Of a DNA stretch of 64,000 nucleotides, positions 1 to 64,000 are shown piece by piece. Under the pieces are notes generated by a model. It saw only the letters and a program-made list of their open reading frames with translations. It made no database searches and was not told the origin of the DNA. The stretch spans positions 31,962,698 through 32,026,697 of the forward strand of contig CAIIXF020000007.1 of assembly GCA_903813345.2 (NCBI GenBank), read 5' to 3'. Each line of letters begins with the position of its first letter. Position 1 is the stretch's first letter. The DNA is from Owenia fusiformis. Its lineage: Eukaryota > Annelida > Polychaeta > Sabellida > Oweniidae. Position numbers and translations under genes: made by a program.

Positions 1-59
1 TTCAAAAGCAACTGTGAAGCCATTTTTCTTAAAGTTTGCAGACAAGGATTTTAGCATTT

Positions 60-285
60 GACTTCAAAATGGCCGACAGGAAGTAGGTATCGAGTTAAAT
101 TTTTTTCATCCACATCTAGATGCACTCATAAGTTAACCCTGAAAATTTGAAGGTGATATCTGTAGCGGTTTTGGAGAAAACTGCCGGACGTACGGACGGA
201 CGGACAGACGGACATACGGACAGACGGACAGACAGACGCGCCTAGGCCGACAATATGGCCCCGCACTATGTGGTGGGGACATAAA
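60..285. repeat. Dispersed repeat fragment with (GGAC)n core
   Basis: A degenerate tetranucleotide run (GGAC/AGAC, about 184-238) is followed by a small hairpin at 259-279 (CCCCGCAC...GTGGTGGGG). The stretch before it resembles the lead-in of other (GGAC)n repeats common in marine invertebrate genomes. No coding potential is seen; the proline/serine/valine-rich reading on the minus strand is a translation of the simple repeat. Confidence 0.6.
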
Positions 286-971
286 AAGGCATTAACATTA
301 TAAAATGTCAACACTTGGTTGCATACAATTGGTTACAAAACTGTGACAACTTGTTACAGATATCAATCAGCAACTACTTACAACTGACCATCAAACATGA
401 ACTGCTATCTATAGGTCAGTCACCAAAACTAGAGGCCATAACAATGCTGCATGGTCCTTTAGTTGAAAATATGTAAGATAAATATTATTTATTTAACCCG
501 ACTGAACCCACCAAACAATAACACACATATGCATATACATGTTCAAGGACCACCCATTGTATTCGTTTTGGCCACATCTTGAAAGATGTAATACCTTTTA
601 TCAATAAAATAAATTATTATTAAAGTAAATTATTGCTTAATCCCCTTGAGTTTTATGCGAATGCAGTTACTTAACTTTTGGGCCAATGTTTGTGATTTAT
701 CAAAAAACTAACATACATAGAGTATCATTTCAAAAGGAAACAACTTAGAAATTAATTAACATTTTACAGGGTGAACCAAAAATGTCTACATGTTAACCTT
801 TTTAAAATTATATGAATTATATTAAACATTTTTGAGGCAAAAAATTTCCCTCTAACCCATAGTGTCCCTTTAATGTATTGTATAACTGTCCTGTCAACCT
901 GGGTTCATAATTCTCATCAATTAAGCCATTTTGAAAAGGCAATAAATCAGATAGCATTGTATGTGTTGGCT

Positions 972-1349
972 TACCCTGCGTGCAGAGTCTAGTTAAACTA
1001 CACTCTGCCTAGTAGAGACCATATTATAGTTTAGTAGCCCCGCCCCCACGACGGGTACCGGTGACAGTTTGGGTTATAAATAACTTTTGACCTATGCGCT
1101 GACCTTTCTTCCAACAATCAGCGAGCTTGAGGAAACATACGCCAAATGCGTTCTAATTAAATATGCGCATGTCATTGGTCAATTCCGGGCTCAACGATGA
1201 TGTCAGAAGGAATGACCATATATAAAACGTCGGTCAATTTTGGCCGACGAACACTGATTGGCGCGGTGAGTTCACAGGTTTATTTTAGTTTGAAAGAGTG
1301 AAGACGAAGCTCTCTTTTAAGAAGTGAAGTCAAACGAATGCAAAGGGTA
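972..1349 (+). repeat. Dispersed repeat family A, copy 1 (TACCCTG...AAAGGGTA)
   Basis: The copy begins TACCCTGCGTG followed by a short hairpin (CAGAGT...ACTCTG) and ends with a GAAGCTCTCTTTTAAGAAG-like stretch and AAAGGGTA. Similarly organised sequences occur at about 5019-5262, 9147-9369, 30762-31046 and 36543-36734. The ends are a short inverted repeat (TACCCT/AGGGTA), so a MITE-like family is likely. This is the longest and most GC-rich copy, and it holds a TATATAAAA box at 1219-1227. Confidence 0.45.
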
Positions 1350-1980
1350 GTGTTGGCTACATGCTTAACAAGTTGTAATGTCAGAGTTAACTCTAGGTGC
1401 ATCAAATACTTCTTTGATGAACATTTCATACATACTTTTTTAGATATACTTTATGGATGAAAAGTAACAGTAATTTCTAAATCAAATTTTATAATTCAAA
1501 ATAAAATCCACTTTTTGGAGAAGGGAGTTAAAACTGTTAGTACAATTATTCAATAATCTGCTTTTAAAGGTTTTAACATAACCTCAAATTGCAATCTGAC
1601 AATTTTGCTCCATTCCTACTCTCCAGACTAAGAAAAGTCATTCCGATATTGACAGAATGTTGACAGAAGATTTTACTACTTTAAAAGAAAGGTTCATTTA
1701 CATTCATTCTATAATATAATACCTTTCCTTGATTTAACCTAATCTAATCATATGAGAACAATTAATATTCAGCTATTCAATCAGAAATACAATCAAAGAA
1801 GTTCATGGCCCTTTAGAAGTTGCTGACATTTCTTTTATACTCAAATCCCCATGGAAGATCACTTCTATTGAAATCATAAAGATCCAAATCAAAACTGTAA
1901 AAGTGTAGCCAGAGGGTAGTAATTCCTCCTAGCCTCTGAGCTCCATGCTTGGACTCACACATCCAATCAAATGCTCTTAC

Positions 1981-2121
1981 CTGTAGTGTAAACCCCCATG
2001 AGTTGCCAGATTTCTGCATGAGCAGTGTACGTCGTCTCTTGTTCTCATCTCTATCTGTCTCAGCAACATGGTCGCCTTCAACTGTCTCAAGCTCATCACC
2101 AACAGACTTACGGTTCTCCCT
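1981..2121 (-). CDS. Internal exon opening a PDZ domain, tamalin/GRASP-like
   Basis: This 141-bp open exon (47 codons, phase 0 at both ends) is read on the minus strand. It is bounded by a good acceptor (CTACTTCCAG before 2121) and a consensus donor (CAG|GTAAGAG after 1981). The first 29 residues or so are charged and acidic. They are followed by KRRRTLLMQKSGNSWGFTLQ, which matches the start of a PDZ domain: basic lead-in, first beta strand, then the carboxylate-binding loop with GFTL. The W/F-G-F-T-L-Q form resembles the tamalin/CYTIP family, which tethers cytohesins and receptors at membranes. That family assignment is from memory and less certain than the PDZ call. The rest of the domain must lie to the left, outside the window or in an exon I did not find. 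Other PDZ scaffolds remain possible. Confidence 0.72.
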
Positions 2122-5018
2122 CTGGAAGTAGATAAAGTGTATATTAATCATAAATAGCGCAGATGTATTAATATTAGACTGATGAATATAATGTTTTCTT
2201 TTGTTCAGCAGTCCAAATTACAAAATAAGCCCATCCTGTTTACCTTTATGACTTCAAAGCCAGCCATTTTGCATACTTTTACAGATAATCCTTAAATCCT
2301 TACCATGTTCTGCACACTCATTGTTTGTGAGTGATATGAGCATCTCTAAAAATCAGTACTTCGCAATTAATAAGTAACCTAATCATTCTTTTTATTTAAC
2401 TTCCTTAAAGCGCAAAGTGCCAAATGATTACATGAAGGAGAATTATAAGGAAAATCAAGAGGCAATGAGGAAAATTCCTTATAGTGTTATCTTTTAACTT
2501 ACTAGTAGTACCCAGGGCATGATGCCCTATTGCCCTTAGTTTGGCATCTACCCCCTCTATGTACCCTGACCCCTCAATCAATACACATAACTACATTGGG
2601 ATTAATCCATGTTGTCTATTTTGGCATGATCATAATTTCAGATTCTTAAAAACACTGTCTATTTTTGATGAACAATCGCTTTTGACTGAGTAGATAGTAG
2701 TGATGTTTCCAAGGGATACTTGGGTATGGAATCATATGATGGGACATGGGGAAATAGATGATGCAAAATTAACAAGTCAGAATAGGGAAATACCTAATTA
2801 GACACTTGAATGATGAACTAAAAAGAGATTAAAGTTGCTGCTTTGCTTGGCCATACATTTTTTCTAATATATACTATTTTCTAAAATCATCCAGAAATAG
2901 ATCCATTCTACAATCACAAATGAAATATCCAGAAATTTGCCATGCTGAGAATTCCCTACAGGGCTTCTGTTTTCCATATGTTTACTCAATTATACATGTA
3001 ACATGTAGTATCTGTATTGATAAAAATAAACCATTTCTGGCATACTAGAGAGTTTCTTGTTCAAATGAAGTTTAGATATGTCCTATTAACACTAAACATA
3101 AGACAGGATATTTTTTTCCTATTAATTGTTATTGTTTTACTTTGTAGGTAAAATCTAAGATGAAGATAATCCTAGATACAGAGATACCGATCCACTTGAC
3201 AAAAACAGCAAATGTATGTATGTAAACATATGTACATGTGTGTAAGGGTTTAATTCAAAATCAGTTTGACATTTATTGATTTCAATAAAAACAAATGAGA
3301 CAATTAACAGATAATTTGCGCATTTACAGAAATACTGTATAGGTGAACTGTGCTGAAACAGATTTATGATATACACGGTGGGACTACCCTTTGTCAAAGT
3401 TTGATTTTCCTCCTTGAAGACAACTTCATCTGTGGTCCTTTTGAAGAATTAGATAAACCAGTTATATATGACAAGCTTCCTGAAATTTTGCAAAGCATGT
3501 GAGAACAACTTATGATGTCCATTGTTCTGTGTCGTGATTTGGACACTTATCAGAGGCAAGGCACAACTTAACAAATATAGGGAACAAATAGAAACATTTA
3601 GAAGATCTACATGTCGTAACAGGCCACTTTAGTGCAACCTATATTTTCAGTACCTCTCTATATATTACATAATTAAAGAATAAATTACATTGCATTTCAG
3701 TAGAAATTCCTGGTAGAAACCTGTACAGAAACTAGATAGCACTTCAAAGAATACCTAATTAACATATTATCAAGTATGTAACTCTCAGGAATTTGAATTT
3801 TGCAATCTGACATGCAAATCAAAGCAAATTCATTATAATTAATGTAACTTGAGGAATTTAAGCCAAAATATTTATGTAATGATATGTCCAAAGATCTAAA
3901 TAAAATGTTTCTCTCAATAAGAGAAAAGTATAACTAAACAAACTTATTCAAAGAGTGTCTCCTTCAGTAAAGCTTAACACCAGCAGAGTGACAATTTGCT
4001 CTCCTGTTAAAAATCTGTTTGCATATTACCAAACAAAGACTCTCCTTCAATCCTTTGGAAGGGCAAAAAGACCTTCTCCTCCAGGAGAGCGAAACATAAC
4101 TATGACAAAGACCCATCTCCTTTGAAAACACCATCATTAAACAATCACATTACAAGTATACCGATCAATGAAAAATTGCATCTTTGAATCTTTTGGTAAC
4201 AGAATTGAGTTTATTATACCATGTGATTTGTTTCAATATATTCTTAAAGTTGACCATAATGACTGAATACAAGGCATTAACATGCTAAATGTCACCACTA
4301 GCCATTTGTTACAGATGGCGAAAGCTGACCGCCACCTGCTGAACACTGGCTACAAAAAAAGTAGGAGACTATAACAATATGTCACCATATAAGGTTGCTA
4401 AATAATAAATCATCTTTACTTTTCTACTAAGTTAAGGGCTGGTAAGTTCTAAGTGCTTTCCACGTAGTAACGCACACTGCATTTCTTTTTATCTTTTTAT
4501 CTACTTTTAATATTGTGTTGTATAAAGTTAAAATAACATTTATCATTTATCTATACATGGCAAAGTCATCATCTGAATAGATCTTTTAGAAAGATATTTT
4601 CTGGTGACATCATTTCATACTTATTTATGTGCCAGTTTATCAGTTTATATATGGTAAGTAAAATGTGACTGTCTTAAATAAGACTTTGCAAAACATCTGA
4701 TTTTACACTCTGTCTGTACTCAACTTGGCAAAGTGTTTTTGATGAACTCTCACTGTAGACTATGAGGTAAAATTGCTCTTTCTAATAGGACACATTCCAC
4801 CTTAATTGGACCAACTTGCATTAATCAAACTTGACTGTAATGTCTGATACAGTTCACAAATAAAATAAAATGATGACATTCAAATAAAATGATTTTGATT
4901 AAAAAAATCTGGTTAATGTGCAACAGTGTATAAACACAGCAATGCTATTGTATTGCTATTTTCATCAAGGCAAAGATCCAGGTATACTGTTGATATCACT
5001 TCTCATCTTCACTGCACA

Positions 5019-5262
5019 ATACCCTGTGCTATATTCACTCACCAGTAGAGTACTATACTTTGACTATAGTCTATGATTCACAATTTGACAGTGTGCCATT
5101 CGACCAATCATTAAGCATCACAGAGCCTGATTAATTTGTTATTGTAATCACTACGGAAAATCATTGCTGAGCAGTGTTCAGTTCTCATTGGACCAATAAG
5201 TTCATAAGTTTATCACTCAAATATAGAGTGAGAGGATATCAGCAGCTCTTGTAAAGGGTTGA
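5019..5262 (+). repeat. Possible diverged copy of dispersed family A
   Basis: It starts TACCCTGTG and ends with a GCTCTTGTAAAGGGTTGATG-like tail close to GTCAAAC, in the same order as the copy at 972-1349. The middle is poorly conserved, with CCAATCA/TTGG patches, so the call is tentative. Confidence 0.28.
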
Positions 5263-5929
5263 TGTCAAACAGATCCAGGTTGCATTACTCACTGCAGGCC
5301 AACACAGGTTAATTATCTGTTTTTAAATTTTAGGCCTAGGTTGGCTTTTCTATAATATTTATTCTACATAGTAATAATAAATATCGTAAAATTACTAGTC
5401 AAAATGAGAGAAAATGGTAATCTAATTATTTTGGTGTGAGGAAGAAAATGTTTCAACTTTTAAGGAAGTTAGGATGATGAAAAATAAACAATCAATCTGA
5501 AAGAGCCTTTAAATCTTACAAATGTTAATATCAATAAAAGAAAAATGAAAAATCTTAATATTCCATTCATTTTTATCTTTAAATTGATGGAGTAACCAAT
5601 GCATACTTAGAGCTAGTTTTTCATTGTTAATATGGACATATATTTTTCATTGAAATTATTTTTTATTTACATTTGTAAGGGCTGAAGATACCCTAGGTTG
5701 CATTCTGTCAACATCAAATTATATATAAGAAAGGTATAATAAATAAATATATATTGTCTCCTGTGTACACTTTATGTTGGTTATATATTTGTGATTTCTA
5801 GGAATAGAGGATGAAATAAAATATCATAAACATTTAAATGGGTCATTTGGGATGATGAAAATCTATAAAACATACATTTTTAATTTATTATATTTTAAAA
5901 AGTTGATAGAATGCTTTTCCGCAAATTGA

Positions 5930-6220
5930 TGGAATAGTTGTGGAGTTAGGACCAAAAAAGAGCTGAAACATGATGTTTCTGCAATATAAATGACGGCCAC
6001 TTTGAATATTTGCGAAACATTACTTGACATTATTGATAACCTAAAAACTAAGTAACCTGTACAATTTCAAGCATATTGTTTGAATACTTATTGAGTTGTG
6101 ACCAATAAGGAGCTCAAAACTTTTTCCACAAAAAATGGCGGGCTTTTGAGCCACTCACTTTGAGATGGACTGACTGATGGATGGACGGATAGACGGACAG
6201 ATGGATGTGCCAGCAGCTAA
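5930..6220. repeat. Degenerate (GGAC)n-bearing repeat fragment
   Basis: Text such as ACCAATAAGGAGCTCAAAAC and AAAAATGGCGGGC precedes a run of GGAT/GGAC tetranucleotides at about 6163-6208. It has the same general layout as the fragment at 60-285 and the nested element at 51934-53007. No protein signal is seen. Confidence 0.4.
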
Positions 6221-9146
6221 ATATACAGAAAATATATTTATATACAGAAAAAATCAAATGACTTTACAAAAGTCATAGGGAAAACAAACATCTAGTATTC
6301 CAAAGTATAATTCAACAGACAATTCATAACCAAGAATTTGTTTACTGCCTTTGTGATAAACTGAAAAATATATATTGCGAGAATAAGGGCATAAATATCC
6401 TGTACTGCAAGCTTCATACGTCACACACACATTTTTTTAAATGAAAACTGTGTCACTGCTTGACATGGTTCATAAATGTCAATAGATTGAACAAAGATAC
6501 TTTATATTTTTTTTCATAAAAATGCTTGGAGTATGTCAAACGATTTGATGTCAATGTGATTATCTGGGTAACTTGCTGTTTATAGACAATAGACATGATT
6601 TATTTGAAAACTTCTAAACAGAACAAAGCCAAAGGAACTGTTATTTTCATGCTATCATACCCTTTTCAAGAGTTTCATTTCATCTCTCAAAAAGAGGTCT
6701 ACAATAAACCATACCATCAAATTTGACAACGTCATAAACTGTCAAAAAATATTGAAAAAGAGAATTTTGAAATTATGAAGTCTCTAACTGATATATGTAT
6801 ATGTGTTTCAACAGGCTTTGATACTCTAATAGAGTGATATGTGATAGATATAGAAGGATATACTATGAAAGTGTGCATTCTAAATATGTGTAACTTGGTT
6901 ATATGATAATTAAAGACATTCAACAAGTAAGTCAAAACAATTGTGGAGTATGAAGAATAGAAACTAGTCACGCTGACTTGTCTAAGTTAATTCTTTACAA
7001 AGAGAGTCAATGAGGACTAAGTCTCAGTGAAACAAAGCAGTTTGGAAAATTTCATTCAAAAGTGGTCATTTAGTTTGTAGATATTATGTTACGAAAAAAA
7101 CTCCTTAACACTAGTACTGAAAGTAATGAAATATGATAACATACGTCAGACAATAACAAAACAAGTGCTAAAAGATACCAGTAATCACACAATGCATACA
7201 GTCAAGTGTTACTCTAATAAAGAACTTTATAGCTAAAAGACAAAATGTTTCATTTAGCTCAAGTACTCATTGGTATGGAATAACTTTAAAAACATTTAAC
7301 TTATTTCTCCCAACTACAAAACACAAATTCAAGTTACATAAAATTTATTAGAATAATATTTTGTCCTAGCTTCATTATTTTACATTTAATACACAATGTA
7401 GATATGGCTTCCAAATATGTTCTTATATAGTAGCCGAGAGTAGCTACCATATACTATATATATATATTTGCATGAGTCTCTAGTACCCAATCATTATCCC
7501 CACGGGACCCCACCCCTTCCCCCATTTCTTACTTTATTTTCTTACTTATGGTTCAAAATAAGAATGGGGAGACAGAGAAACAAACATCTATATAAAACTA
7601 AACGTGAAACAGGTTTTTGGAATGACCATCAATGATTCTAATCTGAGGCAATGGGCTTGAGTAAGAGTGGAAATCAAACTTTGTCCAATAAAAAATCCAA
7701 TTGTTATTGTACTTTACGTTATTATTTAAAACTAATGATTTTTCTATCTATCCTGCTATCCTAAATTAGAATAAATGAAATGCAGTCAACTGGACTAAAT
7801 GTTTTAATTAAATTTTAAGCTGGCATGATGCCACATTCAACTGAACATATAAAAGTTAACTGATTGATTACATAGATCTATTGTCCAGCCCTATTAACAA
7901 GTTATCTTGTTGACTTTTAACTGTGGAAAACATTAGTTATGATATAGCAAACATCATGCCCTGTGTTTTCCCAAACACATATGGGACTTGAAGTGAGGGA
8001 GGGGGAGACACTTGATGCAGTCCACAATGGCCAAACTGCCATACCTGGGAAGGTGTTTTGATTAAGTTGGGGTTTAAGAGGCATCTTATTCCTGTATCAC
8101 AAGAATGTTATGAGATTTGCTCTTGATTACAAAACTGTACTTTGCTCTACTCTGTAGCCAAGGCATAAATTAGGCACTGTATCTCATTGAGATTCTCTAG
8201 AACAAAGCCTCATTGTTTATGAAGACAACCCAATGTCCCTGATGAACAGCAAACTTACATTGCCCTTTCATGATGAAACCCACATCTATTGTGACATAAT
8301 TCCCCACAATGTAACTGTGCACATCTAATATTTGAGCTGACAAAGTCTCCTGACACTGTCATAAAACTTCAGGATTATTGAGCACATTTAAAACCCTCTC
8401 AGACCGGACAGTATGATGAGTACCCATATATTCAAGATATGTTTAATTCCTTTTGTAAGGAGAGTTCAGATATCTTATCATATGCAACCCATCACAAACG
8501 TACAATTTAGTAACTAAATTATTGAACTTATAGTTCAAGATGTGTCAATGGTGGTTCTAGCTTTTCATATATCTTAAAATATATCCTTAAAATAAACATT
8601 AAATCAGCCTATTTTTCTCCTTGTTCCTCATCTTTTCATACTTATAACACATATGTATAGATCTAGCATGTACTTTTTATTCGAAAGTTAAGATAGAGTA
8701 AATTAATAAACTGTTTAACATTCCTTGTACATCTTCCAGCCCCTCCTCCCTACTGGGACCTCTTCTATACCTTACGAAAAATGAACATTCCTGAGCTGAA
8801 TTTTGATATGAATCAAGTACATTTTGCATCACTGTTTATGTTAAGATTATGTGAACTGGGAAATACAACACTTAACTGAATGGATACCTGATACTAATAA
8901 CTTATCTTGAACATTTCCTCGTGTTTTGAATTCTGTATTTGAACAATGTGATCTAACTTCCCTCAACATATCAGTATTATCACATGTGGTCTATCACCAT
9001 GGTTATAATACAATTCAAGTCCAATAAAGCAAGCCATATTTATCAAGTGATCAATGATTAATAGTTACACCATCCATTTGAGAATGTGAAAGAATGTTTA
9101 CATTTTATTTATTTGCCTTGGCCTGTATAATAGAATGGGTTCAGAA

Positions 9147-9369
9147 TAACCCTGGGTTCACTGGCTAGTACTAATCGACTCTGACTAAGATGATCATTTT
9201 ATAGTTTGCCAGTCAACCAATCAGAAAGTATAATAAAAATTACAGAAATATTATTAAAGAAACAGAAAAATTTAGCTTAGTAACAACAAGCTCTGATTGG
9301 CTTGGCAATTACAAATATCTGTTTGTGAAATTAAGAGTATGACTGAGGCAATTACTATTGCAGAGGGTA
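9147..9369 (+). repeat. Possible copy of dispersed family A
   Basis: It begins AACCCTGGGTTCACTGGCTA, carries an ACTCTGACTAAG segment like the 5' hairpin of the 972 copy, and ends AGAGGGTAG. Divergent, so low confidence. Confidence 0.25.
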
Positions 9370-10394
9370 GCTTCAGATGCTTGTATCTAGTAAGCTGATC
9401 TAGGGGATGGGGAAAACACCTGCTCTGATGATGAAAGATTGAATAAACATTTATCAGATAAATGTTATTGACATCATGGTGCAGGGAATTAAATACACAA
9501 TGCAGGGCATAACAGTATATACAACTATGGCCCATAGCCACCTTTTGCCAAGGGAGGGTTCGATTTACAAAAATTCCAGGGGGGGTCAAATTTGAGAAAT
9601 CACAAATTACTTAAAAAGTTTTCAAAATTATGAAAAACTGCATGATATTGAAAAATTCTTTTACAACCAGGATATGGTAGCCTCCTCCAATGAGCTGTAG
9701 AGTAACCGTCCAGCAGAAAATGGTCATGAAATGGTCCACATTCTGATGCTCTAGGGGCTAGCCACTATTGAGGTTCATAACAGTCATATTGAAAAGATAG
9801 CAATGCCCAATACATGTTATTTGTCAATGTTTGCTTATTTCGATTCAGGTGTTTTTGATATCAAACTTCTGATAATACAAAAATTATAAAACTGCATGGC
9901 CTGCTTTGAATGTTAAAAAAACATCATTCTGAATATAATAATTTGGCAAATATCTTAATACTTTTTCAATGGTCTTTTTGTATTATGCATATCTTAAACT
10001 TTGCCAAAAACCTGGCTGTTTTGATTGATAATTAAATGAGTCAAAGGCTGCTTATAACCTGGGGCTGATTGACATTTTTATTGAATTATTCAGTAAAGAT
10101 GTCAAACTTTTGTCTCAACTAAAATGAAAAGTGGATGTATACCAATACGATATATGCATGCTATGACATACAATGCCAAAATGAGAATCTTCATAAGTAA
10201 TAAAATAATAATATAAAATATAGTACATGAATAAAAAATAACACATTAAGTGATGATTTAAAGATGGTTAGTGTGGCACATTTGGTTAACATCAAAAATG
10301 AGTACCATTTCAAAAAAGTTTCAGACCCTTATCAATTATTCAATGCATGGTTTCTTTTCGTACACACTACAGTAAAATTTTAAATGTTAGTAAC

Positions 10395-10741
10395 TACTTT
10401 GAATTTAAAAAAATAAGCAATCAAAGGACCATATTGAAGCAGTATATGTAAAAATAAGAAACATTTATACATGTCCTAACTTTTGTATATTTTGGTTTGT
10501 ATTGTAGTTTAGCTATCATACATGTAGCTGTGCCCTCTTATATTTTGATGCTTCTCCGCCATGTTATTTTCGGAAAAATTAACATGGCTGAAACTCCCTA
10601 AATTACAAAAGGTCAGCTTTACTGCACATTATACATAACTATCTGAAATATACAAAAGTTAGGACAAGTACATATGTTTCTATTTTTTTATATACTGTTG
10701 CAATATAGTCATTTGATTGCTTATTTTTTAAATTCAAAGTA
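10395..10741. mobile_element. Long inverted-repeat (foldback) element
   Basis: The left arm (about 10395-10500) and right arm (about 10637-10741) are inverted copies of each other over roughly 100 bp. Both carry TACTTTGAATTT at the outer edge, AATAAGCAATCAAA further in, and a segment around TCCTAACTTTTGTATATTT near the inner edge. The arms differ by scattered substitutions and enclose about 140 bp. No transposase frame is present. It could be a non-autonomous long-TIR DNA transposon; I see no convincing target duplication. Confidence 0.7.
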
Positions 10742-10928
10742 CAGGTTAGCAAGAGGTGTTATATCATAGGGGTCTCATAGATTGGGCCAAGTACAGAATA
10801 CTAATATCAGGAATTAACATACATACCTAAAACAAAATCAATGAGTTGGTAAAAACATCTGCTATAAAAAGTGTACATTTAGATAAGAACACCTGGATTC
10901 TAAAAAGGCCAAGAAAGGGCATCGAAAG

Positions 10929-11048
10929 CATAGGAGACAGGTTACCTGAAAAGGAAGATAGATATCATTATCTCTTATCTAATCTAATCTTGTATTAGAT
11001 AAGAGATAATGATATCTATCTTCCTTTTCAGGTAACCTGTCTCCTATG
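10929..11048. mobile_element. Perfect 120-bp hairpin element with 8-bp target duplication
   Basis: Two 55-bp arms (10929-10983 and 10994-11048) are exact reverse complements around a 10-bp loop. The outer ends are CATAGGAGAC and GTCTCCTATG. It is flanked directly by ATCGAAAG at 10921-10928 and 11049-11056, an 8-bp duplication of the kind made by hAT and Mutator-type transposases. The absence of any arm mismatch suggests recent origin or recent arm correction. Confidence 0.85.
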
Positions 11049-11056
11049 ATCGAAAG

Positions 11057-11636
11057 CATAGGCCAAGGGAAAAGTAATAGTAAGCTGTATATAGAAGAGA
11101 CAGGTCCACAAGTAAGATTGAAAATTTTCAAATTTTTTTAGTCTTGGCACTAGTTCTCCTTACTGGTTTCAAATTGTATTCCCAAATCTCTCCAAAATCT
11201 TCTTCAAAGTGTTTTTCAAACTTATATCATTGTTTTTTCAAATCTTTATCTAAAAATTGCATATAATACTGCATATAAAACAACAACTATGGATATCTGC
11301 AATTGCCTGGCAAGCTGAAACTGATTGTCACTGGTGGAGGTCAGGGAGGTCAGCAGTGACCAATCAGATCACTTGTTTACTAATGAACTTGCCAAGCAAT
11401 TGTAGGTTTTCAGAAATTCTCTCTTTTAGACAGCATTATTCACTCTATATCATCTGACTGAGTTTCAATCTTAGGTAAGAGCTACAAACTATCAATTTTC
11501 TATCAACTCCCCATGGTTTTTTGAAAATAATACACTAAATATTGTTGAAATCTCTGTTTTAACAAGTGGTCTAAGTCAGAGTTGTTCACCTGTCTCTTCT
11601 ATATACGGCTTACTATTACTTTACCCTTGGCCTATG
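11057..11636. mobile_element. hAT-like MITE sharing its left target duplication with the hairpin element
   Basis: The inverted ends of about 47 bp begin CATAGGCCAAGGG on both sides (right end CCCTTGGCCTATG) and continue through AAGTAATAGTAAG to AGAGACAGGT. The centre also folds back (GCAATTGCCTGGCAAG against CTTGCCAAGCAATTG near 11299-11403). It is flanked by ATCGAAAG at 11049-11056 and 11637-11644. The short open frame inside (about 11257-11457) has no transposase motif. Non-autonomous. Confidence 0.82.
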
Positions 11637-11833
11637 ATCGAAAGGGACAAAGAAAAGAAGTTGGAAATTAACTAACCTCGTAAAATATGAATAATATTCA
11701 GTAGTAGTGACTTTTATTTGTTAGTTTAAAATCAAATACATACGTTGGTTAACACTGTTATAAACTCTCGGTCAAGTTCACAAGTTCCTTGACAAGTAAA
11801 AAAGAAAAAAAGATGTCATCAAAATCCACCCAC

Positions 11834-11887
11834 CTTTTTCTTGTGCCTTTTATTCACGTGAAAATCCTTAGGTGGGGCTAATGACAT
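11834..11887 (-). CDS. Candidate first coding exon, divergent from alpha-catulin
   Basis: On the minus strand an ATG in a good context (A at -3) opens 18 codons, MSLAPPKDFHVNKRHKKK, ending at a plausible donor, AAG|GTGGGT. The lysine-rich, proline-containing start with no stop looks coding. The exon ends in phase 0, which fits the phase-0 acceptor of the PDZ exon at 1981-2121. Joining the two would give an N-terminal basic and then acidic linker before the PDZ domain. The gene start lies 358 bp from the catulin ATG on the other strand. I do not recognise the peptide. The join is an inference from phase, strand and absence of other candidates, and the exon could also be a chance frame. Confidence 0.45.
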
Positions 11888-12244
11888 CTTGAGACGTTCG
11901 GATGTATACTATTCCTCACATTTTATATTAGTTAGGATGTCCAAGTGTTGTTTATTAGCCCATTTTGACAGATTCAACTTATCAGCTGTCTTCTACAGAA
12001 AAAGTAATCTGACCTTTGAATGCCGCACTAACACCGACAAATACATTGTAAAGTTAAGTCAAAATATTGAAGCTAGATTTGGAAATATTGTCAAAACAAT
12101 TTCAATTTGATCGAAAAGTCCTGATTTAATTATGAAATACGAGTTTTATGCGAAGAAAATTAGCTTTGAATATTATATCTTTGTTATTGATGTAAGCGGC
12201 AAAACAATTAGTGACCTAGATTCGAAAACGAGGTAATTGTGAAA
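11888..12244. promoter_or_regulatory. Candidate bidirectional promoter between the PDZ-type gene and alpha-catulin
   Basis: This 357-bp gap separates a plus-strand catulin ATG from a minus-strand candidate ATG. It is somewhat richer in CpG than its surroundings (for example GACGTTCGGA, GCCGCACTAACACCGAC and TCGAAAACGAGG) and has no clear TATA box on either side at the expected place. Transcription starts cannot be placed from sequence alone. The open frame running across it (11889-12110) has no recognisable protein character. Confidence 0.4.
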
Positions 12245-12337
12245 ATGGCAGCGGTTCAATCAAAGTCGGATAACAAGCTCTCTCTCGAAATAAGGACGAA
12301 ATCTGTCGAACAAACGTTGGTGCCATTGGTCACTCAG
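12245..12337 (+). CDS. CTNNAL1: Alpha-catulin, coding exon 1
   Basis: The ATG has a good context (AAAATGG) and opens 31 codons ending exactly at a donor, CAG|GTAGAA, phase 0. The peptide ends LEIRTKSVEQTLVPLVTQ, which matches the N-terminus of alpha-catulin (in vertebrates LEIKTRSVEQTLLPLVSQ). Alpha-catulin is a cytoplasmic scaffold of the alpha-catenin/vinculin family of roughly 730 residues. It is linked in other animals to Rho signalling, dystrobrevin binding and ion-channel placement. The next residues expected, ITTL..., are found at the start of the exon at 53551, so intron 1 is about 41 kb. The first 13 residues are variable in the family. Confidence 0.9.
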
Positions 12338-13112
12338 GTAGAATATTTGTATTATTTTACTTTCTTCAATTTCAGGCTAAAATTGTAAAAATTGCATATA
12401 GATATGTGGAGATATTTCTGATTGAATTCAATCAGGTTTTTCAGACAGTTCTGCAAAAATCTTCATGATGAGTCGAATGAAAACAAAATAGATATTGAAT
12501 CATAAGATAATCAGATGCTTATTTTCTTTTTTACTATGACATGTCATTACTTTTGTGCACATTATCTAGTGTTTTATTCAAGAGACCATGATCTTTGATA
12601 GTTGCCAAATATTGATTTTTGAAAAAATAATGCATATCTGTAAGTATTTGACATTTGAAGTGATATATTAGTTCACTTCTGGATTGCTAACTTAGAATTT
12701 ACAGCCAGTTACTAATGTCAGACATTAACAACATTTCGTCCAGTTTTTGAACATCGCCATTTTTCTTTGGAGCCATTTGTTTAATTTTAGACGAAATCCT
12801 GAAAAAATCATGCAATATCTCATCTTGCGATTTTTAAAATATTCAATAAATTTATGACACGCCAGCCAACTTTTTTCAAATGGAGTTTACAGTATTCCAG
12901 ATGATATTACATCTAGCCAAGAATTGGCTAGACTCGAGTAAGGTAGTGACATTCATGTCTTTCAATATCATTTTACAGGCCTGTAGCAAGGTGGAGCAGA
13001 GGGTATGGTCGCTCTCCCCTGGCCAGAAGTTTTTTTCAAAATATTGCAGTTTTTCACCATTCTGAGCACTTATTGCATGATCTTTTAGCCAAAACTGTCA
13101 AAAATGTCAAAA

Positions 13113-13168
13113 GCTCCCCCTTGGTAAAACTGCTCCCCCTTGGTAAAACTGCTCCCCCTTGGTAAAAG
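13113..13168. repeat. Three tandem copies of a 19-bp unit
   Basis: The unit GCTCCCCCTTGGTAAAACT repeats at 13113, 13132 and 13151 with almost no divergence. It lies in a GC-richer patch (about 12975-13175) that reads like a dispersed-repeat fragment. Confidence 0.8.
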
Positions 13169-16100
13169 CTGGCTATGGGCCTGTTTTATCAAGTGATTTT
13201 AAAAAATGTGCTCTCTGTTCTTTTACTTTTATGGTTCCAGTAAATTTCTTAAGATGCACTCATCTTTGCACGATGTTTGAGTAATATATGATGAATAAAA
13301 CTATGTAAGTTAGCTCATTGTGAATGAAGAATAACACTATATTCTTTCAAACACCAATTTGTTTTATTGGTTAATTCAACTCTACCTTATGAAATATCAA
13401 ACTTATATATAACCAAGGGAAGTATTGGTGAATAGATCGGAAAATATTTTAACTTGTGGTTTAATTTTGTCAAATTCTCTATGAGTGAGCAGCAGGGAGA
13501 CTTTATCATTTGATTTTGTTTGTTCAGAGCATATTTGGAGTATGTAGATAATCAACACCTAGAACTTTAGTTAACATTAATTAACAGTGAAAAATCAGAA
13601 ACTGGAGTATAATTCCTGTCTTGATTTCAGTTTAGAATCAGTGTTTGTACAAATACATCAAACTATCAATTCTAATGGGACATATTGTCAAGATGACCTT
13701 GACCTACCTGGAATAGATTTATGCTTTGCCAAAAATGTACAGTTGTCTTGTTTTATAGTAAGACGCAAAATAATATTTCATACTCAATTATGATTAAGTG
13801 TACTTCTAGTCACCATGACATAATGTTTGTATATGCCCATATAATCTTGTTTATATTAGAGATCTGGTAATTGAGACTGGTATGTCCTGTTATAAACTGG
13901 TTTGTAATGCAGAAACCTTGTATTTATGGTTCTACTAGATTGTTTATGTTTCCATCAGTTTTACACCTCTTACGATATATTTACCATTATTCGAATTTTC
14001 AGTTCTTATTGATTGTTATTCTGATTATACCTCCCTATGAGTCATTTCATTTGTGAGACAACAGAAACCTGTCGATGTACTCTTTCTAATCTTTGCCAGT
14101 CTAGTTCTCTCCTGTTAACATTTATTGATTTAGTAAATGCCAAATAAGGTTCTTTTACATGTTAACGAGCATGGTCACCACATAAATGATTGTACATTTT
14201 AGCTAATCACAATGTTGTTGTCAAATAATACAAGTTACTCTGATGTCTTTTTTCTAGCTAGTGTTAAAACTACATTGTAGTTGAGCGTCTCTCTCCCTCT
14301 CTCTCATTTTAATCATAATTCCATTATAAGAGGAAGATTATATGTTTTATATATCATCATTTATATCGCGCGCTAGCTGCAAGAATAAAACATATGATTG
14401 CTCTACAAATATAGAAAATATCACTTTGATCTGTATAAGGTATCATTACTAACAATATTCAAAATTGGTCAAAAAATGATTTGTTTTATTTTAGTATTAA
14501 TTGTCTATTTTTAGTTGTATATGCCTTGCTGTTTATGAAAACATTTGTCAAACTTTTGATCAGAGACAAGAATATTTATCTATGTTTATAATACTTATCT
14601 GAATATGTTCTGGTATTTACTATGTGGCATAAATAGAGCTTAATTGAATTGGTTTACATGTCAAATAAATGACCACATATACTAGCTGTTGAGTTAAGAG
14701 ATAAGTGTGCCACACACAATAATTGCTTCCCTGCTACAAATGTAACCTTATTTTCTTGTTTTTGTTTAAATCAATCTTGATGACTATTTCCCAATTCTTT
14801 CATTATCTAAATAGTTTTCATGTCAAAGTGACATACGATCAATCTATATGATTGTTATGGCAAAACATAAAAACACAAGGCATAAAGCTACATTCTATAT
14901 CAATAATGAGGCTCCAATGCCTAACAAGTCAAAATGTGTAGATGATTGCATTTGTATATTGTAGCAGTTACTGTTATAAAGAGGCATTTTAGTCAAAACA
15001 AAAATATAAAATGTAACCCTCATATATGTTCAATCATTATTCCACATTGAGAAATATAAGGATCAATTAATTCTTTATTTGCATTATTGAGCTTTACCAT
15101 AAACTACCAAGTTGTAATAAATCTGTATGCAAAATGGATCAAGATGTATGTCTTATTTATGAAACTTTAACATTGGTTTCCTGTATTCTGCTCTCTAAAA
15201 GCTTTGTATTGATTCATCCATGATAATGATAGGCGGATTAAACATGTAGCCTAATGGGAAATTATCACTCAGACGTACCCTTAGAAGAAACTCACATTAC
15301 TGTATATATACATACCTCTTGGCTCATTGAATTACATATTAAACAAGCCATTAAATTCTTTTGGGTAGCTTGGTATGTAAAATTGGAGTTTTATGCATTT
15401 GCTATGGGAGGTTGGTTCTGATAGTGATATCAAGGGGATTAGACTCAAGGGGGAGGTTAACAAAACAATCAAGGATCAGTAATGACCATTAAATACTCTG
15501 GTTACTGCAGCTTTGGTATCAGGTCTGCATCAAATGCTTAGATTATCAGAAGAAATGTTTTAGCTGCCACCTTTAGTGTATCAAATTCTTGTCCTGGGAC
15601 ATAGGGAATTGATTGCTGAACTATAAGAATAATCAATGTTGAATATAGATAATATTTGTTGATAGTTAAATAGCTATCATGGCTAATGTAGCATCCCATT
15701 GTTTTGCTAGATATTGGTTTAAATAATTTATATAACATGTAAGTGATGTCAATACTATATAGTTGAGATATGATTTATTACAAGTAACCTTGCCCCATTC
15801 CTTCCATCACCTAGTCTCTCTATCTTGTTCCTTACCCACATGAGATTGAGAATGCCAGGTGGGTAAGACCGGGGCATTTAGCCATACCATGGAAGACTTT
15901 ATTCCAGTTTAAGTAAATTGTGTAGAATGTTATTGTAGCTAAACTAGCCTTTAATACAGGAAGTAGATATCTGGTTATAGCAACAAGTCCATGAGAAAAT
16001 CTAATTAGCCAATCCAATCATAATTATGGCTACATTTCAGGATCCCATTAGCAATCTATTAAAGTCCCTCTATAAAGTTGATGGTGCTATAGATTGAATA

Positions 16101-18234
16101 AAAAAATTTGGAAAACTATTCTATTCTATTATTTGTTCATTTATATAGATGCTATTCTTCATTTTCAATTTGCTGCACGAACACTACTATTCAACAGAAG
16201 GGAAAAGGAATCAAGTCATTTTTGTTATACATGTGGTGGTAATCAATGGCATAGCGTGGGTATTTTGTGAGTGTACGCCACGAGTAAGCGAAACTCTGAG
16301 GGGGGGGGTTTGATGGTTCTTCCCCCAGAATATTTGAAATGGAGATTGCGTTTGAAACCTTCTGGGGAGTTTTTGAATACGAAATTTCGACTAATATGGA
16401 CTAATAAAATGTAAATTATTGGCCATATTTCAGAATATCCAGTATTTCTAAAGTATTCAATATAAAAAATCAACTTTTCTCTAAATTTAAGAGTATGCCA
16501 TGGTATTTTATGCATATATGACGCTACACCATTGGTAATTGTGACAAACTCCTCTAATGGATATGACAATGTCCAATCTTTATACCATTCCATGATTGTG
16601 GGTGGGGGAGGCTGTTAAACTCATTTGAAGGTAGAATAATAATACACCCCCACCCTTCCTTGTGACTCTTATTAAATAGAGGAGGGGAGAGGTACTGGCA
16701 CAGCCTAATGCAAAGTCCAATGTTCCTCTGATTAATCCTGCTCTCACATGGCTTGCTCAGCTCACTGTTTTATAGTCTGGACAGTTACATGACATGATAT
16801 AATTACTCTCAGGAATTTCTTGGAAAGTGTGCTTTGAATACAGCCACAATACAAGGCATCATAATATTCAGCCATGTTATTCCAATTCTGTCTTTTGTCT
16901 ATCTTTCTTTATTTGGAGGTGCAGTTAAGAAAGTTAAAGGAGATTTGATATCCTTTGGAGCAAATCTTTGTCTCTATCTCAAATTCCCCTTTCAGATATG
17001 TGTTTGCTATATACATTGTATTTATTACTGCCACTTTGAAGTCACTCTCTTGCAAAGGGGAGAATAAATTCATTACTTGTGTTGCGCCTGTTTGCAAATC
17101 TGTTTTGTACTCAGTAGAAACTTTGGAAAATTATGACCAGTTTTGGGCATTCCTTTGTAAAATCTGGCTTAAAGTGGGGATAAGCACTCATTTGATTAGA
17201 ATATCACATGGAGAACTCTAGAAGAAACAGAAGTAGCAATAGTCTCTATGTTAGTGTGCCAGAAGGGTCATCATTACTGGGGAAGAACAGGTGTTATGCC
17301 TTCTGATGAGAAGGAAACAGTTGGTCAAGCAGAGTAATAGATAATTCTGAAGAGTATTAATACTCAGATCATATCTTTTGATCTTTCAGGAAATCAGTCA
17401 AAACCTAGATGTACGTATAGGTACTGCAATGGCTTTTAGTAAACTGACTGCCATGTAGAATGTGTGGGTGGGGAGTGTGGATCATAAATAGATGAAATAA
17501 TTATGATTATAATTTTAGATTATGATGGAGATCTTTGCACTATACAAAGTACAGATGTATTGTCTGTCTTCTCTTGTCTTTTCCTTAGAAGAAACTTCAT
17601 ATCATACAAGAGAATAAAATGGGATCCCTTGGGTGCCATAAAGTATTATTTACTAGTGAGTGAGGACATATATGGTCTCCCTGTCTGGTGTGTTTGAAAG
17701 TACTTCATACAAGGAAATTCATTGTCACATCCCAAGGGCTCTTTTAGTGCCAGACACATCATGTAAGCAAGGTCATTTCCCATGAGGCTATTAGATAATG
17801 CAAGAGTGGTAATTTCCCATGCTTCCCAGGTTGCCAGACACATTGTTAATAAGGAATTACAAAGCTCTTATTATATACAGAACTGATAATCCATCTTTAA
17901 TAAGGTTGTATGTCCTTCCAAATCAAAATGTCAATAGTTAGTGTTGGACTCAGAGCTGAATATTTGCTTCATCTTATCTGAATTGATTTGTGAAACCAGA
18001 CTGGTGAATACAGTAAAACCTGTATACAGGGAATTAGTGGTGCAAATCGCGAAGAAAACTTGATCATGAAAAATCAATCCACGAGTCGACAAAAAAATGA
18101 TTTCTGCATAAATTAGAAAATTGCATGAAATTCTGTCGATGTTTTATTTAACACAAAGATCTAGATTAGATCGATCTTATTGTTACTTGTATATTCTTTG
18201 AATAAACAGCTCTATTTCTCCTTAATTAGCATTG

Positions 18235-18315
18235 CCCCCCCCCCCTTCCCATTACACACACCACAATCCCAAGTGATATGTTTGTGAAGTAGGTAAGGGG
18301 GAGGGGGGGGGGTGG
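18235..18315. repeat. Poly-C tract facing a poly-G tract
   Basis: A run of 11 C at 18235-18245 is followed some 55 bp later by a G-rich run (about 18299-18312) on the same strand. The two could pair as a hairpin, or the G tract could form a quadruplex. Confidence 0.7.
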
Positions 18316-19086
18316 TCCACAGTCTTGGGGCAAGACTAGCATTATATTTGTGAGATTTGATCAATGTTATCTAGAGTTATACAATTGCCAATTATTAAAG
18401 ATAAAGCAACACTTCATAGATATATTGTCTAAATATATACATATAACCTTATATACATGTACATGTGCAGGTATGCCAGTTGATCAGGATTTTGTAGTAC
18501 ATTCAGTATGATGTGATTACAGTTTGTTAGCGTCAAGATGTCATCATGTTATTTAAAGTGAATTTTGCTTCAAGCATTTTGTGTCTCAGTATGTATATGT
18601 ATGAATGAATGGCAGTATGATTTCTGATATTTTAAAGCAGTTTAAAATATTTGGTCTTAATGCAACAATTTGGTCATGATTTGTATTTTGATTTGATATT
18701 GATATTCCCTGCTAAGGGCAGATCAGGGAATCAAACTAAATGGAAAATGGAAGAATCAGTTAGGGAGTTAAGAGAATTTTTGTTTGAACTTTGCATATTC
18801 TTGGAAAATATACTGTAGTGCCCTAAAATCAAGGCCTCGCCCAAAACAAGTCTTTTATGTATGTTTAACCACTTTAATTTGCATTTAATGTTATAATAAT
18901 TCTCAAGTTTAAGTCCTAAGATTGGTATAGCTTTCAGACATTCTATATAGCTCATCTGTCCTTGTAAGTTTCTTTTTACTCTTTATTTACTTTTGTTAAT
19001 TTTTTTAGCATTTTATTGACCATGATCAGTGTCTTATAATTGCTCTGATCATTTTTGATTACTTTAAATGGTTATTTTACCACATA

Positions 19087-19577
19087 CTGATTATCTCTAT
19101 TAAACACACACTCTCTAATAAACGCACACCCAACTTTTTGTCCCAGGTTAGAAAGTCCTGTCCAGATAATATTGAGATCTGATGAAGCTCTTATAAAAAA
19201 AACATTGTGGGTGATAGTAGAGTATTTTCACTGTTCGTTAAAATAATGCATCATGATTCATAACGTCACGATTTCCCATCATGCAACGTAAGAAATTTCT
19301 TCAGGTGTTCGTGTAAATAACACACAATAGTGTATTTATATACAAAATTTGTCGTCTAGGAGCTCACAATTCAAGGTAAAAACATAACATATAGCATATT
19401 CTCTCTAATAAACGCACATATCTACTATATTTGATTGATTTTAGGTATAGAAGTAAATTTTCACCCATTATCACCCACCATCATAATATTTTAGAATTCC
19501 CGGGGATTTAGCTGCTTGAAACCTCTCCCCCACAGGAATTTGCTAAGCGCACTGTGTGTTTAATAGAGATAATACAG
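19087..19577. mobile_element. Pogo/Tigger-like MITE with TA duplication
   Basis: The left end reads CTGATTATCTCTATTAAAC and the right end, reverse-complemented, CTGTATTATCTCTATTAAAC. Both are followed by ACACA and flanked by TA (19085-19086 and 19578-19579). The internal motif CTCTCTAATAAACGCACA occurs near the left end and again at about 19400. The CTCTATTAAAC-type ends are typical of pogo/Tigger relatives. No transposase frame remains in 491 bp. Confidence 0.7.
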
Positions 19578-20395
19578 TATCATTTATAAATGATGAATGA
19601 TTAAAAAAGTATTAAAATCAAAGGATTAACTTTTAGTAAGGGAGTGTTTTTGTTTCTGGTATTATTTCAAAAGATAAGATAAAGTTGTCACTGTGGCTTG
19701 TTTTAGAAAAACAATATAAGAACATACAATGTCTTGTCTTTCAATATTAAGAACACACAGTGTCTTGTCTTTATATGAAGTATGTACTGCCTTTACAGTT
19801 CCTTGTTTGATCTTTACTAATGAATGTGTTAATGTAAATATTGAATAATGGAGAATTGGTTTGTAATAAACAGGATTATTCCAAGACATTCCTCTACCTT
19901 TGATACCATCAGATTTTACTTCAGCATGCATGTTTATCAAATTCTCTCTTCCTAGTTCTCAAAGAGATATTCAGTAGTAGTATAGAAATTTACAGATGCA
20001 AGATCAGAGCAGACTTGTGCTGATCTGTCCAGGTTTTGGCCATGCTGGGTAAATTTGTCAACAAAGTGTGATATTTATTGCTGTATTTCTTGTTATCAGA
20101 TTAGGTGAAAGGTATGTAACTTGAAAATAATCCCTGAGAGAACTTTACTGAGTTGTCAATAATGTTGCATTTCATGCAATAGTATCTTGCCGAATATAAA
20201 TTTATAGTTGGTAGTTTCTAGAGTATCAAGTGGGTCTATTTGTACATGTATGTTACATGTTGAAGCTGATAGTAACCATTCATGTAACTTTACATGCTAT
20301 CAGCTCTGATGTTGGCTTCTGTTGATAGTTCTGATAATAACAGGAATTGTATATAGAGAAGCTTTATTCCTCAACAGGTCTCAGTAGAGTGGATC

Positions 20396-20842
20396 ATGTA
20401 CATGTAAATGCATATCCTTCATGTACATGTAAATGCATACCCTTCATGTACATGTAAATGCATACCCTTCATGTACATGTAAATGCATACCCTTCATGTA
20501 CATGTAAATGCATACCCTTCATGTACATGTAAATGCATACCCTTCATGTACATGTAAATGCATACCCTTCATGTACATGTAAATGCATACCCTTCATGTA
20601 CATGTAAATGCATACCCTTCATGTACATGTAAATGCATACCCTTCATGTACATGTAAATGCATACCCTTCATGTACATGTAAATGCATACCCTTCATGTA
20701 CATGTAAATGCATACCCTTCATGTACATGTAAATGCATACCCTTCATGTACATGTAAATGCATACCCTTCATGTACATGTAAATGCATACCCTTCATGTA
20801 CATGTAAATGCATACCCTTCATGTTCATGTAAATGCATACAC
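20396..20842. repeat. Tandem array, 25-bp unit, 18 copies
   Basis: The unit ATGTACATGTAAATGCATAC plus CCTTC repeats every 25 bp from 20396 to 20842 with almost no variation; only the first copy (TATCC) and the last (ATGTTCATG) differ. The unit is dense in palindromes (ATGTACAT, ACATGT, ATGCAT). The near-identity suggests recent expansion. Confidence 0.95.
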
Positions 20843-20945
20843 TGCATGCCCAAAGGTTAGGAGGAAATATTGGAGATGACGCTCTTATAATAAGGCCTCA
20901 GTATATCCATCTGGCCATTATATAACACATTCTTGATGACTTGAG

Positions 20946-21558
20946 GACCATACATGATGAGTGACACATTCATGGCATGCATGAATGGTTGCATTGATCT
21001 AACCATAGATATGACCATATATGATGAGTGACACATTCATGGCATGCATGAATGGTTGCATTGATCCAACCATAGATATGACCATACATGATGAGTGACA
21101 CATTCATGGCATGCATGAATGGTTGCATTGATCTATCCATAGATATGACCATACATGATGAGTGACACGTTCATGGCATGCATGAATGGTTGCATTGATC
21201 CAACCATAGATATGACCATACATGATGAGTGACACATTCATGGCATGCATGAATGGTTGCATTGATCTAACCATAGATATGACCATATATGATGAGTGAC
21301 ACATTCATGGCATGCATGAATGGTTGCATTGATCTAACCATAGATATGACCATATATGATGAGTGACACATTCATGGTATGCATGAATGGTTGCATTGAT
21401 CTAACCATAGATATGACCATACATGATGAGTGACACATTCATGGCTGCATGAATGGTTGCATTGATCTATCCATAGATATGACCATACATGATGAGTGAC
21501 ACGTTCATGGCATGCATGAATGGTTGCATTGATCCAACCATAGATATGACCATACATG
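20946..21558. repeat. Tandem array, 67-bp unit, 9 copies
   Basis: The unit starts GACCATACATGATGAGTGAC and contains an imperfect palindrome ATTCATGGCATGCATGAAT. Starts fall at 20946, 21013 and every 67 bp after that, with one 1-bp deletion (TTCATGGCTGCATG near 21442). Variable sites (ATCTAACC, ATCCAACC, ATCTATCC; ACACATTC, ACACGTTC) recur in a pattern suggesting duplication of blocks. Open frames on the minus strand here only translate the repeat, and a period not divisible by 3 breaks them. Confidence 0.95.
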
Positions 21559-24500
21559 GCTCAGTAGTACTCCTTGAATTCTTGGAGACCTAAGATAGGC
21601 CTTGTGGGATATTCTACAGTATATATAACTACTGTCTATTGAATTTGGGGTAACATTTTTAAAGGATCAAGAAACCCCTCAAATATGTAGGGTAATCTTA
21701 AAGCCCTTGGAGATAATGGAGCTGTATGGAGCCACAAATATGATATGTGACCACATTATTGATGTTAACAAATTATATAGAAAGGCTCCATATGACAGAA
21801 AGGGGTGAATCAGATACGATCTCAATCCTCTGTTGCTTATAAATGATACAAAATGGCATCAGTTACATGCATATACCATAATAGTTCAACCAAACAATTG
21901 ATCAAGTTATTATATGTTTGAGTTACATATATATTATTTATGCTATTTGTAAATCATCTATCAAAACAAAATGAAATAGTATCAATAAATAAACTGATGT
22001 GATGGTTAATAGAGTTTAGATGCTGTAATTCTGTACGTTGAATTAAACTTCAATTCCCAGATACATCTCAATAGGTTCTGACAGTCCTTTGTTCTGTTGG
22101 CTAAATGAAATATACTTATCTGGTTGGATCACAGATGGGTGGACTGACAAAACCTCAAAATGTAATTTGCAAGGTTCCTTTTGAAGTGAATATATCTAGA
22201 TTCCTATTGCAGATATGTCTTATTATGGTTGAATCGAACCCTATGAACTGACAGGCTTCTTGTAAAAACAGATGTGAACAAATGAAAACACACAGAATGA
22301 TGCCAGCGCCAGGTAGAATATGACTCTACCAGACATCCTGCATATTCAAGATCCTATACAACTCATCTTTTTTCTTGTGGTTCTGGTCTATTCTTGACAT
22401 TGCAGCTTTTAATGTATATCCTTACACGTCTTACCCTTGTAATCTGATTTAAGGTGTTCTCATCAAAAACCTTGAAATATTATTTTCCAATCTTGTCGTT
22501 TAGTAAAGCTATTAACTCAAACATTAAAAACTATTTTCAAATATCTGATCAATTGGAGAAAGTGGATTTTTTAGTGTTGAAAAGATTAAATTGAAACAGC
22601 AATTCTAAATGCAAGATTTTATGACACAGAAGGTATTATAGCAGGAAGGCCAGGTGAGGTATAGAAGTTCTGAATAATCATGTTTCCTATAGCATTCTCT
22701 CTTGCATTTCTTTGACTTTATCCTTGCCTTGGAGATTGCTGATAAAAAGAGAGTGTGAAGGACCCATGCTAGGGGAATGACTTCACAGATGAGCAATATA
22801 GTTTATGAGCAATATAGTTTCTCTGTTCAAAACGGTCACTTTGCAATCTTTTCTTTTTCGGAGTTCTCAATATAATATGTATCTTGTTTGATGACAATAT
22901 CATCCAATTATTAGGTGTTATAAGTTATGTATTTCTCTAGGCTCATTTATTTAGACACTTCCTATATTGACATATAGCATTTAGTGCATTTAGTAAACAC
23001 TTCAATTTTTCATAATTTCTCTAGGATTTGATCATGGTATTTGCCTTATATAGAATAGCATTAATCTCTTTAGTTTGGGATATTTTTCATATTTTTTCTA
23101 AGTATTATCAATTGAAATTGAATGCAATCTAGTATAGTGATCATTTAATGTTTCAGAACTTTATTCCTGTATGCTCATATTTCCTTCATATATATAAATA
23201 ACTTAATGGACATCAGAAAAATATAGCAGAGAAGTGATGGATTAATTGAAATCCTGGCATAATAAAATGGCTTTTAGATTAGACCCCTCTTCAGTACAGA
23301 TATTGATATCTACTCATGAAAAAATCATTGCAAGATTCATTGGACATTCACAGATATAGCATTTACACAAAACAGCTATTGTAATGACCATTTAGTATAT
23401 TCAATAGGGACTTGGATTCCAGATTATTACTTGCAAGTTTTATTCCTGGCATTCTAATTCATGGCTAGAATGTCAACAGTAATAAGCAATCCACTCTATT
23501 TACCTTGAAAGCTCAAGAAAGAGTACCTGAAATTCCATATCTGAAAGGTTTTTCCTCTTTTTCTTTTTTAATATTGACTTTGTGGTTCTATTCGTGGGGA
23601 TTATATCAATAGTCTTCTATGTGGGAGTATAAGAGGATAAACCTTATTATCGTACTTTGCCAACATCTGAGGCTTTATGAAGATTCTCTGGAGTAACTGG
23701 ATGCTCTTGGGAGAATGTCAGTAGTATCGCCCATCTTCCTTCCTTTATCCTTTGTTAAGATGCATTGCCATCTAAATAATTTGGCAAGTATCTTGGCTAT
23801 TTGGTTCTTGGCAGTTCTAAGTCTTGAATAATACAATGAAACCTGTATATCTGAACACCTATCTTATTTGAACATATGTCTCAATGTAAAAACTATATAT
23901 TGTCCATATACGTTTCTATAAGGAATAATATCAAAATTCAACTTTGATTGGTCTATTTTATCACAATTTACCTAGTTTAGCTACCTGGAGGCATCAGTGG
24001 CACCAAATAAACATACAATTGCAGCGTAGGAAAGCTTTAATATTGTGTCGAAGCCAAAGAATACAATCTTGTTTTATAACAGGGCCACATATTGATTCCC
24101 CCAACCCTTGTGGAAAATATTACGGTAGCCAGATTCTCTGATGAATAGTAGACTGGAAAAAGCAAGCAATGATGAGGAATAGTTCAGAGTTGTGGGATAA
24201 CTTTGATATCGATTAAAATGTAAATAAATCTGTAGATCTTTTTGTTGCTTTTCTGCCTTATACATTTTGTAGCAGAGTTTTCAATATCAGCTGATTCTTC
24301 ATGTGCTTGTCTGACAAATGTACCGTTCTCATCAAGAATTTATTCATTAGCATTTTTAACACCAATATTTTAGAGGATTTTGTTTATTTTGTAATTACAA
24401 ATTGTAGAATTTTCTCATCTTATTGTATTTTCTTTTGTGAATTCAGATTTGATTACCATAAAACTGGAGGCTTTCATTTTTGAAGCAACACTAAGACAAA

Positions 24501-24564
24501 TTTCCTTTCTTGAAGCTTGATTTCATTTCTTAATGAGAGTTTCATCCGCATAGCTTGTCATGTG

Positions 24565-24639
24565 ATCTGCCTCAATATAAAGATGAAGCTCTCTTCTAGA
24601 GGTAGATCTGTCATGCTTTATTGCAAAGGGTAGTATTAG
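24565..24639 (+). repeat. 3' fragment of dispersed family A
   Basis: AGATGAAGCTCTCTTCTAGA followed by TTGCAAAGGGTAG matches the 3' end of the copy at 972-1349 (GAAGACGAAGCTCTCTTTTA ... GCAAAGGGTAG). No 5' half is evident. Confidence 0.4.
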
Positions 24640-25846
24640 GTGGAACTTACCATTCATCAATCAATCTTACATTACAGTTATTATGATATATAGGGCTTTG
24701 ATTTTCACATGCAATGAATTCCTAGCAGTTTTTATTTAAAATGGTGCTATTGTGGTATATCTCAAGGCTGTGGATATTCATTTTAAAGCTTTGAACATGG
24801 TTGTTAATGAAGCAATGCTTTTGGGAAATTACATTGAATGTAAGGAACTTATAGTGACACCAACTTTGATAAATTGTCAGATCAACAACTTGAGAGCAAC
24901 AGTTTGAACTAAGCCATAAAGCTGTTTTCAAGAATAGGGGAAAGCATGATTAATAGTATGCTACGTATTAAATACAATATGGTCATAGAAAGTAATATCA
25001 GGAAAATACAATCAGGAGTGGTGATAAACTGTGTCATTTCATTCTATTTCAAATTTGAGATGATCTTGCCTGTTTTAGAATGTACATGTACTGCAATGTA
25101 TAATTCTGTATAAGTCCAATTAAATGTGTTTGAGTGTTGCCATGGTAACTAGGAATTGTGATCCATAATATTTTAGATAAATTGCTTTTTGAAACAGATG
25201 TGATATGTCACGTCAAATGAAGAGTTTGATTATGAAATATGTGCAATCCATGAATGGTACAAGGGAAGAGGTCAAAGCACCAATCAAATGGCTGCTTATT
25301 GATCTGTGATATTCACAAAAATCATCATAGATCATACAAGTGAAGAATTTTAGTTTGAAGATAAAGTAAACTCAATTTACTTTACACCTATCTGAGGAGA
25401 AAATCCAGGGAGAGTTGATATCATAAAACTTAAAGACTTGGCTTGTATTCGCGAATGCAAATAATGGCTGTCGGCTACCGGATTAACTTACTATTTCCGG
25501 ATTAACTCATTTTATCTAAATATGAATGGAATAGTGGCAGGTACTATTCATATTTAAATGAGTTGCCCATAAAATAGCAGGTAAATACAGTAGCTGACAG
25601 GTGTAAGTTGTAAGGTGTGTTGTGAGATTCACACTTTGTACTATCCTTCTCGAGCATTATCAAAAAATGGTTTCATCAGAATGAAATAATGTGCTGATGC
25701 AGACAGATGGGTAATCATGATGAATCAAGGAACAGTTGAAAGGTTAATAGTATAATAATCTTAACTAATGATCGCCAATCATTTCTAATACTCATCGTGC
25801 TTCTGTGCTCAAGTAGGCTTTCCAATAGTTTGGTTTACTACTTTAA

Positions 25847-26677
25847 AGTCCCCGTCTAAAGTTTGAAAATATTTTTTTATCATTCATTTACTATTTGTCA
25901 GGACTTAAAAAGTGATTTTAGAGATTTTTGAACAAAAAAAAATTTTGAAAAAAAAGTTGTGAGCATTTCATTTCTCAAATATTCAAATTTCCCTCCATTT
26001 TCCAAAATAGGTTGAAATTTCTTAATCATCAAATATTTCTTAATGCAACTTAAAAAATATTATCTTTTTAACACCAATGCAAAGATTGAACAAAAGACAC
26101 ACTATTTCAATAATAAAATGTCATATTTAATGGGCCACTTCAATGTTTTAGCTTATCAAAAATATTTTGAAACATTAGTGATGTCACTAAGGTACCAAAA
26201 ACTTTTTGAAAAAAATTGAATTTTCTTTTTGATGTCAATCTTTTCTAAATATGCTAGACTTTCATAAAAAACCAATGTTGATTGTCTAACCGGGTTAAAA
26301 GGAAGAATAAATTATGTTTTAGATATCATTGTACCATTGGTTTCTATGAGAACTAAAATTTTGAAATGCATTTTTCTCAGAACCATTTTCATGCACTGAT
26401 AAGTTCATTTCTCGCTTGTTTATCAACCGCTTTTCTTAATTTTTACGGCAAAAAACATGGGAGGATGAATGCTGTGCATTGGTATGAATTGTGGCTAATT
26501 AGAAGATATGAGTGACCTCTAAAAGTTGGTTTTAAATAAATTCACAAATTTTGGAACAAAAAGTCTATCAAAAACCACTTTTTGAAATTAAAAAAAAAAG
26601 TTTCACATATCACACTTTGATAACATTGGGTAAGACTACAATATAAGCCAAAGTGGTTTTAACTTCACATGGGGCCT
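25847..26677. mobile_element. TTAA-flanked element with short inverted ends
   Basis: The ends AGTCCCCGT (left) and, reverse-complemented, AGGCCCCAT (right) are flanked by TTAA at 25843-25846 and 26678-26681. TTAA duplications are typical of piggyBac and Kolobok elements. The 831-bp interior is very AT-rich with no transposase. The inverted ends match over only about 9 bp, so the call is moderate. Confidence 0.45.
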
Positions 26678-27398
26678 TTAAAAGAGAGCTTTGTCTACCT
26701 GTAATATACTTGGCTCTTAACACTTTGGTTGATACTCAAAGAACGAGAAGTCCTTTCTTTGTCATACCAGTTTAGATTCTTTGGATGATTCCCTCACATA
26801 ATATATTGGATGCATGTTATTTGTACCAAAATAGCAGTTTCACATGATATTCCATTTAGCTTCTTAATTTAACTCTAAATAGAAAAGAGAAGAGTATATA
26901 CTTCAGATTCATGACTCAATTCTCAGTAGAGGTTACCAAATTTTCCAGAAAGGCCCCGGATAGGCTAGAACCTCTTGTTTAAGAACCCCTATTCCAACCG
27001 GCCAATTGGAATTAAAGTGACTTTCTTACACTTCAGAGGCCGAAATTGGGGATTTCAAGAAATACTTTTCAAGAAAATAGTCTTACCTTTCTATTAGGAT
27101 GGCTTCAGGTGCCAAAATTAGCTGATCCATGAATATATATCATTTTGAAAATTGGAAGCAAGAGTTTTGTTTTGGAAGCCATGTTTTTTTGACAGTCATG
27201 ACAGGAAGTAGATTCTCAAAATGAAAACTGGATTAACAGCATTGATTCTGAATTTGGCTTAGAATATTTACTCAGATATGTATTGTAATATTATTACCAT
27301 GATTATTGACTACTATTTAATAATTGTGGTGTAGAGGAAAAACATTTTTCTGAAATTAAGAATGTATACTAAAAATGCACCATCAAAATTGAGCTGAG

Positions 27399-27470
27399 GC
27401 TGTGGTAGAGTGGCTAGGGAATCAGTCTTGCAACCTTGATTTTGCAGGTTCGAATCCCGGCTGTGGCACA
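27399..27470 (+). repeat. tRNA-like sequence, probably a SINE head
   Basis: A box-A-like GGTAGAGTGGCTAGGGA and a box-B GGTTCGAATCCC sit at tRNA-like spacing with a TCTTGCAACC centre. The acceptor and anticodon stems do not pair properly, and GGCTGTGG appears at both ends instead of complementary strands. A working tRNA is therefore unlikely. The AT-rich sequence that follows could be a degraded SINE body. Confidence 0.5.
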
Positions 27471-28269
27471 TCATGTTTTCTTTATTTCTGAGCCACAATA
27501 TTTTCTCTATCTTATTTTTTATAGCACAGTGTCATATTTATTACTTTTTTGGGGGTTTTAAAATATAGGTAAAATGTCTATGTGTGGCTTTAAAATACAT
27601 ATATCCAGTAACATTATTTTACTGGATCAACCATTGTTCTCCTGACATAATGAGGATTTAATGATATATCCATGTTAAGTCAATGGTGCATATCCCCATG
27701 TTAAATCACTCTTGCTGAAATCCTCATTTTCACAGAAGAACATTGGTTGATTAAGCCTCAACCAGAAGATTGTTTTACTGAGCATATCTAAAATCAATCA
27801 CAATTGGTCAGAATAGGAGTTCTGAAACAGGAAATTTCACTTGGTTTTTAAAGCTTTTGGATACAGTGTTAAGGATAACATATCCACACATTGCAGGGTC
27901 ATGATGTTAATTACATTACATGTCTAGAATATATAGGTATACTGCAGGAAGAAGAAACAATCATAATATGGGTTTATACTGTTTAATCTATTCTATAACC
28001 TGCAACAGAGTTACTCTGCTATTTGTTATAAATTATTTACTTTCAATTATTCCTATACACTAGTTACCAGCCTAGATTCAATGGATAGGAGGCAAGAATA
28101 ACACCAATACTGATGCAATGAAAACAATCCAGATTATGTGTTATGGTCCCAGTGACTCAGGAATAAAGGCCTTTGTCTGATCATAATTAATCAATTTGAA
28201 GAATTTAACAATGTAATCATATAAGACAAGCAAGACCCTATAGATAATCTATCTAGTTAATTATAACTA

Positions 28270-28460
28270 TAGTAAAACCCGTCTACCCAAACATCTATCT
28301 GGTTTATTCTGAACACCTCTCAATTTGAATCCTTTTTTCAGTCCCATATTTGAATCTTCCATGTACTTCTATGAAAAAAAACTTCAATATGAACACCTAC
28401 CAATTGTTACACTTTTTACAGGTCTCTATAGCATTTTGATTAATAGACAGGTTTAACTGT
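28270..28460. mobile_element. Short Tigger/pogo-like MITE
   Basis: The left end TAGTAAAACCCGTCTACC and the reverse complement of the right end (ACAGTTAAACCTGTCTATTA) are related inverted termini of about 18 bp. The interior carries three TGAACACCT/TCTGAACACCTC motifs typical of these elements. It is 191 bp with no coding capacity. Confidence 0.5.
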
Positions 28461-28737
28461 TCCACATTTCATTTGTATCATCAAGTTGATATCTATGTAA
28501 ACCTTGTCATGAATTCTTTACTTTATTTGTTCAGCCTCAGCAAAGTCCTATATTCTGGGATTTATTGATTCTCATTTGTCTGGGCTTTGAGACACCCTAT
28601 TTTTATTGGCTTCCTATACATGCATGAAAAGCTAAAACAAGAAGTTGGAATTTGGAATGAATGGTAGTTTCCTAGGGCAGGACATACAATCCAAATCAAA
28701 TTATCTCTTATATCTTGAGTCCCTCTCACACAGTTGT

Positions 28738-30676
28738 TATTCAGAGGGATTGAAAGCAGAGACAGTATGTTGCACTACAATGATTGATCATCAATTACAA
28801 GAGTGAAGGTGACATCAACTCTTATAAAGGGTAGTTCCTCTTGTTATTCAGAGGGATTGGAAGCAGAGATAGTATGTTACACTACAATGATTAATCATCA
28901 ATTTAAGAGTGTAGATGACAATTGACTCTTATAAAGGGTAGTCCCTTTTGTTGGTATTCAGAGGGATTGGAAGCAGAGAAAGTATGTTGCACTACAATGA
29001 TTAATCATCAATTTAAGAGTGTAGATGACAATCGACTCTTATAAAGGGTAGTCCCTCTTGTTGGTATTCAGAGGGATTGGAAGCAGAGACAGTATGTTGC
29101 ACTACAATGATTAATCATCAATTACAAGAGTGAAGATGACAATCAACTCTTATAAAGGGTAGTCCCTCTTGTTGGTATTCAGAGGGATTGGAAGCAGAGA
29201 AAGTATGTTGCACTACAATGATTAATCATCAATTACAAGAGTGAAGATGACAATCGACTCTTATAAAGGGTAGTCCCTCTTGTTGGTATTCAGAGGGATT
29301 GGAAGCAGAGAAAGTATGTTGCACTACAATGATTAATCATCAATTTAAGAGTGTAGATGACAATCGACTCTTATAAAGGGTAGTCCCTCTTGTTGGTATT
29401 CAGAGGGATTGCAAGCAGAGAAAGTATGTTGCACTACAATGATTAATCATCAATTTAAGAGTGTAGATGACAATCGACTCTTATAAAGGGTAGTCCCTCT
29501 TGTTGGTATTCAGAGGGATTGGAAGCAGAGACAGTATGTTGCACTACAATGATTAATCATCAATTACAAGAATGTAGATGACAATCGACTCTTATAAAGG
29601 GTAGTCCCTCTTGTTGGTATTCAGAGGGATTGGCAGCAGAGAAAATATGTTGCACTACAATGATTAATCATCAATTTAAGAGTGTAGATGACAATCGACT
29701 CTTATAAAGGGTAGTCCCTCTTGTTGTTATTCAGGGGGATTGGAAGCAGAGAAAGTATGTTGCACTACAATGATTAATCATCAATTTAAGAGTGTAGATG
29801 ACAATCGACTCTTATAAAGGGTAGTCCCTCTTGTTGGTATTCAGAGGGATTGGCAGCAGAGACAGTATGTTGCACTACAATGATTAATCATCAATTACAA
29901 GAGTGAAGATGACAATCAACTCTTATAAAGGGTAGTCCCTCTTGTTGGTATTCAGAGGGATTGGAAGCAGAGAAAGTATGTTGCACTACAATGATTAATC
30001 ATCAATTACAAGAGTGAAGATGACAATCAACTCTTATAAAGGGTAGTCCCTCTTGTTGGTATTCAGAGGGATTGGAAGCAGAGACAGTATGTTGCACTAC
30101 AATGATTAATCATCAATTACAAGAGTGAAGATGACAATCAACTCTTATAAAGGGTAGTCCCTCTTGTTGGTATTCAGAGGGATTGGCAGCAGAGACAGTA
30201 TGTTGCACTACAATGATTAATCATCAATTACAAGAGTGAAGATGACAATCAACTCTTATAAAGGGTAGTCCCTCTTGTTGGTATTCAGAGGGATTGGAAG
30301 CAGAGACAGTATGTTGCACTACAATGATTAATCATCAATTACAAGAGTGAAGGTGACAATCAACTCTTATAAAGAGTAGTCCCTCTTATTGTTATTCAGA
30401 GGGATTGGAAGCAGAGACAGAATGTTGCACTACAATGAGTAATCATCAATTACAAGAGTGAAGATGACAATCAACTCTTATAAAGGGTAGTCCCTCTTGT
30501 TGGTATTCAGAGGGATTGGCAGCAGAGACAGTATGTTGCACTACAATGATTAATCATCAATTACAAGAGTGAAGATGACAATCAACTCTTATAAAGGGTA
30601 GTCCCTCTTGTTGGTATTCAGAGGGATTGGAAGCAGAGACAATATGTTGCACTACAATGATTGATCATCAATTACA
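28738..30676. repeat. Minisatellite, 110/111-bp unit, about 18 copies
   Basis: Each unit begins TATTCAGAGGGATTGGAAGC and ends CTTATAAAGGGTAGTCCCTC plus TTGTTGG. Two variants differ at one block: type A reads TCAATTTAAGAGTGTAG (110 bp), type B TCAATTACAAGAGTGAAG (111 bp). Type A dominates copies 2-10 and type B copies 11-17. Copy 8 is a hybrid (TTACAAGAATGTAG). The GAGTGAAGATGAC...AAAGGGTAG part of the unit resembles the 3' end of dispersed family A, and a copy of that family begins about 86 bp after the array. Confidence 0.93.
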
Positions 30677-30761
30677 CTGGATGTTAACATCAACAAATCA
30701 AAGATGCCTTGTCAAGCATGAAAACTATGAAGATTTATTGATGAGAGGATTCTGCTAAGAT

Positions 30762-31046
30762 TACCCTGAGTGTCAGAGTCTAGTAGTGGTAGACTCTGAA
30801 TAGGAGATATAAATATACAGTTATAAGATCTAATGACCATAAAAGTAGTTTTCATGGTCTTTAATGAGAAGTGGATAATGAAGTGATTGCTGTGTACTTA
30901 TGAAAGCATTTAAAATCTAATAAATGTTATTTTGTGCTAGGTTTTTATCAACCATATTCTCAATTATATGATTGGTTAAGGCTAGATCTATGAGTGTAGA
31001 TGAAGTTCCCTTTTAAAGAAGCAAATTCAAACTATAAGAAAAGGTA
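30762..31046 (+). repeat. Dispersed repeat family A, copy next to the minisatellite
   Basis: It begins TACCCTGAGTG and continues into a perfect short hairpin (CAGAGTCTA...TAGACTCTG). It ends with GATGAAGTTCCCTTTTAAAG and AAAAGGTA, in the same order as the copy at 972-1349. Confidence 0.45.
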
Positions 31047-32635
31047 ACTGTAAATGATTGATTTACTAGATGGTGGTTGAGTTATTCTCATTGTGTTGGA
31101 AAAGGACCAATATCTCAATATTTCTTCCATAAAATGAAACTAACACTATTACTTAACATTTGTTTTTATAATTTTAGAAATTGTTTCAATTAACATAACA
31201 CATATCATAATCCTATAATCTTGTAACATGGACTTTACCTAACTTTGCACACAATAAGTTTGATGGACATATAATGATAAATATGTATTGACCATGTTTC
31301 TTGACTGTGTCCGTCTTTGACTTCCAAGGTGTTGTGTGTTGAAGTTGGAGCAACTGAAACCTTGGGAATCAAGATAGACCTTGTCACTTTACATTTGTAT
31401 CATTATGACCTATTACACTCTTTCCAAGTCTTGCATCAAGCCATCCTACTCTTTCTAACAGTTCCATGCATTTTTCATAGGCATAATAACTAATGAAATG
31501 TTTTCAATTTGAATTTTTCATTGTTTATCACTTGCAAAGCTTTGTTGTACAAATCAACAAAATGCAAAAGTTGACTTTTATTCTTTTTTCTTTTGTTGTT
31601 GTCACTCATTATATTGACTGTTTCGTATTTTGCAAGTTTTGGTATAGTTTCCGATATTCTTGTATCCTTTGTTATTTCTTGAACATTTTGGCTGTAAGAA
31701 TGATGCGGAAATATTGCCTTGATATAACATTGCCAAGTCAAGGAAAGGTTAAGACAACCTATTACTGAGATATGAATAGTAAAAGTTAAAAGTCAGCAAT
31801 ACATTACATCTAATCAAATCAGTGTATTTCTATGCTTTTGGTCTAGTCATTCTGGGATAGCATGACATCCTTCCAATTGATTTTCTAGCAAACACTTTTT
31901 TGTTATGTGGAAAACTCAGAAATAATTGTAACATTTTTCTCTTGTTCTGTTGAGTCATAACCTCCTCAAGGAAAAGTCAATGCCTGCTTCAATTGGATAT
32001 ATTGCATATTCTAGACTAGATTTTACACTAGATTTCAAGTTCAATCTGTTATTGGATTTCTTTATTTGTAGATGTTTCAGAATAAGAGCTAAAATTGAAT
32101 TGTGTAAATTGATATGTATTTATATCTGCAGATAGGGGATATTGAAATCTATCACTCTCCTTGAATAAGGTTTGGAAATTATTGAAAAAAGGTATGATGT
32201 TATGAAATTCATAAAAGTTTCTGAAAAGCTTATAATCTTTTTTATTACCTTGAACATCTATTTCAAGAATTCCTATTATTTTATTTATAAGATTACATCA
32301 ATTTTATTTTAGTTTTATTTATTGTAAGGGTATCAATATATAGCAGGAATCACCAGTGAACCTCAATTGATGATTCATTTCTAAAGCGTCTCTAATGTTT
32401 TCAATCTATTCTTCAATATTTACAATTTTTGTTATTTTCATTGTTGATGTCCCGATCTTTTGCCTGTACAATTACAACATGTGAGAATAATCCATGCATC
32501 CTACACTTACAATAACCGCAATACATTCCTGAGTATTTTAGGACTCTTTTTATGTAGTTGAATCCATCCCCAATTGTATAGGTTTATCAGCAGAGTGATG
32601 AGATTTTCACAGAATAACACCAAGCCATTGTGAAC

Positions 32636-33251
32636 CTCTCTACCTGGGTTCCCACCACTGCACTGGATATGATGTAGATCTCTCTACCTGGGTTACCACC
32701 ACTGCACTGGATTTGATGTAGTTCTCTCTACCTGGGTTCCCACCACTACACTGGATATGATGTAGATCTCTCTACCTGGGTTCCCACCACTGCACTGGAT
32801 ATGATGTAGATCTCTCTACCTGGGTTCCCACCACTGCACTGGATATGATGTAGATCTCTCTACCTGGGTTCCCACCACTGCACTGGATATGATGTAGATC
32901 TCTCTACCTGGGTTCCCACCACTGCATTGGATATGATGTAGATCTCTCTACCTGGGTTCCCACCACTGCACTGGATATGATGTAGATCTCTCTACCTGGG
33001 TTACCACCACTGCACTGGATATGATGTAGATCTCTCTACCTGGGTTACCACCACTGCACTGGATTTGATGTAGTTCTCTCTACCTGGGTTCCCACCACTG
33101 CACTGGATATGATGTAGATCTCTCTACCTGGGTTCCCACCACTGCACTGGATATGATGTAGATCTCTCTACCTGGGTTCCCACCAATGTACTGGATATGA
33201 TATAGATCTCTCTACCTGGGTTCCCACCACTGCACTGGATATGATGTAGAT
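32636..33251. repeat. Tandem array, 44-bp unit, 14 copies
   Basis: The unit contains CTCTACCTGGGTTCCCACCA followed by CTGCACTGGATATGATGTAG. CCTGGG falls at 32643 and then every 44 bp up to 33215. A variant pair (TTACCACC with GATTTGATGTAGTTC) occurs at copy 2 and again at copy 10, suggesting that a multi-unit block was duplicated. Confidence 0.93.
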
Positions 33252-36200
33252 TCCTGTAGCTTGAGGATTCATCTTTGAGGAGTGGGAAGTTTTATTTTAT
33301 TGTTGAATTTGCTGAACATCACTGAAAAACTCTGCTTTCATATTTCAGAAAATAATGATATCTTTGAGAATTGTAAAGATATAAGGGCTAGATGCATCCA
33401 GACTACCTTTCTGAAAGCACCTTCTGAGACAAAATTGTAATGTTGATTTTCTAATATACCTGCAAACCATCAATTTTAGAGAGAATTATAAGGAGGGAGA
33501 CACAAGGTCATGAATATGGCATTATTCATAAGGCAAAGGTTGTGATAGAATGAAGCTTATAATCTGAATTATAAGGATTTTTTCATGGGAATTAAACAGA
33601 ATAAATAGATTGACTTGTTTCATTCCTAGGTTTGATATAAGTCTTTTGTTATGTGACATCATGCACCAAACCTGTGTCAAGTAGGCTTGTTATTAATATA
33701 AATCACTATAGAATCTATCACGAAATGAATCCTTTGATATATATCAGTTTTGATGGCAATTCATAAGTCAACATAATAACTCTCATTATATCTTTTATGA
33801 CCACTTTGGGGTACCACAGCTTTCATAGTGAAGTCACATCACCTGAAACCCGTTTTTAATAACTACAATTAACCTGTCTAAAATCAGCAAGTTTATTGTT
33901 GGAGGCCGCATCACTTTCCTCTGTTTTTACATGTTATCAGAAATTCGAATATAGTCAGCCATTTGAAAGTGAGTGATATGCTAGGACCTGTTCAAAAATT
34001 GTTCATTTCATTTCAATAGTATAAACAAGTATATTCAGGTTTTTAGAATATGGGTTTATTCATATAGGAAATTTCAAAAATGAAAATGAAAAGTGGAAAC
34101 TAAAAATTTGTTCTCTTATTAGAAAAAGAATTGTTTTTGAAGTAAATCAAGCAATTTAAAGAATTCAGGCATGTGGTTTTATCTTTGATAGTTATCTCTT
34201 AGAATATTACATTATTTTATTGAACATCTGAGATAACTTCAATTTTAGACCAGTACAATCTATCTAAAGTAAACTTCTACAAGACATCTGACACCCAACA
34301 ATTTTGATAATAACACCCCACATTGTTATTGAATTTGAACAAGTAATGTTAAGTAGAGATGCAATACAGATGTCCCTATCGCTTTCTCCATCATTCTTCA
34401 CTTGCAATTTTGTACCTCGAGTTTAAGCTCTCAAGGAAAATCAAACTAATACTGGAAAGGGTAGCAAATTTGATAATTTAAATGACAATTTTTGAAGTTT
34501 GCTTATTTTTGAGACTTGAAATTGCAAGGATTTTATGTGTAGAAAGTGTATAGATTACATGTGGTTTTGTTTATGTTTCAAGCCCCTTGAACTTTCTTCA
34601 AGTTCATCAAGCTGTTGTGGAACATTGTATCACTTTACTTACAAGTGTTCCCTAATATGAACCAGATGCTATGTTATTAAAGAATGTCACTATATCTACC
34701 CTATCTACCAGTCATACTAACTCTGACTATATAGATGATTTTACAGTTTTGAAGCTGATAAATTCTATGAACTTTGAATAATCTCAAATATAAGCTGTCA
34801 TAGATTGTTATGCTTTCATGGGAGTTTAAAATGACTAAAAGTAAGCTAATCATTGGCAGAAAATATGATATGATATATCATCTCTGACTAAAGAGTATGA
34901 AGAAAGTCAAGCTCAAAAACCACCTTCACTCGTATCTGTGTTTTAGCTTCTATTTAACACTGAAGAGGAATGGTGATATATGAAGAATATATGGAGTCAC
35001 ATTACCTGTTGATAGTTTTTTTTGAAAATTGTGACAATTTGGCTCTTTTGCCTAATTTATAACTTTCAAATTGTTCCTAGTTGGAAACAAATTCTGCAAC
35101 ATGTGATACTGAAAATCAAGACACTCGTCAGCATTAGTTCAGTCATATCCGCAAAATGTCTTCTTATTAGGGAATAGTGACTAAAGCTTGCAATGAAAAG
35201 TTTTTGGACACCACAAAGCCCACAGTGCCTAACTACAGACCAGTTATTGATTTTTGACTAGTAATTGAAGAACACTCAATTTGCAGTCACTGATGATTAG
35301 GGTGAAGTTCATCTTTGAGATCTTAGAAGATTCATAGGAATGCAACCACACTTTGATTCTGGCTGTGGTAGCTACTTAAAGAGCCACTGACAACAGGAAA
35401 GTTGTATGACGCAAATTGGTATATGCATCATTGATAAGCACAGGAGGGAGATATGGCCCATAATTCCATCAACTGGCCATACTGATGTGTACAGTTTTAT
35501 AACAACAAACTATTTTTGGCTTAATTTCTGCAATCTACTCATGCACAATTCCTGGTTTAAGTCTTCTAGGAAATCTGTCATTCTCATGCATTATTTCCAA
35601 CATTGCGTTAATCATTGCAATTTATGTGGATTAACAAAATAACAACTCCCCGTGGACAAGTTTGGATAAATGAACTTTGACTATGAACACGCTTAGTTAC
35701 TTTTGACATTGTCTCTTGCTAATAATTAGGACAAGCACTTAGAATAATAATGTTACAATGTTTTTGGTTTTGAGTCAACATTGTGATGTATTTCTGCTGT
35801 CAAATGAATGCACTCTATGAAATGAAATAATTGATTTAATTCAAATCATTGAAATGAATTTAGAATACTGGAATAACTTGCAACATTGACCTCAAAGTTC
35901 AAGCAACTGAAACCTTAAATCAAGCTGAAAAACTTGATGAGTTGTTGTTCTTTTGTTTATGTGCTAGAAATCTGAGCTAGTCATACAAGCAGCCAACCTA
36001 AAGCTGGAGCCAATTACATTATGGAGATTTGTCATTGCAATGTGCAGATAATAACTCTTTGATGACAGCTCAAGACAGTTCTGTTATCATCAGGTTGATT
36101 TCCTGCATTCAATTAGTTTCATATTTTACTGCTCTAGTTTCCCATCAGCACTTCTTCACTTGTTTCTGGTTCACTTTACATTGATTGATTAATATGGTGC

Positions 36201-36542
36201 TATGTTCTATGGTGCAATTTGTCAATTAAACCATGGATTCATAATTTGATGTTTTGTTTCCTACATTTTTCCAGGTGATAACTTTGTGTTAAATTAATAC
36301 CTTGCGTATTAATGTTATGCTTTGTTTATTTTCATATTGCTGTTCTTCATGCTGTTCTGATGCTGTGTTTTCCTCATCACACCATATTCACAACTTACAT
36401 CACAATCTTGTTCAATTACATCAGGTATGTACATGTACATCAATTTTAACTACACAAGAAGAAAATGTTGACAGGGAGAGTAGGTAGCATGTTGTTTTCA
36501 AAAGGATATAGCAGTCACTTGCTCTATTGATTGGGAGATTAT

Positions 36543-36734
36543 TACCCTGGGGTTCGTTTGTGGTATGATCGTGACTTACGATTGGGGGAAAACCATTATC
36601 TATTTTTGACAAACAATGCGACCAAATCATAAGTTACGACAATTCCAAAACAGACCCCTGAGTGCCAGTAGCAGTAGCACATTAGTGGTTGAATCTTTCT
36701 TTTAAGAAGCAAAATCAAAGTATTGTAAAGGGTA
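36543..36734 (+). repeat. Short family A-like copy containing an imperfect palindrome
   Basis: It begins TACCCTGGGG and ends TTGTAAAGGGTA, with TTTCTTTTAAGAAGCAAAAT before the end as in the 972 copy. Inside, about 36547-36661 is an imperfect palindrome (CTGGGGTTCGTTTGTGG against CCAAAACAGACCCCTG; GTGACTTACGATTGG against CCAAATCATAAGTTACGAC). Confidence 0.4.
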
Positions 36735-38425
36735 GGAGTTTGCTCGATCAACATATTTTTAACACAGGCTTGGAGTCTTGGACACTCAGTCCTACAGAAT
36801 GATGTTTTACAATTGTAAGCAATTATCTGGCAATTTTAAAGCCTCTAGCTAGCATCATATCTGACATAGTTATCATGTAAGCCAAGTGTAGTTTTCTCAG
36901 AATAACAGGTATTCCGTTATCTATATTCCTCAGGCATATGTTTTTAATAGGGCTCTTGAAGGTATTAATAGAACTGTTTGAGATAGCCAGGGAAATATCT
37001 GTGAGGCATATTGTCTGACTATAGAACACAATCTATATACAAATACCATCTGTATTTTTTGTTGACAATTTTCAATGTTGAATAACATCAGTCATAAGAT
37101 GATGAGGAGGATCTATAGACATTTCTGCCATTTTATAATTACATAATGCGGTATTGTTATTTCATTTTGACAATTGCATATTATTCTGACATTTAGTAAC
37201 AATTTTCATCAAGCTTTGAGTAAATTGTTCAATTGCACTCAACTCCAAATCAGCCATCTCTCGAATCAGTTTAGCGGCCATTATTTGATTGCATGGAAAC
37301 AGGAGAAACATCTCTTGAAATTGCTCCCTGATGTAGTTAAAGTGTAATTTAGAAAATTGTTTCGTGTTAGTTTTACTTCCCAAGTAGATTGACTTTGTTA
37401 AAGTACAATTTTAATCTACCAAAATAAGATTGATATGAATTGTAGGAGTGAGATAACTGGAATGTCTTTGTAAAATAGAATAGATTTATTTATCTTAGAT
37501 ATATTGGTAGAATATCAGACTTAATGCAGGGATCTCGCCAGGCTTTTAGAGTCCGGCGCCCCGCCGATCTCTCTCATGTTCAGACCTGATAGCGCCAGTG
37601 TCTAATGCTAAAAATGAATGCCGCCGGTCTCTAATTTTTTGGGATTTTTTTTTCAATGCCACTTTTTATCCTCTTTAACTTCAGTTTTTGAGTTACAACT
37701 TCTCAAAACATATAATAAAGTGTTCACTTACCGTACAGATTCTAATTTTCCAATATAAGGTCTTAAAAACAGGTGATTTCAATTGAAATCATCGTATCAT
37801 CAAGACATTTTTGTTTCCTTCATGTGGTATGAAGGGAGACATCTATTGAGAAAATAGTAGTAATTGATTCCAATAAACATACTCCCTCCGATAAAATTTG
37901 GCAATTCCATTTTATCATGTAGATTTAAATAATTAAATCACGGGGAGGAACCTCATAAACGAAACAGCCACTATATTAGCTTCATTTAGGAATGTGTTTA
38001 GTGGGAAATTTAAATTTGAATGTTTATGACAACATGATTGGTCAATTTATAACTTGATCTCATCACATGACTCATCACATGATCAGAAGTTAGGATGTAA
38101 ATATTGAACCACATGGTCTGGTACAGAAGTGATAATGTTTATACTCTCATAAAAACAGCAATTTTTCTCTGAAATGTTTGATTAGAAAACATATTTTAAG
38201 ATCTTCTAAAGCTGATTCTGTTTACTTTTGAGTAATAAACATACTATTTTTGGAGGCAATTTTGCAACCTCTGCTGGCCCAGTGTTACTTCGGTCCAAAG
38301 CCTTCTCTAGCCTATATTCCGGCTTTGAGGAGGAAGATTGAGCTGCCTTAGTATTATAAATATTGTAAATCATTGTGTCACACGCACAGTAAATATGGCA
38401 TAATAATATGAAATATACCTTTATG

Positions 38426-38788
38426 CAGGCCTGTCAACTGTCCCGCAACTTGCGTATTTGTCACGCATTTGCTGAAGAATTTGAAGTCACGCCAGTTATT
38501 TTTGCGTGACAGAAAATGTCACGCAAATACGCATTTTACCTGGTAATTGTCAAGCAAAAATATTTCTGTAGAAAAATTTCCAAAAAAGATCGTCTACACA
38601 GCAAAAATACGAACGCCGGAAAAAAAATGTACGCATTTCGTTCGGACTTGTCACGCGAATTACGTATATGTCACGCATTCCGTTCGAAATTTTTCGTACA
38701 GATTTGGACCAAGGTGTCTACATTATGAGGGGAGGTGTTCAACATTTCCAAGTCACTCATGTTAGGTGTTCCCAAGTTGACAGGCCTG
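38426..38788. mobile_element. hAT-like MITE with repeated TGTCACGC motifs
   Basis: The ends CAGGCCTGTCAACT and AGTTGACAGGCCTG are perfect 14-bp inverted repeats. CTTTATG flanks both sides (38419-38425 and 38789-38795), a 7-bp duplication and so one base short of the hAT norm. Inside, TGTCACGC or its complement occurs several times (around 38458, 38502, 38516, 38648 and 38670), as subterminal transposase-binding repeats often do. The three overlapping open frames here show no protein family and start in the repeat. Confidence 0.75.
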
Positions 38789-39317
38789 CTTTATGTATAG
38801 ATTTGAAGAACATCAGCTCACATCCCCGTCTGAATCTATTGTTATATTTGATTTCTTTAGCGAGAATAATTTCAAATGTTATTCACGTCCAGAACCGGAA
38901 GCCATTTTTAGCTACAGCGAGAAAATTTCACCATGTGTCAAAACTCCGAAATGAAATTTTGAAATATCTAAATCCAGACAAGCAACGCTTCATCCTAAAT
39001 ATGATTAATATTCTTAAAAATATTTATAAAATTTATTAAAAATGAGTTCTAGGTGCGTGTAGGTGCGTGTAGCACAGTACATACGAAATCAATGAAGTTT
39101 CGTCTAGCTGTAAGCTAGAGACTCGAGTAAGCCCAGTGTTACATATACTGGTATACCACGTGACCTGGTCAAGAAGGGGGGTCACTTTTTTAAAATCCAC
39201 GGGGGGGGGTTCAATTTTGGTCCAAAAATGGCAAGATTTTGAACTTTTGGTTGGGGGACTATTTCATTCCAACCATAACCAATATTCAGAAAAATGCATA
39301 TATCATTTCATGTTTCA

Positions 39318-39341
39318 GGGGGGGGGGGGGGGGTGGGGGGG
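39318..39341. repeat. G16-T-G7 tract, possible G-quadruplex
   Basis: Sixteen consecutive G, one T, then seven G. Further G runs lie upstream at 39175-39181 and 39201-39209. This strand could fold into quadruplexes. The surrounding 39130-39400 is a G-rich patch without coding evidence, perhaps a dispersed-repeat remnant. Confidence 0.8.
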
Positions 39342-39589
39342 CGCGAACGTTGAATTTTTTTCCGGGTTCTAAAAATTTCCTGGTGAGAACCCTGTAATGT
39401 ATGGCTTAATTTGGGTGGCCAGATTTTGAATTTGCACCCTATTTTCTAAGATTGTTATATTAACTTTCATAAAATTATAGTCATTTCAATTGAACTTTTT
39501 TGTTTGATTTTGTTCATCATGGATACTTGCTTATTAACAATAGGTATGGTAAAATTCTTGCTTATTCAGTAATAAGTAAGGTTGTATTG

Positions 39590-40190
39590 TTTCTTCAGGA
39601 ATAGGCGAGGTAGACTTCTAATGAGCTACTAAGTCTTTTTTCTTCAATACTAGGTTTGGTAGTCTTATGATGAGCTAGGTAGTCTTGCTTCTTCAATATT
39701 AGGTTAGGTCTTACAATGGGTTAGGTAGTTTTGCTTTTTAATAATAGGCTAGGTAGTCTCATAATAAGCTAGGTAGTCTTGCTCCTTTGATAATAGGTTA
39801 GGTAGTCTTATAATGAGCTAGGTAGTCTTGCTTCTTCAATATTAGGTTAGGTCTTACAATGAGTTAGGTAGTTTTGCTTTTTAATAATAGGCTAGGTAGT
39901 CTCATAATAAGCTAGGTAGTCTTGCTTCTTCAATACTAGGTTAGGTAGTCTTATAATATGCTAGGTTGTATTTCTTCTTTAATAATAGGCTAGGTAGTCT
40001 CATAATAAGCTAGGTAGTCTTGCTTCTTTGATAATAGGTTAGGTAGTCTTATAATGAGATAGGTAGTCTTGCTTCTTCAATATTAGGTTTTGGTAGTCTT
40101 ACAATGAGATAGGTAGTCTTGCTTCTTCAATATTAGGTTTAGGTAGTCTTACAATAGGTTAGATAGTCTTGCTTCTTCAGAAATAGGTTA
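39590..40190. repeat. Imperfect tandem array of about 55-60-bp units built on GCTAGGTAGTCTT
   Basis: The phrases GCTAGGTAGTCTTGCTTCTT and AATAATAGGTTAGGTAGTCT alternate about ten times with indels and substitutions (TTAATAATAGG, TTCAATATTAGG, TTTGATAATAGG). It is more diverged than the other arrays in the window, so probably older. Confidence 0.85.
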
Positions 40191-43100
40191 TGTGTGGTAT
40201 GAAGGAAAAGTAAGGACAGGGAGAAGAATTGATGTAAGGAAAATCAACCTCATAGTCTTCTCATCACACCTAGAGAAGATACAAATGAATCTCTTGGCAT
40301 CTTCTATCCTCATCAGTGTGAAATCCTATGCTCTAAAACAACAATTCTGATACCTTTATCAGGGTGATATGGTAAACAGGTGTTTTCAATGCTATTATGA
40401 AGATGGCTAGATTAAATTAGTGCTTTTGCCTTGGTTCTATAACTCCTAAAGACTAGGTACCAAATACTGCTAATTCAATCATGGTGAAATTAAGAGCAAT
40501 CTCATAATTAATAAGCTCATGTGATTAAAATATATTTTCATGCTGTGAAATATATAAACCACTGCCGTTACAATGTCACACACTACCATCACTGTATCAT
40601 ACATTTTGACATCTAAGATTTCAAATTCTGTTAAAAAACATTCAAAATATTGCTAAATCTTAAGAATATTGTGGCCCTTTCTTGGGCACAGTATAATGAA
40701 TTTTACTTAAATCACTTGAATCACTTACTTGAAAATAGCACATAGCACTGAGAAAATGCATGAATATTTTCTTATTCTATCTGGAATCTAGTTGACAGCT
40801 TTAAGCAACATTAATCACAGAGCATTCAATTCAGGAGCTCTAACGTAATGTTTTATCATGACGTCACTGTCTTTGTTCACAGAAGTCAAGACCCGTTGAC
40901 TGAACATGAAACAAGAAGCAAGTTCTTGTGTTATATATAGCAGGCTTGATTTCATGTTCATATATATTTAAGTTGTATCAATTGTGAGGGTTGTAAATTG
41001 ATATTAGTATAAACTTTATTGTCCTGACAAGGTTGGTTTAAAGTTGAGCAGGCTTGGGTATACATGGATATGTACTTTTTGCACTTGTTTTCCAGATGAA
41101 CTGTGATTTTATCTAAGTTGATATAAGGTCTTGTAAACTACATTGGCGATAATTATTATTTCATCAGTGTCAAAACTGAATTTAAGTCAGACGCTGACCA
41201 CCCATCGAATTAAATCAAGCCAATTGTTAAACCTAAAATAAGAATTAGTCAAGTAATACTTTAAAGTCCCAGAAAGTATATGTTGCTCCTTGGAATATAC
41301 TTGAAAACTGCTACAGAATCAATAACTGCTTGGCTTCGTTTGAGATATTATTCTTTGCTCATATAAGTATTGCATGCAAAGACCTCAGGGCCTGTCCATT
41401 AGATTTTACCCTTCTTGTATTTGCTTTGTTTCATCTTTTCTGGTTAAAATCATTGAAGAAACAAGCAACTCCTTTGATTGACAATCTGAAATTTGTGACT
41501 GTATGCTTTTTTTGCCTTGTTCCTACTATTATACTGGATAGTACTGTACCATATTTATGTTTATTTCAAACTTTGGATGTACTGATATTATTTGCAAAGG
41601 CTGAATTCCTGTGTATGATATAAAGACAGACTTATATGAAGAATATTAGCTTCATTGTGCATTATTTACGCAGTTGCAGTTTCCAGAGAGTGACGTTAAT
41701 TCATGAAAAATGTTCACCTTAAAATCTCCAGTTTGTTATCTTCAGATTTTCAGACATTGGTTCTAATTATATTGTCTGATATTAGAAATTATGACAAATC
41801 TAAGGCAACCATTCTGGCATATGGTGTTGAAAACGAATGTCACGACCACACTGTATAGAAGGCTTAGGTAGACAGAGTAGAGTAATATGTTCCTTTTACT
41901 TTACATGCAGTTACAAACAAACTCAAAACATTGAACCTACACTGTCTACCTTAAGTTGGAAGTACTTCAAAGCAATTATTATTTTCATTAATTTGAAAAG
42001 ACAACACCTTGCCCCTGATATTTGATAGGCTTATGAATGTACATCAAACAGTGTAAGGCAAAGCTTCAAGAAATCCTTAACTTTACATGTATGTTAAACT
42101 TATCATTTTGAGTCTCTACCATATGTAATAGACAAAGTAAATGAAATAAGCAGTCAGTAATATTTGGGCATCTTCAAAAGAAATTGCTGATTGATTAAAC
42201 TGTATGTTCTTATCCTTTTTGAGATAACATGACCATATATAGACATGTAGAAATGTTTTTCTGCATGTAATTAAAGATGCCAAAACCAACCTTGATCCCA
42301 GCTGGTATAGCAGCAATATTCTGGGAGGTAGAGACGTCCTGAGAATAACTTCCTAATCAGTTTCTCTAAGAGTAAAAACAAAGTCATAAATTCCACTTGT
42401 TATGCTACCTTAGTTATATACAATGTCTTAAAATACATTACAGTATTTCTGATTCTCTGCTATCACCCTTTATAAATGGTGTAAATAATGCCTGAAATCC
42501 TGGTTGTTTAATTATCAAGATTACCTTCAATGTATCACATCCTCATGTGTTAGGCTATTCATAATGATTACTGATTTCAAGCATTTGCTTGACCATTTTG
42601 CAATTTTCTTTCTTTCCTCTATGAGCTCCTATGATAGGAAAGGAAGAGAATTAAGATAAATCCGCATGATGAGAACTTTCTTAATCCCAAAAATTAATGA
42701 AATGGGTAATCTTTTGCAAAACTTTATATGGATATTTACTCATTAATCGATCAAATCAAATTAAAATTATGTAATTTTTTTCCAGTTTTTCAATTCATTC
42801 TGGAAGTGTAGGATTGCTGAAAAACATCTTCCTTTTGCATGAGCTTGTTTATTGCCTATTATTTACTCCTTACCCCTTTATAGAAACAACATTGAATTTA
42901 ATGCATATCAAGGAAAATGTCTCACCTCATTCCACAGATAAAGATGTTAGTACAAGTTCAAACATTATCATTTTGTGGTTTAATGTGGTTTCTACATTGG
43001 GAGATATTTATAGCATTGACCCTCTTTTTGCTAGTTCACCTCATTGAGAAAATAAACATTTCAACTTTGATGTTCTACATATGGGCAATTATTATTTCTT

Positions 43101-45803
43101 GCCAAATATTTTTTCATGCACTGTCAAGTTAAATTCTCTTTGAAATGAGTAAAGACAGGGTATATTCCAAAGTATATTCCAAAGCCTGTAAAATGATGAT
43201 TTAAATATATAGCTGTAGCTCAATTGTGGAGCAATAGAAAAATGTGATATGAGAATTCCATTCCAAAGGGATCATTTTTATTAGATTCAGGGAAAAAGGT
43301 TTGGAGTAAAGCAAACTAAGAGTCATTATGAGGTATTTGGACAAGTTGATTACTAATAAATTCAGCAAGGAATAAAATGATGTGCAACTCTCATTTTCGC
43401 TACTACTAGGAATAGATTTACATGATATTTGGCATTCTCAATATTATCACTGCACACTTCATTGAGAAAAACAAGAACATGGTGTAGAATCCTAAATCAC
43501 CTAGTGAAGTTCTATTTTATCTGATACAACTGATATAAAAACAGCTTGACCCAGTCAAATTAGCAAGAGGAGATTGAATGGTGCTACTCTGACTGATTGC
43601 ATTTATCGGGATCAAGGTATTTGAATGTTAATGTTTTCGTGAAAGGTTTGGATTTCAGGAAAGGTTACCCTGATTCTTCATTCGACTTCTTCCCTCTTAC
43701 ATTATTCTTGTTCCTTTCTCTTACAAGAAGAACTAATAAAATACGTTTGAAAATCTAAACATGTTTCTTTATTCCTCAGTAGATTTTTCAAAAATGAGAA
43801 CAAGAGGTATACAGGTAAGTATGACGTAATATTAATATAATTAATTAAACGTCATGGAAACCAATAAACAATTTATTTGTTTAGTTTTGGTTTAAGATGT
43901 TCTCTGTTGTAATAGGTTCAGGAAAATACAAAGGAAGATTGTGTTGAATAATGATGTATTGTGGAGGTGAATATAGCCCAAAGATATCCTGCCATCATCT
44001 TGTATCCTTATTATGCAGTTATCGAACTGAAGATATATCAAGTCATTTCCAGTTTATTCCATGCTCATTTTAAGATGTATTCAAATTAACAAGGAGTATA
44101 GAAGGCAACAGAATACCAAGGGTCATAACACTGAACTACCTTCAATACTTAGATTTTAATATAAATTTTTGATATGTATCTGTTATTTGAGGATTTAAGC
44201 CCTGGACTCAGTGCATTGTATGCTGAATCATTCCATTGGAGGTGTTGTTTCCAAATCTTAGCACGATCCCGCAGCCACAATGCATTGAGTCTTGGGCTTT
44301 AATTCTTTTCACACAATACAAAATATTTTCTACAAAAATCATGTAAAAGATATTAAGTCATTGCAAGGGTCAAGTTAGCAAAACATCAATTTCAATCTGT
44401 GAGTCCAGTTATCACCTTGACAACCATATAACAAAAATGCGTTATCAGTTATGTAACAGAATGCAGTTATGTGAAATAGCGTGTTTTGATTGGCTGGAAT
44501 TTGGACATACCTTGCCTAGGTATGTGTGAATTTTACTGATTTATCAGAGACCTTTATCTAATTCTTGAGGTGTACTCCAAAGGATAGTTCAAGCTATGAA
44601 TCCCCAATAGCAAAACTATCTGCTAGCCAACTTTTACTTTCAAAAGGCTGTAAGATGGGGCAAAAGTAGAACTTTAAGTGAGAAACAAGGTCAAACATCA
44701 AACTAGTCTTAATTTTATCATTTTGAAGAGCTTGCATTTTCCTTGAAAAGGATCTTGAAAGAATTTCATTCAAATCCATGTTCACATTCTTTTTTTGCCA
44801 TTTGCTATAGCATCATTACTAAGGCATAAGCAAAAACAACTTGCTGTAAAGATATTTAATAGCTCCCATAAAAGATATAAAGTTTTGATTAATTATCTCT
44901 CTGGAAGATTAGAGAGTTTAGTGAATTAGAATCCTGTGTTAAGAAATTGCCTAGAATGAAATTATTTATAGAGGTCTCTAATACATATATTGTGTTACTG
45001 GTAATCAGTCAACATAATATGATATATTGTTGAGAAGCGGAAATACAAATGAACTAATATCCTTCATTTATCATATGTCTTTTTACTTGTTGATTTATGT
45101 TAGTAATGGACTTTTTGTTTAATGCTTATATATCGCTTTACCTTAATTCTTCCAATCATGCAATTTCTCTTTTGAAAACAAACATAAGTTTTACCATGCT
45201 CTAGGCCTTTTACTTTCCTACCCCTTTGAAAAATAAAATATGGGTTGGTTCCAGGTTTATTATTACCGTTCTTAAAGGGAAAGTCTTATTAAATTACCGC
45301 ATTGTTTTATTCCTATATATAGACCACATTCTCATGATTAGTCTAAATACAACAGGAAACAGAAAGTTAATGTAAACAAATCCAATGCCTCTAGAAAAAG
45401 CCTATCTGGAATCAAGTCTATAGCTACAGTCAGATGAAATAAATAAGGTGTGAATTTTTGATGAAGTCATTGCTTGTGAGAATCACTCAGCAAAATATGT
45501 AAAAAGTATCTTGAGGTCTTGGAACTTTTAAAAGGATTTGAAATCCTAAAACTTAATGTTTGTACTTAAAGTAGGTTTATTCAGTCAGGACAAAATCATT
45601 TTGTAAGGCCCAAATTATTAGTAGATGTTCATGTGGCCTAGGCTTCATTGATATACTATAGTAGTTCATTTTTAGAACATTTCTTTAATCACCGAGCCCA
45701 GTTTCTAAAGTGCTGTTAATAAAAGATTTTTTACACCCCTTGTTTTTGCTGAATGTGTTCACATTGAGAGAGGTTTCATTTTTATAGGTATTAATAATAT
45801 TAG

Positions 45804-46108
45804 CACCCGATATGGCTCAGTGGCAGAGCAAGGTTACCAATATCGCTTGGCCCCGGGTTCGATTCCCGGTTCAGACAAGTTTGTTTGTGCGTTATGTAAT
45901 TCTAGGTGTTTGACTGAGTGGTTCACGACTCGTATAAAAGGCTGTGGTGTGTACCTGTATGTCTGTGTACCTGTGCACAAAAAAGAACACAGGGCTCCTC
46001 CAAGGAGGGGTTTCTGGCTCTGTCTTCGAGTGTAAAAATACGTAAAATATGGAATATACCAATGAGGTATTGCTCGCCAAATATGGCGGTAACCAAGATA
46101 TAATAATA
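45804..46108 (+). mobile_element. tRNA-derived SINE
   Basis: The head has a good A box (TGGCTCAGTGGCAGAGC, 45813-45829) and B box (GGTTCGATTCCC, 45856-45867), so RNA polymerase III could start it. It is followed by a roughly 220-bp body with a small palindrome (CTCCTCCAAGGAGGGG) and an ATAATAATA-type tail near 46098. A TAATAATA-like target duplication flanks it (about 45790 and 46100). The cloverleaf does not close at the acceptor stem, so I do not call a functional tRNA. The family is not identified. Confidence 0.75.
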
Positions 46109-46141
46109 ACTAGACATGTAAATTGAACAAGTTCAATTTAA

Positions 46142-47761
46142 GACTCCAGATTTCAGACTTTTTTTAAGCTGAGTCATCCAAATACTTGTAAGCTGAGTCA
46201 TTCAGAATAAGCTGAGTCAGCTAGAATATAGACATTTAGACAACTCTTAAGAATGTTATCTTCAACTCCATTGGCTTAACATGGGGATATCATCATATCG
46301 ACTTTTCGAGACTTCAAACCGCTATAACTATCTAATCAGAGGTTGGATCGAAATTTGGTTTAAAGATTCTGATTCCTGAGAAAATTCTACCCTTAATTCA
46401 TAACTCATACGTTAAATTTGGAGAACTTTTTATTTTGACCTACTTTTCAGACACCATATCTCAAAAGTGGGTCAAAATACTTTCTGATGGCAGAAGGCTA
46501 ACACTATAAGCACACTCTTTGCTACCTGTATACAAAATTTCGAAGCAAATCATTAAAGTGTAATGTCAGAATCGCAAAAATAAGGAAAAACTATGAATTT
46601 GACCTAGATTTTGACCTAGGCATTTTGGTGTCCAAATTTTAAAGCTAGATAGGCTTCGAGGTCCCTTTCTTTTATAGGCTTTCAGAATGTTAAGCTGTAC
46701 TCAGTTTATATCTGGTATTTTACACTTCAAAAAAATCTTTTTTCTCATTGACATAACATTGGGCACCAAATTTAGCGATTTTTGAGCTTTCAAAACGCCA
46801 TAACTTCCGAACCGAAAGTCGGATTGAAATTTGGTTTGCAGATTCGGATTGCTGGGTAAATTCTACCCTTAATTTATAGCTCATATGTTAAATGTGGAGA
46901 CCTTTTTATTTTGACCTACTTTCCGGACACCATATCTCAAAAGTGGGTCAAAATACTTTCTGACGGCAAAAGGCTAACACTATAAGCATACTTTTTGCTA
47001 TCTGTATACCAAATTTCAAGGAATATTATTAAAGTGTAGTGTCAGATTCGCAAAATTAAGGAAAAACTCTAAATTTTGACCTAGATTTTGACCTTGGCTT
47101 TTTAGTGTTCAAATTTTGAGACAAAGTAGATTTTGAGGTCAACTATTCTTGTAGGCTTTCATTATGTTGGCTGCATTAAGTCTAAATACCGTGATTTTCC
47201 AATTCATAATTTTCTTCAGCCCCATTGACTTAACATGGGGCACCAAAATAGCGATTTTTGAGACTTCAAACCGCCATAACTTTTGAACCGGAACTTGGAT
47301 TGAAATTTGGTTTGCAGATTCGGATTCCTGAGAAAATTCTACATATATTTCATAACTCGCACCTTGAATTTTGAGACTTTTTTGTTTTGACCTACTTTTC
47401 GGTCGCCATATTTAAAAATCGGTAAAAGTAATCAAAAATCTAATTTCATATCTTTGCTTCGGCTATTTCTTAACTACATAATGAAAAAAAGATGAAGGAG
47501 TTCCGATAATTATCGAAGAAGATAATTGAAAGAATGTTGAAAATGTAAGATTTGACCTAGTTCTTGACCTTTGACCTAAATAAAAATTTGACCTAATTTC
47601 CCAGAAAGCCAGATACATTCACTAGTCAACCATGTAGGTTGGATTAAGTAAGATGTTATAGTTGGAGAGAAAATCTGTTAGGAGGAAGAAGAAAGAAAAA
47701 AGAAAAAGAATAATAAGAAAACAGGCAAAAACAATAGACTCCAGATTTTCAATCTGGAGTC
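46142..47761. mobile_element. TAA-flanked element with three internal repeats of about 477 bp
   Basis: The left end GACTCCAGATT and the right end AATCTGGAGTC form an inverted repeat, flanked by TAA on both sides (46139-46141 and 47762-47764) as in PIF/Harbinger elements. The right end is itself a palindrome (GACTCCAGATT...AATCTGGAGTC, 47736-47761). The interior holds three diverged tandem copies, with the CATAACT-type landmark at about 46320, 46797 and 47272. Each copy contains TTTTATTTTGACCTACTTT and AATTTTGACCTAG phrases. There is no transposase frame, so it is non-autonomous. Confidence 0.7.
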
Positions 47762-48099
47762 TAATAATAACATAGAGGCATAAAAGTGAAAAAGTGTGGC
47801 TTTAAGGTGTTCACTACAGAGAGGTGTTCAGTAATGAATTTGTAGAACATAATAGAACCTGCGTCCTATTGGTGAAGACTATTAACCAAGGACAGGGTTT
47901 GCTTTACTTGCAATTTATTACCAGTTTCCACATAAGCATATTACACAAAAGACAAACCATGATAAAACTGCCATATATCTTTATTTTCCTGGAGAGGTAT
48001 AAATGTAAGAAAAAATGTTATTAGTGTTTTTATAATATTTATTGATTATTAACTGGTATCAGTATAAGGGATCGCAAAACATTTCAAGAAAAGGGCACT

Positions 48100-48655
48100 T
48101 TGAATAGGATTACAGGAATCAATGAGTTAGAAGTGTACGAAACTGGCTTGACTCTTTTGGTAGATTATATAAAAGGCACTTTGAATAGGACTACAGGAAT
48201 CAATGAGTTAGAAGTGTACGAAACTGGCTTGACTCTTTTGGTAGATTATATAAAAGGCTCTTTGAATAGGATTACAGGAACCAATGAGTTAGAAGTGTTT
48301 TTTATTATAATATTTCAAGAAAAAGGCTCTTTGAATAGGATTACAGGAATCAATAAGTTAGAAGTGTATGAGACTGGCTTGACTTCTTTGGTAGATTATA
48401 TAAAATGTTATTTGAATAGGATTACAGGAACCAATGAGTTAGAAGTGTATGAGACTGGCTTGACTTCTTTGGTAGATTATATAAAATGTTATTTGAATAG
48501 GATTACAGGAACCAATGAGTTAGAAGTGTACGAGACTTGCTTGACTTCTTTGGTACATTATATAAAATGCTATTTGAATAGGATTACAGGAATCAATGAG
48601 TTAAAAGTGTACGGGACTGGCTTGACTTCTTTGGTACATTATACAAAATGCTATT
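48100..48655 (+). repeat. Tandem array, 81-bp (27-codon) unit, 7 copies, one interrupted
   Basis: Units begin TTGAATAGGATTACAGGA at 48100, 48181, 48262, 48331, 48412, 48493 and 48574. Copy 3 is cut short and replaced by a second copy of the array's leading sequence (ATTTCAAGAAAA, compare 48081), so the array looks like two joined blocks. One frame stays open from 48046 to 48717 because 81 and 69 are both multiples of 3, giving 27-residue repeats (LNRITGINELEVYETGLTSL then VDYIKCY). There is no in-frame ATG at the start and no clear acceptor, so I class it as a minisatellite. Confidence 0.85.
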
Positions 48656-50872
48656 TCATGAATTCTCTGATGCTTGGTTTGGAATGCAGTGCACTGGGAG
48701 AATGTGATAGGAAGTAATAGTTCAAAGCACAGCTCCATTAAAACATTTGTAAATGAGGTTATAAACCGATTTTATAAGCCATTTGTCATATATTTGTGTC
48801 TAACTGAACCTAGTGTTTTGATTCAAATTAGTATATATTAGTAAATATCTAATATAAATCACAATTGAATCATGAAATGTTAGGGAAAAGGAGAATTGCC
48901 ATCATGAGGTTTTTATATGAGAAGGTTATATAATATTAGGAGTAATTGTCTCATAAAAGAAGATATTGCCAAAGCGTTAATTAATTACAGAAAATGGCTT
49001 CAGTCGGATTCTAAGAAATGAAATGGAATTTGTAAATTAATGGCATTTCAGATTTACTTTCAGATATGGTCTTGTAACATCACTGCAAAGTTTATAACAA
49101 ATTTTATACTTTCATGGGTTTTTCACAAATTATCATTTTCTTTCATGTTTTTTTTCACAAATTATCATTCTAGAATTCAGTTCTTTGAGTTATATTGTAA
49201 AATTAATTTCTAGTTATACATTTCTTTTAATGAGTCTAAAAATATGTCATCAAGATATACTGAAGTGTCATTTGTCTATGAACCTGTGACATATGATGAT
49301 GATGTCATAGGTCATGGCAGAAGCATCAAAATTAATATCTTGGCATCCCAGAGTTGAAGCAGAGTGTTCCCAAGACCCTAGTTCAGTAGAAAGTGATTCC
49401 TAACCAAATCAATAAGAATTCAATTGTGCTTCTCGCTTGATTACATAATTCCTTATGAAATGAACAAATTGATCATCTAGACTTGTATGTTATAAATGAG
49501 TTCTTATTATTTATCAAGTATACTTGCAATTTTATGTTTCTGATTTATTTTATTATATCTACTTATTATCTTCAAGTATCATGTGGTTGTTTTTTAATTC
49601 AGAAAAATGTTAGCTTGATAATTATAGAAGAGGATGAATAATCACCAAGTATCACATAGTTATCAGTAGTATTATTCTTGAAAATAGTTCATTGATAAAT
49701 CACTAAAGGCAACATTTGCAAAACAAAAACAGCATAAACCCCTGTGAATCATATGTGGTATATCATAGTACATGTATTGTAAAATCCATCAGAGTTCAAG
49801 TTTGAAAATGTTCATCTTAAAAAGATGAATTTAAGAGCTAATATATGTAATATGAAGAATATAAATGAGAACCGTAAAGCGCATTCATGTGACAGAAGTG
49901 TCCATCTTCAAGGTATGCTCAATTTGAGAGGTTTAATACTTTTAATAAATGTTTAGCTCGCGGGTATTGATAGAGATCAAAACCAAAATATATTTTATAC
50001 AGCACCATATTTCATAACAAATATGGCATTAGCGCAAGCTCGTTGGAATTGTTGATCATCTGTGGAGCAATATAAATGATTTAATGTTATAAAGCCATAC
50101 TTTATCTGCAGCTTACCTTCAGTATTTGCTGGTTATTACGTTCTGTTATTAGATGTCAAATGCTGGTTGAATTAATGTTTCTGTGTGAACATGCAATATT
50201 GTTGTTTCATTGTAAACCAAGGGAACTTCTAGATTTTCTCATTCAATGAGCAGTAAAAAAAAGCATTCCACTTCGGAGGTGTTCCACTTATAGAGGTTTA
50301 ATTAACATTCAACAACAGTCAGTTGGTCTTGGGCCTCTGAAAAGTGTTCCACTAACAAAGGTGTTTAGTTCTAGAGGTATTCTACATTTAAGTTTCACTG
50401 TACAATATTATATATTTCACGAGAACAGCCAAATAGTGACATCAAAGTGAATCTGGAATTTTTGGGAAGCAAGGCTTTTAGAAATGAAATGTCAAACTTA
50501 AGCATAGCAGTCTTCTTTGACAGGGAATCAATATGCAGGAATACTCAAAATGTAATGAAAATGGATCAGTGAGAACATGGCCTAATTGAGACCTTCATAA
50601 TACATATATACATTTCCATGGAACATGGGCCTGTATATGTAAATTATTACCACCTTGCCGGGCCAGTTCTAGGGGTTTTAGTACTAGATTAGAAGGTATT
50701 CATTTTACTATATTGACCTGAGCAATATGTGACGTCATAGTGGTGGTCAATATAGCCGGTCGAGAATGTATTTAACGACCAGCAATTTTCCCCGGGAAAT
50801 TAGATATCGTTCAGTACGTAAGATTTTCTTGCTGTTTCAGTCCTGGTCATTAACGGTGGTAATAATACTAAT

Positions 50873-50981
50873 AACGTCATTTCTGCGGGCAATATAGTGA
50901 AATATTAGAACTTGGGCCTTCAGCCCTCGGCCTTCGGCCCTCGGTCCAATATTTCACTATATTGCCCACAGAAATGATGTT
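50873..50981. repeat. Inverted repeat with a GC-rich loop
   Basis: Arms 50873-50906 and 50948-50981 (34 bp each) are inverted copies with two mismatches, around CATTTCTG and GGGCAATATAGTGAAATATT. The loop is the palindrome-rich GCCTTCAGCCCTCGGCCTTC. The CAATATAG motif recurs upstream at 50746, so this may be one end of a larger DNA transposon whose other end I could not define. Confidence 0.7.
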
Positions 50982-51169
50982 TTTGTACTAATAACTAGAA
51001 TATATAGTTAAATAAGAAAATCAGTTTCTGACCTCTCTTTAGAACTTGTTTCATTCTATTCCATTTCAGTCTCTGCTTGATATGACAATTTCATCGTCAA
51101 TGCATTATACACTGGGAGGTTTTAGATACAGGGAATATCCTGAGGGATATATAATATATCTTCCAGAGG

Positions 51170-51296
51170 GCCCAAATCAACCATTGAGAACATGCTAACC
51201 TAAACGCTTTACACAGAGTGAGTTATATAGAGAACGAACCTTAAAAGCTTTACACAGAGTGAGCTATACAACAGAACCAACCCTAAAAGCTTTACA
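51170..51296 (+). pseudogene. Decayed partial copy of catulin exon 2 plus first minisatellite units
   Basis: AATCAACCATTGAGAACATG at 51176-51195 matches AATCACCGAGAACATGC of the true exon (53566-53582), and an AG is present at a similar distance upstream (CTTCCAG). It is followed by about 2.5 units of the 42-bp repeat (AAAAGCTTTACACAGAGTGA) until a transposon interrupts it. Read together, an ancient duplication of part of exon 2 seeded the array. The copy has lost the donor half. Confidence 0.6.
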
Positions 51297-53199
51297 CACG
51301 CCTTACCATCGCGTAAGCAGGCGTCACCGTACAGCGTAAAAAAATAGCGGAGTACAGTTTTCTGTACGGTAACGCAAATTAACTGCTTTGAAGCAAAAAC
51401 TATGACAAGGGTTTAAAAAAATTAATTTGATGAAAACGAATACGATTTCATGTGAAATAAAAACAGCATTAATACTTCCTGTCCGCCTGTCCGCCATCTT
51501 AAATGCGAAGGTGACGGCTGTAACCTTCGCTTGATACTTACCAGTGATAATGTACATGTAGATCTGACGCTTCTTTACCTCTTGTTCGAACAGTAAGATT
51601 AGAGCACTTCATAAAATCTAAGGAAGCGTCACCGTACAGCTGATGCGTCACCGTACAGTTCTGATCTTTTTTAAATAAATACACTGAATGATTATTTGCC
51701 GAATATTCATCTGTTCTAAATGTGTAGATAACAAATACATATTCTCATAAAAATAATCCATACTCTCAGACGACAGGGAAAATAATAACCAAACGAAAAG
51801 TGAAAAAAACACCATTTTTCTCTCGAGTCGATTATGTGGGCCGATCCAGTCAGAAAAAATCCGAGCAGTGCTCGAAAAACTTTTATCATAATTAGAAAGT
51901 TAAAACCATTCCTAAGAGAATGCTGTTTTTATTATCCCATCGAACGAAGTTCGGAGGGATATAGGGAACGCCTCCGTCCGTCCGTCCGTCCGTCCGTCCG
52001 TCCGTCCGTCCGTCTGTCCGTCCGTCTGTCCGTCCGTCTGTCCGTCCGTCCGGGCAATAACTCAAATACCGTTAGCCCGATTTTGTTCATATTTTGTACA
52101 CATATACCCTATGGGGGAAGAAGTTCTGCTCAAAAGCCTATTTTCAAAATGGCTGCTCATTTAAAAATGGCAGCCATCTTAGTGCCGATTTTACAGTAAT
52201 TTAGGTGCAATATGTAAAACTGTTATAGGAATATGTTTTAAATGTGAAAAAATTACAAAGGACATTAATAAAGCTAGAAATGTAGATATTAAAGAAGCGC
52301 ATGGCAGCCATCTTGAAAAATGGCGGCCTTTACTCGTAATTTTATGATTTTTGCTGTTACTCGAAAAGTAGTGGAGCGATTTTGTTCATATTTGGTATAA
52401 GAATACTATAAGCATGGCACACTGTCTAATAATACTTTTGGAAGAAGGCGGCCATTTTGAAAAATGGCAGCCATTTTGAAAAATGGCCGCCATTTTAACG
52501 TATTTTACTATAATTCGAAAAGTAGTGGAGCGATTTTGTTCATATTTGGTATGTGAATTCTATAAGCATAGCACACTGTCTGGTTACACTTTTGGTAGAA
52601 GGCGGACATTTTGAAAAATGGCTGCCATTTTAACGTTTTTTACTATAACTCGAAAAGTAGTGAAGCGATTTTGTTAATATTTGGTATGTGAATACTATAA
52701 GCATGGCACACTGTCTAATGACACTTTTGGTAGAAGGCGGCCATTTTAACGTATTTTACACACTGTCTAGTTACACTTTTGGTAGAAGGTGGCCATTTTG
52801 AAAAATGGCCGCCATTTTAACGTTTTTTACTATAACTCGAAAAGTAGTGAAGCGATTTTGTTCATATTTGGTATGTGAATACTATAAGCATATCACACTG
52901 TCTAATGACACTGTCTAATGGTAGAAGGTGGCCATTTTGAAAAATGGCTGCCATTTGTGCTATATACTTTGTTTGTAAATATGCAAGCCATGGCTGTTCG
53001 ATGGGATTCGCTACGCTTTGGCGTTGCCGTTGTTCTGGTTACACCCGAAATCCTTTTATTTTCATCTAATTAATATTTTTAAAACCCTCATTATAGTTTT
53101 TGCTTCAACTCAGTTAATTTTCATCACCATACAGAAAACTGTACTACTGTTTTTTTTTACGCTGTACGGTGACGCCTGCTTACGCGATGGTTAGGCGTG
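51297..53199. mobile_element. 1.9-kb DNA transposon with nearly identical 48-bp inverted ends
   Basis: The left end starts CACGCCTTACCATCGCGTAA and the right end, reverse-complemented, CACGCCTAACCATCGCGTAA. Both continue identically through GCAGGCGTCACCGTACAG to an A-rich stop, with one mismatch in about 48 bp. TTACA flanks both sides (51292-51296 and 53200-53204). The motif GCGTCACCGTACAG also occurs subterminally near 51626 and 51645. No transposase is recognisable; the interior is largely taken up by a second element (51934-53007). The superfamily is unclear: the CAC... ends plus 5-bp duplication do not settle it. Confidence 0.85.
51934..53007. mobile_element. Nested element with ATCCCATCGAAC ends, (CCGT)n tract and internal repeats
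   Basis: It begins ATCCCATCGAACGAAGTTCG and ends GTTCGATGGGAT, a perfect 12-bp inverted repeat. A (CCGT)n/(CTGT)n tract lies at 51974-52052. From about 52330 to 52950 there are at least four diverged tandem units (130-190 bp) containing TCGAAAAGTAGTGGAGCGAT, CACACTGTCTAAT and AAAATGGCCGCCATTTT. The serine/proline/arginine/valine-rich frame across the CCGT tract is a repeat translation. Related sequence is found at 57650-58230. Confidence 0.75.
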
Positions 53200-53204
53200 T
53201 TACA

Positions 53205-53516
53205 CAGAGTTGGCTATACAACAGTTCCAACCCTAAAAGTTTGACACAGAGTGGGCTATACAACAGAACCAACCGCAAAAGCTTTACACAGAGTGGGCTA
53301 TACAACAGAACCAACCCTAAAAGCTTTACACAGAGTGGGCTATACAACAGAACGAATCCTAAAAGCTTTACACAGAGTGGGCTTTACAACAGAATGAATC
53401 CTAAAAGCTTTACACAGAGTGGGCTATATAACAGAACCAACCCTAAAAGCTTTATACAGAGTGGGCTATATAACAGAACCAACCCTAAAAGCTTTACACA
53501 GAGTGGGCTATATAAC
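53205..53516 (+). repeat. 42-bp minisatellite copied from alpha-catulin exon 2
   Basis: Seven or so units of 42 bp contain AACCAACCCTAAAAGCTTTA followed by CACAGAGTGGGCTATACAAC. The coding exon just downstream contains AACGAACCCTAAAAGCCTTA followed by CACAGGGTGGGCC, the same sequence in one copy. In the catulin frame each unit reads TEPTLKALHRVGYI against TERTLKALHRVGQA in the exon. The array lies in the intron directly before the acceptor and continues the block at 51196-51296, split by the transposon. Confidence 0.88.
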
Positions 53517-53550
53517 TTATGTAATAAGGCATTTTCTCTATCATTTGCAG

Positions 53551-53740
53551 ATCACAACTCTAGTCAATCACCGAGAACATGCTAAGCTCACAGAACGAAC
53601 CCTAAAAGCCTTACACAGGGTGGGCCAGGCTGTGCAGTTAGCCGTTGAGAGGTTTGTCACAGTAGGCGAGTCTATAGGAGAAGACAATGAAGAGATCAGA
53701 AGTGATATGTGTGTTGCCTGCAAGGACGCTAGAACTGCAG
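53551..53740 (+). CDS. CTNNAL1: Alpha-catulin, coding exon 2
   Basis: This 190-bp exon lies between the acceptor TCATTTGCAG and the donor GCAG|GTTAGT. It enters in phase 0, matching exon 1, and leaves after the first base of a codon. The 63 full codons begin ITTLVNHREHAKLTERTLKA and include LHRVGQAVQLAVERFVTVGE. This aligns along its whole length with vertebrate alpha-catulin (ITTLINHKD..., LQRVGQAVNLAVGRFVKVGE) and with the start of the alpha-catenin/vinculin helical bundle. The exon is highly conserved between phyla and is far more GC-rich than the intron. The next expected segment (ETIAALTDI-like) is not visible in the remaining 10 kb. Confidence 0.92.
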
Positions 53741-54409
53741 GTTAGTCATATTATTTAATTGCACAAACAGTGTCACTGAGTAAAGATAACACATGAACTG
53801 CACAAGTATTTATATATCATAGTAAAGCTTTGCTATTCATGTACCAAAATGCATCTTGATTCACAAAGTGTCAGCTTCATCTCGGAAGTTGAAGACCAAA
53901 AGGAAGTTTTCTGTATTTTTCTGCGCAAAGACATCTCTGTATAGTCCTGCATACCAGTTACATCTGAACACTATTCCAGGATTGTATGTAAGACTATGTA
54001 CTCTGCATTGTGGTATGTTGTATAGGAATTATCCTATATGAGGTTTAGGATATTGGGATTATCTCTTGCCTAGTATAATGTGATGATACATGTCTTTACT
54101 TATCAAGCAGGACTCATAAATGATTTATGCATGTAATTATTATAATTTGAATATTCAATGATGATTTGTTGATTAATTAAATGTTTTATTTTAAGCATTT
54201 TCAGAGAATGTATGTTTGTTTCAGCATATTATTTTATACTGAGCCCCTGGCCAGTTGTAAGAGATTGTGCCGAATGCCTTAAGTGCCATCTATTAATACC
54301 AAGTTGTTGTTTTGTAACAGTCTCTTTATAATAGATGTCACATACACATGAACATTATTACAGTGAACATGTAGCACAATATAACATACATACAACCTAA
54401 GTGTGTTAA

Positions 54410-55111
54410 CCTTCTGCATGCTAACTTAATTCAGCAAATATATCCCACGCGACTGACTTATTTTTCAAAGAGTGCGAAAAATGATATGCCTGGACTAAAT
54501 AATTAATATCTCAATAACTACTGAATGAATCTGGATAAAATTTTCACAAAGAGAAGATACATTGGCCTGGCTCATGAAAAAAATGTTCTCATGAATTTTT
54601 TACATAAATAAACAGGACTGGGCATAAATTTACCATGAATACTCCTCCGGAATCCGCCGCTTCGCCCCTGTGGAGATTCAACGTCTGGTCAGAATCCAAA
54701 ACTGAATTTGCAGCGATCGAATGTTCATTTTTCAGTTCTGAAAATATTCTAGTTTCTATTTGCGATACCATTATCGGCTTCCAAGAGCCTAAAGAGCTCG
54801 AAAACGCGATCCATCTCCTCCACATGTTCGTTGTGATTGTATTTGGCCGCCATTTTGTATGATTTGTTCACTAAAAACGACTTAAACACTGTTTAAATCG
54901 TTGAATTGAGAAATATTTTTCGAAACATCGCCATTTCTAGGTCAACAGGAAGTCCCCACGTAAGGACTAAATAAATCGGGCAATCTGATTGGATCATAAG
55001 ACCGGCGGGAAAAAGTTAAGTTTTTGAAAGTTTAAATTCGACTGGAGTCAACGGCAGTTGCCGGGGATTGTTAAGCACGGGCGACTACGCTCGCCGGTAG
55101 TATGCTAAAGG
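54410..55111. mobile_element. PiggyBac-like element flanked by TTAA
   Basis: The left end CCTTCTGCATGCTAAC and the reverse complement of the right end (CCTTTAGCATACTACC) match at 12 of 16 positions. TTAA lies on both sides (54406-54409 and 55112-55115). CC... ends with TTAA duplication are the hallmark of piggyBac elements. The interior is clearly more GC-rich than its surroundings and encodes a short frame on the minus strand (see 54749-54853). At 702 bp it is an internally deleted, non-autonomous copy. Confidence 0.7.
54749..54853 (-). pseudogene. Short N-terminal reading frame inside the piggyBac-like element
   Basis: An ATG in a strong context (GGCGG after the A-rich leader) opens MAAKYNHNEHVEEMDRVFEL, continuing for 34 codons to a TAG. 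The acidic, well-mixed composition and position inside the TTAA-flanked element suggest the N-terminal remnant of a transposase or accessory gene, with the remainder deleted. A donor-like GGTATC lies just before the stop. I do not recognise the family. Confidence 0.4.
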
Positions 55112-55117
55112 TTAAAC

Positions 55118-55880
55118 ATAAAGCATACTGTATGTTGAACATAATATATGTAGAATATAACATATGTTGAACTTAAGTTATATGTATAATATGTGTTATA
55201 TGTCATATGTACTGGTATATGTAATATGTATTATATAAACATGTATAATATAACATATGTTGAACATAAGTCATTTGTATTGATAATATGTCATATGTAT
55301 ATAGAGATTATCCTATATGAAGTTGAGGATATTGGGATTATCCCGAGGCCAATATAATATTAAGTTCAGTTGGCCACAGTTAACAAAGAATTTCCAACCT
55401 ACAGTAGAGTTATTGTCGAATATTCATGTCCAGTTTTGTTTTCATGGCTGTGGCTAGATTTTCCTGTTCTTTCAGATATACATTCACATTTTTCGAATTT
55501 TTGATTATTAACAGGGAGACATATGCTTTTTCTTTAAATCATCAAACAGATCGCGATTGTCTGCGTTTTTCTCCATTGTCGTTTACAGTAATTATGCGAA
55601 CGTTAGAAAAATGAACCAATATCTGAGCGGGATGTAAAGCTATATCTGCCTGCTGGTGAAAATATAACCTACTTTACGTACCTGTAACATGTCCTAGTAT
55701 GGGATGATATATGGACATGTATAATATAACATGTGTTGAACATAAGTCATATGTTGAATACAATATATATACAATATAACATGTGTTGAACATAAGTCAT
55801 ATGTTGAATACAATGTATATATAATATAACATGTGTTGAACATAAGGATATGTTGAACACAGAATTGTATATATAGCACA
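55118..55880. repeat. AT-rich imperfect tandem repeats (CATATGTTGAACATAA)
   Basis: Phrases such as ATAACATATGTTGAACATAA and GTCATATGTTGAATACAATA recur irregularly in 55118-55290 and in a tighter array of about 50-bp units at 55705-55870. Between them, about 55370-55690 is non-repetitive. Open frames on the minus strand here are repeat translations. Confidence 0.75.
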
Positions 55881-57639
55881 TTAAACAGGTTCTTATATAT
55901 TGAACATAGGAGAGTTCTGGCATAAATAATACATTATTATACATTGCCTATGTCTTTCTGAATATTAAACGATTAATCTTATTTACCCTCAATTTTGATG
56001 ACTAATGGGGTTTCAATTTTTGAATAGTTATGGGGGTTGCATGAGTCCCTCAAACCCCCTCTTCCTATGCCCCTGTAAGTTTGCATCATAATGTAGAAGT
56101 TTACATTAGCGTTAATAGCAATTATAAGATTGGGGCAAATGAATGATTTTTACTGGGATAACACCCCAGCACATAAGGCCATCCTGTGCAACCGGTGCAA
56201 TGGATGGATTGGGACTTAAATGGAAGCTAAGTGGAATCAGTTTTCAAACTTTTTATGGGAGCATTCCAAAAACAACAATGAGTTATCATAGATTTTGAGA
56301 TCTGTTTGCAGAGTTGGTACTATGATGAAAAATACATTGCTAATGGTGGCAGTTATGCACTCAATGTTTGGCAAATATCTACCAAGTTTCATGAAGATTG
56401 GTCTAGTAGTACTGAAATGGTAACATCTTTGACATTACTTTGGATCACCATGTAGCCTGGTTCATATTCATTATTATTTATTATTAATCCTTGTTTTGAA
56501 GTAAGACAAATAGTGCACTTAAATAAATGAAACAGATCCGTTGTTCTGTAAATATAGACTACACATACTTACAATTATAAATGTTAGTTAAATATTCAAG
56601 ATTATGTCAAATGATATAAATGACCTATTATATTAGAAAATTTACTATCTGTAAAATTACCTTTGAATTGATTGATTATTTAAAACAAATGATACGTAAT
56701 TAAGATCAAGAACATTATTATATTGCTTAGCACAATATGTGTATAGTTAGTGTTAATAGGACCATTCATCAATACGCTCATTTGAATTCATAAATCACAT
56801 TGAATTTAATGTACCAATTGCGCAAAATCTCATTCTCAAAATCCAGGTATGATTATGCATTTTGTTTTAACCAAAATGCCTCTATTATTTGCCACCAAAT
56901 TTCCCAAGATCATTATTTCAACCTACTGTTGTTAAAGTTTTGCTCTATCTAGATTCTGTAAAATTGATATTGAAATTATATATAATACCACTGCAGTAGT
57001 CCCTCAATCCCTCACAATTGTACATTAATTAGTTTTAATTATAAATCATATTGTTAATAGGTTTCATAGAAAATATAACAATTATCATTATGATCACTTA
57101 TAAGATTAACTAAAGGATCATTTTCGATTATTATATCCTAGAAAGACAATTGCCTGACTTAACCATTTCAAGTTTTATCTCAAAGGTGTGAATGGAAGAA
57201 AATCAGGCTGAAAAACAGGTAAAACATTTGTTTCTTCTTATACTTTCAGTTTTATGCTATTATGACCTTTTCAATTTTTCATTACTATTTTTTCATGAAG
57301 TATCTATTATTTATGTTTGCATCAAACAAAGGATGTTTATTTTTTTAGTCATGTCATTTATAACTTCACAAGTAATTTGAGTTGTGAATATGTTATTTAT
57401 TAAATTACATGCTATTTTATGATATGGAAATATACTTGTGTAAATACACTTGATACCATTGTTTAAGTGGCTTGTATATCATTCTCATCTGATGATCTGA
57501 AAACTGGATTTAAAAAGTTAGAAACCAGGTAAATAACATTTAAAAGTTTTCTTTAATTAACGGTATCTTTCTCATATTAAATCTATTTTTTTTTTATTAT
57601 GTAGTGTGTATGTAATGCTTCTTATGATTGATGGTGTGG

Positions 57640-58240
57640 TCATGTCTTTTTTTACATTCATAAGCATGGTACACCTGTCTTATGACATTTTTGCTAGTTG
57701 TCGGCCATTTGGGAAAAGGCAGAACTTTTTATGTATGTTATTTCCATTTTTCCTTTAACTCGAAAAGTAGTGCAGTCATTTTGTTGAACTTTTATATGTG
57801 ACTACTTTGAAGCATATCACACTTCCTTATGCCAGTTTGGCTAGTGACTGGCCAAATCCAACAGATGGCAGTGTTTATATCACTTCTCACATTGAAATTT
57901 TTTGCAAAGCCAGTCACATTTTAACCAAAATATACCGGTTTTATCATATTGTTTCACCAAATAAGTATTATTAAGGTAAGTTGTACTATCTTTTTTAAGT
58001 TTAAGTTGTATAAGCTTGATTTATTAGGTTAAACTTGGAAAAAATGCCGTTTGACCTAAAATGAATATGTCCGCCTGGGGCAATTTTCAAGTGGATACAA
58101 CCCACACTGTTTTTTGAAATTTTTTATATGAATGCTTTGAAGCATATTACACTTTTCAATGACATTTTTGCTACTAAACGGCCATTTTGAAAAATTGTGG
58201 CAGTTCTATGTGTGTTATTTTGTGTTTTTTTGAGTGATTG
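57640..58240 (+). repeat. Degraded relative of the 51934-53007 element
   Basis: CTCGAAAAGTAGTGCAGTCA, GAAGCATATCACACTTCCTT, TGACATTTTTGCTA and CGGCCATTTTGAAAAATTG match the internal units of the 51934 element in the same order (TCGAAAAGTAGTGGAGCGAT, ATAAGCATAGCACACTGTCT, GCCATTTTGAAAAATGG). At least two units are recognisable. They end less than 100 bp before the first peptide gene. Confidence 0.6.
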
Positions 58241-58315
58241 CACTGTCTAATTCATGAAATATCATCAGCTGACTGAAGCGAATGATTGATTGATTGTAAC
58301 ATTATAATATTGCAG

Positions 58316-58329
58316 GTGTCCATTGAAAG
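58316..58329 (+). other. 5' leader of peptide gene 1, from a splice acceptor to the ATG
   Basis: AATATTGCAG at 58306-58315 is a good acceptor with an AT-rich tract before it. The leader is 14 bases and ends AAAG before the ATG. Gene 2 has the same arrangement (63099-63111). The upstream exon is not identified; a consensus donor, AAG|GTAAGT, at 57976 is one candidate. Trans-splicing would give the same picture. Confidence 0.55.
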
Positions 58330-58614
58330 ATGTCTCTTAAGTATATTACACTGGTGCTTGTACTGGAAATGGTTAGCTACGGATTTACAGATTCCATACT
58401 TGACACGAACAGCACGGGCCTTATGAACAACACTGCCCCCATAAACAACGCTGCCCTCACGCCATGTATGCCTTGCATCCTGAAGACTGTTAAGTGCTCT
58501 CCTATTGAAGACAGGGATAAGAAGAAGAAATGTTTCACTAACATCTACAATAAATGTGCTAAAAAGAAATGCCCAATATCGAAGCCTAAAACCAAGAAAG
58601 GAAAAAAAGGTTGA
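58330..58614 (+). CDS. Secreted cysteine-rich peptide 1, lysine-rich tail
   Basis: A complete 94-residue frame. Residues 1-20 form a signal peptide (K4, hydrophobic 5-15, likely cut near 18-22). Residues 21-45 are a spacer rich in Asn and Thr with two N-glycosylation sequons (N27-S-T and N33-N-T). A six-cysteine core lies at 46, 49, 56, 68, 76 and 81 (spacing C-x2-C-x6-C-x11-C-x7-C-x4-C), with CMPCILKTV and CF-x-NIYNKC. The last 13 residues are lysine-rich. A paralogue lies 4.5 kb downstream on the same strand. AATAAA is at 58804-58809. The six cysteines suggest three disulfides. I do not recognise the family: secreted peptides of this layout may be antimicrobial, signalling, matrix or other, and the sequence does not decide between them. 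Confidence 0.82.
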   Translation: MSLKYITLVLVLEMVSYGFTDSILDTNSTGLMNNTAPINNAALTPCMPCILKTVKCSPIEDRDKKKKCFTNIYNKCAKKKCPISKPKTKKGKKG

Positions 58615-58803
58615 ACATCATTCAAGTGGTGGATGTGACTTATTATTTGTGCATGCACAAGATTGTAAACATGTTATTATATAACATATTAAATATGGAT
58701 GATTAACCTAATCTTTCTGGAAAATTCTGCAGACTGAAGGCATCATTATTTCATCATAAATTATGATTTAGGGAAGGCTTCTTGGAATGTATGAGTAATT
58801 ATC

Positions 58804-58809
58804 AATAAA
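58804..58809 (+). terminator. Polyadenylation signal of peptide gene 1
   Basis: AATAAA lies 190 bp after the stop codon and is followed by a T-rich stretch (TTATTTTTTGTATGG) suitable as a downstream element. A weaker ATTAAA-like site lies near 58688. Confidence 0.55.
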
Positions 58810-60050
58810 TTTTAAGTATTATCTTATTTTTTGTATGGTTACAATTAATCAGATTAATATAGATATTGGAAAACATAAGAAATTACAAATTGCAACAAAC
58901 GTCCCAGCGTCCCAGCGAGGAAAATGTTGGTGTTGTTAACCAAAATAATGACGAAATTCAACTCTAAATGTCTTTCAGTCAGTGAAATCTGTCATAAAGT
59001 GTCAGATGTTTTCCATTTGTGTTATAATTTTCACATTATAATTTGTGTTCTTACTTGTTGAGCAAGATGAGGTATTATGTCATAAATAAGTCCCATTCCT
59101 ATCTCTTGTTGGGAGAAAAATTTGAATGTTGAAATAAGGTTAGGGATATGAATAACATAAAATAGAATGTTTTAATTCCAGCAAAGATTGAAACAGGGTA
59201 TATAAAGCTTTTAACCCGTTATGTCACCACCTCAAGAGTTGTGTGTTCAGGGTCTGCGTTTGGTGGTCAGCTTCTGTAACAAATGGCAGGCGGTGTTATT
59301 TTTGCATGTGAATGCCTATTGTATGAACATTTTAAAATCCTTTGACATGTGCATTATGGTGGTTCTTAAGAATTGTATTTGATTGTGTAGAAATGTGATC
59401 CTTGAGAGATAAGTTCTCTTTGTAGTATTTACTTGCCTGAATAGGTATACAGATAAAAGGAAATGCATGCAGTTGTAATTACCCTTGCACACCCAATGGG
59501 AAAGTAATCTCTTGGAGCCCCCAGTAAATTCATTGCAAGAGATGAATTCTGCAAGAGAAATGTGCAAATTTTAGAGGATTTCTTGGCATTTCCTAATGAA
59601 AAAGAAGACAGAAATTATTGATGGCAGTATACAATACAATATAACATTGTAGATTGAATCATGGGAAAAGCAATGACTTTGAATAGACTGAATCGAGTGA
59701 TGAATAATGTGATAGGTACATATATTAACTTATGCTCCCACCTAGTGAGACAATTAAAAATCAATAAAATTAAATTTGATTTGCATTTTTGGCTATTTGT
59801 GAGTTTTAGCTAATTCCATCCATATTCCCAAAGACAGAATTCTAGGAGTGATGATACATATAATACATGTTATTAAAAACATATATCTTTTGACTAGGCT
59901 CATAAAGACTTCAGTATGACTAAAATGACTTACTGCACAAAGTGAGTGTGTTGTATTGACATATTCAAAAAATATTAAGCTAGTGATCGATGGGATTTCC
60001 TCTGAATAGTTTTCATTACAATACTTACAAGTTATAATTATCATATACTA

Positions 60051-61114
60051 CAGGGTGTTCCAAAAGTAACAGGACTGGTGCTGGCATTTTGTCAATTCTG
60101 CACTGAGTGTCTTCATATTTTCAGAAATTTTACTTTGAAGTATTGCAACTAAGATTAAAGATTTTCAAAAAAAATGATTAAATGCGGACAGAGTTATGGT
60201 TACTATAGTAACATGACATCACAATACCCGGGGCAACTTTTTCATGAAGATGTGATATCCAATAATTTTGTATTACTGAAGAAAGTATCTAATTCAGCTA
60301 TTACAATACAACATTTCTTTTTGTTTTATTAGTTGCTTTGTATAATGGTGTTGCTATACAACTCAAATTCAAGCATTATTTCATAATAATAATATTTATT
60401 CAATTTCCTTGAATAATGTATTCAATTTCCTTGAATCTATGTATAACAGTCTGCACAATTCACGGTTGAGTTTTTGAAAAGGCCCAATTTGAAGCCAGTC
60501 ATTCAACTTGATAACACGCCTGCCTGCAAGTCAGCATTAAAGGCCACTGCAGCTATAAAAGAGTTAGGTCTTGAGGTCTAAGACCATGCACCATACTCTT
60601 CTGATCATGCAATATCCAATTTTTACTTAAATGGAGAATGGATCGAATGCTAATCAGCGCGGTAAGACCTTTAAGATGAGATTGACCTTCTCCAAGTTGT
60701 CCAATTGACCCTGCGATGTCCTCAAATGGGTTCACTCATGCGTTTGAGTCCTGGATACAGAGTTCTACTCTTGTACTGACCAAAGAGGAGTCCATTTTTC
60801 AAAAAGAGGATACAAAGGAATATCAAATGATGTAAACCAAAAGTGTAATTCCCACCAGTTGTTGCATTTCAACTTTGATATGGGATGTACAAAATGCTTA
60901 AAGTCTGTGTAGCTTTCTGTGTGGAATGTTGCCCCGGGTATTGTGATGTCATGTTACCATAGCAACCATAACTGTGCCCGGGTTTTATAATTTTTGTCGA
61001 AACTTTGCATTTTTTATCACAATACATGAAAGTACATTATGTAAAATTTTGAAGACAATCTGTGCATATTCAACAAAATACCAGCACCAGTCCTGTTACT
61101 TTTGGAACACCCTG
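60051..61114. mobile_element. Mariner-type element with about 190-bp inverted ends
   Basis: Ends CAGGGTGTTCCAAAAGTAAC and its complement are flanked by TA (60049-60050 and 61115-61116). The inverted similarity continues inwards for about 190 bp with gaps: CAGTTATGG, AACATGACATCACAATACCC and GGGGCAAC appear inverted at 60190-60237 and 60931-60975. Between the arms is a decayed transposase (about 60483-60780). Such long inverted ends are unusual for a mariner. The element is dead as it stands. Confidence 0.82.
60483..60780 (+). pseudogene. Decayed mariner transposase, C-terminal half
   Basis: In one frame the text reads PNLKPVIQLDNTPACKSAL and, after an in-frame stop, APYSSDHAISNFYL. These correspond to the second catalytic aspartate region (LDN) and the YSPDLAPSD motif of Tc1/mariner transposases. 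The position of the third catalytic aspartate appears to be Asn. There are several stop codons further on. The N-terminal DNA-binding region is missing. Confidence 0.7.
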
Positions 61115-61801
61115 TATGAGTTAGTACTTCTTTTTATATTCAACATCTTAATTGATTGGCATGAACAGTTTTGTTGACAAATACTTTGATCTGTAGAATT
61201 TTACAAATTAATTCATAAGAGATTATTTTTAATTGCATTATCTAAATTGCATTGGATATAATTCTTGTCCTAATACAAAATAAAGCATTCAATTATTCTT
61301 TATGCTTCAACTCCCTGAAATCAATTAATGATATTTAAGAGTTTTCATATGAAATTATGACATTGCTATAAATGAAATAGGAGTGGATAATTATATAACT
61401 GAGGTGAGTTTTAAGTCTTTTTATATTAACAATCTATGCAAAGTTAATTGCTTATAGTCTCAAATATAACTGCAACCAAAATTTAATTTTGCATGGTTCT
61501 GATTCCATGTTTTAACTATTAGAACTGCATATTAGCGGTTTACTTTTGACTTTTGAGATAAGCCAGGGGTTTCACTAGGATTTCTCACAACAGGCTAAGT
61601 AAATGAAAACAACATGTGAAATTAATGGAAATCATAAATTTAACATGGAAAAGTTGAAAAGTCCCAATAAACAACAGGTGATTTTGTGAAAACAACCATG
61701 AAAATCACTTGTTGCCTGTTGCTCATGAAACCCCTGTTAGCATATGGTTATCTAGTTGTGAAATTTTGTTACCATAGTACTGATCAAAATATAGCAATAT
61801 A

Positions 61802-62403
61802 CAGGGTGGGCCAAAATAAACGCCACTTTTTTTTTCAAAATGCTTTTAATTTTTTTAATTTTTGATATTAAATCATAATTTGCATACAAAATGAAACTTG
61901 AGGTTGTAATCTAGCCATGGATCATAAATTATATACTTTTATTTTAATAAAATGTGTCACCAGCGTCTCACTTAAATATGTGGTGTGCCATGAGAAATAA
62001 GCATAATTCGCAAAATGTTCCTGAACTGATACGGTCTGATGTCCGCCAAGCTAATAGCCCTGATGCAACCCCAGTGAGTATAGGGTATGGGAAGGTCTCC
62101 GGGAGATTGTATAAGGACACCCCATCTAGAAAATTGCTCAACTAAAGCTGGCAATTAAGACAAGTTAAAAAAAACTTAGCTAACATGTCATTGATACTGC
62201 AATACCAGCAAGGCGACTAAAACTAAAATATATCATTAATTAAGGTGGCGGACCAATTGAACTCCCCTTTTAGATCAAATATAATCCAAGTTAAAGGACT
62301 TGTTACATTATATTATTACTAACAACCCTTGGCACTATATAACTGCAAAATTTGGGGTATGTAGGCTGGAAAATAAAAAAGTTGAGTTTTTTGGCCCACC
62401 CTG
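61802..62403. mobile_element. TA-flanked mariner-like element, 602 bp
   Basis: Perfect ends CAGGGTGGGCCAAAA and TTTTGGCCCACCCTG (15 bp) are flanked by TA (61800-61801 and 62404-62405). The interior has a GC-richer piece (about 61955-62145) reading NVPELIRSDVRQANSPD, reminiscent of the C-terminal part of mariner transposases, but with no catalytic motif. It is probably a deletion derivative. Confidence 0.75.
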
Positions 62404-62790
62404 TACATTTGATTCTTCATTTATAACTGAAGTACCAACACCTTTGCTACTTGGAAATATGCTTCCTATTTGTAAGTGCTTTTATGGATTAAACCTCTTG
62501 ATTAATTATTCAACACAATATTTGTTAAGATTCTCTTGCATTGGTGTTATTTATTGCTTTTTCAAATAAAAAGTCATTAAAATTATCTTGTTTCAAATAT
62601 CACCTGCAGACAATGAATGTTTGACACAAAAAATATTATAATATCAGTTAGCAAGAGAAGTTCTCCAAATGTGATATTTATTATCTGATTATTCACTTTG
62701 AGAATCTGTCATTCCAGTTACATATCCGAGGGAATGTAATACACACTACTATACCCCCATACTGTATCCTGTATTCCTTTAAAAGAAGTA

Positions 62791-62990
62791 CAGGCTACAT
62801 GGAAGTTGCAAATGGAGGACGTTTCTTTATTTCCATAGTTCTGAATGTATACTAGATTTTACACATATTCTAAGAGTTTTACTATACATTGTATAGATTC
62901 ATCGAGCAGTTTGCAACGTATTATTACCAGAAAAGCCCAATGGACAAAGATAGAGAGTACCCGCTCCATTTGCAACTTAACCGTACCCTG
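62791..62990. mobile_element. TA-flanked MITE, 200 bp
   Basis: The left end CAGGCTACATGGAAGTTGCA and the reverse complement of the right end (CAGGGTACGGTTAAGTTGCA) share the outer CAGG and an inner AAGTTGCAAATGGAG. TA lies on both sides (62789-62790 and 62991-62992). No coding capacity. Confidence 0.68.
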
Positions 62991-63098
62991 TATCATTTTT
63001 AAATGTGGTCACGTGGTAGGGTAGTGTGAATAGCAAATAAGATATAAGTATGATACCCAGTATAAGTGAATGTGAGAACCTCATTTTTTACATTGCAG

Positions 63099-63111
63099 AA
63101 GTGGATAAAAG
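63099..63111 (+). other. 5' leader of peptide gene 2, from a splice acceptor to the ATG
   Basis: TTTTTTACATTGCAG ending at 63098 is a strong acceptor. The 13-base leader ends AAAAG before the ATG, as in gene 1. The acceptor-to-ATG architecture is thus conserved between the paralogues. No upstream exon is identified. Confidence 0.6.
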
Positions 63112-63390
63112 ATGCATATAAAAGCTTCAACAAGTTTGTTGGTAATCTTCATGGTTGGGTGCATTGCACTGCCAGTCATTGAGTCCAGTACAATATGCAT
63201 GCCTTGCATCATCAAGACTGTTTCCCCATGTTCACAGTATAGTGGACTTGACGAAAGAGTGAAAAAGGCGACATGTTTCAAGAGGATTTACAATAATTGC
63301 AGGAAAAAGAAATGTCCGGATCTTGATGATGATAATGATGATAATGATGATGATGATGCAGATGATAATGAGGCAGATAATGAAAAATAA
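63112..63390 (+). CDS. Secreted cysteine-rich peptide 2, aspartate-rich tail
   Basis: A complete 92-residue frame. Residues 1-26 are a signal peptide (hydrophobic 8-20, one Cys at 17 inside it). The core cysteines are at 29, 32, 40, 55, 63 and 68 (C-x2-C-x7-C-x14-C-x7-C-x4-C). Shared stretches with peptide 1 are CMPCI-x-KTV, TCF/KCF-x-x-IYN-x-C and KKKCP. The spacer present in peptide 1 is absent. After C68 comes a tail of about 23 residues, roughly two thirds Asp or Glu, encoded largely by GAT repeats, so it may have grown by trinucleotide expansion. An acidic tail could bind calcium or a basic partner; that is inference. Homology with gene 1 makes both more credible as real genes. Family not recognised. 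Confidence 0.83.
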   Translation: MHIKASTSLLVIFMVGCIALPVIESSTICMPCIIKTVSPCSQYSGLDERVKKATCFKRIYNNCRKKKCPDLDDDNDDNDDDDADDNEADNEK

Positions 63391-63426
63391 ATCTTGTCAT
63401 AAGATTCATTAGACTTAAATATCTAA

Positions 63427-63432
63427 AATAAA
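63427..63432 (+). terminator. Polyadenylation signal of peptide gene 2
   Basis: AATAAA lies 37 bp after the stop, with a GT/T-rich stretch (TTGTTTGATCTTGTGTATTT) starting about 20 bp beyond it. A standard short 3' UTR. Confidence 0.7.
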
Positions 63433-63529
63433 CTGCATGAAACTATCATATTGTTTGATCTTGTGTATTTGTTTTTTGGAAAGGGTATTGTATACTATTT
63501 AATGAATACAACACTGAAGCTGTAGTGTA

Positions 63530-63852
63530 CACAGTAAACATTTCTCAATATTGATTCAATGAAAAATCAACATTCATTCAACATTGATTTTCTCACGCGT
63601 TGATAAAGCCATAATTGCCCTTCAGTGTTAAATTGAAGCTAGATTCAGGCTTGAATCAATGCTGATTCAACACTTGATTCAGTGTTGGTATTCAGACTTG
63701 ATTCAAGGTGGAGGATATCAGTGTTGAATCAAGCTTGATTTTAAGGTTCATTCAGGATTGAGGTTTTTATGTTGAATCACGCTTGATATCAAGATTAAAT
63801 TAACCCCGATTTGCCATCAACCTTGATTCAACCTTGAGAAATGTTTGCTGTG
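63530..63852. mobile_element. TA-flanked MITE rich in TTGATTCAA motifs
   Basis: The ends CACAGTAAACATTTCTCAA and (reverse-complemented right end) CACAGCAAACATTTCTCAA are inverted with one mismatch and flanked by TA (63528-63529 and 63853-63854). The 323-bp interior repeats TTGATTCAA/TTGAATCAA-type words more than ten times in both orientations, so almost the whole element can fold back. No coding capacity. Confidence 0.8.
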
Positions 63853-64000
63853 TATTTGTAGTTCTCAATTTAGGAACTCCTATCTCTGTGTCATTTGGAT
63901 TTTACCGCAAGGGGACACTTCAACAGTGTTTGTTTGCCTCATTCTTAGAAGGATTTTTTGGAATGATCTCACAACATGAATAGTTGAAAGTATGACTCAC

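What the first reader, a model, noticed from the sequence alone, without database searches (positions are those of the whole stretch)
58330..63390. Tandem paralogous secreted six-cysteine peptides with oppositely charged tails
Two complete small genes on one strand share a signal peptide, a six-cysteine core (CMPCI-x-KTV ... IYN-x-C-x-KKKCP) and an identical 3' cysteine spacing (x7, x4). The tails have diverged to opposite charge: lysine-rich in one, aspartate-rich in the other. I do not recognise the family. A pair with complementary tails could act together by charge pairing, or be specialised for different surfaces or for calcium. What is seen is the genes and the homology; the pairing idea is inference.
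Basis: partly seen in the sequence, partly recalled or inferred. Interest (0 to 1): 0.85.

Follow-up and report, generated by a model that had tools for sequence, protein, structure and literature searches.

The report
Two secreted peptides with opposite-charge tails
Two neighbouring genes of an unidentified animal, probably lying inside an intron of an alpha-catulin-like gene, encode related small peptides with the same positively charged six-cysteine core but one lysine tail and one aspartate tail; they look like lineage-specific defence or matrix peptides of a broadly familiar kind.

Summary
Two single-exon ORFs on the + strand (58330-58614, 63112-63390) are true paralogues: pairwise E 6e-13, local score 124 against at most 62 in shuffles, changes concentrated at third codon positions (pN/pS 0.38, bootstrap 0.17-0.75). 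Both have a hydrophobic N-terminus, a +8 core spaced C-x2-C-x6/7-C-x11/14-C-x7-C-x4-C, and unrelated charged tails (+6 in 13 residues; -14 in 24). The Asp tail is written by a GAT/TGA microsatellite. No Pfam, NCBIfam or significant PDB-sequence match; no animal protein collection was available. Two-row AlphaFold models of modest confidence give a two-helix hairpin; cysteine spacing suits nested disulfides. New here: the pair lies downstream of two exons of an alpha-catulin-like gene, probably inside its second intron. Closest published analogues are accripin11 (bivalve shell) and mytilins (mussel defence); neither cysteine framework matches. Best reading: cationic hairpin peptides, defence-like or matrix-like, whose simple-sequence tails set net charge. 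Nothing found supports charge pairing between the two. Species and expression unknown.

The parts
58330..58614 (+). Gene 1 coding sequence (94 aa, one exon), six-Cys peptide with Lys-rich tail
   Evidence: in-frame TGA two codons before the ATG
58330..58389 (+). Gene 1 hydrophobic N-terminus, signal-peptide-like (cleavage assumed after residue 18 or 20; several later sites also pass a simple -3,-1 rule)
   Evidence: best 12-mer hydropathy 2.0; cleavage is inference
58465..58572 (+). Gene 1 six-Cys core, 36 aa, charge +8
58573..58611 (+). Gene 1 tail, 13 aa, charge +6
63112..63390 (+). Gene 2 coding sequence (92 aa, one exon), six-Cys peptide with Asp-rich tail
   Evidence: in-frame TAA two codons before the ATG
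63112..63168 (+). Gene 2 hydrophobic N-terminus, signal-peptide-like (residues 1-19, cleavage assumed), holds a seventh Cys (residue 17)
   Evidence: best 12-mer hydropathy 3.1; Cys
63196..63315 (+). Gene 2 six-Cys core, 40 aa, charge +8
63316..63387 (+). Gene 2 tail, 24 aa, charge -14 (12 Asp, 2 Glu), mostly encoded by a GAT/TGA trinucleotide array (63324-63371; 12-base period to 63383)
58310..58315 (+). TTGCAG acceptor-like site 14 nt before the gene 1 ATG: 5'UTR intron or trans-splice site
   Evidence: sequence; inference, no transcript
63093..63098 (+). TTGCAG acceptor-like site 13 nt before the gene 2 ATG
   Evidence: sequence; inference, no transcript
58804..58809 (+). AATAAA, candidate polyadenylation signal of gene 1 (an ATTAAA lies at 58688)
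63427..63432 (+). AATAAA, candidate polyadenylation signal of gene 2
12245..12337 (+). Exon 1 of an alpha-catulin-like gene (31 codons); context of the pair, not part of it
   Evidence: 69.6% identity over 23 aa, E 5e-5, to a recalled catulin probe; no Pfam family up to E 1; ATG and GT donor read from sequence
53551..53740 (+). Exon 2 of the alpha-catulin-like gene; the six-Cys pair lies downstream, probably in its intron 2
   Evidence: Pfam Vinculin E 3e-8 and 9e-8, 32.9 and 31.4 bits, below the curated cut-off of 38.1; best PDB-sequence matches are alpha-catenins, E 0.004; catulin probe E 1e-18

Best explanation
Shown: two paralogous genes, each with its coding sequence in one exon, for small peptides with a +8 six-cysteine core kept by purifying selection, tails without detectable homology, and opposite tail charge. 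Inferred: both are secreted; the core is a two-helix hairpin tied by three nested disulfides (C1-C6, C2-C5, C3-C4). The constant cationic hairpin binds anionic surfaces (microbial envelopes, anionic glycans or matrix), and the short low-complexity tail, free to drift by repeat slippage, sets the net charge and so the place and strength of binding. The Lys-tailed form (about +12 after assumed signal removal) would be the strongly binding, host-defence-like one. The Asp-tailed form (about -7) would be self-masked, as proposed for mytilin precursors, until cleavage, salt, calcium or a competing surface frees the core. Defence is my leading function; an extracellular-matrix or mineral role is the close second.
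For: Core constrained: third positions differ at 20 of 39 codons against 6 and 9 at first and second; pN 0.23, pS 0.60. Core charge +8 in both, tails +6 and -14. Most of the gene 2 tail lies in a trinucleotide array. Both AlphaFold models give helix-loop-helix, with mean pLDDT of 76-86 in the three ten-residue blocks that cover most of the core. Among all 15 disulfide pairings the nested one gives the most constant residue sum in both proteins (range 3 and 2); random spacings reach this in 8.5% and 3.8%. Published precedent: mytilins have a cationic eight-Cys core followed by an anionic C-terminal extension, and pseudomytilins have a +8/+10 core with only a weakly negative extension (PMC7168163 passages).
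Against: Helix 2 is not more amphipathic than shuffles in either protein (68% and 44% of 5000 shuffles reach the observed moment), which speaks against simple membrane lysis. No dibasic site lies between core and tail in protein 2, so tail removal has no obvious protease. Foldseek finds nothing up to E 10 for protein 1 and, for protein 2, two matches, the better being Nigellin-1.1 at E 6.0, probability 0.20. Models have mean pLDDT 67.5 and 65.2, pTM 0.44 and 0.43, and rest on two sequences whose alignment does not set the third cysteines against each other. The nested-spacing result is not rare by chance and the two proteins are not independent. Acrorhagin I, a published peptide of the same hairpin kind, is reported not to be membranolytic (PMC11896702 passage). 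No transcript, species or assay.
Confidence: 0.38

Rival explanations
1. Matrix or mineral proteins that work like accripin11: the disulfide-tied helical pair anchors in an organic matrix and the tail meets mineral ions, the Asp tail calcium or carbonate surfaces, the Lys tail carbonate or acidic matrix proteins.
For: accripin11 of Pinna nobilis has a basic-enriched part, predicted antiparallel disulfide-tied helices and a disordered Asp-rich tail, and the recombinant protein affects CaCO3 precipitation in vitro; the C-termini of its six relatives are all acidic to different degrees and vary in length, with poly-Asp in the three Pinctada proteins (PMC9808598). A Lys-rich region of KRMP-3 is proposed to interact with carbonate and acidic proteins (PMC4498902 passages). 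Protein 2 has the same layout.
Against: The accripin cysteine pattern C-x3-C-x6-C-x3-C-x12-C-x3-C-x6-C-x3-C is not met. Whether the animal has a shell or skeleton is unknown.
Confidence: 0.27
2. Helical-hairpin toxin or toxin-like neuropeptide of the acrorhagin I kind, with the tail as a cleaved or retained extension.
For: Octocoral acrorhagin-like peptides are small, predicted hairpins with three or four disulfides, from intronless duplicated genes, one of them cleaved at its C-terminus (PMC11896702 passages). Predicted hairpin here.
Against: Foldseek returned no animal toxin: 0 matches for protein 1 and 2 for protein 2 at E up to 10; no significant PDB sequence match; animal unknown; slow amino-acid change (pN/pS 0.38) is not the pattern expected of fast-evolving venom (inference).
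Confidence: 0.13
3. The two peptides work as a pair held by their opposite tails.
For: Tail charges +6 and -14 and adjacency.
Against: Both cores are +8, so the Asp tail can pair with its own core; tails are unequal in length and charge, and one is mostly a microsatellite.
Confidence: 0.06
4. The tails are neutral drift: a GAT repeat expansion and a Lys-rich end without special role, and only the core matters.
For: Tail sequences no more alike than shuffles (48%); most of the gene 2 tail lies in a trinucleotide array.
Against: Charge this extreme is unlikely to be without physical effect (inference); nothing was measured.
Confidence: 0.14

Closest known systems
Accripin11 and its six bivalve relatives (shell or presumed shell proteins)
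   Same: Small, secreted, basic-enriched part with predicted antiparallel disulfide-tied helices, disordered acidic C-terminus of variable length, poly-Asp in Pinctada (PMC9808598, sections 6 and part 1 of 11 read; passages)
   Different: Eight cysteines in another pattern; longer (103 residues mature); no Lys-tailed member described in the parts seen
Mytilins and pseudomytilins (mussel antimicrobial peptides)
   Same: Signal peptide, cationic Cys-rich core, anionic C-terminal extension; pseudomytilins lack the matching negative charge (PMC7168163 passages)
   Different: Eight-Cys CS-alpha-beta array; genes of four exons; not a helical hairpin
Acrorhagin I and octocoral acrorhagin-like peptides (disulfide-stabilised helical hairpins)
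   Same: Short hairpin with three to four disulfides and intronless duplicated genes (octocoral; PMC11896702 passages); C-terminus of acrorhagin I differs in length between species (PMC11952004 passages)
   Different: No sequence or fold match obtained here; no charged tails described in the passages seen
Nigellin-1.1 (plant alpha-hairpinin)
   Same: Two-helix hairpin; the better of two Foldseek matches of protein 2, E 6.0, TM 0.59 by target
   Different: Not significant; from a plant, with a four-Cys alpha-hairpinin framework (both recalled)
Nemertean A-toxins, parborlysins and B-neurotoxins
   Same: Marine, basic, largely helical, three or four disulfides; B-IV is a helical hairpin (PMC6410017 passages)
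   Different: A-toxins and parborlysins are about 10 kDa, B-IV has four disulfides; sequences not compared

Membership tests
Accripin family | Eight cysteines, C-x3-C-x6-C-x3-C-x12-C-x3-C-x6-C-x3-C | tested here: not met
   Six core cysteines spaced 2,6,11,7,4 and 2,7,14,7,4 against the pattern in PMC9808598
Accripin family | Acidic C-terminus | tested here: inconclusive
   Met in protein 2 (-14), opposite in protein 1 (+6)
Accripin family | Two antiparallel disulfide-tied helices | tested here: inconclusive
   Two main helices predicted with mean pLDDT 65-68; coordinates and disulfides not seen
Mytilins | C-x3-C-x3-C-x4-C-x11-C-x-C-x-C-x2-C array | tested here: not met
   against PMC7168163
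Mytilins | Anionic C-terminal extension after a cationic core | tested here: inconclusive
   Met in protein 2 only
Mytilins | Four exons | tested here: inconclusive
   Each coding sequence is one exon from ATG to stop, against four exons in mytilin genes; 5'UTR exons are possible and transcripts were not available
Disulfide-stabilised helical hairpin (acrorhagin I type) | Two helices cross-linked by three or more disulfides | tested here: inconclusive
   Helices predicted; spacing fits nested pairing; Foldseek not significant
Disulfide-stabilised helical hairpin (acrorhagin I type) | Intronless coding sequence (octocoral members) | tested here: met
   Coding sequences uninterrupted; feature from PMC11896702
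Saposin-like proteins | About 80-residue five-helix SapB domain (recalled) | tested here: not met
   Core is 36-40 residues; no Pfam family up to E 10 for either protein
Other Cys-rich families held in Pfam | Match to the family's Pfam profile | tested here: not met
   0 families up to E 10 for 2 of 2 proteins; HMMER filters can hide weak matches

The most novel reading that the evidence does not exclude
An undescribed animal family of disulfide-tied helical-hairpin peptides, nested in an alpha-catulin intron, in which tandem copies are kept with opposite tail charge so that one binds anionic and the other cationic or calcium-bearing surfaces, possibly as a working pair.
Probability: 0.12. Interest if true: 0.6.

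Novelty: new member of a known kind. Interest (0 to 1): 0.36.

Why it matters
If orthologues keep the same core with opposite tails, the pair would be a clean natural test of how a simple-sequence tail, written by a microsatellite, redirects a small cationic peptide to another surface, and of whether mineral-matrix and defence peptides share one scaffold. If not, it is one more lineage-specific pair of small secreted Cys-rich genes.

Tried and rejected
Known families: Pfam and NCBIfam gave nothing up to E 10 for 2 of 2 proteins. The PDB sequence search gave nothing up to E 10 for protein 1 or for the protein 2 core. For whole protein 2 it listed 6 sequences, E 0.18 or worse, and for the two-row profile 1 sequence, E 5.9; the alignment shown for the profile hit, a RAD6 ubiquitin-conjugating enzyme, runs into its acidic end, so I read these as matches to acidic low complexity.

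Microbial or viral origin: scans of viral contigs and of prokaryote genome contigs with the two-row alignment found pattern matches (138 and 71 stretches) but no relative by tblastn at E up to 1e-3. These scans start from two short peptide patterns each, so distant relatives can be missed. Rfam at gathering thresholds and ARAGORN found nothing in the window.

More copies in the window: tblastn of both proteins and both cores over both strands (best 15 hits printed per query) gave only the two genes; the next best hits had E 0.044 (whole protein 2), 3.4 (whole protein 1), 0.63 and 1.1 (cores), and none shown has the full set of six cysteines. Copies beyond 64000 cannot be tested.

Literature by motif: 'CMPCI' gave 3 papers, unrelated by their listings; four longer motif strings gave 1 paper, unrelated by its listing. 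Concept searches, seen as listings, led to the analogues named. Eight papers were opened: PMC9808598 (two sections and passages), and passages only of PMC11896702, PMC6410017, PMC7168163, PMC4498902, PMC11952004, PMC4536745 and PMC11299110; the last two added nothing used. That the family is not described rests only on these searches of open-access papers and on the profile libraries; animal protein databases were not available.

Membrane lysis by an amphipathic helix was considered and weakened: hydrophobic moments are not above shuffles. Accripin, mytilin and saposin-like membership were considered and rejected on cysteine pattern or size (see membership test). Positive selection on the core as a whole was considered and rejected (0.2% of 2000 bootstraps have pN/pS of 1 or more).
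Full report
Observation. Both genes are real in the sense a genome alone can show. Each is an open reading frame from ATG to stop without an intron, each has an in-frame stop exactly two codons before its ATG (TGA AAG ATG and TAA AAG ATG), each has a TTGCAG acceptor-like site 14 or 13 bases before the ATG and an AATAAA downstream. The acceptor sites suggest a spliced 5' leader, by a cis intron or by trans-splicing; no transcript was available.

Homology. The proteins match over the core (45.4 bits, E 6e-13; score 124 against shuffle maxima of 54 and 62). Over 39 aligned codons, 20 third positions differ against 6 first and 9 second; pS is 0.60 and pN 0.23, ratio 0.38 with a bootstrap interval of 0.17-0.75, and 0.2% of 2000 bootstraps reach 1. 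So the core has been kept by purifying selection since a duplication that is not recent. DNA similarity between the regions stops at the core. The N-terminal parts are weakly similar (1.55% of 2000 shuffles reach the score) and the tails not at all (48%). Two frames of this six-Cys spacing occur in the window and none in 60 first-order Markov windows.

Anatomy. Protein 1: hydrophobic N-terminus, an Asn/Thr-rich linker with two N-glycosylation sequons (residues 27 and 33), core +8, tail of 13 residues at +6. Protein 2: hydrophobic N-terminus with an extra Cys, a short linker, core +8, tail of 24 residues at -14. Without the first 20 or 19 residues the net charges are +12 and -7. Most of the tail of gene 2 falls in a TGA/GAT trinucleotide array at 63324-63371 and a 12-base array to 63383, which suggests growth by slippage (inference). 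There is no dibasic site between the core and the tail of protein 2.

Fold. AlphaFold2 on two-row alignments gave mean pLDDT 67.5 (protein 1, pTM 0.44) and 65.2 (protein 2, pTM 0.43), with helices at model residues 7-13 and 22-40, and 10-16, 18-22 and 26-45. Foldseek against the PDB found nothing at E up to 10 for the first and two matches for the second, the better being Nigellin-1.1 at E 6.0, probability 0.20, the other a kinetochore protein at E 9.9. The fold is thus a consistent but weak prediction. Apart from the models, the nested disulfide pairing gives the most constant residue sum of all 15 pairings in both proteins; random spacings do as well in 8.5% and 3.8%, so this is support, not proof, and the two proteins are not independent.

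Surroundings. A frame ending at 53742 matches the Pfam vinculin family (E 3e-8, 32.9 bits, under the curated cut-off of 38.1; 31.4 bits for the trimmed exon). Of 9 PDB sequences matched up to E 1, 7 are alpha-catenins, the best at E 0.004. A recalled, approximate alpha-catulin probe matched this exon at E 1e-18 and a second place at 12281-12349 at E 5e-5. I read them as exon 1 (12245-12337, with ATG and GT donor) and exon 2 (53551-53740, AG and GT) of an alpha-catulin-like gene with a 41-kb first intron; the name catulin, as against catenin, rests on the recalled probe. The same probe found no convincing third exon up to 64000 (best hit in that stretch E 1.3). So the six-Cys pair most likely lies in intron 2, on the same strand. 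This also indicates animal DNA; the species could not be named, since no genome is held. Between the two genes lie at least three inverted-repeat elements that look like short transposons, 60049-61116, 61796-62409 and 62778-63003.

Relatives. None in Pfam or NCBIfam, none significant in PDB sequences, none in viral contigs or prokaryote genome contigs. Animal sequence collections were not on hand, so absence of relatives says little about the family's range.

Function. The shared, constrained part is a small strongly cationic six-Cys core. The variable part is the tail. In mytilins a cationic Cys-rich core is followed by an anionic extension thought to aid folding and neutralise the core, and pseudomytilins have a +8 to +10 core without matching negative charge (PMC7168163, passages seen). 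[quoted passage not shown] the recombinant protein affects CaCO3 precipitation (PMC9808598, two sections and passages seen). Octocoral acrorhagin-like peptides belong to a large superfamily of intronless duplicated genes and are predicted to form a disulfide-stabilised helical hairpin; acrorhagin I itself is reported not to be membranolytic (PMC11896702, passages seen). The pair here works like these in layout but fails the cysteine patterns of accripins and mytilins. I therefore commit to a cationic hairpin whose tail tunes surface binding, with defence a little ahead of matrix, and give it 0.38. Against it: no amphipathic excess in helix 2, no processing site, no expression data.

Verdict. 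A sound observation of a real paralogous pair, of a broadly familiar kind, with one attractive feature (opposite tails on one core) whose meaning needs orthologues. Charge pairing between the two is the least supported reading.

Noticed in passing
window 53200-53516 and 51199-51298, with 53589-53630: A 42-bp minisatellite (7.5 copies, plus 2.4 copies of a 41-bp form 2 kb upstream) just before alpha-catulin exon 2 matches the exon's own coding sequence at 35 of 42 bases (best of 200 shuffles of the exon 24), so array and exon seem to share an origin, perhaps a copy of the exon; the frame from 53398 stays open through the end of the array into the exon.
   Followed up: partly
window 12338-53550: The presumed intron 1 of the alpha-catulin-like gene is about 41 kb and holds many tandem arrays, among them 25 bp x18 at 20394, 67 bp x9 at 20946, 111 bp x17.6 at 28733, 44 bp x14 at 32636, 49 bp x12.6 at 39579, 476 bp x2.4 at 46258, 81 bp x7 at 48090.
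   Followed up: no
window 60049-61116, 61796-62409, 62778-63003, 63528-63854: Four inverted-repeat elements (arms 192, 41, 40 and 32 nt) around the two genes, two with CAGGGTG near their ends, likely non-autonomous DNA transposons.
   Followed up: no
window 31493-31792, - strand: A 100-aa frame has a weak Pfam match to a tRNA ligase kinase domain (E 2.6e-4, 21.6 bits, under the cut-off of 22.7), one of 20 frames scanned; perhaps chance.
   Followed up: no
window 63642-63796: Degenerate repeats of TTGAATCAAG-like units within an inverted-repeat element just after gene 2.
   Followed up: no
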